NCBI RefSeq assembly: GCF_014836935.1
Contig: NZ_JACSPW010000002.1
Coordinates: forward strand, 62,001-126,000
Source of the DNA: Solibacillus merdavium
GTDB lineage: Bacteria > Bacillota > Bacilli > Bacillales_A > Planococcaceae
Reading direction: 5' to 3'
Length of the DNA: 64,000 nt
The number at the start of each line of letters is the position of its first letter. Positions within the stretch are counted from its first letter, which is position 1. A model generated the notes under the pieces. That model was given only the letters and a program-made list of their open reading frames with translations, had not been told where the DNA came from and searched no databases. Of the stretch, positions 1 through 64,000 are shown one piece after another. The translations under genes were made by a program, and so were the position numbers.

Positions 1-643
1 CGCGCTCATCACGCTTTTTCTTCATTAAACTAACAATTCGATAATATTGCTGTGGATTTAAATAGCGTAATGCCGTATCCTCCAGTTCCCACTTCACTTT
101 CGAAATTCCTAAACGGTGCGCTAACGGGGCAAAAATCTCCAGTGTTTCCTGTGAAATGCGACGCTGTTTTTCAGCCGGCAAATGTTTCAATGTCCGCATA
201 TTGTGTAAACGGTCTGCCAGTTTGATTAAAATGACACGTATGTCCTGAGCCATAGCGACGAACATTTTACGATGGTTTTCTGCCTGTTGCTCTTCTTTTG
301 ACATATATTTAATTTTTCCAAGCTTCGTTACACCATCTACAAGCTTGGCAACTTCTTCACTAAATTCATTCACTAAATCTTCACGTGTTACGTCCGTATC
401 TTCTACGACATCATGTAAAAATCCAGCGGAAACTGTTTCAGGATCCATTTGCAGTTCTGCCAAAATACCTGCTACTTGTACTGGGTGAATAATATATGGT
501 TCTCCAGAGCTCCGGAACTGCTCCTTATGTGCTTCTTTCGCTACCTCATATGCTTTTACAACAAAGGCAACATGTTCTTCATTCATATAAGATTTGACGA
601 GCTCGAAAACATCTTCGGGCGCCAATATTTGTTCTTTCGCCAT
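1..643 (-). CDS. relA: RelA/SpoT (p)ppGpp synthetase/hydrolase, partial
   Basis: This bifunctional enzyme makes and hydrolyses the stringent-response alarmone (p)ppGpp in the cytoplasm. Only the N-terminal 214 residues are in the window; the 3' end runs off the left edge. The visible part is the hydrolase HD domain, with His53 (IIHP) and the His77-Asp78 pair in [10 protein letters not shown], and it stays open to the edge. The ATG at 643 follows an AGGTGG Shine-Dalgarno about 7 bases upstream. It lies downstream of apt, as in B. subtilis (recJ-apt-relA), but the terminator after apt suggests that it also has its own promoter. Identification rests on the HD region and synteny; the synthetase and TGS/ACT domains cannot be seen. 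Confidence 0.93.
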
Positions 644-692
644 CAATTAGTCCACCTGTTCTTTTAATTTTCGCAATAAGTATAACTTCAAT

Positions 693-720
693 TGTATAAA
701 AGATAGCTACTAAATGTAAA
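693..720 (-). promoter_or_regulatory. candidate sigma-A promoter of relA
   Basis: On the minus strand TTTACA (715-720) and TATACA (693-698) are separated by 16 bases, about 50 bases before the relA start and downstream of the apt terminator. The match to the consensus is good but unverified. Confidence 0.45.
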
Positions 721-792
721 GACACGCGTTCATTTAGTTTATAGAAAGTCGAAATTTGTAGAATTATTGTGACAGTGGCTAGTAATAATTTC

Positions 793-829
793 AAAAAAAA
801 ACTATCTCACATAAACATGCGAGATAGTT
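793..829 (-). terminator. intrinsic terminator after apt
   Basis: Arms AACTATCTC (800-808) and GAGATAGTT (821-829) form a 9-bp stem. On the minus strand the stem is followed by a run of eight or more T. It lies 11 bases beyond the apt stop. Confidence 0.8.
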
Positions 830-839
830 GGATGATAAA

Positions 840-1352
840 TTAATATTGAATTAAAGTTTTAATCGGAACAGTGCCGATTTTGTTACGTCCTTTTAATTCT
901 GTAAGCTCTATAATGAATGCAGCGCCTACTACCTCGCCGCCTAACTGCTCAATTAAGCGTACTGTTGCTTCCACTGTACCGCCTGTTGCAAGTAAATCAT
1001 CACAGATTAAAACTTTTTGACCTGGCTTTACAGCATCATTATGCATTGTTAAAGTATCTGTTCCGTATTCTAAACCATAATCTGCAGAAATTACTTCACG
1101 TGGTAATTTCCCTGGTTTACGTACTGGTGCAAAACCGATTTCTAGTGCATATGCAACCGGACAACCGATAATAAATCCGCGCGCTTCTGGACCTACAATA
1201 ATTTCTGCGCCAACTTCTTTTGCATATTTAACAATTTCATCTGTCGCATATTTATATGCAGGACCATTATCCATGATTGTTGTAATATCTTTAAAGCTGA
1301 TGCCTTCTTTCGGCCAATTTTCAACTGTTGTTACGTATTGTTTTAAATCCAT
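840..1352 (-). CDS. apt: adenine phosphoribosyltransferase
   Basis: Salvages adenine with PRPP to give AMP and pyrophosphate in the cytoplasm. The 170-residue product has the standard family length. The PRPP-binding signature [13 protein letters not shown] lies at about residues 114-126, and the GPEARGF segment near residue 54 is typical of Apt. The start is the ATG at 1352 with AGGAGGACAT just upstream. It follows recJ by 16 bases, so the two are probably cotranscribed, and it ends in a clear terminator. The same recJ-apt-relA order occurs in B. subtilis. Confidence 0.97.
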
Positions 1353-1368
1353 TCTTCCTATGTCCTCC

Positions 1369-3690
1369 TCAAGAACTCAATCGTTCATTAAACCATTGTT
1401 TAAGCTCGCTGTATGTAGCATATACCAGCTTCTGCTCAAGCTCGATCTGTTGTGTACGCATTTTATATGACGGGGCTTCTGACAATGCTTGTTTTGGTAC
1501 ATTTTCATTTACTGTCGTCAGACCATTCTCTATTGTAACAAATCCTAGCTCAAAAAACACTGTTGTCATAAATTTAATTACTTCCATATTTAGGCCAATA
1601 TGTTGCGACAATTTCTCAATATGTTCATTTAAGTTAAATGCAGGACGTTTTTTTAAAAAACCATAGTACCATTTGAAATGATCCCGTGTTGGCATTCCGT
1701 TCATATAAGCCGATTGATCCGTATGGAAATGTGCATAAATACGCTCAATCTGTACTTTGTGCAACAATTTTTCCAACAGCGAAAAATTCCCAGGTAAATC
1801 AAGCAAAACAATATTTTTACGAAGCGTTAAAGGATTTACCTCGTCTGTTAAGTGTATAATCTCTTTTGGAATCGCTTGTTCAAAATGATCCTTTGTCTGT
1901 TTAGTAAATGCAATAAAATCGGTTTTTTCAATATTAACTTTTGCTACCCAATTGCTTGTTTGACTTTTTCCGCGGTAATCATATAGTTGCCACTCATCTA
2001 TACGTACATCCTGAACCATAAATTGCGGCTTTTTATTTCCTTGCCATTCATTAATTTGTAAATCCCCTACTAGAGATAAAGCGATGCCATAAGAAATTTC
2101 TTCATGTAAATAGCCTTTATTAAAACCAATTGCATCTAATGAATGGTAAGCATCCTCCAATTCCATCTTCAAATGGTTTTCAGCTGAACCAATTTTTCTA
2201 AGTGACTTTGCCTTCACATTTTGAATAGCAAAAATCGGTTTCGGAAATTCCGTTCCAAAAGGCGCTAATTGACGGATTTCCTGAATTGCATCAACTGTAA
2301 TTTCACTTAAATCAATCGGAACATCAATTTGCAGTCTTTGTACAAGTTGTTCCTCCGATAAACACGCTTTTGCCTGCTCATTTAACCTTGTACGCAAAGC
2401 TTCGACATGTTCAATTGGTAATGTCATGCCTGCTGCCATCGGATGTCCCCCGAAATGAGGCAAAATATCACGATTTTTTGCCAGTTCATTGTATAAATGG
2501 AATCCTTCGATACTGCGGGCTGAACCTTTTGCAATTCCTTTTTCATGATTATTGGAAAGAACAATTGTCGGACGATAATATTTTTCCACTAATCGGGAGG
2601 CTACGATTCCAACAACCCCCGGGTTCCAGCCTTCCCCAGCAACTACTAAAACTAGCGATTGTTTTAAGTCATCATTATTCTCAATCATTGAAATAGCTTC
2701 ATTGGCAATTTCCTCAACTATTTTTTTCCGTTCGGTGTTTTTGTCATTTAACTGCTTTGCAAGGTCATTGGCTTGGAGCTGATCTTCACTCATTAAAAAA
2801 TGTACACCCGGCTCGGCACTTCCTAACCGACCGATCGCATTTAACCTCGGGCCAAAATAGAACCCAACTGTTTCTTCATTAATCTCTCTTTGATTGGCAC
2901 CTGAGGCATCGCAAATCGCTTTCACCCATGGGTTTGCGGACTGTTGCAATGCTTGTAGACCTCGCTGTACCAAATAGCGGTTTTCTCCAACAAGAGGAAC
3001 TAAATCGGCAATCGTCCCAATTGCGACATATTCAAATAAATGGTCGGGTAACTCGCCATATAAAGCATGCGCTAACTTAAAAGCCACTCCCACTCCTGCA
3101 AGCTCTCCAAACGGATAATGTCCTTGTGGTATACGTGGATGAATAATGACATTTGCGTCCGGCAATACATCTCCCGGCTCATGGTGGTCCGTAATGATAA
3201 CGTCCATCCCTAGCTCCCGTGCCAACTTAACTTGTTCGATACCACTAATACCATTATCGACAGTAATAATTAAATTTACGCCATCTTCATGTGCTTTTCG
3301 GAAAAGTTCTTCATTTGGACCATATCCATGGATAAAACGATCAGGAATAACAAAGCTCACGTCTGCTCCTATATCAAGTAGAGCATTTAATAAAACGGTT
3401 GTACTTGTAATTCCGTCCGCGTCATAATCACCATATACTAAAATCTTTTCCCCATTCTCTAATGCTTCTTCAATGCGGGTAATAGCCTCTTCCATCCCCG
3501 CCATTAAATAAGGATCATGGTACTGACTTTCATCAATTTTTAGTAAGGAGGCGGCTTGCTCTGGATTTTCACAGCCTCTTGCAATTAAAATTTTTGCTGC
3601 GATTGATGAAATATTTAATTGTGCACTTAGTTGTTTTATAAGTTGTTCATCTTGTACTTCTATTTCCCAAACTTTTTGCGACTGTATCAT
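1369..3690 (-). CDS. recJ: single-stranded-DNA-specific exonuclease RecJ
   Basis: A 5'-3' single-strand exonuclease used in recombination, mismatch repair and gap repair. The 773 residues carry the DHH phosphoesterase motifs YGDYDADG (86-93) and ITDHHEP (DHH at 168-170). The DHHA1 subdomain follows around 350-450, with an OB-like domain and the extended C-terminal domain of Firmicute RecJ after it. The length matches B. subtilis RecJ (YrvE, about 786 residues). It lies directly upstream of apt and downstream of a LapA-domain gene, as in B. subtilis. Confidence 0.96.
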
Positions 3691-3740
3691 GTAAATTTCA
3701 CTTCCTCATGCAGTACATTATACCGAAAAATATGATTGTT

Positions 3741-3791
3741 TCCTAAAGGTAATTTAGGAAAACACCTTTCTACTATAGGATTTAGTAGAAA
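3741..3791. repeat. two small adjacent inverted repeats upstream of recJ
   Basis: TCCTAAA (3741-3747) pairs with TTTAGGA (3753-3759), and TTTCTACTA (3767-3775) pairs with TAGTAGAAA (3783-3791). Neither is followed by a T-run toward recJ. They lie between the LapA-gene terminator and recJ and could be operator or leader structures. The function is unknown. Confidence 0.45.
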
Positions 3792-3835
3792 TAAATTCAA
3801 GATTATTTGCTTATACGCTCTAAATCCGGCAAATT

Positions 3836-3882
3836 AAAAAATGCTCTCTAAAAAGTCGATTACTTTTTTAGATAGCATTTTT
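3836..3882 (-). terminator. intrinsic terminator after the LapA-domain gene
   Basis: A long near-perfect hairpin (AAAAATGCTcTCTAAAAAGT paired with ACTTTTTTAGAtAGCATTTTT) with a 5-base loop lies just past the stop at 3896. It is A/T-flanked on both sides, so it may act in both directions. Confidence 0.7.
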
Positions 3883-3895
3883 AGGAAACACCCCG

Positions 3896-4270
3896 TTATT
3901 TAGTCCCATCTTTGTTTGTCTCATAATCATCTGGAATTTCCTCCACTGCTAATCTGTGTGCTTCGTTCTTACGCAGCTCGGCCTTTAATCGTAAAATCTC
4001 GGAATCTTTTTCATTTAGCAATACCCGTGTATTTTCCAATTCCCTTTTTACTATTTTTGTTTCACGTTTACTGTTCAACATACGAAATGTTGAGAAGCAA
4101 AAACTAATAATGAATCCGATTAACACTGAGCCTAAAATGACCAAAATTAAAGGCCAGCTTGCTTCTCCAAAAACATAGTTTACTGGGACACTCTCTACAT
4201 TTACAGTTGCAAAAACAGCGACAATAATAGCAAAGATTAGACCAATAACAAATGTCCATTGTATTTTCAT
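3896..4270 (-). CDS. yrvD: LapA-domain (DUF1049) membrane protein, YrvD-like
   Basis: A 124-residue membrane protein with two hydrophobic segments (about residues 5-25 and 38-60), followed by a charged segment rich in Lys, Arg and Glu with heptad-like spacing (about 68-105) that is probably a cytoplasmic coiled coil. This layout and the position between secDF and recJ match B. subtilis YrvD of the LapA family. The family takes part in envelope assembly in Gram-negative bacteria; its role in Firmicutes is not settled. The gene has its own terminator. Confidence 0.8.
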   Translation of the reverse strand: MKIQWTFVIGLIFAIIVAVFATVNVESVPVNYVFGEASWPLILVILGSVLIGFIISFCFSTFRMLNSKRETKIVKRELENTRVLLNEKDSEILRLKAELRKNEAHRLAVEEIPDDYETNKDGTK

Positions 4271-4332
4271 GAAATGCCCCCTTCGAATGTTTATTCATTA
4301 TTGGTTATTCCTTTTTTCTTTTTTACCTAAAC

Positions 4333-4374
4333 AAAAAGCATGCAATTTGTTTACCAACAAAATGCATGCTTTTA
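4333..4374 (-). terminator. intrinsic terminator after secDF
   Basis: AAAAGCATGCA...TTGTT pairs with AACAA...TGCATGCTTTT around a short loop, 8-45 bases beyond the secDF stop. The A and T tracts on its two sides make it potentially bidirectional. Confidence 0.75.
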
Positions 4375-4380
4375 TCACTA

Positions 4381-6651
4381 TTATACTTGAGGCTCGTCTG
4401 AACCCCATTGTTTTTTCTCTTTTTTCACTACAGATGTACCTTTTTTGTCCATTTCGCGGCATTTCAGTGAATACCACACTTGTGCAGCGATACAGATTGA
4501 AGAATAGATACCTGTAACTAAACCGATTAATAACGCAATCGAGAAGTTTTGAATTGATGGTGCACCTAGGAAAATAAGTGCCACTACAACAACAATAACT
4601 GTTAATACAGTATTGACAGAACGTCCCATCGTTTGACGAAGAGACTTGTTGACAATCAGTGCCAGCTCTTCTTTTGACGTAATTTTTTCGTGACGGTCAA
4701 TATTCTCACGAATACGGTCAAATGTTACTATCGTATCGTTTATTGAATAACCAACAATTGTTAATACAGCTGCGATAAATGTAATATCTACTTCCAAACG
4801 TAGCATACTGAAAATCACAACAATAAAGAATACATCATGCAGTAATGAAACTATGGCACCAAGACCCATACGCCATTCAAAGCGAATCGCTACATAAATG
4901 ATAATTCCTAATGCAGCCAATGCTAATGCATACATGGCATTTTTTGCCAGTTCTTTTCCGACTGTAGCTGATACCGTACTTAAGCTCGGCTCAAGTCCGT
5001 ACTTCTCAATTATTTGCGCTTTAAAATCAAGTACTTCTTGTTGAGAGAAGTCATCTTTATAACGCATTACGGCAATTTTCTGGTCATCTCCTGAAATTAC
5101 TACATCTTTGTTTTCATAGCCTATTTCATCTAAATAATCTACAACTTCTTCCTGCGTTAACACTGTATCAGAACGAACTTCAACACGTGTACCACTTGAG
5201 AAGTCAATCCCTAAATTCAGCTTAAATACACCAAGTACAACTATACCGACAACTAAAATAAGTGTCGAAATAGCATAAAACTTTTTACGATTTCCAACGA
5301 AATCAAGTCTATCGAATTTCGTTGTTAAATCCAATGAAGTAATCTCTTCATCAAGTGAATGTTGTTTTGATCTGCTAATTCCAAACCATGCTGGGTTATT
5401 AAAGTAACCGCTATTTACAAGCAGTCCCTGCAATATACGAGAACCCCATACAGCTGTAATAAAGGATAATAAAATTGAAATAATTAACGTTGTTGCAAAA
5501 CCTTTAACTGAACTTGTACCGTAGTAGAATAATACAACTGCAGCAAGTAAAGTTGTCAATTGTGCATCGATAATCGCTGATAAAGATTGTTTAGAACCAA
5601 TTTTGAATGCATCTTTTACAGAATGACCTACTCGTAATTCTTCTCGAATACGCTCTGCTGTTAAAATGTTTGCATCTACAGCCATACCGATACCTAATAC
5701 AATCGCGGCAATGCCCGGTAATGTTAATACGGCATTAATACCATTAAAGACGATTAACACTAAATATGTGAATACCGATAATGTAATAATTGAGATAAAA
5801 CCTGGTAAACGGTAGTATAGCAGCATGAACAGGAAGATTAACAGTACGCCGACAACCCCTGCAAACACTGTATCATTTAAAGCATCTTCACCGAACTGTG
5901 CCCCAACCGATGTCGAATAAATTTCCGTTAACTTAACAGGTAAAGAACCAGCATTTAATATAGACGCAAAGTTTTTCGTTTCGTCTACAGTGAATTTACC
6001 TGAAATCATAACATCTGTTGTATTTAAAACTTGAGAAACAGTTGCTGCAGAAACGAATTTTTGTTCATTAGATGGCTTTTTACTTTCTTCGGCGTAAGAG
6101 TCTACACCTTCTTCAAAGTCCAACCAAACAACTAATAAGTTATTCGGCGCCATGCCCATGACTTGTTGCGTCACTTCCGCAAATTTTGCCGCGTCTTTCA
6201 ATGTTAAAGTTACGATTGGCTGGTTCTGTTGGTCAAATGACGGTTTAGCGCCACCTTCCTTTAAATCTGTACCATCCAATAAAATATTGTCGTTTACATC
6301 ACGGAATGTTAAATTCGCTGTACTAGACAGTAATTCACGTGCAGATGCCTGATCTGCTAGACCTGCAAGCTGTACACGAATTCGGTCTTCTCCTTCAATT
6401 TGAATGCTTGGCTCACTAACCCCAAATTCATTAATACGATTGTTTAATGCTGATGTTGTATCTGCCAATACACTTTGTGTAATCTTTTGTCCATCCACAA
6501 GAGATTCCACTTTATACAGTACTTCAAATCCACCTTGAAGGTCCAAACCAAGCTTTACGTCGTTTAAAACCTTCTCTACCGTTGTGCCCATTCCTGTAAA
6601 TAGCAATGCTACGACAAGAATAAACGTAATGATACGGTTTGCTAATTTCAT
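4381..6651 (-). CDS. secDF: protein translocase subunit SecDF (natural fusion)
   Basis: An accessory membrane subunit of the Sec translocon that uses the proton motive force to complete protein export. The 756-residue protein is the SecD-SecF fusion usual in Bacillales (about 737 residues in B. subtilis). The first half has an N-terminal membrane segment, the large external P1 region with KLGLDLQGG, and a 5-TM block with GIGMAVDANILTAERIREE. The second half repeats the plan with LNLGIDFSSGTRVEV and a GYSINDTIVTFDRIRE segment. Twelve membrane segments are expected. A strong promoter lies upstream and a terminator downstream, so it is probably monocistronic. Confidence 0.96.
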   Translation of the reverse strand: MKLANRIITFILVVALLFTGMGTTVEKVLNDVKLGLDLQGGFEVLYKVESLVDGQKITQSVLADTTSALNNRINEFGVSEPSIQIEGEDRIRVQLAGLADQASARELLSSTANLTFRDVNDNILLDGTDLKEGGAKPSFDQQNQPIVTLTLKDAAKFAEVTQQVMGMAPNNLLVVWLDFEEGVDSYAEESKKPSNEQKFVSAATVSQVLNTTDVMISGKFTVDETKNFASILNAGSLPVKLTEIYSTSVGAQFGEDALNDTVFAGVVGVLLIFLFMLLYYRLPGFISIITLSVFTYLVLIVFNGINAVLTLPGIAAIVLGIGMAVDANILTAERIREELRVGHSVKDAFKIGSKQSLSAIIDAQLTTLLAAVVLFYYGTSSVKGFATTLIISILLSFITAVWGSRILQGLLVNSGYFNNPAWFGISRSKQHSLDEEITSLDLTTKFDRLDFVGNRKKFYAISTLILVVGIVVLGVFKLNLGIDFSSGTRVEVRSDTVLTQEEVVDYLDEIGYENKDVVISGDDQKIAVMRYKDDFSQQEVLDFKAQIIEKYGLEPSLSTVSATVGKELAKNAMYALALAALGIIIYVAIRFEWRMGLGAIVSLLHDVFFIVVIFSMLRLEVDITFIAAVLTIVGYSINDTIVTFDRIRENIDRHEKITSKEELALIVNKSLRQTMGRSVNTVLTVIVVVVALIFLGAPSIQNFSIALLIGLVTGIYSSICIAAQVWYSLKCREMDKKGTSVVKKEKKQWGSDEPQV

Positions 6652-6792
6652 TAAAAAATCCTCCTCAATATCACAAGAAAAGCACTGTGATGTAAAACGT
6701 AAAAATAACTACAAAAATCTATGTATCTATATCACAAATTTTTTATTGCTTTTTAAAAATAACATCGATACTTTAAAAAGCGCAACACTCTC

Positions 6793-6821
6793 ATTATGAA
6801 ACAGCTTGTGGAAACTGTCAA
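6793..6821 (-). promoter_or_regulatory. sigma-A promoter of secDF
   Basis: On the minus strand a perfect TTGACA -35 (6816-6821) is separated by 17 bases from CATAAT (6793-6798). It is about 140 bases upstream of the secDF start, implying a long 5' UTR. Confidence 0.65.
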
Positions 6822-6865
6822 ATTATTACTAGATAATTTACTTTATTATTCTCTATGTTTTACCC

Positions 6866-7183
6866 CTATTCCTTAAGCGGATGGAATAATCCATGAATCT
6901 CTTCTTCCGAGAGCTTTAACTTTAATTCATTACGTTTAAAATCGCTCATTTGCACATAGTTTAGTACTTCTGAAGCAGTAGTGCCAAAAATGCCAGACGT
7001 TAACTCATGTAATCGTAAGTTCTGCACATCTTGTTTGCGCCAAACTTTGTCGACACAATATTTCCATAAATCCTGTTCTGTTAGAGCATCATATCCATAG
7101 TAATGGAATTCCTCAATTTTGTTCGTTAATATAAGTTGAACTTTTTCATAAAGACTGGAAAATGGAATTTGCATTTCGATCAC
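6866..7183 (-). CDS. comN: post-transcriptional regulator ComN (YrzD family)
   Basis: A 105-residue cytoplasmic protein that matches the ComN/YrzD family in size, sequence character (N-terminal helices, LTEQDLWKYCVDKVWRK) and position between secDF and spoVB. In B. subtilis ComN controls comE mRNA and associates with division sites and poles. The gene is divergent from spoVB, with about 90 bases of shared upstream DNA. Assignment is by family recognition and synteny. Confidence 0.75.
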   Translation of the reverse strand: MIEMQIPFSSLYEKVQLILTNKIEEFHYYGYDALTEQDLWKYCVDKVWRKQDVQNLRLHELTSGIFGTTASEVLNYVQMSDFKRNELKLKLSEEEIHGLFHPLKE

Positions 7184-7273
7184 TCCTATACTTAGGTTTT
7201 AACTGCGATTAGTATTGCATACTTTATTGTATCTGAATGAAATTAAAATGAGAAGGGAGAATATTGAAGTTAT

Positions 7274-8776
7274 TTGGGCTCATTTTTAAAAGGAACATTA
7301 TTTTTAATGTTTGTCATATTCATATCTAAATGTCTTGGGTTTATTTACAGAATGCAGTTTATGCGTATTGCGGGAGAAGAGGCAGTAGGGCTATATATGA
7401 CTGCTTATCCAACGTTTATTTTTTTCATTTCTCTTATTCAATTAGGTATTCCCATTGCAATTTCTAAGCTAATTGCGGAATACTTCGCAAAACGAAAAGT
7501 TGAACATGTCTCGACGATTATGAAAACAGCTATTAAAATTTCTGCTATTTCCATTATTTTATTTAGTCCGTTCGTTTATTTTATTATCCCGTATATTGCG
7601 AAAGTGCTTTTACATAATGAAAATTTGATTTTCACACTTTATATTAGCCTTTTCACAATTCCAATCGTTGTATTTTCAAGCTTAATAAAAGCATATTTGC
7701 AAGGTTTAGCTAAAATTGCGCCGACTGCATGGGCACAGCTACTTGAACAGCTCGTACGTATCGGTCTTATTGTTGTGTTGCTGCCATACTTTATTTATGA
7801 ATCACCTGCAGTAACTGCAGCTGCAGCTATGGGTATAACAGCAATAGGTGAGATTTTTTCTTTAATATTTTTGGCATACTTCTATAAAAGGTCCAGCAAA
7901 ACATTTAAAAAAGGCAACAGTAGCGGATCGTTCGCAAAACCAATTTTTAATATTGCACTTCCATCAGCAGGCAGTAAATTATTCGGAACATTTACATGGT
8001 TTTTAGAGCCAATTATTTTCCTGAAAGCTCTAACTGTTTCGGGCTTAGCTGCAGGTGCTGCTACAACACTTTATGGGATTATTTCGGGCGTTCATATACC
8101 GTTGCTTCTTTTCCCTGCATTTATTCCAGCAGCACTGGCTATTGTCCTTATCCCTGCAGTAAGTAGTGCGATGGCCAGCAGCAATTACACTTTGGTGAAT
8201 AAACGAGTGACCCATTCATTACGGCTATCTTCATTAATTGGCTGTTTAGCGGCATCAGTATTCTTTTTGCATGGGGACGAACTCACGATGTTACTTTTTC
8301 ATTTAGAAGAAAACCGCGGATATATGAAAATATTAGCGCCAATTTTTTACTTTTACTATATCCAAAGTCCACTCCATTCAATTTTACAAGCAATTGATGA
8401 AGCTCAGGCTGCCATGATGAATTCTATCTATGGTGGTATTGGAAAACTTTTCATTCTTTTTTTCCTGGCATCACAGCCATCCATTCAGGAAAAAGGGGCA
8501 ATTATCGCCATTGGTTTTGGTGTATTAATCACATCATTCCTGCATATTGCATCCATTAAGCAACAGAAGAAAATCAATGTTGGCTTTAGATTCTTTTTCC
8601 TGCCATACTGCATTTTCATCATTACTTGCATTGTTCTGCCATTGTTCACGAAAGGTATACCGATAATTGCAAGTTGTTTCGTTACTATTGGCTTCGTAAT
8701 ATTGTTACTATTCATCACAAAACAAATCCGAATTAATGATTTCCAGTACATCCGATCAATTTTTTCTCGCTCGTAA
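7274..8776 (+). CDS. spoVB: SpoVB-like polysaccharide/lipid flippase (MVF/MATE-type)
   Basis: A 500-residue integral membrane protein with about 14 hydrophobic segments, of the polysaccharide-export/flippase superfamily. SpoVB is needed for spore cortex formation in B. subtilis, and relatives flip lipid-linked cell-wall precursors. N-terminal FLKGTLFLMFVIFISKCLGFIYR is typical. The only usable start in frame is TTG at 7274, preceded by AGAAGGGAGA, since a stop lies three codons upstream. Its 3' end overlaps the convergent DUF421 gene by 21 bases. Neighbours comN/secDF and yajC support SpoVB over other flippase paralogues. Confidence 0.88.
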   Translation: MGSFLKGTLFLMFVIFISKCLGFIYRMQFMRIAGEEAVGLYMTAYPTFIFFISLIQLGIPIAISKLIAEYFAKRKVEHVSTIMKTAIKISAISIILFSPFVYFIIPYIAKVLLHNENLIFTLYISLFTIPIVVFSSLIKAYLQGLAKIAPTAWAQLLEQLVRIGLIVVLLPYFIYESPAVTAAAAMGITAIGEIFSLIFLAYFYKRSSKTFKKGNSSGSFAKPIFNIALPSAGSKLFGTFTWFLEPIIFLKALTVSGLAAGAATTLYGIISGVHIPLLLFPAFIPAALAIVLIPAVSSAMASSNYTLVNKRVTHSLRLSSLIGCLAASVFFLHGDELTMLLFHLEENRGYMKILAPIFYFYYIQSPLHSILQAIDEAQAAMMNSIYGGIGKLFILFFLASQPSIQEKGAIIAIGFGVLITSFLHIASIKQQKKINVGFRFFFLPYCIFIITCIVLPLFTKGIPIIASCFVTIGFVILLLFITKQIRINDFQYIRSIFSRS

Positions 8777-9397
8777 TTGGACAAACCACTTTTCATTTTC
8801 ATACGTACAGTAAAAAATATCCCTTATATTAGGATAACCATTGACTAATAATTCATTTACTAGCCAATCTTCATCTTTTCCTAATATTTTTAAATGTCGT
8901 TTATCAACATAACCATCAAGTATTAATGGCAAAATAAATTTACCTTGCTCTTTTTTATAAACTGATAATTTACCGGACTGTTCCAAAAATGCAAAGGACA
9001 CTTCTTGTACAGAGCAGACTCCCTGCTCGCGAAGCTGCTGGAGTAGATCATCCAAGTTATAACGCTGTTTTTTCATTTCCGACTCGCAAATCCAGCCATC
9101 TCTAATGACCATGGTAGGATCACCTTCTATAAAGTCACGTAATCGTTTATTTTTTAATATAGACCAAGAGTTTAAATACTGAATTAAAAACAATAAAATA
9201 ATCGGCAATATGGCTTTTGAAAACTCTCTATGTATGTCATCTAGTGCAAGTGCAGCAACTTCAGCCATCAATACAAAAATCGCCAAATCAACAATGCTTA
9301 GCTCACCAACTTCACGTTTGCCCATAAGTCGAAATACTACAAGTAAAATAATATACAAAAGAACTGTACGTATAATAATAATCATATAATCATTCAA
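8756..9397 (-). CDS. yrbG: DUF421 membrane protein, YrbG/YetF-like
   Basis: This protein has three N-terminal membrane segments (LLYIILLVVFRLMGKREVG and following) and a cytoplasmic C-terminal domain, the architecture of the DUF421/YetF family linked to spore membranes. A longer frame to 9433 exists, but the TTG at 9397 follows AGAGGTGAGC at ideal distance and gives the family's usual N-terminus (213 residues), so it is preferred. It is convergent with spoVB (21-base overlap), and the same neighbourhood occurs in B. subtilis (spoVB-yrbG-yajC). The biochemical role is unknown. Confidence 0.85.
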   Translation of the reverse strand: MNDYMIIIIRTVLLYIILLVVFRLMGKREVGELSIVDLAIFVLMAEVAALALDDIHREFSKAILPIILLFLIQYLNSWSILKNKRLRDFIEGDPTMVIRDGWICESEMKKQRYNLDDLLQQLREQGVCSVQEVSFAFLEQSGKLSVYKKEQGKFILPLILDGYVDKRHLKILGKDEDWLVNELLVNGYPNIRDIFYCTYENEKWFVQLRARKN

Positions 9398-9450
9398 TTC
9401 GCTCACCTCTTTCTTACATTTTAGCTTGTACAAAAATGTAGGAAAGATAC

Positions 9451-9489
9451 AAAAAGCTTGCGGGAATTTAATATTTCCGCAAGCTTTTT
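9451..9489 (-). terminator. intrinsic terminator after yajC
   Basis: AAAAAGCTTGCGGgAAA...ATTTCCGCAAGCTTTTT is a 12-bp-plus stem with T-runs in both directions. It lies between yajC and the DUF421 gene. Confidence 0.85.
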
Positions 9490-9496
9490 CATTCGT

Positions 9497-9763
9497 TTAA
9501 ACTGATTCTACACGACCAATTGCTTGGCGCTCAAATTTCATACGTGTATTCCCGTCAACTAACAAGTAAACAACTGTATCTTCAATTGCATCAACTTCTC
9601 CGTGTAAACCACCTACAGTGACAACTCTATCACCACGTTTTAAGCTATTTTGCATTGCCGTTGTTGCCTTTTGACGTTTTTGTGCTGGACGAATTAAAAT
9701 GAACCACATCGCAACGAACATTACGATAATTGGTAAAAATTGTACTAAACCTTCCATTCTCAT
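9497..9763 (-). CDS. yajC: preprotein translocase accessory subunit YajC
   Basis: An 88-residue protein with one N-terminal membrane segment (FLPIIVMFVAMWFILIRPAQKRQK) followed by a small basic domain (LKRGDRVVTVGGLHGEVDAIEDTVV), the signature of YajC. It associates with SecDF-YidC at the translocon. The frame opens with ATG at 9763 and a second ATG at 9757. The latter is better spaced from the upstream GGGGG and gives MEGLVQF. It follows tgt by about 115 bases and ends in a strong terminator. Confidence 0.95.
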   Translation of the reverse strand: MRMEGLVQFLPIIVMFVAMWFILIRPAQKRQKATTAMQNSLKRGDRVVTVGGLHGEVDAIEDTVVYLLVDGNTRMKFERQAIGRVESV

Positions 9764-9879
9764 ATACCCCCTTTCTATTTCTCACTTTCATAGTATAGTA
9801 CAGAACCGCTAGTTTTTGCGTAAAAAAACTCAAATCTTTTATAAAAAAACTCATTTACATGAATGGATTTTATATTAAT

Positions 9880-11154
<1,275 letters not shown>

Positions 11155-12198
11155 TTACTTCACTGGACGAATGAACATTGCATCCCCAAAGCTAAAGAAT
11201 CGGTACTTTTCTTCAACTGCTTTTTCGTAGGCATTCATAATTGTTTCTTTCGTAGCAAGTGCACTGACTAGCATGACTAATGTTGACTTCGGTAAATGGA
11301 AATTAGTAATAAGTCCGTCAATTGCTTTATATTCATAGCCTGGATAAATGAAAATATTTGTCCACCCTTGTGATGCGACAATTTTCCCTTCATTTTTTGA
11401 TGCAACTGTTTCGAGGGTACGAGTAGAAGTAGTCCCTACCGAAATGACTTTCCCTCCTGCTTGTTTCACACGCTCAATTGCAGTAGCAGCTTGTTCCGAT
11501 ACACTATAAAATTCTGAATGCATATCATGGTCTTCAATAGAATCGACACTTACAGGACGGAATGTACCTAGTCCCACATGTAATGTAATGAACACGATTT
11601 CTACGCCTTTTACTTTAATTGCTTCAAGTAAAGGCTCGGTAAAATGTAATCCGGCTGTCGGTGCTGCTGCAGATCCACGCTCTTTTGCAAAAACCGTCTG
11701 ATAACGGTCCTGGTCATCTAATTTTTCACGAATATATGGTGGTAAAGGCATTTCACCTAGTTTATCCAGGATTTCATAAAAAATTCCATCATACGTAAAT
11801 TTAAATGTACGTCCGCCATGTTCCAATTCACCTGTACATGTGGCAGTCAACAGTCCATCGCCAAATGTAACCGTCGTCCCGACCTTTACACGCTTTGCAG
11901 GTTTAACTAGCGTTTCCCATTCATCTTCATTTGTTTGCTTTAATAGTAATAGCTCTATATTGGCCCCTGTGTCTGCTTTAGTCCCCATTAACCGAGCTGG
12001 TAGCACTCGTGTATCATTCAATACGAGGCAATCCCCTGCCTGTAATTCATTTAAAATATGAGCAAATGTATGATGCTCTACTTCCAAAGAGTTTGGGTTA
12101 ACGACCATTAAGCGACTTGCTGTACGGTCCAATAATGGTGTTTGGGCAATTAATTCTTCTGGTAAATGAAAATCAAAATCTTCTACTTTCACGTTCAT
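11155..12198 (-). CDS. queA: S-adenosylmethionine:tRNA ribosyltransferase-isomerase
   Basis: Transfers and isomerises the ribosyl part of SAM onto preQ1-tRNA, giving epoxyqueuosine. The 347 residues start with the family signature [17 protein letters not shown] and contain [23 protein letters not shown] and the [16 protein letters not shown] segment. It lies between ruvB (9 bases upstream) and tgt (about 118 bases downstream). The ruvA-ruvB-queA-tgt-yajC order is the standard Bacillales arrangement. Confidence 0.97.
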
Positions 12199-12207
12199 TA
12201 CTTCCTT

Positions 12208-13212
12208 CTATTCTTTTTGTGCCGGTGGATAACCGAAATGGTCGTAGCATAAATTTGTCGCTATCCGACCACGTGGTGTACGTTGAATAAAGCCAATTTG
12301 CAATAAAAACGGCTCATACACATCCTCAATTGTAATTCTTTCTTCTCCGATGGATGCTGCTAGCGCATCTAACCCTACTGGACCACCACCGAAACGTTCA
12401 ATCATAGACTGCATCAGTTTATGATCGATATGGTCAAGCCCTCTTGGATCAACTTGTAGCAGCTCTAATGCTTGCTTCGCCAAATTGTGCGAAACAACGC
12501 CATCCGCTAATACTTGTGCATAATCGCGAACTCTTTTTAATAAACGATTTGCTATACGCGGGGTTCCACGGGCACGTCTTGCAATTTCATAGGCTGCTTG
12601 TTCATTTAATGCAACCCCAAACAATTCGCCCGATCGAATGACAATTTCCGCTAGCGACTGTTCATCATAATATTCCAGTCTCGCCAAAACACCAAAACGA
12701 TCACGAAGCGGTGCAGATAGAGCTCCTGCCCGTGTCGTCGCACCTACAAGTGTAAATGGTGGCAACTCTAATCGAATTGAACGTGCTTCAGGACCTTTTC
12801 CGACAACAATATCCAAACAGAAATCCTCCATTGCAGAATAAAGTACTTCCTCAATCGCACGTGGCAAACGATGAATTTCATCAATAAAAAGCACGTCTCC
12901 AGCTTCCAAAGAACTTAAAATTGCTGCTAAATCCCCTGGTCGCTCAATCGCCGGGCCACTTGTCATCTTTACGTTTACATTCATTTCATTTGCGATGACG
13001 ACGGCTAATGTTGTCTTCCCTAAACCTGGTGGACCATAAAGGAGAACATGGTCAAGACTTTCCTGACGTAGCTTAGCGGCTTCGATAAATATTTTAAGGT
13101 TTTCCTTCACTTTATCTTGACCTATGTATTGCACTAAACGCTGCGGTCTTAAAGAAAGCTCAAATTGCTCTTCAGCATCTGTTGCTTCACCTGAAAGTAC
13201 ACGGTCTGACAT
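12208..13212 (-). CDS. ruvB: Holliday junction branch-migration ATPase RuvB
   Basis: A hexameric AAA+ motor that drives branch migration with RuvA during recombinational repair. The 334-residue protein shows Walker A GPPGLGKT (60-67), Walker [10 protein letters not shown] (about 110-118), the sensor GATTRAGAL and the C-terminal winged-helix region ending in LCYDHFGY. It follows ruvA by 16 bases and precedes queA by 9, indicating a single operon. Confidence 0.98.
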
Positions 13213-13228
13213 GTTTTCTCACTCCTTT

Positions 13229-13849
13229 TTATTTCAATTTCAACAATAACTTTAACGCCTGCTTAATATAGGCATCTGTCGTCATTAAATTCTCATCTTC
13301 GCTTAACTGTGGTTTAATCTTATCCAATTCCTTTTCGGAATAACCTAATGCCATAAGAGCAAGCATTGCCTCTTGTAGCTCGTGTTCATTTGGATTTACA
13401 CCAAATAACGGCAGCTCATTTTCTGCGCTCGGTAATTCGACTGAATCAAGCAGCATATCGAGCTTTCCCTTTAAATCCAAAATCATTTGGCGTGCTGTTT
13501 TTTTACCTACTCCCGGGAAGCGGATTAAAAATGCTTCGTCCTCCATTTCAATTGCCTGTATAACTGAAGTGGGGTTCCCACTTGCTAAAATCGCAAGTGC
13601 ACCTTTCGGACCGATGCCTGATACTTGAATCAGTTTTTTAAATAATTCACGCTGCTCCAAACTATTGAAGCCATATAGATTTTGAGCGTCTTCCCGTACC
13701 TGCAGGGACACAAATATTTGCTGTTCGCTTGCAGAAGTACGGAATGCATATGGATTGGGTGTAAAGATCATCCAGCCAATGCCCTGCTGTTCTAATACTA
13801 TATATTCTGGTGTAACTCGGGTTACTTGTCCTTTTAAATAATCATACAT
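13229..13849 (-). CDS. ruvA: Holliday junction branch-migration subunit RuvA
   Basis: Binds four-way junctions and loads RuvB. The 206 residues have the N-terminal OB fold (MYDYLKGQVTRVTPEYIVLE), helix-hairpin-helix motifs (ISGIGPKGALAILA, FPGVGKKTARQMILDLKGKL) and the C-terminal RuvB-contacting helices. It is the first gene of the ruvA-ruvB-queA-tgt group. Confidence 0.97.
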   Translation of the reverse strand: MYDYLKGQVTRVTPEYIVLEQQGIGWMIFTPNPYAFRTSASEQQIFVSLQVREDAQNLYGFNSLEQRELFKKLIQVSGIGPKGALAILASGNPTSVIQAIEMEDEAFLIRFPGVGKKTARQMILDLKGKLDMLLDSVELPSAENELPLFGVNPNEHELQEAMLALMALGYSEKELDKIKPQLSEDENLMTTDAYIKQALKLLLKLK

Positions 13850-13875
13850 CGTTCATCCCTCACATTTCTTGCTTT

Positions 13876-13884
13876 ATTATAGCA
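13876..13884 (-). promoter_or_regulatory. extended -10 promoter element before ruvA
   Basis: On the minus strand TGCTATAAT is a perfect extended -10, 27 bases before the ruvA start. No good -35 is visible, which extended -10 promoters tolerate. Confidence 0.45.
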
Positions 13885-14011
13885 CACGAAAGAGGTAAGT
13901 TACCGAACGTATGTTGCTTCCATTCGAGATAAACATCGTTTGCACACATTAGCATGAATTAATGCCGATACGATTTTAAGTTTCGTTAAATTTTACATTT
14001 TAAAAACGTAA

Positions 14012-14041
14012 AGAAAAGACTGTCCTCTAAGACAGCCTTAA
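14012..14041 (-). terminator. intrinsic terminator after the safA-kinase operon
   Basis: On the minus strand AAGGCTGTC and GACAGTCTT form a stem followed by TTCTTT. It lies just beyond the stop of the kinase gene at 14088. Confidence 0.65.
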
Positions 14042-14087
14042 GTTTATCATATTATTTAACATGTATCACCGAATTATATACTCTCAA

Positions 14088-14930
14088 TTAGTTTTGCAAA
14101 ATTTCAATTTGTTCTGCTAAAGTATCTTTATGTTTAAGCCATTCATACACAATAGATTGAATGAATGGATAGCAGGCAATTTTTTGTCGGTCGCTTAACT
14201 TCAGATAAAATAAACATTCCCTCAAAATTTCATTAGGGTAATTTAAATAATGAAGCTTCGGCTGAACAATCTGTAAATAAGGATGATCATTCATTGCCTG
14301 CTGTAGTTCATATTTAGTTTGAGGCATTACCCGATGAAGCCATAAAATAATTTCATCTGATGCTTCTCCTAAAGAAGCTAAATCAAAATCAATAAGCTTT
14401 ACTTCTTCACCACGTAACATCACATTATGATGAACGACATCCCCATGTAGAATTGTTTTATTTTCAGACGGTACAGTCCTTTGCGCCATTAAATTTAACG
14501 CATAGGAAGCATGCTTAACTAAATCATCATAATTATTTTTTAATAACCGTCTTAGTTCTCTTTCATTCGTAATAAAGCGTTCGAAGCGCCTCATCCACTT
14601 CTCCGGCAATCGGTACAATGAAAGCATGCCTGTTTCGTCCCAATTAATTTGTTCTTTTGTTTCATGTAACTTTTGGAGCGCATGAATAGCAAAATGTTGG
14701 TGTTCAAAACGCTTATAATCCACACTTTTCCCATCAAACCACCGCTGTTTTATTATATGTGGCTCTTCATTTTCTTCAATGGAAATATGATATGGGAATT
14801 GTATTTTTTCAAGCTCATGATGAATCATTTTCACTTTTTGTGCAATAAATCCATCTTCATAATACTTCATAAAATAAGACCCTTTTTGTGTATCCCACTT
14901 CCAGCAATTTTCTTTTATGACTATTGACAT
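14088..14930 (-). CDS. CotS/APH-family kinase-like protein coupled to safA
   Basis: A 280-residue protein of the aminoglycoside-phosphotransferase/CotS-like kinase fold. The catalytic loop is ILHGDVVHHNVML and the metal-binding DFD follows in VKLIDFDLASLG; an N-terminal Lys-containing strand (GSYFMKYY) fits the nucleotide site. The ATG at 14930 overlaps the end of the safA-like gene by 10 bases, so translation is probably coupled. The longer frame to 15008 runs inside safA and is unlikely to be used. In B. subtilis, CotS/YsxE-type kinases are coat-associated, and YsxE is encoded next to spoVID. The substrate is unknown. Confidence 0.75.
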   Translation of the reverse strand: MSIVIKENCWKWDTQKGSYFMKYYEDGFIAQKVKMIHHELEKIQFPYHISIEENEEPHIIKQRWFDGKSVDYKRFEHQHFAIHALQKLHETKEQINWDETGMLSLYRLPEKWMRRFERFITNERELRRLLKNNYDDLVKHASYALNLMAQRTVPSENKTILHGDVVHHNVMLRGEEVKLIDFDLASLGEASDEIILWLHRVMPQTKYELQQAMNDHPYLQIVQPKLHYLNYPNEILRECLFYLKLSDRQKIACYPFIQSIVYEWLKHKDTLAEQIEILQN

Positions 14931-15904
14931 GACTTCGGCGGTTGTGGCATCGGTTGCATTTGAGGCATCATACTTGCTGGATAAGGCATCATTTGTGGGT
15001 GACAGCAAGGGTTTTGTTGATGCATCATATAATCAATTTCGTTATAGTAATGGTTTACTAATTGCTCCTTATCCGGGCAATGTTTTCTTTTTACTGAAGA
15101 CTCTTCTTGATAAACTGGCTGCATCTGCATATGCATTGGATGTTCCATATGCATATATGGTTGCATTTGCGGATGCATATACATTGTTGATTCCATTGGC
15201 ATGCGATGACACGATGGGCACACCGGCATTTGATGCATTGGCATTTCCATTGGCATTCGATGACATGACGGGCATACCGGCATTTGATGCATTGGCATTT
15301 GATGCATCGGCATTTCCATTGGCATTCGATGACACGATGGACACACTGGCATTTGAGGCATTGGCATTGGCATCGGATGTATAAACTGTGGTTGTTGTTC
15401 GATAAAGATTGGTTGCTGTGGCTGTGGCTGTGGCTGTGGCTGTGGCTGTGGCTGTGGCATTACCGGTGGCATATAGACGGGTTGCGGTTGTTGTGGTATA
15501 AAATTATTTTCAAAAGTTGGTTGTACATGAACATTTGTTTGCCAATTCGGCATTGGCATTGGCATTGGCTGAGGAGTAGGCTGCAAGTAAATGTCCCCTT
15601 GCCAAAGTGGCTTTTGTGGTTGGGGCATTGGTGCTGGTGTTGGCATTGGTGCCGGTGCCGGCATTTGAACAGGTTGCTCTTTCACAGGCTTAGGTTGCTC
15701 CTTCACAGGTTTTGGTTGTTCCTTTACAACTTGTTTCACTTCTTTTTTATGCACTGAATCCGGTAAATATATTTCCATCCCTGGAACAATATAATCAGGG
15801 TTAGCTAAATGTGCATTTAATCTCTTTAAATCTTCAAAGCCAATCGCATATTGCTTCGCGATTTTCCACAAAGTATCTCCTTTTTGAACAATATGAACGC
15901 GCAC
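14921..15904 (-). CDS. safA: SafA-type spore coat/cortex morphogenetic protein (LysM)
   Basis: The 327-residue protein begins with one LysM domain (residues 2-50, MRVHIVQKGDTLWKIAKQYA to PGMEIYLP), which in SafA binds the cortex/coat interface. The rest is low complexity: Pro-Lys-Glu-Gln, a (Pro-Gln)n tract, and a Met/Pro/His/Gln-rich region with three copies of MPVCPSCHRMPME. The N-terminal LysM, the low-complexity tail and the position after ruvAB match B. subtilis safA (yrbA), which recruits inner-coat proteins through SpoVID. The repeat region differs from the B. subtilis tail. The start ATG has GGAGGAAAG upstream. Promoter type is probably a sporulation sigma factor but was not identified securely. 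Confidence 0.85.
   Translation of the reverse strand: MRVHIVQKGDTLWKIAKQYAIGFEDLKRLNAHLANPDYIVPGMEIYLPDSVHKKEVKQVVKEQPKPVKEQPKPVKEQPVQMPAPAPMPTPAPMPQPQKPLWQGDIYLQPTPQPMPMPMPNWQTNVHVQPTFENNFIPQQPQPVYMPPVMPQPQPQPQPQPQPQQPIFIEQQPQFIHPMPMPMPQMPVCPSCHRMPMEMPMHQMPMHQMPVCPSCHRMPMEMPMHQMPVCPSCHRMPMESTMYMHPQMQPYMHMEHPMHMQMQPVYQEESSVKRKHCPDKEQLVNHYYNEIDYMMHQQNPCCHPQMMPYPASMMPQMQPMPQPPKSCQ
15195..15360. repeat. direct repeats encoding three CPSCH units in safA
   Basis: Three near-identical stretches on the minus strand each encode MPVCPSCHRMPME, separated by Met-Pro-His-Gln spacers. DNA identity between copies is high, so they are recent tandem duplications and liable to copy-number change. Confidence 0.85.
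15415..15456. repeat. seven tandem GCTGTG hexanucleotides in safA
   Basis: Seven perfect copies of GCTGTG lie on the + strand and encode a (Pro-Gln)7 tract on the minus strand. The 6-bp unit keeps the frame, so slippage would change tract length without inactivating the gene. Confidence 0.95.
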
Positions 15905-15960
15905 ATCTTTCCTCCTTTTCTCGTAATAGCATATGCATAAATTGTGCTATTGCCACAATG

Positions 15961-15988
15961 TTCACAGTAAGTACACTATAATTATGAT
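15961..15988 (+). promoter_or_regulatory. candidate niaR promoter
   Basis: TTCACA (15961-15966) and TATGAT (15983-15988) are separated by 16 bases, 40 bases before the niaR start, in the region divergent from safA. A NiaR operator might overlap (autoregulation), but I could not define one. Confidence 0.4.
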
Positions 15989-16028
15989 AAGATGTAATGT
16001 AACTGGTATGCTAATTGAGGTGGAATTG

Positions 16029-16556
16029 ATGAAAAAATTATTAGGCGAAGAACGCCGTCTCGAATTGCTTGCATTATTAAAGAATGCAGCACAACCGCTA
16101 ACAGGCACGGATTTAGCAAAGCATACAAATGTTTCGAGACAAGTCATTGTAAATGATATGAATTTATTAAAAGCACGTAATGAACCTATTGTCGCTACAA
16201 GCCAAGGTTATATTTATATGCATAATGTTCAACAAACGCGTATACAACGCAAAATTGTCTGCATGCATAATGCCGAGGAAGCGAAAGAAGAGCTATTCAT
16301 TTTGGTCGATTGTGGGGTTATGGTCGAAAGCGTTATTGTCGAGCATCCGGTATATGGCGAAATTACAGCCTCTATTATGGTATCTAACCGCTTAGAAGTT
16401 GAGCATTTTGTAAAACGCGTCCACGAAACTAATGCCCTTTATCTTTCTACATTAACGGACGGTACACACTTACACGTCATTAGCTCGACTTCTGAAGAAA
16501 GCTTGAATCTGGCCGAAGAGAAATTACGTCAGCGCGGGTTTTTGATTGAAAACTAA
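16029..16556 (+). CDS. niaR: niacin-responsive transcriptional repressor NiaR
   Basis: A 175-residue repressor of NAD biosynthesis and niacin-uptake genes in Firmicutes (YrxA in B. subtilis). It has an N-terminal winged-helix HTH (ERRLELLALLKN...HTNVSRQVIVNDMNLLKARNEPI) and a C-terminal 3H domain with conserved His residues (VEHPVYGEITA, VEHFVKRVHE, GTHLHVIS). The frame is open from 15933, but the ATG at 16029 follows GAGGTGG and gives the family length. It is divergent from safA and has its own terminator. Confidence 0.93.
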   Translation: MKKLLGEERRLELLALLKNAAQPLTGTDLAKHTNVSRQVIVNDMNLLKARNEPIVATSQGYIYMHNVQQTRIQRKIVCMHNAEEAKEELFILVDCGVMVESVIVEHPVYGEITASIMVSNRLEVEHFVKRVHETNALYLSTLTDGTHLHVISSTSEESLNLAEEKLRQRGFLIEN

Positions 16557-16560
16557 GATA

Positions 16561-16608
16561 AAACAGCTTATTCAAAAGACACCCTGTCACATGAATAAGC
16601 TGTTTTTC
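16561..16608 (+). terminator. intrinsic terminator after niaR
   Basis: AAACAGCTTATTCA pairs with TGAATAAGCTGTTT around a 17-base loop and is followed by T5. It may also terminate the opposing pseudogene. Confidence 0.85.
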
Positions 16609-17077
16609 TTATGAATAGTTCTGCTGCACGCCACTCCCGATGAATGTCTTCCGGCGATACACGCTAAGTGCAATCCCGATGACAAATGAGTTTAGTAGGA
16701 GAGATGTAAAACCGTAACTTACAAACGGAAGCGATAATCCGATAATCGGCAACCAGCCAAGAATCATAGCCACAGAATATCCAAACTGCATGCAATAAAA
16801 AGATACTGCTCCAATTATAAGCAATTTGCCATATGAACGGGCTAATTGTTTTGCTTTCCAAAGTATACGAATTGCGATGGCGAATAATACCGTTATGACA
16901 GCAATTCCTGCAATATAACCAAATTCCTGGATAAGCTGTACTAAAGCAAAATCTGTATGCCCTTCCGGAATATAACGAACCGTCTCTGCCCCAAACCACC
17001 CAGCTTCATTTAATGCATTTTTGATTGCCAGATAAACATAGCCTTCCTGTGTAGCATAGCTTTCTGGATTGCTGGAT
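16609..17077 (-). pseudogene. 3' remnant of an FtsW/RodA/SpoVE-family gene
   Basis: An open frame of about 155 codons encodes the C-terminal third of a SEDS-family glycan polymerase: GHTDFALVQLIQEFGYIAG, membrane segments, and the family signature LPFVSYGFTSLLLNSFVIG (usual PFVSYGGT) before a basic C-terminus. The frame begins directly after a TAA at about 17078, and no plausible start precedes the first third of the fragment. A complete member is about 380-420 residues, so roughly 60% is missing from the 5' side. Sequence loss ends close to the phased repeat array at 17093. The fragment otherwise has no internal stop, suggesting recent decay. Confidence 0.85.
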
Positions 17078-17092
17078 TAAGTACGCGGGAAA

Positions 17093-17264
17093 TTCTAATA
17101 TATTTATAAATCTTCTAATATAATTTTATTTTTTCTAATAAAATCCCGATTTTCTAATAAAGTGTCCCTTTGTGCTAAAATGCAATGACTTTTATCTAAT
17201 ATCTCCGTTGGATTTGCTAATATCCAACTGTCATCTTCTAATATCCCTCAGCATTGTTCTAATA
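17093..17264. repeat. phased array of TTCTAATA motifs, ~20.5 bp period
   Basis: TTCTAATA occurs at 17093, 17113, 17133, 17152, 17236 and 17257, with variants at about 17174 (GCTAAAA), 17194 (ATCTAATA) and 17215 (TGCTAATA). Spacing is 19-22 bases throughout, averaging 20.5, close to two helical turns. The intervening 11-14 bases differ from unit to unit, though GTTGGAT (17207-17213) and ATCCAAC (17222-17228) form an inverted pair around one motif. It has no coding potential and lies between a truncated ftsW/rodA-type gene and the DCC gene terminator. The function is unknown. Confidence 0.9.
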
Positions 17265-17304
17265 AAATGACGCGCATCGTATTATTCCATTAAATTAAGC
17301 ATAA

Positions 17305-17341
17305 AAAAAGTGCACTCTATTCATCCGAGTGCACTTTTTCA
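17305..17341 (-). terminator. intrinsic terminator after the DCC gene
   Basis: AAAAAAAGTGCACTC and GAGTGCACTTTTT form a 13-bp stem with T-runs on both sides, ending just before the DCC stop codon at 17344. Confidence 0.85.
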
Positions 17342-17343
17342 TT

Positions 17344-17733
17344 TTATAAAAATCTTTTTCGTTGCTCTGCTGATGGCAACATGCATTCCTGTTTTTTCCC
17401 GAACCATTTGTAGCGGTTTTTTGCAACGAACCGATAGACAATATCCCTCAGTGGTTTTGGCACTACAATGAAAATATAGCACAGCTTCCAGAGACCAGTT
17501 AGATTTCGTGCAATTTTAAGCGCTGCTGTCGATTCAGTATAGTGATTATCCCCTTCAATCAATACAATGCTGTCCGTTTTTTCGGAGACACCGAACTTTT
17601 TCAACATTTCCATCCCGCTATCACTTTGAAGCGAGGTAAACTTAAACAATGCTTTCGGATCACGCTTTATAATAAATTGAACACTCGCATCACAGAAGTT
17701 GCATTCTCCATCAAATAGTATAAGACGTCTCAA
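17344..17733 (-). CDS. DCC family thiol-disulfide oxidoreductase (DUF393)
   Basis: A protein of about 129 residues with the DCC signature LFDGECNFCDASVQF near the N-terminus (CxxC redox pair) and the family's C-terminal region (IVYRFVAKNRYKWFG). YuxK of B. subtilis is a relative; its physiological substrate is unknown. The frame opens with GTG at 17742, but TTG at 17733 is better spaced from the AGGTGG that overlaps the pheA stop. It follows pheA directly, so it is probably the last gene of a pheA operon, ending in a clear terminator. Confidence 0.85.
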   Translation of the reverse strand: MRRLILFDGECNFCDASVQFIIKRDPKALFKFTSLQSDSGMEMLKKFGVSEKTDSIVLIEGDNHYTESTAALKIARNLTGLWKLCYIFIVVPKPLRDIVYRFVAKNRYKWFGKKQECMLPSAEQRKRFL

Positions 17734-17743
17734 GATTTCCACC

Positions 17744-18616
17744 TCATTCTGGTGTTACATAAGTAAAGTATGTACCGAGCGACTTCACTGTGCAGCCAAG
17801 AGCGATAAGCTCCTCAACAGCACCTTTCATCATCGGCTCCTCTTCATCAGCTAGTATATCAATAATAAAGAAATAATTCCCGAGCCCTGTTTTTAGTGGT
17901 CGTGATTCTATTTTACTCAAATTTATTTTACGCCATGCAAATACAGATAATACTTGATGAAGCGCACCGGACACATCTGTCGGTAATGTAAGCATAAATG
18001 TTGTTTTCGGCTGTGATTGCAACGGTACTAAGCCATGCTTTATATTTTGCTTCGATAATACAAAAAAGCGCGTATGATTAAAATGGAAATCATGAATATT
18101 ATGTTCTGCAATATGTAGGTTATATTTTTCAGCTGCTGAAAGGTTGGCAACGGCTGCAATACAGCGATCTTCTGTTTGCGAAACAAGCTCGGCGGCAGCT
18201 GCAGTTGAAGCATATGGTGTTTGCTTCACACTACCATGCGTATAAAATAAAAATTTATGACATTGTGCCAATGCATGTGGATGTGAATATATTTCTTCAA
18301 GCACATCTAAATTTTCAGCGAACTTTTTATTTACCAATAAATGCTGTTGAATTTTTGACATTACTTCAGCTGTTACAAATAGCTCTGCTTCATGATATAA
18401 ATAGTCAATTGTTAACGGGACTGAACCTTCCAATGCATTTTCGACAGGGACAACCGCTAGCTCGACTTTCCCCTCCGATACAGCTTCAATACATTCCGGA
18501 ATCGATTTATACGGAATATGCCAATCCTGCGGGTATAATCCCTTTGCTGCTAAATATGTAAAAGATGCTTCAGGACCTAGATAGGCAATTCGCTTTTCCC
18601 ATTTATTTTCTGACAT
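17744..18616 (-). CDS. pheA: prephenate dehydratase
   Basis: Converts prephenate to phenylpyruvate in phenylalanine synthesis. The 290 residues show the catalytic-domain start RIAYLGPEASFTYLAA, the TRFFVLSKQ motif with the essential Thr, and a C-terminal ACT regulatory domain with the ESRP phenylalanine-binding motif (KIESRPLKTGLGNYFF). The ATG at 18616 follows GAGGTG and is preferred to the upstream frame opening at 18625. The pheB-type ACT gene lies upstream, beyond a terminator. Confidence 0.96.
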   Translation of the reverse strand: MSENKWEKRIAYLGPEASFTYLAAKGLYPQDWHIPYKSIPECIEAVSEGKVELAVVPVENALEGSVPLTIDYLYHEAELFVTAEVMSKIQQHLLVNKKFAENLDVLEEIYSHPHALAQCHKFLFYTHGSVKQTPYASTAAAAELVSQTEDRCIAAVANLSAAEKYNLHIAEHNIHDFHFNHTRFFVLSKQNIKHGLVPLQSQPKTTFMLTLPTDVSGALHQVLSVFAWRKINLSKIESRPLKTGLGNYFFIIDILADEEEPMMKGAVEELIALGCTVKSLGTYFTYVTPE

Positions 18617-18668
18617 AATGTACACCTCAATATCATTCTAAATTTTCTGTTAAATACAATTAAAAGAA

Positions 18669-18705
18669 AGGACTGTCCATTTGCCCTAGCAGATTGGACA
18701 GCCCT
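18669..18705 (-). terminator. hairpin terminator after pheB
   Basis: GGACTGTCC and GGACAGCCC pair around a 17-base loop; on the minus strand TTTCTTTTA follows. It lies between pheB and pheA. Confidence 0.6.
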
Positions 18706-18749
18706 AATTATTCGGTTATGCCTTGGTGCAATTGCGTAAATACAAGAGG

Positions 18750-19211
18750 TTAAAATGCACCCGAGCTAATAACTTCAGCCGATTCGATAAATTCAAGATG
18801 ATTTAAGCTGCGAATGAGTTCATCCAATTCATTCGACATACTTGTAACGTCCAATGACAGCGTAACATTTGCACGCCCTTGAATCGGAATCGTTTGGTGA
18901 ATCGTCAGCACATTGCAATGTGCATCCGATACTGTTTCGAGTAATTTGGCAAGTGTACCTTTACGATCTTGCAGTTGAATGAACACCGTTAAAATACGTT
19001 CTTGCACAATCGAATGGAAAGGAAAAACAGCATCACGATATTTATAAAAGGCGCTTCGAGATAAATCAACCTCTTTTACCGCATCCCAAATGGAAGTAAC
19101 AGAGCCTTTTTGCAATAATTGTTTTGCTTCTAACGTTTTTTGCATCGCATCTGTCAATACGTCCTCACGCACTAAATAATATCGCTGATTAGCTACGTTT
19201 TTCATCGTCAT
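18750..19211 (-). CDS. pheB: ACT domain protein PheB (UPF0735)
   Basis: A 153-residue protein with an N-terminal helical, HTH-like part (SVTSIWDAVKEVDLSRSAFYKYRDAVFPF) and a C-terminal ACT domain (ERILTVFIQLQDRKGTLAKLLETVSDAHCNVLTIHQ). It matches the PheB family encoded between obg and pheA in B. subtilis. The ACT domain suggests amino-acid sensing. The often-quoted chorismate mutase label for this family lacks visible catalytic support here. It lies 11 bases after obgE, so obg-pheB cotranscription is likely. Confidence 0.88.
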   Translation of the reverse strand: MTMKNVANQRYYLVREDVLTDAMQKTLEAKQLLQKGSVTSIWDAVKEVDLSRSAFYKYRDAVFPFHSIVQERILTVFIQLQDRKGTLAKLLETVSDAHCNVLTIHQTIPIQGRANVTLSLDVTSMSNELDELIRSLNHLEFIESAEVISSGAF

Positions 19212-19222
19212 CCCCCACTTAA

Positions 19223-20521
19223 TTAATCGACAAAGTCAAATTCGAATTCCATTAAACGTACTGTGTCGCCATTTTGAGCACCACGTTTACGTAATTGCTC
19301 ATCGACACCCATCGCACGTAGTTGGCGGGCAAAGCGTCGAATACCGTCTTCACGACTGAAGTCAGTCATTTTGAACAAACGTTCAATTGTGTAACCTGAA
19401 AGTACATATGCACCATCATCATCACGCGTAATTTCGAAGTCGCTACCTTGGCTTTCATGTTTGTACATTACTACCGCATCCGACTCTTCTTCCAATACAT
19501 CATGCAATAAGAATTCTGGTGTTACTTCTATAAGATCGGCAATTTCAAATAGTAATGGCTTTAAACCTTGACGAGAAACTGCTGAAATTGGGAAGATTTT
19601 TACGTCTTCGCCTACTTTCTTTTTAAACTCTTCCAAGTTTTCTTCCGCATTTGGCATGTCCATTTTATTGGCAACGATAATTTGCGGACGTTCAAGTAAA
19701 CGTAAATTATATTGTTCTAGCTCGTTGTTAATCGTTACATAATCGTCATATGGCTCTCGGCCTTCCATCCCAGACATATCGATTACGTGTACAATTACAC
19801 GTGTACGCTCGATATGACGCAAAAATTGCATTCCTAAGCCCACGCCTTGGTGCGCGCCTTCAATTAAACCTGGTAAATCGGCCATTGCAAATGAACGACC
19901 GTCATCTGTTTCTACCATTCCTAAGTTCGGTACAATTGTTGTAAAATGGTAAGCACCAATTTTAGGTTTTGCTGAAGAAACGACAGATAATAATGTAGAT
20001 TTTCCTACAGAAGGAAAACCAACTAAACCAACATCAGCCAATACTTTTAATTCTAGAATAACTTCTAATTCCTGACCTGGTTCACCTTTTTCGGCTAATT
20101 CTGGTGCTGGATTTGATGGTGTAGCAAAACGGCAGTTACCACGTCCGCCACGCCCTGCTTTAGCGATAACAGCCTGTTGACCATGTTCAACTAAATCGGC
20201 AATTACAACTTTAGTTTCGGCATTCATCACTACTGTTCCTGGTGGCACTTTAACGATTAAATCTTCTGCACGACGACCGTGCATCCCTTTACTCATCCCA
20301 TGCTCTCCACGTTCAGCTTTGAAATGGCGTTTGTAGCGGAAGTCCATTAACGTACGTAAACCTTCTTCTACTTCAAAAACAACGTTACCACCACGGGCAC
20401 CATCGCCACCTGCTGGACCACCATTCGGTACATATTTTTCACGGCGGAATGCAACCATTCCATCTCCACCGTCTCCACCTTTAACGTAAATCTTTACGTG
20501 ATCGACAAACATTTCTTTCAC
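19223..20521 (-). CDS. obgE: Obg-family GTPase
   Basis: An essential GTPase that binds the 50S subunit and is linked to stress and Spo0A activation in B. subtilis. The 432 residues comprise the glycine-rich Obg fold (1-158, with GGDGGDG and GRGGRGN loops), the G domain with G1 [12 protein letters not shown]3 DLPGLIEGA and G4 NKMD, and the C-terminal OCT domain ending in a Asp/Glu/Phe-rich tail. It overlaps the spo0B-like gene by 4 bases (ATGA), the same spo0B-obg pairing as in B. subtilis. Confidence 0.98.
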
Positions 20522-21042
20522 TCCTCATGCATGTGAAGGACATATCTCCAACTTGTATTAGTTTGTTCATATGTGTCCACACCAAAAATATTCTGTTCTA
20601 TTGAAAATAGCGACTGTTCCCATTTTCCCGTTAAATGAAATGAAATATTCCACTTATTTTCTTTTGCTTCGATACTTAACTGCAATTTGTGCTCTTCATA
20701 TGGATCAAGCGTGTCATAAACATGAATAATTGTATTTTCCAAGTATTGAGTAATAGCTTCATCGTACTTGCTTTCAACTGGTGCACTTACATCGCTATCC
20801 ATTTGAAGCTGTATAGCTGGGAAACGCCATTGTACTGTATGAAGCCATTCCATCGTATTAGGTAATTGAAGTCGATTGATGTTCGAAAGCATCTTACAAT
20901 GCTCTGACTGTTCAAAAATCACTTTTTTTGCATCGTCCACTCGACCTAAATCTAAATTCATTTGAATCAAATGAAGATGATTTAAAAAGTCATGATTTGC
21001 ATAGCGTAACGCTTCAGTTACAGTTAATTTTGAATCAGTCAT
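20518..21042 (-). CDS. spo0B: Spo0B sporulation phosphotransferase
   Basis: The phosphorelay protein that moves phosphate from Spo0F to Spo0A. The 174-residue protein has the conserved phosphoacceptor helix [23 protein letters not shown], with the active His17, followed by a second helix and a degenerate ATPase-like C-terminal domain lacking kinase motifs. The short length and the 4-base overlap with obgE match Spo0B in Bacillales. Sequence outside the His helix is weakly conserved across genera, so synteny carries part of the call. Confidence 0.9.
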
Positions 21043-21275
21043 TTTTCCACTCTCCGTTTTACAGTATCGTTACTAGTATAACAAGTTTCACATCTATTTT
21101 CCTTCTATTCATCTGTTCTCAAAAGAATGACATAATCGATACTTAAGAAAATTTCAACCATTCATATCAATTATACCTCGGCATAATTGCAACCAGTTCA
21201 GCTAGTTGACTACAGTGGATCACTGAGCCGTTTTTCTCCCGAACCGTGACATCCGCTAAAAAAAGTGAAAAAGTG

Positions 21276-21306
21276 AAAAAAAGGACTGCAATAAATGCAG
21301 TCCTTT
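21276..21306 (-). terminator. intrinsic terminator after rpmA
   Basis: AAAGGACTGCA and TGCAGTCCTTT form an 11-bp stem with a 5-base loop; the minus strand continues with T7. It separates the ribosomal operon from spo0B-obg. Confidence 0.9.
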
Positions 21307-21317
21307 CATTGCAAGAA

Positions 21318-21978
<661 letters not shown>

Positions 21979-21984
21979 CTACTC

Positions 21985-22293
21985 TTAAGCGTTGATTGAT
22001 TCAACTACTAATTTTGTATATGGTTGACGGTGACCTTGTTTACGACGGTAGTTTTTCTTCGCTTTAAGTTTGAAAACAACAATTTTCTTTTGTTTACCTT
22101 CTTTAACGGCTTTAGCTGTCACAGTTGCGCCAGCTACCATTGGAGCTCCAACTTTTACAGTTTCGCCACCTACGAATAAAACTTTATCAAAAGTTACAAC
22201 CTCATCAGCTTCAACACCTAGTTTTTCAACATAGATTTCTTGGCCTACTTCAACTTTGATTTGTTTACCACCAGTTTCAATAATTGCGTACAT
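21985..22293 (-). CDS. rplU: 50S ribosomal protein bL21
   Basis: A 102-residue ribosomal protein, full length, with the canonical start [25 protein letters not shown] and C-terminal [24 protein letters not shown]. The start ATG follows GAGGAGGTGC. It is the first gene of rplU-prp-rpmA, preceded by a structured leader and a strong promoter, consistent with autoregulation by bL21. Confidence 0.98.
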
Positions 22294-22405
22294 TAAAATG
22301 CACCTCCTCTTAGACTCAGACTCGCCCGGAATTGCAGGTGACCAATAAAGGCACTTAAACCTGTTCAGCGCGGTTGCAGTAGCACGGGTGCTACAAACAA
22401 TAACA
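22294..22405 (-). promoter_or_regulatory. L21 leader (ribosomal-protein autoregulatory leader)
   Basis: The roughly 110-base 5' UTR of rplU is GC-richer than its surroundings and contains the hairpin GTAGCACCCGTGCTAC (7-bp stem), then CTGCAACCGCGCTGAACAGG and CACCTGCAATTCCGGGCGAG ahead of the Shine-Dalgarno. Position, size and motifs agree with the L21 leader family described before rplU in Bacillales. Which protein binds it is inferred from the family. Confidence 0.8.
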
Positions 22406-22410
22406 TTAAA

Positions 22411-22439
22411 ATATTACCACATCAAAAATATCAAGTCAA
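22411..22439 (-). promoter_or_regulatory. sigma-A promoter of rplU-prp-rpmA
   Basis: On the minus strand TTGACT (22434-22439) and TAATAT (22411-22416) have an ideal 17-base spacer. The -35 overlaps the last codons of the upstream M50 protease gene. Confidence 0.75.
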
Positions 22440-23042
22440 CCTATTCATTACTATTTTTTCAAATGCAGAACGGTATTTCCGAAATTTCCAATCGCCTATT
22501 ACTTTGGTCCATAAAAAGAGACCAATGATTGTTAATGACAATGATTGCGGCAATAAATATAATAGTACGATAATTATTACTGTAAGTAAATAAAAAGAGG
22601 CCGTTAAATAAAATTCGAAAATTTTAGAAAACGGCCGCCATTTTAATAAGCTATAGCATAATATCCTACCACCATCAAGAGGCCAAATCGGAATGAGGTT
22701 AATAGCTAGAATAAATAATTGAACTTCTATTAACCTCGCACTAAGCATAGGAGGCAAAAAAGCACTGATAAAAATTCCAATACAAGTTGCAATCGGTCCC
22801 CCTAAAGCAATAATAATGAGCTGATTGTAGGATAATTGCATTTCATCCTTAATCTTCATTTCACCGCCATACGGAACGATTTTACATTGAGTAATGTGCG
22901 CTCCAACTATTTTTGCTGCGATGAAATGACCCAATTCATGAAATAATAACGATACAATAATGACACTGTATATCGCAATATCTCCATACAAAATAATAGA
23001 TAAGAGCAGTAACAAAAATAATGGATGTATCGTAATTTTCAT
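22431..23042 (-). CDS. spoIVFB: SpoIVFB-type M50 intramembrane metalloprotease, short form
   Basis: A 203-residue polytopic membrane protein with the zinc motif HELGH (35-39) and the second ligand segment LDGGRIL (121-127), hallmarks of site-2 proteases. In B. subtilis SpoIVFB cleaves pro-sigma-K in the mother cell. The gene abuts the SpoIVFA-like gene, the same pair as in B. subtilis, and lies beside rplU. It is about 85 residues shorter than B. subtilis SpoIVFB (288): the sequence stops after the membrane domain and no CBS domain is visible. Confidence 0.88.
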   Translation of the reverse strand: MKITIHPLFLLLLLSIILYGDIAIYSVIIVSLLFHELGHFIAAKIVGAHITQCKIVPYGGEMKIKDEMQLSYNQLIIIALGGPIATCIGIFISAFLPPMLSARLIEVQLFILAINLIPIWPLDGGRILCYSLLKWRPFSKIFEFYLTASFYLLTVIIIVLLYLLPQSLSLTIIGLFLWTKVIGDWKFRKYRSAFEKIVMNRLT

Positions 23043-23591
23043 TTAGATGGACTGTTCCTTTAGCCAGCGAATCGTTTCTTCCATATTCAAAACCTGCCCG
23101 TTGCGCTCAATTTGCACATACAGTTTTCCGGCTTTTTTAGTTGCAACAACCATCCCTTTCGTTACAGTTGTATAAGGTAATACATAAAAATCATCGACAA
23201 AGCCAAATGTAACTGTGTCCCCTGTATCATATACAATCGAAATTGCTTTTCCATTATATTTTGTATGCCCAGTAAAAACAATTAGGCCATCAAACAAAGC
23301 ATTTAATACAAAAGGTTCATCATAAGCGAGTAAAAAGCCATCGTTAAAGCGATCAATCGTCTGGAAAAGTTGTAATTGATTGATTGATATATCTGCACTT
23401 ACAGGGATCTGTGATTCATCCTTGGACAGTATATTCACAACTGCCTTTCTCATCATGACTAAGTCATCCGAGCTATATACAATGGAATGAATAACACGTT
23501 TTGTAGATATATCCCCATAATAATTACAGGCATAAATAATCACAAAGACGACGCTCGCGATGAGCCATTGCCATTTTTTCAAGCTCACCAT
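23043..23591 (-). CDS. spoIVFA: SpoIVFA-like regulator with degenerate M23 domain
   Basis: A 182-residue protein with one N-terminal membrane segment (WQWLIASVVFVIIYACNYY) and a C-terminal LytM/M23-like beta domain (GLIVFTGHTKYNGKAISIVYDTGDTVTFGF) that lacks the metal-binding residues. SpoIVFA tethers and inhibits SpoIVFB until a forespore signal arrives. The stop codon is immediately followed by the spoIVFB start. It is shorter than B. subtilis SpoIVFA (264); the N-terminal cytoplasmic part is nearly absent. Confidence 0.85.
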   Translation of the reverse strand: MVSLKKWQWLIASVVFVIIYACNYYGDISTKRVIHSIVYSSDDLVMMRKAVVNILSKDESQIPVSADISINQLQLFQTIDRFNDGFLLAYDEPFVLNALFDGLIVFTGHTKYNGKAISIVYDTGDTVTFGFVDDFYVLPYTTVTKGMVVATKKAGKLYVQIERNGQVLNMEETIRWLKEQSI

Positions 23592-23697
23592 CCAATCTTT
23601 TTGAACTATTATATGTCATGAAAGACATTTCAATTCAAGAAAGCCGTTAATAGAAAAAGCTGCATGGACGGCCGAAACATTCCATACAGCTCACACT

Positions 23698-24582
23698 TTA
23701 TTTAAATAATGATTTCAACTTGGCAAATACACCTTTTGGCTGGTCGTCTTCCAAACTCATTAACGGTACAGAGTCCCCTAAAATACGACGGGCTATATTG
23801 CGATAGCCTAAAGATGCTTTATTATTCGGATTCATTACAATTGGTTCACCTTTGTTCGAAGAGCTAATTACATCTTCACTATCGACAATAATCCCCAATA
23901 AATCAATGGAAAGATGCGTTGTAACTTCCGTAATATCCATCGCATCTCCGTTGGCCATTAAGCTTTTTCGAATACGGTTAATAATAAGTTTGGGTGGTTC
24001 AATAGGCTCTTGCTCAAGCAAACCGATAATACGATCTGCATCGCGCACTGCTGAAATTTCAGGTGTTGTCACGACGATAGCGCGATCTGCCCCAGCAACA
24101 GCATTACGGTAGCCTTGCTCAATACCAGCAGGACAATCGATTAACACATAATCAAACTCTCGCTTTAGCTCATCTACTACGATCTTCATTTGTTCCGGGT
24201 TTATTGCATTTTTATCTGTATTTTGAGCAGCAGGCAATAAATACAAACGTTCATCTACTCGCTTATCTTTAACTAACGCTTGATGCATTTTACAACGGCC
24301 CTCGATAACATCCACTAAATCATAAATAATACGATTTTCCAACCCTAAAATCACATCCAGATTACGTAAACCTATATCCGTATCCACTAAACAAACTTTC
24401 TTGCCTTGAAGTGCCAATGCAGTTCCTAGGTTTGCCGTCGTAGTCGTTTTCCCTACGCCACCTTTTCCTGAAGTTATAACGATTGCTTCTCCCACATTAG
24501 CGGCCCCTTCCTTATGTAAGGTAGCATCTTGAGTAATTGCATCATCAATATTCTTAGAGAATAATAATTCGTCTTCACTCAT
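23698..24582 (-). CDS. minD: septum-site determining ATPase MinD (with N-terminal extension)
   Basis: A membrane-bound ParA-type ATPase that recruits MinC to block polar division. It has the deviant Walker A KGGVGKTTT, switch motifs DTDIGLRNLD and LIDCPAGIEQG, and a C-terminal amphipathic membrane helix (VFAKLKSLFK). The ATG at 24582 sits on an excellent AAAGGAGG inside the minC stop region, giving 294 residues with 29 extra before the usual GEAIVITSGKGG. A GTG at 24495 preceded by GGAAGGGG would give the usual 265-residue protein. Which start is used is undecided; the in-frame extension is open throughout. Confidence 0.93.
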   Translation of the reverse strand: MSEDELLFSKNIDDAITQDATLHKEGAANVGEAIVITSGKGGVGKTTTTANLGTALALQGKKVCLVDTDIGLRNLDVILGLENRIIYDLVDVIEGRCKMHQALVKDKRVDERLYLLPAAQNTDKNAINPEQMKIVVDELKREFDYVLIDCPAGIEQGYRNAVAGADRAIVVTTPEISAVRDADRIIGLLEQEPIEPPKLIINRIRKSLMANGDAMDITEVTTHLSIDLLGIIVDSEDVISSSNKGEPIVMNPNNKASLGYRNIARRILGDSVPLMSLEDDQPKGVFAKLKSLFK

Positions 24583-25251
24583 TTAGCTTCCTCCTTTATA
24601 TGTTGATAAATTCGGTCGTATATTTCTTAACTCTTGGATTCTATCATAAGCAATTATGTCATTTTCTCCAAGATATGCAAATATTTGATGGGTATGATCT
24701 AATATAAATTGCGATTCGTTTGTCATGACCTCAACATGATTGCCGATTAATACGTGTGTCGGTTCAAAATGCGAGGCATACACAATCGCTTCCTCATTCC
24801 CATTTACACCAGCGTGCACTATTCCTTTTAACTTACCCGCAATATGTACATTACCGCCTGCTTCAATCCGCCCATTCGGGTTTACATCGCCCAGGACAAG
24901 AAGATCTCCCGTTACGCGTAGTGTTTGTCCAGACCGAACAATTCCTACGTATGTTTCAAAGCGATTTGTTTCAAGCTGTTTAAAGCTTTCTTCTATCGTA
25001 ATGACATCACTTTGAATTTTTTTCACACATAACTTTTGATGTTCCTCAACAACTTTTGTAAGCTGCGCTTTTTGTTCTGGTGTACAGTAACGTTTCCCTA
25101 AGTGTAGTTGTACATCTATTTTACCATCCAGATGTCCTTCTGTAACTTTTTTCTCAAGTTCTTCTACTAATTCAGAATAAGAACATTGATCATCCAAACG
25201 AAGGACCAATCCATCTTTAGTTCCTTTAATATGGATAAGTTGTTTTTTCAT
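24583..25251 (-). CDS. minC: septum-site determining protein MinC
   Basis: The FtsZ-polymerisation inhibitor of the Min system. The 222-residue protein has an N-terminal FtsZ-binding domain and a C-terminal beta-helix that binds MinD (SGQTLRVTGDLLVLGDVNPNGRIEAGGNVHIAGKLKG pattern of GD/G repeats). Length agrees with B. subtilis MinC (226). It abuts minD and follows mreD by about 90 bases, reproducing the mreBCD-minCD cluster. Confidence 0.95.
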   Translation of the reverse strand: MKKQLIHIKGTKDGLVLRLDDQCSYSELVEELEKKVTEGHLDGKIDVQLHLGKRYCTPEQKAQLTKVVEEHQKLCVKKIQSDVITIEESFKQLETNRFETYVGIVRSGQTLRVTGDLLVLGDVNPNGRIEAGGNVHIAGKLKGIVHAGVNGNEEAIVYASHFEPTHVLIGNHVEVMTNESQFILDHTHQIFAYLGENDIIAYDRIQELRNIRPNLSTYKGGS

Positions 25252-25343
25252 AGCTTTTCAAGTCACCTCGCGCTACATAATGGTGAAAAGAAACAACCGA
25301 AACTAATGTTCGAGTTGTCTCTTCATCACTTGTTTTACAATGC

Positions 25344-25862
25344 TTATTGTGCACGTTGAAATACGCGAGCGCTAATACAATATTTAAACGCCCAAGCAAG
25401 CATTATTAAAAATAATAGATTCCCTATTGTTGTAGGAACTAATCGATTAACTATAAATGGCTGCACTGCCATTGTTGTAAACTGTAGAATATAGAAAAAT
25501 TCATATATTACAAATTCAAAAATAACCATTAATAATAAAGCCAAAAACATCGAAAATACTAAATGGGGATGAATCCGCTTTACACACCATGCTGCAATAT
25601 AGCAAACAGCTGGATACAACACCATGTACAATCCTATAATATTAATATAAAACACATCAAAACATAGTCCAAAAATAAGACCATAAATCATGGCTTTTTT
25701 ACGACTATAATAAATGGCTAAAAAGATTAAGTATAAAATTAAAAACCGAGGAATTAAATAGTAAGTATCATCACCTAGCTGTAAAGGTGAAAACATAGCT
25801 AATCCAGATTCAAATAAAAACAGCAAAATACCTACAAACACTATTAAAAACCGAGCGAGCAT
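25344..25862 (-). CDS. mreD: rod shape-determining membrane protein MreD
   Basis: A 172-residue, five- or six-segment membrane protein of the elongasome, between mreC (1-base junction overlap at 25862) and minC. Features include the N-terminal FLIVFVGILLFLFESGLAMF and a polar segment between helices (YSRKKAMIYGLIFGLCFDVFY), which agree with the family. MreD sequences diverge strongly, so position contributes to the call. Confidence 0.93.
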   Translation of the reverse strand: MLARFLIVFVGILLFLFESGLAMFSPLQLGDDTYYLIPRFLILYLIFLAIYYSRKKAMIYGLIFGLCFDVFYINIIGLYMVLYPAVCYIAAWCVKRIHPHLVFSMFLALLLMVIFEFVIYEFFYILQFTTMAVQPFIVNRLVPTTIGNLLFLIMLAWAFKYCISARVFQRAQ

Positions 25863-26779
25863 TATTCCTCCCCCTCAACTTCCACAATCGGTTCATTCGT
25901 TAAATCTTCATTTGTGCCAGACCCATCTGAACCGTCAATCGAAATCGTTTTACGTTTGGCAATAATAACATGATCGAGTATTGAAAAATCTGCTGCCGGT
26001 TTTACATAGGCCATTTTTGTTAAGCCAAAGTCATCTGTCGTCACTTCTGTAATTTCTCCAATCAAAATACCTTTTGGAAAAATCCCGCCAAGACCAGAAG
26101 ACAATACTTTACCGCCTACATCAAGTTCAACATTGGAATCAATTCGTTTTAATAGTAATTCGTTACGCTCATCGTCATACCCTTCTATTAAACCATGAAT
26201 TTCTTTATTGTCTTCATCTACTACAATAGCAGATACACGATAATTTTCATTATTTGTATAAAGGAGCTCCACTTCTGATGTATATGGTGTAGCAATTACA
26301 ATTTTACCTATTAGCCCACGAGAAGTCCTAACAGCCATATTTTTTTCAACACCGTGTGCTGTACCCTTATTTAATATAATTTTCTCTTCCCACTGATCAG
26401 GGTTTCTCGCAATGACCGTCGCCTGAATCGGATCGAAATCACGCAAACTTTCCTCGATTGACGCGAGTTCACGCAATGAAGAATTTTCGGCTTTTAAAGT
26501 ACTTACTTCTGCCTGCAATACGGCAAAATCCTCAAGGCGCATTTTTAGCCGCTGATTTTCTTCATACGTATTTAACAGCGAATCAATATTGCTAAAAATA
26601 CTTGTTATGTAATTAGTCGGCTTTGCGACAATCGATTGTGCAAAGCCAACTGTATCTTTAATAATTTGCTCGGGTAATGTTGCGTTATGACGATCACGTA
26701 GAGAGAACCCAATCAATGCCACAAGGAAAATAACACTTACTAATAATATTATTAATTTTTTATTTGAGAAATGTGGCAC
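25862..26779 (-). CDS. mreC: rod shape-determining protein MreC
   Basis: A 305-residue bitopic protein: one N-terminal membrane helix (LIILLVSVIFLVALIGFSLR), a coiled coil (about 65-105, LLNTYEENQRLKMRLEDFAVLQAEV...) and the extracellular beta-domain pair (ATVIARNPDQWEEKIILNKGTAHGVEKNMAV). It links the MreB filament to peptidoglycan synthases. The acidic Ser/Gly-rich C-terminal tail is unremarkable for the genus group. It is 12 bases after mreB and overlaps mreD by one base. Confidence 0.96.
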   Translation of the reverse strand: MPHFSNKKLIILLVSVIFLVALIGFSLRDRHNATLPEQIIKDTVGFAQSIVAKPTNYITSIFSNIDSLLNTYEENQRLKMRLEDFAVLQAEVSTLKAENSSLRELASIEESLRDFDPIQATVIARNPDQWEEKIILNKGTAHGVEKNMAVRTSRGLIGKIVIATPYTSEVELLYTNNENYRVSAIVVDEDNKEIHGLIEGYDDERNELLLKRIDSNVELDVGGKVLSSGLGGIFPKGILIGEITEVTTDDFGLTKMAYVKPAADFSILDHVIIAKRKTISIDGSDGSGTNEDLTNEPIVEVEGEE

Positions 26780-26791
26780 TGCGAGTCCTCC

Positions 26792-27808
26792 TTATTTCAC
26801 TTGTTGCGAACGAATTAAATCAATATTATCCAACGCTTTACCTGTTCCAATCGCTACACAGTCGAGTGGGTTTTCAGCTATGAATACAGGCATTTTTGTT
26901 TCATCACTAATTACTTTATCAAGATTACGTAATAATGCGCCACCGCCTGTTAGTACGATTCCGCGTTCCATAACATCTGCAGATAACTCAGGTGGTGTTT
27001 GCTCTAAAGTTTTCTTCACACCATCTAAAATTACAACGATTGCTTCATGTAAAGATTTTGAAATTTCACTTGAAGTTATTTCAATTGTTTTTGGAAGACC
27101 AGTCAATAAATCGCGACCTCGAATTTCCATCGTTTCATCAGGACCTTCAGAAAGTGCTGTACCAATTTCCATCTTAATGCTTTCAGCTGTTCGTTCACCA
27201 ATAGTTAAATTATATGTCTTACGGATGTAGGCAATAATCGAATGATCCATTGCGTCACCACCAACACGTACAGATTCGCTAGTTACAATACCACCTAGAG
27301 AAATGACTGCTACTTCTGTTGTACCACCACCGATATCCACTACCATAGAACCTGTTGGCTCCCAAACCGGTAAGTTAGCACCAATTGCAGCTGCAAACGG
27401 TTCTTCTATAGTAAATGCCTCTTTTGCGCCAGCTTGACGGCTTGCATCAATAACAGCACGTTGTTCAACAGATGTAATACCATAAGGAACACAAATCATA
27501 ACATTTGGCTTTTTCCAATTAGAGCCTGATGCTTTCATTGCTTCTCTTAAATAATATTGAATCATTGCTGTTGTAATTTCAAAATCAGCAATAACACCAT
27601 CTTTCATTGGGCGAATTGCCACGATAGAACCTGGTGTACGTCCGATCATATTTTTTGCATCATTACCAACGGCAACAATGTCACCTGTTTTTGTATTCTT
27701 CGCTACTACTGAAGGTTCTCGTAATACGATACCTTTTCCTTTTACAAATACTAATGTATTAGCTGTGCCAAGATCAATCCCGACATCTTTATTCCCTAAT
27801 CCAAACAA
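26792..27808 (-). CDS. mreB: rod shape-determining actin homologue MreB
   Basis: A 338-residue bacterial actin that guides lateral wall synthesis. The phosphate-binding motifs are [13 protein letters not shown] (phosphate 1), [15 protein letters not shown] (phosphate 2) and [15 protein letters not shown] (adenosine). Length and sequence are typical. It is the first gene of mreBCD-minCD; the 370-base region upstream should hold the promoter. Confidence 0.98.
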
Positions 27809-28145
27809 ATTAAGTACTCCCTTTCCTATAAAACAATTTCTATTTTATGATGTTACTAAAATCATACGCTCTATTATAACGAATTTCATCAAATAATTAT
27901 AGTGTCACATGCTCTCAATCTCGACTTTTGTCGAATGTTTTTTTCTACAACACTACTTTACTATTGTATTTCTATTTTCGCTTTGAAACAAATAAAATTA
28001 ATATGTAAGATTTAACAAAATCACCACATACACATGACGAATATAACAAATAAAAGTTGCATATGCGAAATATGTCGACGAATCATTAATTTATATAACA
28101 ATTGTTATTGTAATGTAACAATTCTTCTATGTCACTATCCATATT
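27809..28145. other. non-coding AT-rich region between mreB and radC
   Basis: No credible gene is visible. It must contain the mreB operon promoter: TATAAT-like boxes exist on the minus strand (for example near 27873-27878) but none has a convincing -35. A small hairpin TCGAC/GTCGA is present near 27921-27934. Confidence 0.5.
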
Positions 28146-28178
28146 AAAAAGACAAACGTGCACTTACGTTTGTCTTTC
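28146..28178 (-). terminator. intrinsic terminator after radC
   Basis: AAAGACAAACG and CGTTTGTCTTT form an 11-bp stem directly beyond the radC stop, followed on the minus strand by TTTTTAATAT. Confidence 0.8.
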
Positions 28179-28181
28179 CTG

Positions 28182-28880
28182 TCAAAAATACCCTTTTTCT
28201 TTCATACTTATGAACTGATGATCACCAATTATGATATGATCAAGCAAATCAACGCCAACAATTTTACTCGCTTCATATAGCCGTGTTGTGACATCGACAT
28301 CCTCTGGGCTAGGTGTAGGTATCCCACTAGGGTGATTATGCGCACAGATAATCGATGCTGCAGAACGTTTTACAGCTTCACGGAAAATCTCCCTCGGGTG
28401 AACAATGCTCGCATTTAGACTTCCAACAAAAATTGTTTGTTTATGGAGCACTTGATTTTTGACATTTAAAAACAGGCATACAAAATGTTCCTGTTGCAAT
28501 GACGTCATATCTTGCATTAAAAATGTAGCAGCATCTTCAGGCGAGCGTATTGTAAAACGTTCTTCTAAGTCTTTCGTTGCAAGCCTTCTACCAAGTTCAA
28601 TCGCGGCTAATAATAATACCGCTTTTGCTTCCCCAATTCCTTTAATATCCGTAATTTCCTCAAGAGTTGCATGTTTAAGATTATGCAATTTCTCAAAGTT
28701 TATCAATACCCGGTTAGCGACGGTCAGTACCGACTCTTTTTTCGTACCTGTCCCCAGTAGAATTGCAATAAGCTCTTGGTTCGATAGACTTTTTGCACCT
28801 TGACGTATAAGACGCTCACGCGGACGGTCTACCTCTAGCACATCATGGATTTTTAAATTCAACAATGGCGTTCCAGTCAT
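28182..28880 (-). CDS. radC: RadC-family JAB/MPN metallo-domain protein
   Basis: About 232 residues: N-terminal helix-hairpin-helix region (ITDIKGIGEAKAVLLLAAIELGRR) and a C-terminal JAMM/MPN domain with AHNHPSGIPTPSPED (HxH...S..D zinc motif). Despite the name its role in DNA repair is disputed; B. subtilis YsxA is the equivalent. The frame opens at 28889, but ATG at 28880 has GGAG at 8 bases. It follows maf by a few bases and precedes the mreB cluster, the B. subtilis order. Confidence 0.93.
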   Translation of the reverse strand: MTGTPLLNLKIHDVLEVDRPRERLIRQGAKSLSNQELIAILLGTGTKKESVLTVANRVLINFEKLHNLKHATLEEITDIKGIGEAKAVLLLAAIELGRRLATKDLEERFTIRSPEDAATFLMQDMTSLQQEHFVCLFLNVKNQVLHKQTIFVGSLNASIVHPREIFREAVKRSAASIICAHNHPSGIPTPSPEDVDVTTRLYEASKIVGVDLLDHIIIGDHQFISMKEKGYF

Positions 28881-28891
28881 TGACATCACTC

Positions 28892-29491
28892 CTAAAAGGT
28901 TAGTTTTAGTAGTTGCAATGTAAGCATTTTTTGAACTAACGATGCAATCGGCAAGCCGACGACATTGTTATAATCTCCCTCTATGCGATCCACGAGCATG
29001 GCGCCACTCGTTTGAATCCCATATCCCCCTGCTTTGTCAAATGGATCTCCTGTCTGAACATATGCTTCTATCATTTGTGGAGAGACCTGTTTAAAAACAA
29101 CTGCAGTCCTTTCAACAAATGTATGCTCTGTTCCATCTGCTAAAATAATTGCTACTGCAGTCATCACTTCATGACGATTGCCCACCAGCTGCGTTAGATG
29201 CTGAATCGCTTCTTCTTTTGAAGTAGGTTTGTGTAATATTTGATCGTTAAACACGACAATAGTGTCTGCTCCAATAATGCACTTATTCGGGCATTTTTTT
29301 GCGACATCACGTGTTTTTAAAAGCGCTACTTCTGTTACATATTGCTGGACTGTATTTGCTTTGACACTCGTTTCCACTACATCGCTTGTGACAATAGTAA
29401 AGGGAATATTTATCATTTGGAGCAATTCTTTTCTTCGTGGTGATGAAGAAGCTAAAATAAGTTGTTCGTTCGTAGTAAAATTCATTTCCAA
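28892..29491 (-). CDS. maf: Maf-family nucleoside triphosphate pyrophosphatase
   Basis: Hydrolyses non-canonical NTPs or dTTP/UTP to monophosphates as a housecleaning enzyme and affects septation in B. subtilis. The 199-residue protein has ILASSSPRRKELL at the start, the catalytic region CIIGADTIVVFNDQILHKP and the DPFDKAGGYGIQ motif. It is followed after a few bases by radC and preceded by a spoIIB-like gene. Confidence 0.96.
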   Translation of the reverse strand: MEMNFTTNEQLILASSSPRRKELLQMINIPFTIVTSDVVETSVKANTVQQYVTEVALLKTRDVAKKCPNKCIIGADTIVVFNDQILHKPTSKEEAIQHLTQLVGNRHEVMTAVAIILADGTEHTFVERTAVVFKQVSPQMIEAYVQTGDPFDKAGGYGIQTSGAMLVDRIEGDYNNVVGLPIASLVQKMLTLQLLKLTF

Positions 29492-29590
29492 TCCTCCTAT
29501 TATCTATAGTAACCGACAATAGGAAATTTGAACATTGTACTACCGTGGATGCTTTTCATTAAAATAGACTATTTCTAGCATATTTCTATA

Positions 29591-30190
29591 TTAAAATGTC
29601 ACTTTCAGGCAATCTAGGCGCTCATAATAATTTAAAAACATATGCAACCGAATAATATTAGGGTTTGTAGAAAGCTTCGAAACTTCCGACGCCAACCCAA
29701 TCCAATCCTTTGGCACAAGTTGTTCATCAATTGTATCAGCCTGCTGACTTGTAAACATTTTTGTATCCTTCAAGGTAATTGGCAGCTGAAGTTCAGCATT
29801 ATTAGGACAACTGCTTGCAATTGTTATACTTTTATAAAATCCACTTGGTATTAACGCTAATGCAGCATCGACCTTCGTTGTATCAAGGCGTGACCAAACA
29901 AAATACTGCTCGTCCACTTTCACTACAGCCGCCTTATTTAAAGTAGGATAAGTCGCTAAAAATTGAGCTGCGCTATCAAAATTTGAGAAAACACCATGTT
30001 GTAATGCAAAATATTGCTGCTTCACTTGCTGTTGTTCCTCTGTTGTTTGCACTGTTGGAATGGTTTCTGCAACTTCTTTTTCTGTTGTTGGTAATTGTAA
30101 AATAAAAACAAATACTAGGACGCCAGCAAGCCCTGTAAGACTTCCAATGAACATTGCTTGGAAAATGGCATTATTCTTTAAAGCTTTCAT
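29591..30190 (-). CDS. membrane-anchored SPOR-like protein, probably SpoIIB-like
   Basis: A 199-residue protein with a short cytoplasmic N-terminus, one membrane helix (about 10-31, AMFIGSLTGLAGVLVFVFIL), a linker and a SPOR-like domain (QYFALQHGVFSNFDSAAQFLATYP). B. subtilis has spoIIB, a membrane protein with a C-terminal SPOR-like domain that helps engulfment, at exactly this place (folC-comC-spoIIB-maf-radC). This protein is shorter than SpoIIB (332), and comC is absent between it and folC. The assignment rests on architecture and synteny rather than close sequence recognition. Confidence 0.65.
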   Translation of the reverse strand: MKALKNNAIFQAMFIGSLTGLAGVLVFVFILQLPTTEKEVAETIPTVQTTEEQQQVKQQYFALQHGVFSNFDSAAQFLATYPTLNKAAVVKVDEQYFVWSRLDTTKVDAALALIPSGFYKSITIASSCPNNAELQLPITLKDTKMFTSQQADTIDEQLVPKDWIGLASEVSKLSTNPNIIRLHMFLNYYERLDCLKVTF

Positions 30191-30238
30191 ATTTGCTACA
30201 GCTCCATCTCTTTTTAATCAACCATAGCAAAATAGACA

Positions 30239-30275
30239 TAAAAAAGGGCGAGACTGCTGTCGTCGCCCTTTAAAA
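30239..30275 (-). terminator. intrinsic terminator after the folC pair
   Basis: AAAGGGCGA and TCGCCCTTT pair around an 11-base loop, with T5 following on the minus strand. It lies about 80 bases beyond the folC2 stop. Confidence 0.8.
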
Positions 30276-30350
30276 ATGTTTCGCTAATATTCTTCTTTAT
30301 TTGCAATCTACCTCAAAGAAATTCCATCAAATCATAATTTATTTGCATTT

Positions 30351-31607
30351 TCATATAATATTTTTAAACTCTTGTCGAATCTCGCTCAATAAATATAATG
30401 AACCAGTTACAATTCTGACTGTATCAGCTTTCACCGGCTCCGATAATAACGTTAATGCGTCGTTAATTATATATTTATTCTCTGCCTGGCTCAGTTCGTA
30501 AATAACTGATGCTTTCATTGCACGTTCATTTTGAATATCAGCAAAGTAAAAAGCATCCCCGACTTCCTCTAATAGTTTTAATATCGATTGGACATCTTTA
30601 TCCGCAAGCAATCCGACAACGAATTCAATCCGCTTCCTAGGAAAGTGCTCTTTTATTGTCGAGACTAATGATTGAATGCTTGCCGGGTTATGTGCACCAT
30701 CAAAATAAATATTTGGCAGAACTTGTTCAAAGCGACCTGCAAGAACAGCATTTTTTATACCAAGCTGAATTTTACTCTCATCAAGCTCCAACTGGAATTT
30801 TTTCGCCACTTCCATAAAGGCAGTAATGGCCAAAGACATATTGTGACCTTGATGTGCTCCTAAAAGCTGACGCTGTAAATTTCCGAATTTCACTTCGTAC
30901 ACCGTATTTTCGTAAAGTTCGGAGCCGTTTGTTTTTGTAACGGTAAAATGTTGCCCATAACAATATAACGCTACGTTTTTTGCTTTGGCTTCCTGTACAA
31001 AAACATCCTTTACATTACCAATCATATCCCCTATTACGGCAGGGCGGTTTTCTTTGAATATCCCTGCTTTATGACGTGCGATACTCGTCAATGTATCACC
31101 TAAAAATTTTGTATGTTCCAATGCAATACTCGGAACAACCGAAACAATAGGTATGACTACGTTCGTGCTGTCTTCTCTTCCGCCCATACCCGCCTCGATT
31201 AATACTAAATCAGGCTTTTGATCAGCAAAATAGAGAAAAGCCATAACCGTTAATAATTCAAAGTCCGTTAATTTCCCACTCAGCCCCACCTCAGCCAATT
31301 GCTGAAACATCCGATCCATTTGATCCGTTGTAATAGGCTTCCCATCGATTTGTAATTGATCATGGACATCTACAACACATGGTGACATAAACTTGCCTAC
31401 CGACAGCCCGTGAGCTCTTGACACTGCTTCTAAAAACGACAATGTAGAACCTTTCCCATTTGTACCAGCAAAATGAACGACATTCAATTGACTTTCAGGA
31501 TGTCCCAATATATTTAGCGCTGATTCAATTGCTGCTAACCCAGGCTTAATTGTTTGCTCACTTTCCACTTGCCACCGCTCTTTATAGAGATTCAATAACG
31601 GAATCAT
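30351..31607 (-). CDS. folC: folylpolyglutamate/dihydrofolate synthase paralogue 2
   Basis: An ATP-dependent Mur-ligase-fold enzyme that adds glutamate to folates. The 418 residues show the P-loop FAGTNGKGST, the GMGGREDSTNV omega-loop region, EHTKFLG and KAGIFKE with the carbamylated-Lys position, and FDGAHNPASI. The ATG at 31607 overlaps the stop of the first folC by 4 bases with AAAGGATGG upstream, so it is preferred to 31616. It is clearly homologous to its neighbour but divergent (for example CVVDVHDQLQIDG in place of PHLERANERVTING-like sequence), so the two may split synthase activities or substrates. Confidence 0.9.
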   Translation of the reverse strand: MIPLLNLYKERWQVESEQTIKPGLAAIESALNILGHPESQLNVVHFAGTNGKGSTLSFLEAVSRAHGLSVGKFMSPCVVDVHDQLQIDGKPITTDQMDRMFQQLAEVGLSGKLTDFELLTVMAFLYFADQKPDLVLIEAGMGGREDSTNVVIPIVSVVPSIALEHTKFLGDTLTSIARHKAGIFKENRPAVIGDMIGNVKDVFVQEAKAKNVALYCYGQHFTVTKTNGSELYENTVYEVKFGNLQRQLLGAHQGHNMSLAITAFMEVAKKFQLELDESKIQLGIKNAVLAGRFEQVLPNIYFDGAHNPASIQSLVSTIKEHFPRKRIEFVVGLLADKDVQSILKLLEEVGDAFYFADIQNERAMKASVIYELSQAENKYIINDALTLLSEPVKADTVRIVTGSLYLLSEIRQEFKNII

Positions 31608-32875
31608 GAAATCCATCCTTTCTTAAGAAAGAGACTTCGTACATCAGCTATGAAATATAAAGAACCCGTAATGACGAGCATTTCGTCCTCCGCCAGTATT
31701 GCTTTTTCTGTTTCAATCAACTGTTGCCAATCAGGATGCATAAACTTTTTTGCATGGTTACTTTGTTCGAAAAGCTGATTAGCTGTTGCCGCGCGCGGTA
31801 AATTAATCTGAGTGAAATGCATTTCAGTTGCTACTTTATCCATTAATTCAATACTGACAGCATGGTCTTTATCCTGTAATGCTGCATATACAAACTTCAC
31901 TTTATGATGTGGGGCTATCTCTTTTATTGTTTCGATTAATGCAGCGGTACCTTCAGAATTATGTGCACCGTCTAATATGATATTGCCTAATACCCTTTCA
32001 AATCGGCCTTCCCATTTTGCTTTTTGAAGTGCTTGTTTTACTTTTAGTCCATCAACAGCTGGCATGAATAATTTTACTGCAGTAATTGCCAGTGCCGCAT
32101 TCGCTATTTGATGCTCACCGACCATAGCCATTTCAATATCCCTGATACTTACATCTGATACATAGTCAAAGTTTGAGCTTTTTGCATGCTCAATATAGAA
32201 TTGCTCATTTATCAAATAAAGAGGTGCATGTAATTGAATCGCCGCTTCTTTAATCACCGATAATGCTTCTTTATTTTTTACTCCTACAACTACAGGTTTC
32301 ATTGCTTTTATAATCCCGGCTTTTTCTGCTGCAATTTGCCCATAACTTTCACCAAGCATTTCTGTATGCTCTAATGAAATCGTTGTTATGACACTTACTT
32401 CCGGTATGACGACATTGGTCGAGTCCAAACGTCCTCCGATCCCCGTTTCTAGCAGTACCACATCCACCTGTTGTTCCGCAAAATATTGCAAGGCAAGCAG
32501 TGTCATAAATTCAAAAAAGCTCGGGAACTTTCCGTCTAACTTTTCCTTCACTACTTCACATAGTCGGTTGGCGATATGTAAGAAATCTTCATCTGATATT
32601 TGGTGCTTATTAATAGTTACACGTTCATTTGCTCGTTCTAAATGAGGAGAGATAAAGGCACCTACCGTTAAACCGTGCGCCATTAATATTTCGCGTGTCG
32701 CGTTTAAAGTAGAACCTTTTCCATTCGAACCTGCAAAGTGAATAAATTTGTTCTTTTTCTCTGGATTCCCAAGCGCATTTAAAATTATTCGGGCTGACTG
32801 CAGCGGTTCCCCTTTGTATTGACTTGCTTTTAATTGAAAAATAAAATTAGTACATTGCTCCATCGTTTGAAACAT
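31604..32875 (-). CDS. folC: folylpolyglutamate/dihydrofolate synthase paralogue 1
   Basis: The 423-residue first member of a tandem FolC pair. It has P-loop FAGSNGKGST, ISPHLERANERVTI (folate loop), LETGIGGRLDSTNV, EHTEMLGESYGQIAAEKAGIIK and LDGAHNSEGTAALIETI. This copy keeps the consensus FolC motifs and is the better candidate for the main bifunctional enzyme. It follows valS, as folC does in B. subtilis, with a terminator between, and overlaps the second copy by 4 bases, so translation is probably coupled. Confidence 0.93.
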   Translation of the reverse strand: MFQTMEQCTNFIFQLKASQYKGEPLQSARIILNALGNPEKKNKFIHFAGSNGKGSTLNATREILMAHGLTVGAFISPHLERANERVTINKHQISDEDFLHIANRLCEVVKEKLDGKFPSFFEFMTLLALQYFAEQQVDVVLLETGIGGRLDSTNVVIPEVSVITTISLEHTEMLGESYGQIAAEKAGIIKAMKPVVVGVKNKEALSVIKEAAIQLHAPLYLINEQFYIEHAKSSNFDYVSDVSIRDIEMAMVGEHQIANAALAITAVKLFMPAVDGLKVKQALQKAKWEGRFERVLGNIILDGAHNSEGTAALIETIKEIAPHHKVKFVYAALQDKDHAVSIELMDKVATEMHFTQINLPRAATANQLFEQSNHAKKFMHPDWQQLIETEKAILAEDEMLVITGSLYFIADVRSLFLKKGWIS

Positions 32876-32933
32876 TTTAAACTCTCTCCCTAATAAGGCT
32901 AATATATAATCAGTTCTATTATAACGAAATAAA

Positions 32934-32965
32934 AAGAAAGAGGCACCGAATTCCGGTACCCCTTC
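32934..32965 (-). terminator. intrinsic terminator after valS
   Basis: On the minus strand GGGGTACCG and CGGTGCCTC form a stem (one G-U pair) around GAATT, followed by TTTCTTTTTATTT. It lies between valS and folC. Confidence 0.75.
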
Positions 32966-32973
32966 CGTTTAAA

Positions 32974-35616
32974 CTACATATTTTTTAATTCTGCAATACG
33001 TTTTTCAACCGTTGCATATTTTGCTTCGTAGTCGGCTAATTTCTCACGTTCGGTTGCTACTAACGCTTCTGGCGCTTTTGATACAAAACGTTCATTAGAT
33101 AATTTGCCTGAAACTAATTTCACTTCTTTTGCCCATTTTTCAAGCTCTTTTTCAAGACGTGCAATTTCTTCATCAATATTGATTAAACCTGCAAGTGGCA
33201 TGAAGATTTCTGCACCCGATACAACTGCCGACATTGCTTGTGCTGGTGCTTCAAGCTCTGTACCAATTGTTAATCCATCAGGGTTACAGAATTTTTCGAT
33301 GTAACCTTTGTTCGCTTCAAGAACAGCTGCAATGCTATCGTCTTTCGCTGAAATTGTCATAGCTACTTTTTTGCTCATCGGTGTATTTACCTCTGCACGG
33401 ATGTTACGTACTGAACGGATAATATCCATTAACAATTGCATGTCGCCTGCTTCAGCCGTAAAGTTGAATGCAGGGTTTACAGTCGGCCATGCCGCTACTG
33501 TAATTGACTCACCTTCATGTGGCAAGTGTTGCCAAATTTCTTCTGTTACGAATGGCATGAATGGGTGCAGTAAACGCATCGTATTGTCTAAAACGTACGC
33601 AAGTACTGAACGCGTTGTTAATTTCGCTGCTTCATCTTCACCGTATAATGGTAATTTCGCCATTTCGATATACCATGAACAGAAATCATCCCAAATGAAG
33701 TTGTAAAGCTCTCGTCCTACTTCACCGAACTCATATTTATCAGATAATGTTGTTACACGGTCGATTGTTTCATTTAAACGAGAAAGAATCCATTTATCCG
33801 CTGTAGAAAGGTCACCTGTTAAATCAATTTGCTCATATGTTAGGCCTTCCATGTTCATTAACGCAAAACGTGAAGCATTCCAGATTTTATTTACAAAGTT
33901 CCATGTAGATTCTACTTTTTCTGTAGAGTAACGTAAGTCCTGCCCCGGAGAAGAACCTGTTGCCAAGAAGTAACGTAGTGAGTCCGCGCCATATTGGCCG
34001 ATTACATCCATTGGGTCAACGCCATTACCGAGTGATTTAGACATTTTGCGACCTTCTGCATCACGTACTAAACCGTGGATTAAAACGTCTTTGAATGGAC
34101 GTTTACCTGTAAATTCTTTTCCTTGGAAAATCATTCGGCTTACCCAGAAGAAGATAATGTCATAGCCAGTCACTAATGTATTTGTTGGATAGTAGCGTTT
34201 GTATAATTCCGCTTCTTCATTCGGCCAATCCATTGTAGAAAATGGCCATAAAGCGCTTGAGAACCAAGTATCCAATACGTCTTCATCCTGCGTCCATTTT
34301 TCTTTGTCGGCTGGTGCTTCTTTACCAACATAGATTTCGCCTGTTTCATTATTGTACCAAGCTGGAATTTGGTGACCCCACCATAATTGACGGGAAATAC
34401 ACCAGTCATGGATGTTTTCCATCCAGCGGTTGTATGTGTTTTCGAAACGGTTTGGTACGAAGTTTACCTTTTCATTTTCATCCTCTTGCATTTTTAGAGC
34501 TTCTTCTGCAAGTGGGGCCATTTTTACGAACCATTGTTTTGAAAGGTACGGCTCTACTACTGCATTGGTACGTTCAGAGTGGCCTACTTGGTGTGTATGC
34601 GGTTCAATTTCAATTAATACGCCTGCCTCTTGTAAATCGGCTACAATCTGCTTACGGCACTCGAAACGATCCATGCCAGCATATTTACCGGCTAAATCAT
34701 TCATTGTACCATCTTCGTTCATTACTAAAATACGTTCTAAATTATGGCGATTTCCTACTTCAAAATCGTTCGGGTCATGTGCTGGTGTCATTTTTACAAC
34801 ACCTGTCCCGAATTCCATATCTACGTAATCATCCGCAACAATTGGAATTTCGCGGCCAACGATTGGAAGGATAACCGTTTTCCCAACTAAGTGTGAATAA
34901 CGTTCATCGTTTGGATGTACAGCTACACCAGAGTCACCTAACATCGTTTCTGGACGTGTTGTTGCTACACGTAATTTCCCAGAGCCATCTGCCAATGGGT
35001 ATTCCATATGGTAAAATGCGCCTTCTACTTCTTTATGAATTACTTCGATGTCAGAAAGTGCAGTTTTTGCAGCTGGATCCCAGTTAATAATACGTTCACC
35101 ACGGTAAATATAACCTTTTTCATACAGCTTAACAAATACTTCTTTAACAGCCTCAGATAAGCCTTCATCTAATGTGAAGCGCTCTTTTGAGTAGTCTAAG
35201 CCTAAACCAAGTTTCGCCCATTGCTCACGAATATGAGACGCGTATTCTTCCTTCCATTCCCATGTTTTTTTCAGGAATTTTTCGCGTCCCAAATCGTATC
35301 GAGAAATGCCTTCTCCGCGTAGTTTTTCTTCTACTTTTGCCTGTGTCGCAATACCCGCATGGTCCATACCCGGCAACCAAAGCGCGTCATATCCTTGCAT
35401 ACGTTTCATACGGATTAAAATATCCTGTAATGTTGTATCCCAAGCATGACCAAGGTGTAGTTTCCCTGTTACGTTTGGGGGTGGGATAACGATAGAGTAC
35501 GGCTCTTTATCGCTCGTTGGATCTGCTTCAAAAAACTTACCATTTAACCACCATTCATAGCGGCCGGCTTCTGTTGACTTTGGATCATACTTTGTTGGCA
35601 TTGTAATTTCCGTCAT
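32974..35616 (-). CDS. valS: valyl-tRNA synthetase
   Basis: Charges tRNA-Val. The 880 residues contain the class I HIGH-type motif HLGH (54-57 in [16 protein letters not shown]), the editing (CP1) domain, [12 protein letters not shown], the anticodon-binding region and a C-terminal coiled coil ([20 protein letters not shown]) typical of ValRS. Length equals B. subtilis ValS (880). It is preceded by a T-box leader with its own promoter and followed by a terminator and folC. Confidence 0.98.
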
Positions 35617-35655
35617 GATGAATCTCTCCTTTTCAAATACAAGTTGAATAAAAAT

Positions 35656-35940
35656 AAAAAACTCCCTTCGCCTTAAAAAGGACGAGGGAGTTAATTCGCG
35701 GTACCACCTTTAATTCCGAAGGGTTTAGTCAAGCGCTCGCAAACAATGCGGCGTTACTATGCCCAATCGGCACTTCATTCGATAACGGTGTCTAACCGGA
35801 ACTCAGCTACTGCTATTTCACTAAGTCAGCTCCTAGGCTACCTTCTGTAAGTATGATGTAGAAACTTCTCAGCTACTGTTTCCTCTCTTCACATCATGTT
35901 CATACATACTCTTCCTATTCAACGCTTCAAATATATAGTT
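35656..35940 (-). promoter_or_regulatory. T-box riboswitch leader of valS
   Basis: The ~285-base leader carries the antiterminator T-box AAGGTGGTACCGCG (minus strand, 35697-35711), then an intrinsic terminator AACTCCCT...AGGGAGTTTTTT (35656-35692). Upstream, the AGAGGAAACAGTAGCTGAGAAG segment resembles the stem I AG-bulge and distal-loop region. A GUA triplet at 35839-35841 is the best candidate Val specifier, but I did not prove the fold. Uncharged tRNA-Val would favour readthrough into valS. Confidence 0.92.
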
Positions 35941-35946
35941 AAAATA

Positions 35947-35975
35947 ATTCTAAGCTGTTTTTTATGAAATTTCAA
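35947..35975 (-). promoter_or_regulatory. sigma-A promoter of the valS T-box transcript
   Basis: On the minus strand TTGAAA (35970-35975) and TAGAAT (35947-35952) are 17 bases apart, placing the start of transcription right at the 5' end of the T-box leader. Confidence 0.7.
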
Positions 35976-36046
35976 GTATCTTATTTATTATGGGAAAACA
36001 CTTTTTTTAATTTCTAAACATATACTATGCAAAAGGAGTTTGGAAA

Positions 36047-36238
36047 TTGCGAAAAAATTATAACCCTTTCTTATTACCTCCATGGTTACGAAAATTCCGA
36101 TTTTACATGAGATATTGCATTCTACCGCTGACAATTTTCCAGGCAATACGTACAATACTCATTCCGACAACAGGCGATATCATATTATTAGCCATATTGA
36201 TTTTATTTTGCTACTTATTATTGACAGATTTTATTTAA
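36047..36238 (+). CDS. small membrane protein of unknown function
   Basis: A 63-residue frame begins with TTG at 36047 behind a strong AAAAGGAG 8-9 bases upstream. It encodes a basic N-terminus (RKNYNPFLLPPWLRKFRFYMRY) and two hydrophobic segments (about 24-38 and 44-62). The good Shine-Dalgarno and membrane-like composition favour a real gene. It is divergent from valS and isolated on the + strand. I do not recognise the family. Confidence 0.6.
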   Translation: MRKNYNPFLLPPWLRKFRFYMRYCILPLTIFQAIRTILIPTTGDIILLAILILFCYLLLTDFI

Positions 36239-36327
36239 GACTGGCTTTTTTAAACAAAATAGGCTAGGACAGAAGTAGAAATTTCATTGGATAAAAGAAA
36301 AGGCCTTTATTAAGAAACAAATATTTT

Positions 36328-36435
36328 AAAAATTGATTGGAATGGAGGGCGACTCCTGCGGGAATAGCACGACGCCTGAGACTACAGGCTCAGGCCGTGC
36401 CCGCGGAAAGCGTCCCAGAATGGAAATCAATTTTT
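36328..36435. repeat. dispersed Bacillaceae-type intergenic repeat, long imperfect palindrome
   Basis: The sequence starts AAAAATTGATTGG, contains GGAGGGCGACTCCTGCGGGAATAGCACG, GCCTGAG...CTCAGGC and CGTGCCCGCGGAAAGCGTCC, and ends AATCAATTTTT. The ends and internal blocks are mutually complementary, so the RNA or single strand can fold into one long stem. I recognise the GGAGGGCGACTCCTGCGGG core as a repeat dispersed in many Bacillaceae genomes. This copy looks internally shortened. It is GC-rich against its AT-rich surroundings. A GGCTAGGACAGAAG stretch at 36262 resembles another dispersed motif. Confidence 0.8.
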
Positions 36436-36443
36436 ATGCCAGC

Positions 36444-36486
36444 AAAAAAATTCCATTATTCTCAGGGAGAATAATGGAATTTTTGG
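36444..36486 (-). terminator. intrinsic terminator after the spoVID-like gene
   Basis: AAATTCCATTATTCTC and GAGAATAATGGAATTT form a perfect 16-bp stem with a 3-base loop, with T/A runs on both sides. Confidence 0.9.
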
Positions 36487-36506
36487 ATTATATCCAATCT
36501 CTTTTA

Positions 36507-37160
36507 TTATTTTTTCAATTGAATTTGGACACGACTGTATGCATCTGCTAACTGTTCCAAGAAATCGATCTCTTCTGCCGGAAGCTGCTGTGCTTGTCGC
36601 TGCACTTCCTCATGGAACAAAATATGGCTTTGAACCTCTTCTGCTTCTTGATCTGTAGTAGACATATGCTGAATTGGCTCGACAGTTTCTTTAATTTCTT
36701 GAATTGCTTCCACTTCCTTCTCCGCCTTTACTTCCTTAACCTCATCGATTTTCTCAACTTCCCCCATCGCTTGTACTTTTCTTTCCACATCACAATTAAC
36801 TTTCCAGCTACATAAACAGTACCCACTATTTGGTTCGATTTTTATTTCATTTATTTGCAGCGAAACCTTTTCAATTTGATCATTTGGGAAATCAACAGAA
36901 AAAGGCAATGCATATTCAAAATAGCCGTAATCCTTTTCTATATCGATATGCTCAATATATATGCCTTCCTCTATTTCCTCCTCTCTCGCTTTATGGTCAA
37001 ATTGTATATTTCCTTTTACTACATAAATCCCTCTTAGCACGACAGAATCCTCATTAATCTCTTCATGCCATTTCGGTTCAACTACTATTTTGGAATTTTG
37101 TTGAATATTCCCTAATTGCTTTGGAAATATAAACATTTCGTTCATTTCCCACTGTTGCAT
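36507..37160 (-). CDS. spoVID: short SpoVID-like spore morphogenetic protein
   Basis: The N-terminal 130 residues match the SPOCS-type N-terminal domain of SpoVID (FIFPKQLGNIQQNSKIVVEP, beta-rich, with VVLRGIYVVKGN). A Glu/Lys-rich linker follows, then a short C-terminal motif FLEQLADAYSRVQIQ. SpoVID directs encasement of the spore by coat proteins and binds SafA. B. subtilis SpoVID has 575 residues and a C-terminal LysM domain; this one has only 217 and no LysM. Position between hemL and valS is the spoVID position in B. subtilis; ysxE is missing. Confidence 0.8.
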   Translation of the reverse strand: MQQWEMNEMFIFPKQLGNIQQNSKIVVEPKWHEEINEDSVVLRGIYVVKGNIQFDHKAREEEIEEGIYIEHIDIEKDYGYFEYALPFSVDFPNDQIEKVSLQINEIKIEPNSGYCLCSWKVNCDVERKVQAMGEVEKIDEVKEVKAEKEVEAIQEIKETVEPIQHMSTTDQEAEEVQSHILFHEEVQRQAQQLPAEEIDFLEQLADAYSRVQIQLKK

Positions 37161-37225
37161 AAAAATCCCCTCCCTACGCTTACATTATGCATAGAAAGGG
37201 GATTTATGAGTTTATTAAGGTAAGA

Positions 37226-38515
37226 TTATCTTGCTAATTTAGCAAATACATTATTGAATGCTTGAACCGTTTTAGCAATATGTCCCTCTGTATGTGCTGT
37301 TGATATAAACAATCCTTCAAATTGGGAAGGTGGTAAGAAAATACCTTCTTCCGCCATTAATTTAAAGTATTCCGCAAACAATTCTAGATCGGAGCTTTTG
37401 GCCGTTTCAAAATTAATTACATCTTCATTTGTAAAGAAGAACCCAATCATTGAACCCGCACGATTTACGGTATGTGGAATATTATATTTCGTTGCTGCTG
37501 AGCGGAAACCTTCTTCTAGTTGATCACCTAGCCTACGGAAATATTCATATGATTCTTTATTTAAACGAGATAGTGTTTCATAGCCAGCAGTCATGGCAAG
37601 TGGATTTCCTGATAATGTTCCCGCTTGATAAATCGGACCTGCCGGAGCGATTTGCTCCATTATCTCACGTTTACCACCAAAGGCACCTACTGGTAAACCA
37701 CCACCGATAACTTTACCCAAACATGTAAGGTCAGGCGTTATGCCATAGAACTCTTGAGCACAACCGTAATCGACACGGAAGCCTGTCATGACTTCATCAA
37801 AAATCAATATTGTCCCATTTTCTTCAGTAAGCTTACGCAAGCCTTCCAAGAAACCTGGTTGAGGCGGTACAACACCCATATTCCCTGCAACCGGCTCTAA
37901 AATTACAGCTGCCAATTCTGAACCGAATTTTTCAAATACTAATTTTGCTGATTCTAAATCATTGTATGCCACTGTTAATGTATTTTTCGCTATATCTGCC
38001 GGTACACCGGGAGAATCTGGTAAACCAAGCGTTGCTACACCTGAACCTGCTTTTATTAAAAGAGAATCGCCGTGACCGTGGTAAGAACCTTCAAATTTCA
38101 ATATTTTATCACGCCCTGTAAAACCGCGAGCCAAACGTAATGCCGACATCGTTGCTTCAGTACCTGAAGAAACGAAACGGATCATTTCCACAGAAGGTAG
38201 ACGGTCCATTACAAGCTTTGCCAATTTGTTTTCAGAAAGCGTTGGGGCACCAAACGATGCACCTTTAGCTGCTTGTGCCTGAATGGCAGTTACTACATCC
38301 GAATGAGCATGTCCTAAAATTAACGGACCCCACGATAAGACATAATCAATATATTCATTGCCATCGATATCTTTAATTACGGCACCACTTCCCGATTCCA
38401 TAAAAATCGGGTCCAAGTTCACTGATTTGAACGCACGTACAGGTGAGTTTACCCCACCTGGCATTAAGTCAACAGCTTCCGTAAATGCTGCTTTTGATTT
38501 TTCATAACTAGTCAT
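37226..38515 (-). CDS. hemL: glutamate-1-semialdehyde 2,1-aminomutase
   Basis: A PLP enzyme converting glutamate-1-semialdehyde to 5-aminolevulinate in heme synthesis. The 429 residues have the N-terminal [13 protein letters not shown], the [16 protein letters not shown] region, [11 protein letters not shown] and the PLP-lysine segment [17 protein letters not shown]. It is the last gene of hemAXCDBL, starting 2 bases after the hemB stop. Another GSA aminotransferase may exist elsewhere, as in B. subtilis (gsaB). Confidence 0.97.
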
Positions 38516-38516
38516 A

Positions 38517-39497
38517 TTATTTTTCCTCCAGCCAACGACAAACGTCTTTTGCGTGATAAGTAATAATTAAGTCAGAACCTGCACGCTTCATACCTAATAA
38601 TGTTTCAAGTACTACAGCCTTTTCATCTATCCAGCCATTTTGTGCAGCTGCTTTTACCATTGAATATTCTCCTGAAACATTATACGCAACTACAGGTATA
38701 GGGAAGCTATTTTTCACATCACGAATAATATCCATATATGCCAGTGCGGGTTTAACGATCAGAAAATCCGCGCCTTCTTCTACATCTGAAGTTGCTTCAC
38801 GAATTGCTTCCATTCGATTTGAAGGATCCATTTGATACGTTTTACGGTCACCAAATTGAGGTGCGCCTTCAGCTGCTTCACGGAATGGACCGTAATAGCT
38901 TGATGCATATTTCACGGCATAAGACATTATCGGAATATGCTGGAATCCTGCTGCATCTAATCCTGCACGAATTGCCACAACAAAGCCGTCCATCATATTC
39001 GAAGGGGCAATAATGTCAGCACCCGCTTTTGCTTGAGAAACAGCAGTACGAGCCAACACATCAAGTGATGGATCATTCAATACCTGCTCTCCTTCAATCA
39101 CACCGCAATGACCATGGTCAGTAAATTCACATAAACAAGTATCTGCTACTACTAATAAATTAGGGTGACGATCTTTAATTAATCGAGTCGCTTTTTGAAC
39201 AATTCCATGGTCATGGTAAGCTCCAGTACCAACAGCATCCTTCTCAGCCGGAATACCGAATAGAAGGACAGCTTGAATGCCTAAATCAACAATTTCATCT
39301 ACTTCGGCATTTAAATTATCCAATGATAATTGAAATACACCAGGCATAGAGCTAACAGGATTTTTAATATTTTCGCCTTCAATAATAAATAATGGATAAA
39401 TTAAATCTTCTTTTTGTAAGTATGTTTCTTTTACAAGGGCACGCATCGCTGCACTTTGGCGTAAGCGACGGTGACGCTGGAAATAAAGTTCTGTCAT
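38517..39497 (-). CDS. hemB: porphobilinogen synthase
   Basis: Condenses two 5-aminolevulinate molecules to porphobilinogen. The 326 residues contain the zinc-binding cysteines in [15 protein letters not shown], the active-site lysine segments [16 protein letters not shown] and [12 protein letters not shown], and PSNMMDG. Overlaps hemD by 4 bases; hemL follows at once. Confidence 0.98.
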
Positions 39498-40240
39498 TTT
39501 GTCTGTTCCTCCAGGATGAGCTGCTCAATAACAGCCTGCATCGTATAGATTTTTGGTTGTACAATTGGTTTTACCCCATATTTAGCAAGGGCGGATGTTG
39601 TTACATGACCAATTGAGCCAAATTTAACATATTGCCAGTCCACATTCGGAACGATATGCTCAGCATAAATGTCAACTGCAGATGGACTGGCAAAAATAAC
39701 AATTGGTTCTTCGTGTTCAAGTATGCATTGCTCAAGCTCCTGTAAATAAGTTGTACAAGGACGTGTTTCGTAAACTGTCCATTCGTCTGCCCCTGTACCG
39801 TCATGAATTGTACTTTTCGCCATTGAACCACGTATAAATAATGCACGTTCTGTTGGCTCCATGACAAATTCCTTAACGAATACATCAGCACTGTAAATAG
39901 TCGGCATAAAGTGAATAGGATAGCCGTGCTGTTGTAAAAGTGCAGCTGTTTTCTCTCCGACAGCTGCGACTTTTATAGACGACGGAACCTTCATTCTATT
40001 ACGCTCACACTTATTTATAAAGCTTGCCACTGCATTCTGACTCGTAAAAATTAACCATTGATAAGAATCGAAATTATCCGCAAACATTTTATCTTCATCC
40101 GAAACTATTTCAGCCGTTTCGATTAATGGATAATTATATACTTCCCCACCGTGCTGCTCAATTAATTGCTGCACTGAACGTACAACCGCTGAACCTGTAA
40201 TAATTATTGTTTTTCCTGAAAGAGCATTACTCGGCATCAA
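39494..40240 (-). CDS. hemD: uroporphyrinogen-III synthase
   Basis: Cyclises hydroxymethylbilane to uroporphyrinogen III. The 248-residue protein has the loosely conserved two-domain HemD pattern ([66 protein letters not shown]). The frame begins inside hemC (14-base overlap): TTG at 40240 followed by ATG at 40237; the ATG is the likelier start. hemB follows with a 4-base overlap. Confidence 0.95.
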
Positions 40241-41159
40241 GCTCAGCCTTTACTTTTTGAATTAAATCAAAGGCGCCTTGCTCTGTTAATTTTGCGGCAA
40301 CTGCTTTGCCTAATTCATCAGCATTTGTTCCTGATAATGTCTCTTTATATGTCACAGAAGCATCCGGTGCAGCGACTAAACCTGTTAAAGTAAGTGTTTC
40401 TCCATCCGCTATTGCATAGCCAGCAATCGGAACTTGGCAACCGCCATCCATCGCCGCTAAAAATGAACGCTCAGCATGTGCTGTATTCCAAGTTGTTTTA
40501 TCTGTTAGTTTCGCTAATTGTTCAAGAAGCTCTTTATCATCAGCACGACACTCAATCCCTAAAGATCCCTGTGCAACAGCCGGTAGACAAATATCTGTAT
40601 CTAAATATTCAGTTACGACATCATTGCTCCAGCCAAGACGTTTTAAACCAGCTGCAGCCAAAATAATCGCATCAAAGCCTTCTGTTTTTAATTTGTTTAA
40701 GCGCGTGTCAACATTTCCACGAATCCATTTAATTTCAAGGTCCGGACGCACCTGTAATAACTGGGCGCTTCGTCGTAATGAGCTCGTCCCAACTACTGCT
40801 CCTTTTGGTAAATCTGCAAATTTCACATGACCATTTGATATAAAGGCATCACGCGCATCTTCACGTGGCGGGATACACCCAATAACAAGACCTTCCGGTA
40901 ATACTGCCGGCATATCCTTCATCGAGTGCACCGCAAAATCGATTTCCTTATCAAATAAAGCTTGTTCAATTTCCTTTACAAAAAGACCTTTACCCCCAAC
41001 TTTAGAAAGCTGAACATCTAAAATTCGGTCTCCCTTTGTAACAATCTCCTTTATCTCAAAATCAAAAGGAACGCCTGCAGCCTTTAATTCATTAATAAAC
41101 CATTTTGTCTGTGTTAATGCTAATTTACTTCTACGAGATCCTACAATAATTTTTCTCAA
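40227..41159 (-). CDS. hemC: hydroxymethylbilane synthase
   Basis: Polymerises four porphobilinogens into hydroxymethylbilane. The 310 residues start [17 protein letters not shown] and contain [26 protein letters not shown] and the dipyrromethane-cofactor cysteine in [13 protein letters not shown]. It follows hemX by 18 bases and overlaps hemD. Confidence 0.98.
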
Positions 41160-41177
41160 TATACTCCGACCTTTCTG

Positions 41178-42005
41178 TTAAACCCATAGATGGAAATTTG
41201 ATAATTTGCTGCCCAGAAAGAAATTTATGACGACGAGCAAAAATAAACCAACATGCACTTGTGCATATGTCGTCCCAACTAACCTACCTCTTTGATGCAG
41301 CAAGAAAATAATTAAGTAAATAACGGATACTATGAAAGAACCTAAAATTTTAACATCAAAAATAGAAACATTCTCTAATGTTAAAAATGCCCATTCCAAC
41401 CCTAAAATTAAACTTATAAGCAGCAATGGGATTCCGATTATTGTCGATAGATTAATCCATTTAACCATTTGTTGCAAACTTGGCAATCTTGCCCACAAAT
41501 TATTTAACTTTTTCCGCTTTAAGATTCGATATAAAATTAGATATAGTAGCGAAAAGACAAACGCAACAGAAAAAGCAGCGTAAGACATAATCGCAAAGCT
41601 AATATGGATCAATAACATTTCCGAAACTAAAGAATCTCCCACAATTTGAGCATTTGATTGAGGTGCAAATAAATGGATTGTCATGAATATAAAACTCAAC
41701 ACATTTATAAAAAATACCGGTAAGTCGACACGCGCAATACAATGCAGCACAATCGACAGCGTAGTTAAAAGCCACGCATAAAAGAATACACCCTCATACA
41801 AAGACAAAATGGGGAATCGCTTCGTTTCGAAAATAAACAATACTAAAAATAATATTTGCAATATCCATACAATCGAAACAAACCAAAAAGCAACGCGTCT
41901 GAGTTTTACATTTTTGTAAAGATAATCTGTAAAATACAGTACGATACAGAGCGCATAGAGAATAATCATAAGCTCATATAATCTTGTCATTACTAGTTCT
42001 GTCAT
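41178..42005 (-). CDS. hemX: HemX, CcsA-like heme-operon membrane protein
   Basis: A 275-residue membrane protein with about eight hydrophobic segments, of the cytochrome c assembly CcsA/HemX family (LLIHISFAIMSYAAFSVAFVFSLLYLIL; the His in LLIHIS is a candidate heme ligand). In B. subtilis HemX lowers HemA levels. The ATG at 42005 lies behind AGGAGAAGGG; the in-frame GTG at 42011 overlaps that site. A terminator-like hairpin separates it from hemA. Confidence 0.92.
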   Translation of the reverse strand: MTELVMTRLYELMIILYALCIVLYFTDYLYKNVKLRRVAFWFVSIVWILQILFLVLFIFETKRFPILSLYEGVFFYAWLLTTLSIVLHCIARVDLPVFFINVLSFIFMTIHLFAPQSNAQIVGDSLVSEMLLIHISFAIMSYAAFSVAFVFSLLYLILYRILKRKKLNNLWARLPSLQQMVKWINLSTIIGIPLLLISLILGLEWAFLTLENVSIFDVKILGSFIVSVIYLIIFLLHQRGRLVGTTYAQVHVGLFLLVVINFFLGSKLSNFHLWV

Positions 42006-42043
42006 ATGCACCCTTCTCCTATTTAAAACTGAAACACCTTACG

Positions 42044-42094
42044 AAAAAAGCGCTTTCGGTATCTATGATTTTACCATATAGATACGAAAACGCT
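42044..42094 (-). terminator. terminator-like hairpin inside the hem operon (hemA-hemX gap)
   Basis: On the minus strand AAGCGTTTTCGTATCTAT pairs with ATAGATACCGAAAGCGCTT around an ~10-base loop (two mismatches), directly followed by TTTTTTC. This is the form of an intrinsic terminator or attenuator, in a 130-base gap inside an otherwise tightly packed operon. Confidence 0.7.
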
Positions 42095-42140
42095 TATTGT
42101 TTTATTTGTTAAGGCTCAATGTCTAATGGCTATTGTTCAA

Positions 42141-43499
42141 TTAATAAGATAAACCCGGACTTAAGTTTGCTTCTTTAACTTTTTCATTGGATTTTGATTT
42201 AACTGCGTGTAGCTGCTGTACTTCTTGCTGCACTTCATCTTCAATTCCAAAAATTTGCTGGAATAGTGCAAGCTGGGCTTCTGCATCTTTCTCATTAGCA
42301 AGCTCCTTTGCCTGAAGAATAGGCGTTTTCAGCAACTGATTAATAATTGACTTCGTATGCTTATTAATAATTTTCCGCTCACGTTCCGTCAAGTTTGGCA
42401 TTTTATTTTCGATGCTCATCATAGTTTCTTCTTGAATGGATGACGCTTTTTTACGCAAGGCAGAAATAACCGGAACAACACCCAGTGTATTAAACCAATC
42501 TTTAAATTGAATGATTTCATCATGAATCATAGTCATAATTTCATTTGCCGCACGCTCACGCTCCGCCAAGTTCGCTTGTACAATTCCTTGTAAGTCATCA
42601 ATATCATATAGAAAAATATTCGGAACATCGCCAATACGCGGATCTAAATCTCGTGGCACTGCAATATCGACCATAAATAATGGGTCACCCTTACGGAATT
42701 TTGCAACGTCCTTCATTAAATCATAATCAATGACATAATCTGTTGCTCCAGTAGAACTGATTAAAATATCTGCTTCTAGAAGCGTACATTGTAATTCATT
42801 CATCGCTTTTGCTTTACCATCGAATTTTGATGCTAAATTTTGAGCTTTTTCAAATGTCCGATTAATAACCGTAACTTTCCCTACACCGTTGCCATAAAGA
42901 TTTTGAATTGCCAGTTCGCCCATCTTACCGGCACCTAATATTGCAACATGTTTATTTTGTAAAGAACCGAAAATTTTCTTAGCAAGTTCTACCGCTGCAT
43001 ATGAAACAGATACTGCATTTTCACCAATCGCTGTTTCATTATGGGCGCGTTTTGCAAATGTAACCGCTTGTTTAAATAACTGATTGTAAACGGTTCCAGT
43101 AGTACCTATTTCTTGACCCTGTAAAAAACTTTTCTTAACTTGTCCTAAAATTTGTGTTTCTCCCAACACCATTGAATCAATGCCCGCCGTTACACGGAAT
43201 AGGTGATTTAACGATTTATCCTCTTCATAAATGAATAAATGATCTTCGAATTGATCCATTGGGATGTTAAACCAGTTAGCCAAAAATTGTTTAATATAAT
43301 AGCGGCCAGTGTGCAATTGATCAACAACCGCATAAATTTCCGTACGGTTACAAGTAGAGATAATTACGTTTTCTAATATGCTTTTTTGCTTTTGTAGCGC
43401 TTCCATAGCATTCGGAAGATCCGATTCGATAAACGATAACTTTTCACGAATTTCTACTGGCGCTGTTTTATAATTCAAGCCTACTACTAATGTATGCAT
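42141..43499 (-). CDS. hemA: glutamyl-tRNA reductase
   Basis: Reduces glutamyl-tRNA to glutamate-1-semialdehyde, the first committed step of C5 heme synthesis. The 452 residues have the catalytic Cys50 in [12 protein letters not shown], the [13 protein letters not shown] segment, the NADPH-binding [13 protein letters not shown] and the C-terminal dimerisation helices. First gene of hemAXCDBL; a PerR-like box lies 200 bases upstream. Confidence 0.98.
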
Positions 43500-43698
43500 G
43501 AACCTCTACACCTCACACGTTCTAATTCATAGATTATATTGTAACATAAAGTTAGCATGACTCACGTTTAGTTTGTGAACATGCTATGAAAGTATTTGCA
43601 AAATATGATAAGTCAAATCCTCTTTTCCGATTTTTTGCGGTAAGAGTTGAAAAATTTTTTTACTACGATGATATATACCCTAAATTCAAAAATTTAAA

Positions 43699-43713
43699 TT
43701 AGAATTATTCTAA
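43699..43713 (-). promoter_or_regulatory. PerR/Fur-family box upstream of hemA
   Basis: TTAGAATTATTCTAA is a perfect 7-1-7 palindrome that differs from the PerR consensus TTATAATNATTATAA at one symmetric base pair. On the minus strand it overlaps candidate -10 elements (TAGAAT, TCTAAT) with TTGTCG or TTGTTA as -35. B. subtilis hemA is a known PerR target, which supports the reading. Confidence 0.7.
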
Positions 43714-43757
43714 TGTAAGTTTAACAAAGTTCGACAATGATTTCAATGATACAAACT

Positions 43758-43794
43758 AAAAAAGAAGCTCACTTTTGTAATGAGCTTCTTTTTT
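43758..43794 (-). terminator. intrinsic terminator after the surface-protein operon
   Basis: AAAAAAGAAGCTCA and TGAGCTTCTTTTTT form a 14-bp stem around a 9-base loop immediately beyond the VWA gene stop. Confidence 0.9.
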
Positions 43795-43795
43795 G

Positions 43796-46753
43796 TCACA
43801 TATTATGAATTTTTGTTGCAATTACATTCCCTGATTCATCAAGAGCTTGGAATTCAACTTCTACGTATAAATCAAATTCAGGGAATTCGTACAATTGCGG
43901 TCGATGCATAAAGCGAGATGAACCACGTTCAGGTAAATCATAACGCACATCTCCACTTGGCGAAATAAATACGACACGCACCGCTTTTACATTTTCACAG
44001 CCTGTATTTACATCAGCAAGAATTGTCACACGTTCTTCTATTCTTACATCTGTACGATTAAAGATTGTGTCCCCTACTAAACAACTATTGTTCATAGTAG
44101 GCGTTTTACATAAAATCGTAGTAATAATCGACTGTAACGAACCATGTAAATTTTCTATTGTTGAGATATTTTGATACGTACCTTTTGTTTCAGATGAAAT
44201 ATCTTTCAGTAATTTTTCATTCACAGTTGTATACGAACCAACCGAAACAGTATGAATTGCAATGCCTTTCTCTTTTGCCATTCGGATGACCTCATCTAAA
44301 CCATTACTGTTCGAATAGCCATCTGTAACTAATACAATCGCTTTATTTGTATATTGATTTGTAGTGAAATTATTCACTGCCGTTTTTAATGCTGCTACAA
44401 TATTCGTCGAACGATTTTCATTTTTATAGCTCAATAAACTATCGATACTTGAAACGATTGCTGCAGTATCTGTTGCTTCATGGTTTGAACGATTGCTGAA
44501 TCGATACACATGACTCGGCTTAGCTCCAATTTGCTTCACTGTCTGCTTCACTTTATCTGCCGTATAGTTTTTCGCATCTCGTACTTTCATCGAACCTGAA
44601 TGATCGACAACAAACATCACTTCAGATTCAATGGCACAAAGATTATTTTCAAAGCGGGGATTTGAAAATACAGATTGTGTAACTGTTGTATTTTTTAATC
44701 CTTGGAAAATTTTATCATAACGTGGATCCAAGTCAATTAAGCGTGCTTTCACCTGAGAATTGCCATATAGGATATCATCAAAGTATACAACTGCAGAGCC
44801 ACGGCTACCCGTGTTATTATTGTAGTCCTTTGTATTCGTATCAAATGATACAACACGTGTTTTTCCATTGAACGTTACTTCTACCGTCCCTTTGTAATCA
44901 GTAATAATAACACCGCTTGGCGCCACTAAATTAACAATTACTTTCGTATACCGATCCATACCTTCCGGACGCTGCTGCAATTCTTTTCCTGCTTGTAAGA
45001 CCGCAATTTTTGATACAGCACCTTCCAGCTTCCCGATTAAATCCGCATAATCTTTACGCAGTAAATTTTTATCAATTTGTCCTAAACGATCATACATTGC
45101 TTTTATTACTTCAACTGATTCTTCATGTGCCAATGTAATTTGATCTGCAATCGGCAAAAACTTGCCTGTTAAATAAATAATTACAGCATGTAACATAGAA
45201 TTGAAAGGAACCGTATCTTCTTCACTCATGACGCCCTGAAGATCATATGTTGCTCGCCCTTCATTGTTTACTGTGTACATTACTTTAGCACTTCCTAAAC
45301 CGCCCCATGAAGATTCATCTTTTGGACCTTCAATCATATAGTCTAAAATTTGCTCAAATAACCAAACAGAAATAATTTGACCCTCTAATTTCAAGTCGGC
45401 ATTTCCGTATTGAATGTCCTTTGAAGTGACTTGACCTTGTGTTAATTTACCATCCGAAGTAGTATACGATTCCCATTTAGATCCCGTCATAACTTTCATA
45501 TCTTCATCATAATTGGAAATTGTAATAATTCCATTTGTTGTAAACGGCACAGTAGTAGTCTCAACTACACCTTGTGGTAAAGCCGGTAATGGTCTCACTC
45601 CTGGATCAACAGTCCCGCCATTCCATTCTGTCTGTTCTGGATCAAATACTTCATACGTAATACGAAGTTCTGCTTTTGGTACATATCGCATTGCCACTTC
45701 GATCACTTGATTTTTATATGTGTGATATTTCTCCGTTGGGTTGACCATTTCAAAGCGAATCGTATCGACTACTGACTTTGTTAGTGCAGGTGCCGTCACG
45801 TATACGTTAAGTTGTGGTCCATCTGTATATACTACTGTCGATTGCCCACTTGTACTCGCATTCGTTTCCGATACTTTCGCCCCCGCTACAGAAGTAACTT
45901 TAAAGGCAAGAGATTCATCAAATGATATGTCATTGCCATAACTATCACGTAAATTAATTGTAACTAAAGAGGAATCGAGGCCATTGGCAGTTAGTTCTTC
46001 CTTTGCTACTTTAATGTCTTTTACAGCTTTGTATATATCTGGTCTAGTTGTTTTATCATCCGGGTTTTTCCCTGGCTTGGTCGGAATTGCAACCGTTCCA
46101 TCTTTACTTTCAACAAAGTTTGTTGGTAATGTTATTTTATTATTGTCCTTACCAGTAGGAGCACTTGATAATCCTTCAATCGCCATTTTCCCTTGTTGAT
46201 TAATGCGATACATAAATACAGCCATATCACCACGGTTAATATTGCGGGTCGGCTTATAGTCCTCAAATGTTCGCTTGCCTGATGTACCCGTAGTGATTTC
46301 ATTCATATATAAATATTGAACTGCTTGTACTTCCGATAAATCCAAACCATTCACCGCCGCATATAAGCGAGCAAAATGACCTCTGGAAATATTTGCATTA
46401 CGCTTTGCTGGATTGTCCGCTCCATATAGCGGTATATTTAAATCCTTGTAATATTCATACAACATATCCTTATTATTCGTATTAAAGTGATAGTTACTAT
46501 CTAACTTCGCCAAAAATTGAAGCATTTGCCATTCCATAACTAGAGTGCCTGATTGGAATTTGTTCCCGCCATATAATTGCATATAATCTTTGTCTACTGC
46601 CCATTTAGCTGCTTTATATTTCGAATTAGATTTGGTAATATCCGAAATTTGCTTATTTGCTGCTTCCACCTCTATTGGACCAAAGGGAAAAGCTAAAGAG
46701 AGAACTAGAAGACAAGATAGCAGCATTGCCATTAGTTTCTTCATTTTATTCAT
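43796..46753 (-). CDS. SLH and von Willebrand factor A domain surface protein
   Basis: A 985-residue exported protein: signal peptide (about 1-32, LMAMLLSCLLVLSLAFPFG), SLH-like repeats for anchoring to secondary cell-wall polymer (about 40-190, with NISRGHFARLYAAVNG and NINRGDMAVFMYRI), beta-rich Ig-like regions (about 240-360), and a VWA domain (about 710-880) with an intact MIDAS: DHSGS, RSTN and VTDGYS. The VWA fold binds metal-dependent ligands, so adhesion or matrix assembly is plausible. It is the last of three consecutive exported-protein genes. No exact function can be assigned. Confidence 0.85.
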   Translation of the reverse strand: MNKMKKLMAMLLSCLLVLSLAFPFGPIEVEAANKQISDITKSNSKYKAAKWAVDKDYMQLYGGNKFQSGTLVMEWQMLQFLAKLDSNYHFNTNNKDMLYEYYKDLNIPLYGADNPAKRNANISRGHFARLYAAVNGLDLSEVQAVQYLYMNEITTGTSGKRTFEDYKPTRNINRGDMAVFMYRINQQGKMAIEGLSSAPTGKDNNKITLPTNFVESKDGTVAIPTKPGKNPDDKTTRPDIYKAVKDIKVAKEELTANGLDSSLVTINLRDSYGNDISFDESLAFKVTSVAGAKVSETNASTSGQSTVVYTDGPQLNVYVTAPALTKSVVDTIRFEMVNPTEKYHTYKNQVIEVAMRYVPKAELRITYEVFDPEQTEWNGGTVDPGVRPLPALPQGVVETTTVPFTTNGIITISNYDEDMKVMTGSKWESYTTSDGKLTQGQVTSKDIQYGNADLKLEGQIISVWLFEQILDYMIEGPKDESSWGGLGSAKVMYTVNNEGRATYDLQGVMSEEDTVPFNSMLHAVIIYLTGKFLPIADQITLAHEESVEVIKAMYDRLGQIDKNLLRKDYADLIGKLEGAVSKIAVLQAGKELQQRPEGMDRYTKVIVNLVAPSGVIITDYKGTVEVTFNGKTRVVSFDTNTKDYNNNTGSRGSAVVYFDDILYGNSQVKARLIDLDPRYDKIFQGLKNTTVTQSVFSNPRFENNLCAIESEVMFVVDHSGSMKVRDAKNYTADKVKQTVKQIGAKPSHVYRFSNRSNHEATDTAAIVSSIDSLLSYKNENRSTNIVAALKTAVNNFTTNQYTNKAIVLVTDGYSNSNGLDEVIRMAKEKGIAIHTVSVGSYTTVNEKLLKDISSETKGTYQNISTIENLHGSLQSIITTILCKTPTMNNSCLVGDTIFNRTDVRIEERVTILADVNTGCENVKAVRVVFISPSGDVRYDLPERGSSRFMHRPQLYEFPEFDLYVEVEFQALDESGNVIATKIHNM

Positions 46754-46765
46754 TTTTGCAACTCC

Positions 46766-48229
46766 TTAGTTAAAAAACAGAATATTGTCACGGTAGTTTT
46801 CTTTTAAATCCGTTTCTAAATAGCGTAAAAATCGTTCAATAATCGCTGAAGATTGTGCGCGTGTTAACGTACCTTTGGGATTGAAATAACCGTCGCTGCC
46901 GGACATTAATCCTAACTGTGTCGCTACATAAATTGCATCCCGTGCATAATCGGTAATTCTATAATCATCTTTATAGTCTGTTGTATAGCCTGGATCTGGT
47001 GCTTTTCCTTCTAAACCTAGGGCACGGACTAAAATTGTCGCTGCCTGCTGACGTGTTAAAAAGCCGTCAGGGTCAAAAGTATTCGGATTGGTTCCTTTAA
47101 TAACACCCTTGTTTACTGCTGCACCTAAATAATTGTAGTCTTTCGCTGTACGCTTTACATCTTTAAAAATTGTTGGTTGTGAAGAAGTACGGCGATTGTT
47201 ATTTTCTTCTAATACACGCAGGTCTATTGCTTTACCAATTGCAACGGCAAAGTCAAAACGTTGCACTGGTGTATTCGGAGAAAAGAAATTTGATTGGTCA
47301 TCCAAAATGCCAAGTGAATATAATTTCTCAATTTGCTCACGAGCCCAGTTTGTTGATAAGTCACGGAACTTTGGAATTTTCAGCATTTCGAGCTTTGGCA
47401 TATAGTCAATATTACTAGCAACTTTTCCTCTGCCTGCCGGTAAATCGTATTCATATTCAGATAATGAATCTGCCGAACTTACTGTTTTATAGTTTCCATT
47501 GAAACTGGATAAAGTAGCGTCACTTTGATTGAATTCCAAAGTACGTGATTTAGCAGTTGAAACTTTATTTTTCACTGTCCCAATTGATCCATCTTCATAA
47601 ACAATTTCAAAATCGGTAATTTGGGTTTCAGTTGCACCCCAGAAGTTTTCGTAACCTTCATTTCGACTGTTTGCCTCTACTGTAATTATTTTCGTCACTG
47701 CATCTCTTCCCCGACCTGTCGATTCGGTATACGTTTTACGGGCAATCGCTTCTCCAGAATAATAATCCGATGCCGGACGCTTGTCTGTAATGGTACTTTT
47801 AGAGAGCTGGTAATCCGCCAATGTAAATGTGCGGTCTCCAATTGTAATTTTTTCTGTAAATTTTGTTACGCTACCAGTCGCTGAACTTTGACCAACTTGA
47901 TCATAGTTTGTTACATCATATGTATACGTAAAGTTTCTAGTTAATTTTTCTCCACTTGGTCCTGTTAACGTAAATTTATATGTTTCGGTTAACTTACCTT
48001 GACGCTCTGTCTTGTTTACTGAAACGTTTTTATTAGTTCCCGTAAATTTAATCGGTTTCCCCGTTAAAAAGAAATATTCTTCGTATTCATACTCATTTTT
48101 AACTCCACCTGTTATATCAATTGACTGCGCTGAACTAGTCGATGGGTGGATAAGTAGTACTATAATTAAAAACGAACATGCCGCTACGAAGTTTAAACTA
48201 AGCTTTTTCCCCACTAAAATGTCCCTCAT
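46766..48229 (-). CDS. secreted protein with three C-terminal SLH domains
   Basis: About 487 residues: signal peptide (NFVAACSFLIIVLLIHPSTSSA), an unrecognised beta-rich N-terminal half with Thr/Ser/Asn-rich sequence, and three SLH domains (about residues 290-480: FRDLSTNWAREQIEKLYSLGI, FKDVKRTAKDYNYLGAAVNKG, ITDYARDAIYVATQLGL with TRAQ motifs). These anchor it to the cell wall. The frame extends upstream to 48280; ATG at 48229 or GTG at 48214 (behind GAGGGAC) give a cleaner signal peptide. It lies 12 bases before the VWA gene. Confidence 0.82.
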   Translation of the reverse strand: MRDILVGKKLSLNFVAACSFLIIVLLIHPSTSSAQSIDITGGVKNEYEYEEYFFLTGKPIKFTGTNKNVSVNKTERQGKLTETYKFTLTGPSGEKLTRNFTYTYDVTNYDQVGQSSATGSVTKFTEKITIGDRTFTLADYQLSKSTITDKRPASDYYSGEAIARKTYTESTGRGRDAVTKIITVEANSRNEGYENFWGATETQITDFEIVYEDGSIGTVKNKVSTAKSRTLEFNQSDATLSSFNGNYKTVSSADSLSEYEYDLPAGRGKVASNIDYMPKLEMLKIPKFRDLSTNWAREQIEKLYSLGILDDQSNFFSPNTPVQRFDFAVAIGKAIDLRVLEENNNRRTSSQPTIFKDVKRTAKDYNYLGAAVNKGVIKGTNPNTFDPDGFLTRQQAATILVRALGLEGKAPDPGYTTDYKDDYRITDYARDAIYVATQLGLMSGSDGYFNPKGTLTRAQSSAIIERFLRYLETDLKENYRDNILFFN

Positions 48230-48294
48230 TTCCTCATATTTTCCTTTAAAGTTGTATTGGCATGTGAGAAATCCCCTCACATGCCATTAAACTT

Positions 48295-49989
48295 TTAGTT
48301 TACTAGTAGTACATATACATCGGATGTGGAACGTGCAATTGCAGTTACATGACTCCCTTTATAAATCTCCTCAATATCAACCACTTTTCCATCTTTAACT
48401 ATCATTGCTTTTGATAAGTCTAATGTAAGTGAACCGTATCGGAAGTTCCAGTGTCCATCGTTCCCCCACTGGCTGCTATTATTTAATGAAATCTTTTTCG
48501 TGTTGAAATTCACAGAGCTTACTCGTCCTGTCAAAGTTAGCGTAGCCAACCTTTCGTTTGGAACAAAGTGAATTCCTTGAATATGTCCATCATTTACATA
48601 GAAGTATCCGTAATACGGATTTGGCGAATTTGTATAATTATCGTATAAATCTAAATCCAATTCAGGAATTACTTTAAATTGCTTTGTACCGTCCAGTTCA
48701 GAAGCAATTGTAGAATTACTGTATCCAAATTGGGAAATACGGTTATCCGAATTCCAGAAATGATTGTCAAAACGCTGCAAGTCAGATAAGTCGACTTCGT
48801 ATGCATCTAAATCTGCTACATCAATTCGGCCAAAGTAAAGTTGGTATTTTGATAAATTCGGTGCTAAAAACGCATCATTTGTTATATTCACAACATGTGC
48901 ATAGTCATTTTTTGCACCGCCATCCGTTAATACAAAGGCTGTTGTAGAAATTGGTTTCTGTGCTAAATCCAATGCAATTAATCCTTCAGGTTCTACTAAT
49001 CGTCCGTTACGTATTAAAATTGAACCGTTATGGTAATTTAATTTCTGTGAATTTTTTAGCTCCAGCATATTTACACCAATATTTACACTTTTAATTGGTT
49101 GATAGAATGTACGTTCATTTTTAGCTAATACAATAATTTTATCGATAACCTCTTTATTGAATTGGGCTTTTGTCACAAAATAAATATCGCTGTTGCTGTA
49201 GTTTTTTAATTGATTTTTTGATATTTTTTTGTTTCCTGCATAAATGGTTGTATTATTTGTAAAGTTGAATGTAGCCTTTGTTTTTATGCTTCCAGTTCCG
49301 AATCGCCAATCCAATAAAGTATGGGCATTTTTTACATTTAGCGTATTTTTATTGGTATTAACCGCATTTAAATTCGCTTTATATAAATCTGCAACCGTAT
49401 TGGCTGTGCTCATAATATTAATCTCGGCAATGCGTGATGTATTGGCTGTAGCAAATTTCAAACGTACACGGTCCCCTACGTAAAGGTTACTAATATCTAC
49501 AAAAGATTTTCCCTTAAACACTTCTGTATTATTAGTAACGGTATATGTTTTCGTGGATGACCCATCTACCTTTACTCGCATTTGTAAACCGTTTGGATCA
49601 ATTTGTGTTACAACACCTGAAATTTGTTTACTGTTTTCAACAATCGAACCGTCGCCGTCATTTGTAGAACCGCGTAATTCAGAAATCTTACCTGATTTTA
49701 GTTTAATAGTGACACTCATACCTGCTTTAAAACCATCTATATTTGTCAGCGTATTATTAATATAGAATTTCCCTGTGTTTGAAAAGTTAAATGTTGCTGT
49801 TTTTCCAGAACTATTTTTCAAAGTAACACTTTTTAATGTACGCGTTACCGTTCCGTTCTTATCTTCAGTTTCATCATAATTCGCTTTCATAAAGGTATAT
49901 GTAGTAGATGCTTCAGCTTGTTGACCTATCGGTAGAATTGCTAAAGCAAGTGTAATTGCTGTCAGCAGTGTTACTATTTTTTTAAGCAA
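48295..49989 (-). CDS. secreted beta-rich protein of unknown function
   Basis: A 564-residue exported protein: signal peptide (LKKIVTLLTAITLALAILPIGQQAEA), then repeated small beta modules of the form 'x-G-V-V-T-x-I-D...V-x-V-D-G-S-x-T-K-T-Y-T-V' and later GRVSSVNFNTKKISLN, each ending with short phrases such as LYVGDRVRLKF or IYKGSHVTAIA. The modules resemble OB-like DUF5666-type repeats. It has no SLH domain. It is the first gene of the three-gene surface operon; start TTG at 49989 follows GAGGAGGCG. Function unknown. Confidence 0.78.
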   Translation of the reverse strand: MLKKIVTLLTAITLALAILPIGQQAEASTTYTFMKANYDETEDKNGTVTRTLKSVTLKNSSGKTATFNFSNTGKFYINNTLTNIDGFKAGMSVTIKLKSGKISELRGSTNDGDGSIVENSKQISGVVTQIDPNGLQMRVKVDGSSTKTYTVTNNTEVFKGKSFVDISNLYVGDRVRLKFATANTSRIAEINIMSTANTVADLYKANLNAVNTNKNTLNVKNAHTLLDWRFGTGSIKTKATFNFTNNTTIYAGNKKISKNQLKNYSNSDIYFVTKAQFNKEVIDKIIVLAKNERTFYQPIKSVNIGVNMLELKNSQKLNYHNGSILIRNGRLVEPEGLIALDLAQKPISTTAFVLTDGGAKNDYAHVVNITNDAFLAPNLSKYQLYFGRIDVADLDAYEVDLSDLQRFDNHFWNSDNRISQFGYSNSTIASELDGTKQFKVIPELDLDLYDNYTNSPNPYYGYFYVNDGHIQGIHFVPNERLATLTLTGRVSSVNFNTKKISLNNSSQWGNDGHWNFRYGSLTLDLSKAMIVKDGKVVDIEEIYKGSHVTAIARSTSDVYVLLVN

Positions 49990-50196
49990 TTATTTCGCCT
50001 CCTCATTCATTACTTCTCATTATTTTTATTTCAAAATGGCTTTATGTAACCTTATTTCTTAAAATTCATAATTAAAACTCTTTATCTTATTTATAAAGTC
50101 TAGAGCTCAATGTTTGTACAAATTTACAAATAATGTTACATCACCTAATTTAGTTTACCAAATTACCCAGGCAATAGCATCGAAAGTCTTTATAAA

Positions 50197-50370
50197 TTAT
50201 ATAGAGACATCAATTGTATGACCTAGTGTTGGGTGGGACACATCCATTACTTCAATTAATTGTTCTATGCTTTGTTCTTGAAATTCCATTGATTGTTTTG
50301 TAACAGCTAATGAAACAGTTTGCATTAAATCCGCTTGTTTCATCGATATTGCTAAAGCTGCGATATCCAT
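50197..50370 (-). CDS. yjfB: YjfB-family small putative motility protein
   Basis: A 57-residue protein (MDIAALAISMKQADLMQTVSLAVTK...) matching the YjfB family, which in B. subtilis is a sigma-D-dependent gene of unknown function linked to motility. The ATG at 50370 follows an ideal AGGAGGTG. GTCGATAA about 22 bases further upstream resembles a sigma-D -10 (GCCGATAT). It stands alone between ysxC and the surface operon. Confidence 0.75.
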   Translation of the reverse strand: MDIAALAISMKQADLMQTVSLAVTKQSMEFQEQSIEQLIEVMDVSHPTLGHTIDVSI

Positions 50371-50508
50371 ATGTAGCACCTCCTACAATTTTTATCGACA
50401 AAACAACATTAATATCAAGTAATTATTATAATTTTGATGAAGACTGAACTGTTATTACTGCAGTAGATTAAAAGAGAGATATTTCCAGTAATTTGTTTTT
50501 TAAAACCT

Positions 50509-50552
50509 AAAAAAAGAACAACTTCGAATTTAATCGAGGTTGTTCTTTTTAT
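50509..50552 (-). terminator. intrinsic terminator after ysxC
   Basis: AAAAAGAACAAC.TCGA and TCGA..TTGTTCTTTTT form a long stem ending just beyond the ysxC stop, with T-runs on both strands. Confidence 0.85.
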
Positions 50553-50554
50553 TT

Positions 50555-51136
50555 TTACATACGCGATTCAATTTCAGCCCATGCCTCTTCGAAGCCAAGA
50601 CCTTTTTCTGAAGAAAACACAATTAATGGATCTTGTTTATCCATTTGCAATGTTTCCCGCACATGCTTTTTATGCTTATCCCATTTACCTTTTGGGATTT
50701 TGTCAGCTTTTGTCGCTACTACAATAACCGGAATATTATAATGCTTTAAGAAATCATACATCATACAGTCATCATTAGTGGGATTGTGACGAATATCAAT
50801 AATCAATACAACGGCCCTTAATTGCTCACGTCCCATGAAATATTGTTCAATCATTCTTCCCCAAGCTGCGCGTTCTGATTTTGAAACTTTTGCATAGCCG
50901 TATCCTGGAACGTCAACATAATAAAGTTGCTCTTCAATTTTATAGAAATTCAACTGTTGCGTTTTACCAGGTTTTGACGAAATACGTGCCATTGCTTTAC
51001 GGCCAATCATACGGTTGATAAACGAAGATTTGCCGACATTTGAACGACCCGCTAAAGCGAATTCAGGTAGCCCGTCTTCCGGGAACTGTTCTGGTCGGAC
51101 AAAACTGCCGATCATTTCTACGTTATGGACTTTCAT
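50555..51136 (-). CDS. ysxC: ribosome biogenesis GTPase YsxC/EngB
   Basis: An essential GTPase for late 50S assembly. The 193 residues show G1 [11 protein letters not shown]3 DVPGYGYAK and G4 ATKADK. The ATG overlaps the lon stop by one base (TAATG), so translation is coupled. The lon-ysxC order matches B. subtilis. Confidence 0.97.
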
Positions 51137-53460
51137 TACTTATTAAAACCTCCATCTAGTGCGAGCGCAAGAACTTCTTCCGCTTGTGAAACTAGTTTAA
51201 ATGTGAGTTGCTCACGAATTGTTTCTGGAATATCATCAATATCACGCTCATTGTCTTTCGGGATAATAATCGTCGTTAATCCTGCACGGTGAGCACTTAA
51301 TGATTTTTCCTTTAGACCACCGATTGGTAATACACGACCTCGTAAAGTTACTTCCCCTGTCATTCCAATTTCGCGTTTAATTGCTTTTCCAGTAATTGCT
51401 GACACGATGGCAGTTGTCATCGTTATACCAGCTGAAGGACCATCCTTAGGCACTGCGCCTTCTGGAACATGGACGTGAATATCATGTTGATCAAAATAAT
51501 CTGAATCAAGTCCTAAATCACCTGTTAATGTACGGACAAATGATAGTGCAATTTGTGCGGATTCCTTCATTACATCTCCAAGCTTCCCTGTTAAGATTAG
51601 TTTCCCTTTACCAGGTGTTAATGAAACTTCAATTTGTAAAGTATCGCCGCCAACAGTCGTATAAGCAAGACCTGTTGCAACACCTACTTGATTTTCAAGC
51701 TCTGCTTGTCCGTAACGGAATCGATGTTTGCCAAGCATATCCACTAATACTTTTGAGCTAACAGTCACTTTTTTCTTTTCACCTGAAACAATGATTTTTG
51801 CAGCTTTACGACAAACAGTTGCTACTTGTCGCTCTAGTCCACGAACTCCAGCTTCACGTGTATAATAACGAATCAAATCTGTAATTGCTTCGTCTTTTAT
51901 GAGTAGTTGTGCTTTCTTTAAACCATGTTCCTTCATTTGTTTCGGAATTAAATGGTTTTTCGTAATTTCAATTTTCTCATACTCCGTATATCCGGCAATA
52001 TTGATAATTTCCATACGATCAAGAAGTGGTGCAGGTATTGTACTTAAATCATTTGCTGTTGCAATGAACAGTACATCCTGCAAATTATATGGCTCTTCAA
52101 TGAAGTGATCGCTAAACGTATTGTTTTGCTCAGGATCCAAAACTTCCAACATTGCAGCAGAAGGATCACCACGGAAATCGTTTGACATTTTATCAATTTC
52201 GTCAAGTAAGAATACAGGGTTTGTTGTACCTGCTTTTTTCATTCCTTGAATAATACGACCAGGCATTGCACCTACATACGTACGACGGTGACCACGAATT
52301 TCCGATTCATCACGTACACCACCAAGTGAAACTCGGACAAACTTACGGTCCAAGCTCTCCGCAATGGAACGTGCCAAACTTGTTTTACCAACACCTGGAG
52401 GTCCTGCTAAACAAAGAATTGGACCGCGTAATGAATTCATCAACTGACGGACTGATAAATACTCCAAAACACGCTCTTTCACTTTTTCTAAACCGTCGTG
52501 ATCACGATTTAATACCTCTTCAGCGTGGGCAATATCGATACGGTCTTCCGTTTTCTCCGTCCAAGGTATCGATACAAGCCATTCAAGATAGTTACGAATA
52601 ACGCCACTTTCTGCACTTGCAGCAGGCAATTTTTCATAACGATCAAGCTCTTTTAACGCCACTTTTAATGTAGAATCTGGCATGCCTGAGCTATCAATTT
52701 TTTTGCGAAGCTCTGCAACTTCACCTGTTTTTCCTTCACGATCACCAAGCTCTGTTTGAATTGCTTTCATTTGCTCACGTAAATAATATTCTTTTTGCGT
52801 GCGCTCCATCGCTTGCTTCACTTTTGTACTGATTTTTTTCTCGAGATTTAAAATCTCCTGCTCATCATGTAGACGAATCATTAAGTGGTCTAAACGTTTC
52901 TTAATGTTAGTGATGTCTAATACTTCCTGCTTCTCATTAATTTTAAATGGTAAATGAGAGGCAATTACATCCGCCAATCGACCTGGTTCTTCAATATCGA
53001 GAACAGATTCGATTGTTTCAGTCGTAATTTTATTTGATGATTTTGCATATTTTTCGAAATAAGATAGTACCGTACGCATTAAAGCTTCCGTTTCAGAATC
53101 TTTAAATTGCTCGTCTTCAAATATCTCCAAATCCGCAATTGTAAATTTTTCAGCATCTTTGTAACTTACCATCTCCGCACGGTTTAAACCTTCAACCAAG
53201 ATGCGTAATGTGCCGTTTGGAAGCTTTAGCATTTGCTTAACCTTCGCTAAAGTACCCATTTTATAAAGATCTGATTTTACAGGTGAATCAACACGTAAAT
53301 CTTTTTGAGTAACTAAAAAGATCGTACTGTCTCCAAGCATCGCATGTTCAAGTGCAGCAATAGAACGCTCTCTACCAACATCAATATGTAAAACCATTGT
53401 TGGGTAGACAAGAAGTCCTCTTAACGGTAAAACTGGCATATTAGATAATTTTTTTGTCAC
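51136..53460 (-). CDS. lonA: ATP-dependent protease Lon
   Basis: A hexameric AAA+ serine protease for damaged and regulatory proteins. The 774 residues (same as B. subtilis LonA) contain the N-terminal substrate domain ([22 protein letters not shown]), Walker [12 protein letters not shown], Walker [11 protein letters not shown] and the Ser-Lys dyad ([11 protein letters not shown]; catalytic Ser in GPSAG). The frame opens at 53502, but GTG at 53460 follows GGAGGTGA and yields the family length. Unlike B. subtilis, no lonB lies between lonA and clpX. Confidence 0.97.
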
Positions 53461-53565
53461 GCGGGTATTCACCTCCATCCAAATCTTAAAAACAACCCGC
53501 ATTATAAGTATGTGTCAGCTATTCATAAAATTTTCATCCAACCAATATGTATATCCTTTTTGTAA

Positions 53566-53608
53566 GAAAAAGCTGACTTTGGACTTGCTTAAGAAGTCTA
53601 AGTCAGCT
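53566..53608 (-). terminator. intrinsic terminator after clpX
   Basis: AGCTGACTT.GACTT and AAGTC.AAGTCAGCT pair around a short loop; the minus strand continues TTTTTCTTAC. It lies 26 bases past the clpX stop and separates clpX from lon. Confidence 0.8.
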
Positions 53609-53633
53609 ACATAATTGGAACATTCAGCAAAAA

Positions 53634-54905
53634 TTATGCTGAGGTTTTTTCGTTATCATCTTTTTTCAATACTGAACCATCATCCAAAATTAATTTTGGC
53701 TCTGCTTTATCGCGAATTGTCTCTGCTGTGATGATACATTTTTTAATGTCTTCACGTGAAGGCAATTCAAACATAACGTCCAACATTGTTACTTCAATAA
53801 TAGAACGAAGTCCACGAGCACCAGTTTTACGTTCGATCGCTAATTTTGCAATTTCAACAAGTGCCTCATCTTCAAACTCCAACTCAACATTATCCAGTTC
53901 TAACATTTTTTGATATTGTTTTGCCAAAGCATTTTTAGGCTCTGTTAAAATTTGAACTAATGCATCAACATTTAACTGCTCTAACGTTGCCAATACTGGT
54001 AAACGACCAATAAATTCTGGAATTAGTCCAAATTTCAATAAGTCTTCCGGAATTAATTGAGACATAATAGAAGCATCTTCTTCAACAACGTTATTCATAG
54101 TTGAAGCAAATCCTATTACTTTCTCACCTTGACGACGTTTAATAATCGTTTCGATTCCGTCAAATGCACCACCAACGATAAATAAAATGTTTGATGTATC
54201 AATTTGTAAAAACTCTTGGTGTGGATGCTTACGTCCACCTTGTGGAGGAACGCTAGCCACAGTACCTTCTAGAATTTTAAGTAGTGCCTGTTGTACACCT
54301 TCACCTGATACATCGCGAGTAATTGATGGATTTTCAGATTTACGAGCCACTTTATCAATCTCGTCAATATAAATAATCCCTTTTTCGGCACGTTCAATAT
54401 CGTAATCCGCAGCTTGGATTAATTTTAAAAGAATATTTTCAACATCCTCACCAACATAACCCGCTTCAGTTAAGCTAGTTGCATCGGCAATGGCAAATGG
54501 TACATTTAAAATACGTGCCAATGTTTGAGCTAGTAATGTTTTACCGCTACCAGTTGGACCGATTAAAACAATATTTGATTTCGATAATTCAACATCGTCA
54601 ATTTTCGAATTTGAATTAATACGTTTATAGTGATTATAAACAGCAACTGCTAAAGCTTTTTTTGCCCGTTCTTGTCCGATAACATATTCGCCTAATATAT
54701 TCAAAATATCTTTAGGCTTCGGAATATCTTTGAACTCAATTTCCTCTTCGATTCCTAGTTCTTCCACTACGATCTCTGAGCAGAGCTCGATACATTCGTC
54801 ACAAATATATACTCCTGGTCCTGCAACCAGTTTACGAACTTGTTCTTGTGGCTTACCACAAAAAGAGCATTTTAAATTGCCTTTTTCATCATTAAATTTA
54901 AACAA
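53634..54905 (-). CDS. clpX: ATP-dependent Clp protease ATP-binding subunit ClpX
   Basis: An unfoldase that feeds substrates to ClpP. The 423 residues carry the N-terminal zinc-binding domain (CSFCG ... CDEC), Walker [13 protein letters not shown], Walker [14 protein letters not shown], the pore loop GYVGED and the IGF-type ClpP loop (VIGFAS). Start is TTG at 54905 ([17 protein letters not shown]), matching the B. subtilis N-terminus, behind AGGGGTG. It has its own promoter and terminator. Confidence 0.98.
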
Positions 54906-54931
54906 TTTGGTTCACCCCTATTCAAGCAACA

Positions 54932-54960
54932 ATCTTACAAGATTCTAGTTGTTTTATCAA
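54932..54960 (-). promoter_or_regulatory. sigma-A promoter of clpX
   Basis: On the minus strand TTGATA (54955-54960) and TAAGAT (54932-54937) are separated by 17 bases, 27 bases before the TTG start. Confidence 0.6.
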
Positions 54961-55125
54961 ATAAATTGATTGCATATTGTTACTGGCTTGATTTATGTCT
55001 TATGATTTTCGCGTTAGCGCATCAACATTCATTGGATTTTATTGTAGCTTTTTCTCAACAAATATTCAAATACCCTAACCATTATATGTATGTATTCAAA
55101 TCACAAATAATTTATTTAAGTGATA
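54961..55125. other. non-coding spacer between clpX and the tig terminator
   Basis: AT-rich, with no frame carrying a ribosome-binding site. Together with flanking signals it makes up the 400-base gap between clpX and tig (54906-55306). Confidence 0.5.
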
Positions 55126-55157
55126 AAACAAGGCACGGAAAAAAACCGCACCTTGTC
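55126..55157 (-). terminator. probable terminator distal to tig
   Basis: CAAGG.CGG and CCG.CCTTG form a stem with an internal 2x2 mismatch and a T7 loop, followed by TTTTAT on the minus strand. It lies about 150 bases beyond the tig stop, so the 3' UTR would be long. Confidence 0.55.
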
Positions 55158-55306
55158 AAAATTTTGATTTAATTTATTCATTACTAGTTATCTCATATAT
55201 GAAAGACGGTAGCCCAGTGATTAAACTAATAATAATCGACAATGTTAATAGTTAGCCATGGTTATTATACAAAGTACGATTCAATAAATTATTTCAGTCA
55301 AATAAA

Positions 55307-56596
55307 TTAGTTAGTAATTTTAGCGTTTTCTACAAGGAATTCAACTGTTTTTTGTGTACGGATGTCGTTCTCAAGAACTTTTGTTCCGCCTAAAGCAGTT
55401 AAGATTTGGTCATTTGACATACCAAATTGTGCAGCCATTTTTTCAAGCTCAACATTGATGTCTTCTTCTGTTACTTCAATATTTTCTGCTTGACCAATTG
55501 CTTCTAACACTAATGTTACACGTACACGGTTTGCAGCTTCTTCAGCCATTTGAGTGCGTAATGCTTCTTCGTCTTGACCAGAGAATTGGTAGTATAAATC
55601 TAAGTTCATACCTTGCATTTGTAAGCGTTGACCGAACTCTTGTACCATACGGTCTACTTCTGTGTTGATCATACCTTGTGGAATTTCAACTTCTGCATTA
55701 GCAGCTGCTTTTTCTACAAGTTCATCACGTAATGATGCTTCAGAATCAGCTTCTTTGTTAGCTAAAGTAGTTTCTTTTAATTTTGTACGTAAAGCTTCTA
55801 CTGTTTCAACTTCTGGGTCCATTTCTTTTGCGAACTCATCTGTTAAGTCAGGTAATACTTTAGTTTTTACTTCTTTAACTGTTACTACGAATTTCGCTTC
55901 TTTACCAGCTAATTCAGCAGCATGGTACTCTTCAGGGAAAGTAACTACAACATCTTTAGTTTCGCCAGTTTTAGCGCCTACTAATTGCTCTTCGAAACCT
56001 GGAATGAATGAACCAGAACCGATTTCTAATGAGTAGTCCTCACCTTTACCGCCTTCGAATGCTTCTTCACCTACGAAACCTTCGAAATCGATAACAGCAG
56101 TATCACCTTCAACGATTGCTTCATTTTCTTTAATTTCTAATTCAGCTTTTTTAGCTAATTGAGCGTCGATTAAAGATTGAACTTCTTCGTCAGTTACTTC
56201 TGTAGTTTGTTTAGTTACTTCTAAACCTTTGTATTCGCCTAATTTTGGTTCTGGTTTCACAGTTACTGTAGCAGTGTAAGTGAAGTCAGCACCTTTAGCG
56301 AAGTTTTCTGTACCAGCGATTTCTGGGTAATCAACAGGTTCAATACCAGCTTCATCTAAAGCGACTGGGTATGAAGAATTGATAACGATTTCTAAAGCAT
56401 CTTGGTAAAGAGCTTCTACACCGTACATTTTTTCGAATACATTACGAGGCATTTTCCCTTTACGGAAACCAGGTACGTTAATTTGTTTTACAACCTTTTT
56501 GAAAGCTTGGTCTAAAGCTTTATCTACTTCTGCAGCTTCTACAGTAACAGTTAATAAACCTTCGTTACCTTCTTGTTTTTCCCATTTTACTGACAT
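55307..56596 (-). CDS. tig: trigger factor
   Basis: A ribosome-associated chaperone and peptidyl-prolyl isomerase. The 429-residue protein has the ribosome-docking motif [19 protein letters not shown], the FKBP-type PPIase domain ([20 protein letters not shown]...[11 protein letters not shown]) and the C-terminal helical cradle. The frame opens at 56644, but ATG at 56596 follows TTGGAGGTAA and gives the standard [13 protein letters not shown] start. Confidence 0.98.
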
Positions 56597-56667
56597 ATAT
56601 ATTACCTCCAAAGTTAACATTCGTTTGAATAAACAAACTGTCATATATATTGTTTGACAACCATTTT

Positions 56668-56695
56668 AGTATAACATAGATGAACAATGTTTCAA
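56668..56695 (-). promoter_or_regulatory. sigma-A promoter of tig
   Basis: On the minus strand TTGAAA (56690-56695) and TATACT (56668-56673) have a 16-base spacer, about 70 bases upstream of the tig start and partly within the end of the TPR gene's downstream region. Confidence 0.6.
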
Positions 56696-56704
56696 CTTTT
56701 TTCA

Positions 56705-57700
56705 CTACTCTTGTAAATCTGATATTTTTTCTATCTTCTGTAAAAAATCAACTATTTCACTGTTTATTTCCACTATTTCCCCAAACATGGATTTAACAAA
56801 TTCAATATAACTTAACGCGATATCTTCACTTCTGAAAATTGCCCATTCAAATGGATAAAGGACAATTGCATGCTTTGCCATTAAATGTTGAGCAAACTCT
56901 AATGTAGAGGGCTCTTGTACAAGTTTTTCCGATATAATGGTCGCAATTTCCTCATATTGGGGCATTTTGGTTGGTAACGGTAATTGAGCTGGATTGACTT
57001 GCTTTGTCATGTCAAATTTAGCTATATTCAAGTCCAAGTTGACTTCCTGCTCTACTAATAATATAAGCAGCAAACTTTGAATAAATGGGTGCACATCTTC
57101 TGTCTCAATAACGGCTTTAATTTCTTTTACATATGGGCGGATATTTTTTTCAGGTAGTTCATTAATTATCATTAGCTGTTCTTGTACAGATAACTTTAGA
57201 AGTTCACTTGCGATAATTTCAAAATCCCCATCATCATCGTTTACAGGTGATGATTGCAACTGTGATCCCTGATTTTCGGCAATATGCGCATTTAAGTTTT
57301 TTAGTCGTTCAAACTTTTCGATTTCATGCTCAGGTATTAATTCTTCATCAAATAATGACTCTATAATTTTTTCCACTTGTTTAAATTGACGTAATTGCAT
57401 GCAAATCGTTAAGTAAAGTTCCATCACTTCAAAATACATACTTGGGCCAATTGCCAATAATTCTTCACATATTTGTTTTGCCCGCTCGAAATTTTTCACT
57501 TCATACAAAGAATAGGCAAAAATACTAAGTGATATTTCATCTCCTTCTCCTAATAGCAAGGCTTGCTCAAACATTTCGTTTGCTTCATTATAATGTAATG
57601 TCTCAGCTAATTTTTTTGCTTCATTAAATAGCCTGTCCACTGTGCCCGGAAATAAAATAACTTTCCTTTTATTTTTATTCTCTTTATTTTCATTCATCAT
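56705..57700 (-). CDS. ysoA: TPR-repeat protein, YsoA-like
   Basis: About 331 residues, with TPR-like helices near the N-terminus (RLFNEAKKLAETLHYNEANEMFEQALLLG, LSIFAYSLYEVKNFERAKQICEELLA) and an acidic helical C-terminal part. B. subtilis ysoA, a TPR protein of unknown role, lies next to tig in the same orientation. The frame opens at 57751; ATG at 57700 (or the adjacent ATG at 57697) follows GGAGTG and is more likely. Probably a protein-protein interaction scaffold. Confidence 0.8.
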   Translation of the reverse strand: MMNENKENKNKRKVILFPGTVDRLFNEAKKLAETLHYNEANEMFEQALLLGEGDEISLSIFAYSLYEVKNFERAKQICEELLAIGPSMYFEVMELYLTICMQLRQFKQVEKIIESLFDEELIPEHEIEKFERLKNLNAHIAENQGSQLQSSPVNDDDGDFEIIASELLKLSVQEQLMIINELPEKNIRPYVKEIKAVIETEDVHPFIQSLLLILLVEQEVNLDLNIAKFDMTKQVNPAQLPLPTKMPQYEEIATIISEKLVQEPSTLEFAQHLMAKHAIVLYPFEWAIFRSEDIALSYIEFVKSMFGEIVEINSEIVDFLQKIEKISDLQE

Positions 57701-57957
57701 AATCACTCCATTGACGACATAGGTACACCTTCGCATCCTTGTCAATTGCACTTATTTTAACTCCGTTGCCATATTCCAAAAATATGTTCACAAAATTTAT
57801 ACTTATATTAATTTACAATACTTAAAAAAGTTATATACTAAGTACTAGTATTTTTGGAATTTTTGCTAATATAAAAACTTCTAATTCAATATTCCCATTA
57901 TTCTTAGTAAATAATCGTAGTAAAATACATCTACTATTCATAAAAGGAGTGTCTATT

Positions 57958-58416
57958 ATGGTGGTACTTTCGGAAAATGTACTACTACAGTTTAAAAATC
58001 GGTTCGAAAAATCAATGGAAAAGCTGCCGATTAGTGTAGTAAGTCTAAGTACAGCAATTGTAAACGATATAGAATACCCAGTAAAATTTGATTTCATAAC
58101 GGAAACGATTGTAAATTATAAAGGACAAATCGTGACGACAAATATAATTGAAATCGAAGGAACAATTCCGGGAACAATTAAAATCGGTTCCATCACGATT
58201 TTGCCTCAACATATACATCTTACATGTGAATATGAAATTTTAACAATTACAAATAATGAACTAAAAACATTAGTAACAAATGATAAGCCATTGTTATTAT
58301 ATAGTGATTGGCTATTAGATGCGATTGAAAATGAGATTTTAGTATTGGAAGTAAAAGCCGATAATGATCAATTGGTCGACTGGCCTGTGGGAATTAAAAA
58401 CGCGTATTTTTTATAA
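57958..58416 (+). CDS. conserved-looking hypothetical protein
   Basis: About 152 residues, no signal peptide or membrane segment; mixed alpha/beta sequence with beta-strand-rich centre (FITETIVNYKGQIVTTNIIEIEGTIPGTIKIGSITILPQHIHLT). ATG at 57958 sits behind AAAAGGAG at 8 bases; an in-frame GTG at 57949 overlaps that site. It is a single-gene unit with its own terminator, opposite to ysoA. I do not recognise the family. Confidence 0.7.
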   Translation: MVVLSENVLLQFKNRFEKSMEKLPISVVSLSTAIVNDIEYPVKFDFITETIVNYKGQIVTTNIIEIEGTIPGTIKIGSITILPQHIHLTCEYEILTITNNELKTLVTNDKPLLLYSDWLLDAIENEILVLEVKADNDQLVDWPVGIKNAYFL

Positions 58417-58434
58417 AATAATTAAGTACATAGC

Positions 58435-58475
58435 ATTCACCATCTTCCTTAAATAGAAAGATGGTGAATTTTTTA
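58435..58475 (+). terminator. intrinsic terminator after the hypothetical gene
   Basis: ATTCACCATCTT and AAGATGGTGAAT form a perfect 12-bp stem followed by T6. Confidence 0.9.
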
Positions 58476-58502
58476 ATCTTTTAAGCTGATAATACGTTCT
58501 AT

Positions 58503-58530
58503 TTGCATTGAAAATTCAGTGCTGTATACT
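58503..58530 (+). promoter_or_regulatory. candidate promoter of proC
   Basis: TTGCAT (58503-58508) and TATACT (58525-58530) with a 16-base spacer, 44 bases before the proC start. Confidence 0.5.
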
Positions 58531-58573
58531 AAGCGCTATGCACATTTTTAATGAATGAAAGTGGGATATATTT

Positions 58574-59383
58574 ATGAAATTCGGATTTATCGGCCTTGGA
58601 AACATGGCCAACGCGATTATTAATGGAATGATTACAAGTCGACAATTTAATGCTACAGATGTATATGGGATTAATCGTAGCATCGAAAAAACAGAGGCAC
58701 TCATCAGTCAATATGGGATTCAAACTGCAGATTCAATAGAGCAACTAATGTCACAAGTAGATGTCGTTATTATTGCAGTAAAACCTCAAATGTTTGATCA
58801 AGTAATTCCATCAATTCAACAGCATTTAAAGAGCAATCATATTGTTATTTCGATTGCTGCCGGAAAATCACTTGACTATCTACATCGTGAGCTTGGGGCA
58901 CAGACGCCTATTTTCCGTGTCATGCCTAATATAAATTCAACTATTGGCGCATCTACAAGCTGTTTTTCAACAATTGTAGGTAATGATGAACAAAAAGACA
59001 TTGTTGAAAAGCTGTTTGCTACAGTAGGAACTATTGACGAGCTTCCTGAAGAATTATTTTCTATATTTACAACGATTGGTTGCGCCTCCCCCGCCTTTAC
59101 TTATCTGTACATTGATTCGTTGGCACGTGCTGCTGTTCGCGAAGGCATGCCTAAAGATATGGCGCTTAAAATTGCGGCAAGTTCTGTAATGGGTAGTGCG
59201 AAAATGGTATTACAGTCCGACTCACATCCTTGGGCATTAATCGACCAAGTTTGTTCACCTGGTGGAACGACGATACAAGGTGTCACATCCCTACAAGTTA
59301 ACCATTTCGAAAGTACAATCTACGATGCAGTTGATGCCGTTACAAACCGTGATACTCTTCTGCAAAAGCAAACATCAAAATAG
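58574..59383 (+). CDS. proC: pyrroline-5-carboxylate reductase
   Basis: NAD(P)H-dependent last step of proline synthesis. The 269 residues have the Rossmann start MKFGFIGLGNMANAII, VIIAVKPQMF, FRVMPNINSTIGAS and the C-terminal signature DQVCSPGGTTIQGV of the P5CR family. ComER-type paralogues usually deviate in the last motif, so a genuine ProC is likelier. Single-gene unit with promoter and terminator. Confidence 0.93.
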   Translation: MKFGFIGLGNMANAIINGMITSRQFNATDVYGINRSIEKTEALISQYGIQTADSIEQLMSQVDVVIIAVKPQMFDQVIPSIQQHLKSNHIVISIAAGKSLDYLHRELGAQTPIFRVMPNINSTIGASTSCFSTIVGNDEQKDIVEKLFATVGTIDELPEELFSIFTTIGCASPAFTYLYIDSLARAAVREGMPKDMALKIAASSVMGSAKMVLQSDSHPWALIDQVCSPGGTTIQGVTSLQVNHFESTIYDAVDAVTNRDTLLQKQTSK

Positions 59384-59389
59384 GCTGTT

Positions 59390-59422
59390 ACCTAGTGAAA
59401 TCAAATTTCACTAGGTTTTTTC
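59390..59422 (+). terminator. intrinsic terminator after proC
   Basis: ACCTAGTGAAAT and ATTTCACTAGGT form a perfect 12-bp stem with a 3-base loop, followed by T6. Confidence 0.92.
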
Positions 59423-59425
59423 ATC

Positions 59426-59453
59426 TTGCTTTACTTTTTTATCATAGTATAAT
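59426..59453 (+). promoter_or_regulatory. promoter of the hypothetical membrane-protein gene
   Basis: TTGCTT (59426-59431) and a perfect TATAAT (59448-59453) are separated by 16 bases, 38 bases before the start codon. Confidence 0.6.
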
Positions 59454-59491
59454 TACCTTTATTTAGTGAAACATTCAAAAAGAGGTGTATC

Positions 59492-59965
59492 ATGACTTTA
59501 ATCTTGCGAGTTTTGGCTATTATCCTATTCAGTTCTTTTTTCACCTCTTCTAGTGAAGCAATGACTGGTGAAAAAGGGCATGCACTTCAATTCCATTATG
59601 AAATAATCGAGCAAAACGATAAAATAATTTGGAACATACAATATGAAGATCGGTTTTTGCAGATTAAAGAAAGCGAAAAATCGGCTGAATTATTGTTACA
59701 GTTCAGAAGCTTAATCGATCAGGCTACGAGCAACGTTCTTCCATTGACAATTTATAGTTGCTTTATAATCTTCACTCTCGTATTCGCAGTACTCTTTACA
59801 TTTACTAAGCCAAAACGCTTAAAACATCCACTCTTTTGGAGCAGCGTCATCATCTCTTGTATATTCCTGATCAAAAGTTATTCCTATTATGAAGTCCTTC
59901 AACATACCGAAGCTAATCTACGCTATTATTACCTATTGCTTGAAGTTATTAATTCCCCCTATTAA
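59492..59965 (+). CDS. hypothetical membrane protein
   Basis: A 157-residue protein with a signal-peptide-like N-terminus (LILRVLAIILFSSFFTSSSEA), an extracytoplasmic stretch of about 60 residues and two further membrane segments (about 88-107 and 115-130). The ATG follows AAAGAGGTG. It is a monocistronic unit with promoter and terminator. I do not recognise the family. Confidence 0.7.
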   Translation: MTLILRVLAIILFSSFFTSSSEAMTGEKGHALQFHYEIIEQNDKIIWNIQYEDRFLQIKESEKSAELLLQFRSLIDQATSNVLPLTIYSCFIIFTLVFAVLFTFTKPKRLKHPLFWSSVIISCIFLIKSYSYYEVLQHTEANLRYYYLLLEVINSPY

Positions 59966-59997
59966 CATGTAAAACAACTATGTTTTACATGTTTTTA
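59964..59997 (+). terminator. intrinsic terminator after the hypothetical membrane-protein gene
   Basis: AACATGTAAAACA and TGTTTTACATGTT are a near-perfect inverted repeat followed by TTT. It overlaps the stop codon. Confidence 0.75.
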
Positions 59998-60037
59998 TAA
60001 TTATCTCTAAAACTTGTAAAAAAATACGAGAACATAA

Positions 60038-60066
60038 TTGCTAAGTCACGTACTATTCTATATAAT
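60038..60066 (+). promoter_or_regulatory. sigma-A promoter of the carboxynorspermidine operon
   Basis: TTGCTA (60038-60043) and a perfect TATAAT (60061-60066) are separated by 17 bases, 57 bases upstream of the first start codon. Confidence 0.65.
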
Positions 60067-60123
60067 CAATCTTGTTTCAAAATGAAACACAATTAAATTA
60101 TAGATTGGGAGCGTGACAAGAAA

Positions 60124-61353
60124 TTGGGTAAAGCATTGATTATTGGAGCTGGCGGAGTAGCTAGCGTTGTCGTACATAAATGTGTACAAAACTCAGAAGT
60201 ATTCGAAGAGATTATGATCGCAAGTCGAACAAAGTCTAAATGTGATGCTTTAAAAGAAAAATTAGATGGTGGGAAAACGATTATCCATACAGCACAGGTG
60301 GATGCGGACAACACTGAGGAACTAATTGACCTAATCAATGGATTTAATCCAGATGTGGTGATTAATGTCGCTTTACCATATCAAGACTTAACTATTATGG
60401 ATGCATGTTTAGCAACAAAGACTCATTATGTAGATACAGCAAACTACGAGCCTTTAGATACTGCTAAATTCGAATATAAATGGCAATGGGCGTATAAAGA
60501 GCGTTTTGAAGAAGCAGGCATTACTGCGCTTCTAGGTTCAGGTTTTGACCCAGGTGTAACAGGCGTATTCACAGCGCATGCACAAAAGCATCATTTCGAT
60601 GAAATTCATTACATCGATATCGTTGATGCTAACGGTGGAGACCACGGACTTCCATTCGCAACAAACTTCAACCCGGAAATCAACATTCGTGAAATTACTG
60701 CGAACGGTCGTTTCTGGAAAGATGGCGAGTGGGTTGAAACAGAGCCTTTAGAATATAAAACAGTTTATAACCTACCGGAAATCGGTGAAAAAGATTGCTA
60801 CCTTCTATACCATGAAGAATTAGAATCTTTAGCAAAAAACATTAAAGGATTAAAACAAATCCGTTTCTGGATGACATTTGGCGAGAAATACTTAACACAT
60901 TTAAACGTTTTGGAAAATGTAGGTATGACATCTATCGAGCCAATTGAATTCCAAGGACAAATGATTCAGCCAATCCAATTTTTAAAAGCTGTTTTACCAG
61001 ACCCAGCTACATTAGGTCCACTTACAAAAGGTAAAACAAACATCGGCTGTATCGTTCGCGGTATTAAAGACGGTAAAGAGAAAACTTATTATGTATACAA
61101 TGTATGTGATCACCAAGAATGCTACAGAGAAGTTGGTTCACAAGCGATTTCATATACAACTGGTGTACCAGCAATGATCGGTGCAATGCTTGTAATGAAC
61201 GGTGAATGGCAAAAACCAGGCGTTTGGAATGTAGAAGACTTCAATCCAGACCCATTCATGGACGCTTTAAACAAATGGGGCTTACCATGGCACGAAACTG
61301 AAAATCCTGAATTAATTGACTTAGACTTCACTTCTAACGGAGTAACAAAATAA
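60124..61353 (+). CDS. carboxynorspermidine/carboxyspermidine synthase (saccharopine dehydrogenase family)
   Basis: Joins aspartate semialdehyde to a diamine (diaminopropane or putrescine) by reductive condensation, giving carboxynorspermidine or carboxyspermidine. The 409 residues have the Rossmann start ALIIGAGGVASVVVHKC, THYVDTANYEP, GFDPGVTGVF and DANGGDHGLPFATNFNPEINIRE, typical of the family. The start is TTG at 60124 behind GGGAG. The decarboxylase gene follows with a one-base overlap, which makes a lysine-pathway role unlikely. Which diamine is used cannot be told from sequence alone. Confidence 0.88.
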   Translation: MGKALIIGAGGVASVVVHKCVQNSEVFEEIMIASRTKSKCDALKEKLDGGKTIIHTAQVDADNTEELIDLINGFNPDVVINVALPYQDLTIMDACLATKTHYVDTANYEPLDTAKFEYKWQWAYKERFEEAGITALLGSGFDPGVTGVFTAHAQKHHFDEIHYIDIVDANGGDHGLPFATNFNPEINIREITANGRFWKDGEWVETEPLEYKTVYNLPEIGEKDCYLLYHEELESLAKNIKGLKQIRFWMTFGEKYLTHLNVLENVGMTSIEPIEFQGQMIQPIQFLKAVLPDPATLGPLTKGKTNIGCIVRGIKDGKEKTYYVYNVCDHQECYREVGSQAISYTTGVPAMIGAMLVMNGEWQKPGVWNVEDFNPDPFMDALNKWGLPWHETENPELIDLDFTSNGVTK

Positions 61354-62543
61354 TGGCTGATTTAAAAGTGAAAAAGCCTATTATGGAGGAAGCTTTAGCG
61401 AAAGAAACTGGAATTGATTGGTCTCAGGCACCATCTCCAGCATTCGTAGTTGACGAGCGATTACTCGAGCGCAATTTAAAGCTATTAAAATCTGTACAAG
61501 ATCGTACAAATTGTGATATTTTACTTGCTCTTAAAGGATTTTCAATGTGGTCAACATTCCCGATGGCGCGCAATTATTTAGCAGGTATTACGTCTTCTTC
61601 ATTATTTGAAGCTCGTTTAGGTTTTGAAGAATTCGGCAAGGAAGTACATGCTTATGCCCCTGCTTATGCAGAACATGAAATTGATGAATATTTAACATAT
61701 GTCGACCATATTGTATTTAACTCTTTTGATCAGTTAAACAAATATAAAGACAAAGTGTTAAATCACGAGAAAAATATTTCAATCGGCTTACGTGTAAACC
61801 CGGGCTATTCAGAGGTGGAAACACCACTATATGATCCATGCTATATTAATTCACGTTTAGGTATCCCGTTCGAATCATTTAAGCCAGATGAGCTTGACGG
61901 TGTAGAAGGTATTCATTTCCACGCGATGTGCGAACAAGGTGCAGAAGTACTGGAACGTATTTTAGTTCATTTTGAAGAAAAATACGGAAAGTACTTACAT
62001 CAGATGAAATGGATTAACTTCGGTGGCGGACATCATATTACGAAACCTGGTTATAACGTAGAACTATTAGTGTCATTAATCAATCGTATTCAAGAAACAT
62101 ATGACGTGAAAGTAATTTTAGAGCCAGGCGAAGCCATTGCACTGAATACAGGTTATTTAGTAGCAACAGTACTTGATATCGTTCATAACGGTATGGAGCT
62201 GGCAATTGTAGACTCTTCTGCCACTTGTCATATGCCGGATACACTTGAAATGCCATACCGTGCACACATTATCGGTTCTGGTCAGCCAAGTGAAAAGGCA
62301 TATACGTACCGTTTAGGTGGGATGACGTGCTTAGCCGGCGATATTATTGGGGATTACTCTTTCGATGAGCCACTTCAGGCAGGCGACAAAATCGTCTTTA
62401 CTGACATGGCCCATTATACAATGGTAAAAACGCATATGTTCAACGGTGTGAACTTGCCGAGTATTTGCACGTACAATGATGAACAAGGAATTAAAGTCAT
62501 TCGTTCATTCCAGTTTGAAGATTATAAAGGTCGTTTATCATAA
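61353..62543 (+). CDS. nspC: carboxynorspermidine decarboxylase
   Basis: A PLP enzyme of the alanine-racemase/ornithine-decarboxylase fold that decarboxylates carboxynorspermidine or carboxyspermidine to norspermidine or spermidine. The 396 residues have the PLP lysine in ILLALKGFSMWST, the WINFGGGHHITKPGYN loop, ILEPGEAIAL, and DSSATCHMPDTLEMPYR. Its ATG overlaps the synthase stop (TAATG), so the pair is translationally coupled. Confidence 0.9.
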   Translation: MADLKVKKPIMEEALAKETGIDWSQAPSPAFVVDERLLERNLKLLKSVQDRTNCDILLALKGFSMWSTFPMARNYLAGITSSSLFEARLGFEEFGKEVHAYAPAYAEHEIDEYLTYVDHIVFNSFDQLNKYKDKVLNHEKNISIGLRVNPGYSEVETPLYDPCYINSRLGIPFESFKPDELDGVEGIHFHAMCEQGAEVLERILVHFEEKYGKYLHQMKWINFGGGHHITKPGYNVELLVSLINRIQETYDVKVILEPGEAIALNTGYLVATVLDIVHNGMELAIVDSSATCHMPDTLEMPYRAHIIGSGQPSEKAYTYRLGGMTCLAGDIIGDYSFDEPLQAGDKIVFTDMAHYTMVKTHMFNGVNLPSICTYNDEQGIKVIRSFQFEDYKGRLS

Positions 62544-62583
62544 GAAAAAGCAGAAACGTTTTATCACGTTTCTGCTTTTCTTT
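62541..62583 (+). terminator. bidirectional terminator between nspC and the anti-sigma-like gene
   Basis: AGAAAAAGCAGAAACGT and ACGTTTCTGCTTTTCTTT form a long stem around a short loop with T-runs on both strands. It serves both convergent genes. Confidence 0.9.
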
Positions 62584-63715
62584 ATTCAAGTGGGAAGTAA
62601 ATAGGACGACTAAACGCCGGCTGCCATATACCTTGCTCGTTTTTTACCATTCTCACTTCTGCTGGTAATCCATTTTCCCCTGTAAAAACAACCCAGCCTT
62701 CCGTTTCTGAACGTACTTCAAAAGTAGCCTGTTCTAATCCATTAAAGCCACTTACAACCATTATACGGTTTAATTCTGGTGTAAATAGCTGTTGACGCAC
62801 AGCTTTTGTTTTTTCATAATACTGCTTTACTTCAAGTGTATCTTTACTTTCAACATTTGTAAAAAGTGCTTCATATGTTTCATAATCTTGCTCAATTTCA
62901 CTTAACAAAAACATTTTAGTAATTGTAACCGGTGAAATCGCCCGCAAACGTTCCAATTCATAATCCGTTTTGAATGCCTCATACACAGCTTGTTCTTCAG
63001 GTGTCAATGTAAGCGCCAATTCATCTGAAGCTTGAATAGCGGTCACCTTGCCCACTAGTTGAGCATTCTTAATTTTTAATAATCGCTGATGATCGTCATT
63101 ACTGTAAACAAGTAGTTCATCTTTAGCGGTATCTATCGTTTCATTGGCAAAAGGTGTATATTTTATTCCCCATTCATAAAAATAATACGGGTTTTTAAGG
63201 GGATCTTTCTTTTCTCCCTCCCCTATTTTCTCTCCAAGACCTCGAACAGTTAATATCGTACCATTTACCCGGATTTGCCCCTCATCCATTGTCACCGTAT
63301 CATTCGCTAAACCGAGCACTGTCGATACAACAATCCCATTAGGCGAGTAATAGGCTACATAATCCCCATATGTAATGGTTGCATCTTCATCAATTACCAT
63401 TGGGAAGCCATGTAGCATCCATTGTTCCCCAAGTAAATACGCTTTTTGGGGTTCAATCACCTCTAACTCATTAACAACATCAATAATCGGCAATAGTGGG
63501 GTTCCTTCATTTGCTGTTTGGACACTTTTTGACGGGGAGAACTGTGCCAATAATATCATTCCAATTAAACAGCACATCGCAACAGAAACCGATAGTACTT
63601 GCCAATTGCGTTTTTTCGGCTTTCGCTTTGTCTGTAACAATCGCTGCTTGAGCTCATTTGTATAGGGTGCATCCTGCTGCAATTCCCGCTTCAACTGATT
63701 TTTAAATTCCTTCAT
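62582..63715 (-). CDS. anti-sigma-like membrane protein with signal-peptidase-like domain
   Basis: About 377 residues: a basic cytoplasmic N-terminus (KEFKNQLKRELQQD), one membrane helix (about 33-53, VLSVSVAMCCLIGMILLAQF) and a large extracytoplasmic part. Residues about 100-190 (GDYVAYYSPNGIVVSTVLGLANDTVTMDEGQIRVNG) resemble the strand region of type I signal peptidases (GD..V...VIGLPGDTVxxxxGxLYVNG), but the catalytic Ser and Lys positions are not conserved. ATG at 63715 follows GGAGGAG and overlaps the sigma gene by 14 bases, so it is probably the cognate regulator. The C-terminal part is unrecognised. Confidence 0.7.
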   Translation of the reverse strand: MKEFKNQLKRELQQDAPYTNELKQRLLQTKRKPKKRNWQVLSVSVAMCCLIGMILLAQFSPSKSVQTANEGTPLLPIIDVVNELEVIEPQKAYLLGEQWMLHGFPMVIDEDATITYGDYVAYYSPNGIVVSTVLGLANDTVTMDEGQIRVNGTILTVRGLGEKIGEGEKKDPLKNPYYFYEWGIKYTPFANETIDTAKDELLVYSNDDHQRLLKIKNAQLVGKVTAIQASDELALTLTPEEQAVYEAFKTDYELERLRAISPVTITKMFLLSEIEQDYETYEALFTNVESKDTLEVKQYYEKTKAVRQQLFTPELNRIMVVSGFNGLEQATFEVRSETEGWVVFTGENGLPAEVRMVKNEQGIWQPAFSRPIYFPLE

Positions 63716-64000
63716 AAAATAGCTCCTCCAATTCTTGATCATTTTTTAAAAGTTCTCTCGCCCGACGAATTCTTGTACGAACGGTATTTTGTGAAACCAT
63801 TAGTAAATCAGCAATTTCTGATACCTCAAATTCCTCATAGTAAAATAAAATAATGACCTCACGATAATGGACAGGCAAGGCGAAAATATGTTGTTTTAAT
63901 GTAGTAAAAGCTTCTATTTCTAAATACGCTTGTTCACTTGAAGGCACATTTTTACGCATTGGTATTAATTTTGTTAGAAGTGCTTTTCTCTTTTGTTTGC
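63702..64000 (-). CDS. ECF-type RNA polymerase sigma factor, partial
   Basis: The 99 visible C-terminal residues contain sigma region 4 (LPVHYREVIILFYYEEFEVSEIADLLMVSQNTVRTRIRRARELLK), a helix-turn-helix that reads -35 elements. The frame is open to the right edge, so the N-terminal region 2 lies outside the window. Its stop lies 14 bases inside the start of the membrane protein gene, the usual sigma/anti-sigma layout. Confidence 0.9.
   Translation of the reverse strand, partial: KQKRKALLTKLIPMRKNVPSSEQAYLEIEAFTTLKQHIFALPVHYREVIILFYYEEFEVSEIADLLMVSQNTVRTRIRRARELLKNDQELEELFYEGI

Follow-up and report, generated by a model that had tools for sequence, protein, structure and literature searches.

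The window analysed here, a stretch of 64,000 nucleotides from a Solibacillus merdavium contig, holds a row of nine octamers in one orientation, lying between an FtsW/RodA/SpoVE-type gene fragment and the end of a gene for a DCC1-like thiol-disulfide oxidoreductase (Table 1). The initial annotation had described nine motifs, six exact and three variant, at a mean pitch of 20.5 bases, and re-reading of the octamer positions confirmed this description: successive octamers follow at pitches of 20, 20, 19, 21, 21, 21, 21 and 21 bp. The TTCTAATA-type word by itself is mildly common in the 64-kb window (9 matches vs. a shuffle mean of 4.5, with 4 of 100 shuffles reaching 9), and the phased cluster is the striking part. 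Six exact copies of TTCTAATA fall within 172 bp, compared with a maximum of two in 200 dinucleotide shuffles of the window, and the array therefore withstood the comparison with shuffled sequence that had been suggested as a check.

Table 1 Octamers of the window array and its neighbouring features (positions within the window)
Feature	Position	Strand	Remark
Left neighbour, FtsW/RodA/SpoVE-type gene fragment (PF01098)	16609..16824	-	
Nine-octamer array, whole (172 bp)	17093..17264	+	
Octamer 1, TTCTAATA	17093..17100	+	exact
Octamer 2, TTCTAATA	17113..17120	+	exact
Octamer 3, TTCTAATA	17133..17140	+	exact
Octamer 4, TTCTAATA	17152..17159	+	exact
Octamer 5, TGCTAAAA	17173..17180	+	variant
Octamer 6, ATCTAATA	17194..17201	+	variant
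Octamer 7, TGCTAATA	17215..17222	+	variant
Octamer 8, TTCTAATA	17236..17243	+	exact
Octamer 9, TTCTAATA	17257..17264	+	exact
Palindrome with flanking A and T runs	17303..17340	.	terminator-like by eye; right neighbour of the array, outside it
Right neighbour gene, DCC1-like thiol-disulfide oxidoreductase (PF04134)	17344..17742	-	gene end faces array

Many Solibacillus intergenic gaps hold a short word repeated every two helix turns, and these arrays form a real family. The pair pattern TTCTAATA-N(11-14)-TTCTAATA matches 76 times in the window's genome vs. 0 for the reversed pattern, a looser pair pattern matches 130 times vs. 13 for its control, and the reversed control of a three-octamer pattern had no match in any of the 261 genomes searched within the order. 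Arrays occupy at least 27 places in the window's genome (26 in 25 fetched stretches plus the window array), 19 of which, the window array among them, carry the complete ordered nine-site pitch pattern. Across the genus, the octamer pair is present in 12 of 16 genomes, with 408 in G006, a single one in G014 and none in four genomes, and a profile search found arrays in 11 of the 16, the five without arrays being G003, G009, G010, G011, and G014. The 28 blocks listed in the window's genome lie between genes, four entries overlapping short, possibly spurious open frames, and a search of open-licence literature returned no description of these arrays among the matches listed. This agrees with the earlier impression of a family without a described function in the intergenic regions of relatives.

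In array-rich species, a nine-octamer block is followed by a linker and a four-octamer block of 21 bp pitch, all in the same orientation. In 34 of 38 block-to-block gaps, linker length changes in increments of about 10 bp (71/72 bp in 9, 81/82 bp in 23, and 61 and 91 bp in one each); the remaining four gaps measure 48, 58, 69, and 85 bp. For the 48 Solibacillus gaps of at least 45 bp, the best clustering was found near a period of 10.5 bp (resultant 0.85, compared with 0.62 at 9.5, 0.63 at 12.3, and 0.41 at 7.3), a period test to be taken as indicative because the copies are related. Octamers of Solibacillus arrays are separated by 11–13 bp, corresponding to pitches of 19–21, and the pitches of 19–20 near the left end of the array fall short of two complete turns of relaxed DNA. 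Indels in arrays between orthologues comprise single bases and also steps near 10, 20, and 40, and the single-base changes imply a pitch that is strongly conserved without being absolute. Orthologous loci were inspected for a loss of phasing, and phasing is kept at both the window locus and a thiolase locus.

In an alignment of 77 blocks, restricted to complete nine-site patterns, several spacer positions have a consensus of their own, which indicates that the array copies are homologous in register. The earlier statement that spacers do not match thus holds within the window array but not across these blocks. Array copies of the same genome have a mean spacer identity of 35–41% vs. 39% expected from column composition. 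Copies with a spacer-centre identity of at least 79% all lie within 2.5 kb of each other, and the best distant pair reaches 75%. Three stretches of G001 (L095, L103, L108) contain local element duplicates, in tandem or 2.3 kb apart, with spacer identities of 79–95%. Both array orientations interleave on two single-contig chromosomes, with 18 forward and 24 reverse in G001 and 11 and 25 in G008. Canonical arrays are nearly absent from about 1.87–2.66 Mb in G001 (2 of 42 listed matches, one probably chance) and absent from about 1.84–2.68 Mb in G008 (0 of 36 listed matches).

Octamers and spacers evolve at different rates. Orthologous pairs were picked by alignable flanks, which yielded an orthologue in the sister genome G005 for 20 of the 27 own-genome arrays and one in G008 for 9 of 25 G001 arrays, and divergence of octamers and spacers was counted both ways. 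Between the window's genome and G005, octamers diverge by 4.2%, spacer centres by 19.9%, and array flanks by 15.8%; the corresponding values for G001 and G008 are 3.3%, 31.6%, and 20.9%. In every one of the 20 and of the 9 pairs, octamers are slower than spacers, and spacer centres change at a somewhat higher rate than flanks. The divergence of 3–4% in octamers vs. 20–32% in spacer centres shows that the words are under selection, the octamers being conserved while the spacers drift. CRISPR repeats measure about 20–40 bp and are separated by newly acquired unique spacers, whereas the repeat of the octamer arrays is 8 bp long and its spacers keep their order and identity between species; the initial annotation was right to set CRISPR aside.

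The window locus carries arrays in 8 of 16 Solibacillus genomes, and an array-less junction was recognised by eye in G011, G003, and G009. In G005, the array adjoins the start of an ECF-type sigma gene: its left neighbour there is a sigma-70-type gene (PF04542, PF08281; PF07638 ECF barely over the cut-off), followed by a PadR-like gene. An FtsW/RodA-type fragment (PF01098) occupies the left side in the window vs. the sigma gene in G005, and this border has therefore been rearranged; at 16609–17070 of the window the fragment lies at the array edge, where G005 has the sigma-factor gene. In the window-orthologous array region of G006 (L072), an IS256-type transposase-like gene (by eye) lies between the two blocks. 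The thiolase locus carries arrays in 8 of 15 genomes read, the same eight species as at the window locus, and lacks them in seven; by eye, four of these seven (G002, G011, G013, and G014) retain the same neighbour. Part of the thiolase-locus array has been lost in G005, which has also lost nearly all of another array, and the four-site block of this locus is missing in G000. The low spacer identity within genomes, the restriction of alike copies to close neighbourhoods, and the occupation of both loci in the same species indicate arrays of old age that for the most part do not move.

Neighbours of the arrays in the window's genome are varied, and the majority of Solibacillus arrays adjoin the end of one flanking gene or of both. 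With orthologues counted apart, 59 Solibacillus arrays have an open frame of 60 codons on each side; the right-hand gene has its end towards the array in 47 of them and the left-hand gene in 29, with 23 arrays between convergent and 6 between divergent genes. For Ureibacillus and other genomes, gene ends at the array were counted on the right in 6 of 18 and on the left in 12 of 18, and on the right in 9 of 18 and on the left in 14 of 18. The gene-end preference is clear in Solibacillus and weak or differently sided in Ureibacillus, and there is no general orientation rule. Flanks of Solibacillus arrays are G-rich on the left and C-rich on the right (skew +0.45/+0.19 and −0.44/−0.33 by neighbour strand), and the spacers shift from G to C along the array. 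A DarT/DarG-like gene pair (by eye) precedes an array in G013 (L261, 2490–4174). Peptidase-like genes of weak similarity (24–26%) are located at most 100 bp from arrays in both genera (L037 vs. L153 and L184), probably by coincidence.

The profile search of 261 genomes of the order, counted under strict filters, returned 21 matches: the 11 Solibacillus genomes, 7 from genus g11, to which Ureibacillus belongs, and three more genomes (G111, G179, and G104). The array of G111, with the word TTGTCTAATAA, looks real; the match in G179 overlaps an open frame of 199 aa and was taken as chance. Another search gave 93 stretches, including 16 from Ureibacillus that were viewed and one Odoribacteraceae stretch with six matches. 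Arrays of U. manganicus and U. acetophenoni use TTCTAATA in 21,21,21,40 modules of 103 bp. Other g11 genomes have different words at 21-bp phasing, namely TTGGCTAATA (G260), TTGACTAATA (G279), TTGACTATTA (G276 and G025), TTTTCTATTA (G281), TTGNCTAATA (G273), and TTGTCTATTA (G270). The units behind these consensus words were selected by CTAWTA, some sets being small (7 units in G025, 10 in G111, 11 in G270), so that the CTAWTA core is present by construction and the flanking letters alone are the result. In the class-wide search of 398 genomes described next, the reversed control is high in g11 (matches vs. control of 238 vs. 63 in G279, 7 vs. 6 in G276, and 5 vs. 20 in G025), which we think stems from longer words containing the control letters; the claim of other words is therefore carried by the printed units and not by the counts.

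Across the class, 11 of 398 genomes match (G000, G025, G276, G279, and seven others), and four of these were accepted as arrays, all in the same GTDB family. The match in G505 is, by its letters, a 10-bp tandem. In another genus of the family, G135 and G159 contain exact 21-bp tandems with CTAATA or CTATTA, which are possible seeds or unrelated repeats. The range proposed at the outset, Bacillaceae, was correct in that relatives carry arrays but has to be narrowed to Solibacillus and Ureibacillus plus a third genus in their GTDB family. The phased octamer arrays are dispersed intergenic repeats of putative binding sites, unusual in that the geometry is kept while the words change.

The nearest described geometry is that of LytTR-family operators, which offers a lead from geometry. 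These operators are 9-bp direct repeats mostly 12 bp apart, with a minority at 11 or 13, whose letters vary between species while the spacing holds, and which form pairs just upstream of promoters (PMC6193735). Octamer arrays likewise consist of short direct repeats and agree with the separation of 11–13 bp, but they comprise 4 to 9 or more sites, number in the dozens, and mostly do not lie upstream of a start. REPs are palindromes of 20–40 bp, many of them intergenic and often near convergent genes or gene ends, with reported binding of gyrase, IHF, and Pol I and a proposed role of REP/BIME repeats in insulation or chromosome organisation (PMC3733652, PMC1525189). Many intergenic copies near gene ends are common to both, whereas the REP unit is palindromic and the arrays are direct repeats with folding z-scores of about 0 and no pairing around octamers. 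The TAACTGA direct repeats of Beggiatoaceae occur in hundreds of intergenic sets of patchy distribution whose reader is not known, the heptamers standing head to tail and mostly ending just upstream of start codons (PMC4679880). The octamer arrays resemble them as intergenic sets of short directly repeated words with a patchy distribution; unlike the heptamers, their words are 12–13 bp apart, with free spacers, and mostly located elsewhere.

Several readings other than a row of protein-binding sites were weighed. A family of non-coding RNAs, whether structured or processed, is very improbable, and so are hairpins with the octamer in the loop: octamer 7 of the window array is flanked by a single imperfect inverted repeat of 16 nt with 75% complementarity, but the 77 aligned blocks lack covariation (best column pair z 3.5 among about 30,000 pairs) also around the octamers (flanking pairs z −2.7 to 2.2), folding z-scores of 39 of the 77 arrays are −0.18 and +0.22 on the two strands, and no Rfam family reached gathering score over the arrays. 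Several direct sites about two turns apart are likewise found in iterons and in transposon-end site arrays, which are part of one replicon origin or form the ends of a gene-bearing element; neither setting is seen for the octamer arrays. Despite this resemblance, a replication origin, iteron, or partition site, as had been considered initially, is scarcely credible with dozens of copies in one genome and orientations interleaved on both single-contig chromosomes, and we abandoned this idea. The pitch of 21 nt spans seven codons, and in translation of the reverse strand Leu-Glu recurs at seven-codon intervals, in a frame with hydrophobic residues at heptad-like places, as would suit a decayed or active coiled-coil coding sequence. 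However, stops in this frame show no depletion (14.3% of 224 units vs. 10.9% after column shuffling; in other sets 10.7% vs. 17.0% shuffled for 28 units and 20.9% vs. 20.0% for 86 units) and the frame is interrupted wherever the pitch is 19, 20, or 40, leaving the coding explanation a negligible probability.

Conventional sites of a transcription regulator acting on adjacent promoters of a regulon would agree with the LytTR-like geometry and with the position of the G005 array beside the start of the ECF-type sigma gene; the varied neighbours in the window's genome and the excess of convergent over divergent flanking gene pairs render this explanation decidedly unlikely. An old non-autonomous mobile element, now mostly immobile, could have carried the octamers as transposase-binding sites, nine at one end and four at the other. 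Such an origin would account for the homology in register at many loci, the array-less loci of other species, the local duplicates, and the single distant pair of alike copies. On the other hand, spacers within a genome are about as alike as column composition predicts, and near-identical, recently dispersed copies, a trait of MITEs, were sought and found within 2.5 kb only. Orthologues in the sister genome for most own-genome arrays, the shared orientation of nine-site and four-site blocks, and selection on octamers at fixed loci, which is unexpected for dead copies, also speak against it, as does the search of plasmids and phages with one element, which gave no match; by eye, neither a target duplication nor a terminal inverted repeat was recognised at two loci. 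The three-word pattern matches thirteen viral contigs. We regard the mobile element as unlikely, and the initial suggestion of a mobile non-coding element retains that limited probability.

The reading to which we incline is that the array is probably a row of sites in double-stranded DNA for one sequence-specific, cooperatively binding putative protein. The two-turn pitch, the one-turn steps of linkers, the conserved words, and the free spacers fit such a row, as do the negative results for RNA and coding signals, and the same phasing occurs with other words in related genomes. The helically phased multi-site platform of the initial annotation is thus supported by fixed pitches, linker steps of about 10 bp, and slowly evolving octamers, its binder being putative. 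The protein would sit about every two helical turns and recognise the octamer together with a few adjoining bases, and its cooperative binding may build a filament, or else a wrapped particle, across the nine sites; in richer species, a second patch of four sites would follow one linker away. By geometry alone, a direct-repeat binder of the LytTR type is a candidate reader. A gene for a shared binder was sought by comparing 195 proteins near Solibacillus arrays with 126 near Ureibacillus arrays, which gave seven weak matches (24–29% identity), by eye common enzymes with no evident DNA-binding protein among them, and none was evident by eye in the G013 loci read. This outcome counts against the reading, as do the single-base pitch changes between orthologues, the short pitches near the left end, the inconsistent gene-end preference in Ureibacillus, and the location of LytTR operators next to promoters.

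The weakest step of this protein-bound row concerns its function. As the arrays lie between genes and, in Solibacillus, often beside gene ends, our guess, by analogy with REP/BIME repeats, is that the bound strip might insulate neighbouring transcription units or help to organise the chromosome. More tentatively, the arrays of Solibacillus, Ureibacillus, and their kin may possibly constitute a chromosome-wide lattice with a fixed two-turn geometry, a lineage-specific word, and a co-evolving putative coating protein. If true, this lattice would form a new class among the chromatin or insulator elements of bacteria, one in which the recognition code drifts while the geometry is kept. The arrays would then provide dozens of natural experiments in DNA geometry, with selected words, free spacers, and linkers changing by about one turn, and array-less sister species would serve as ready controls. 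The reader protein, wrapping vs. bridging, and the use of multi-site strips as insulators or folding anchors would thereby become testable.
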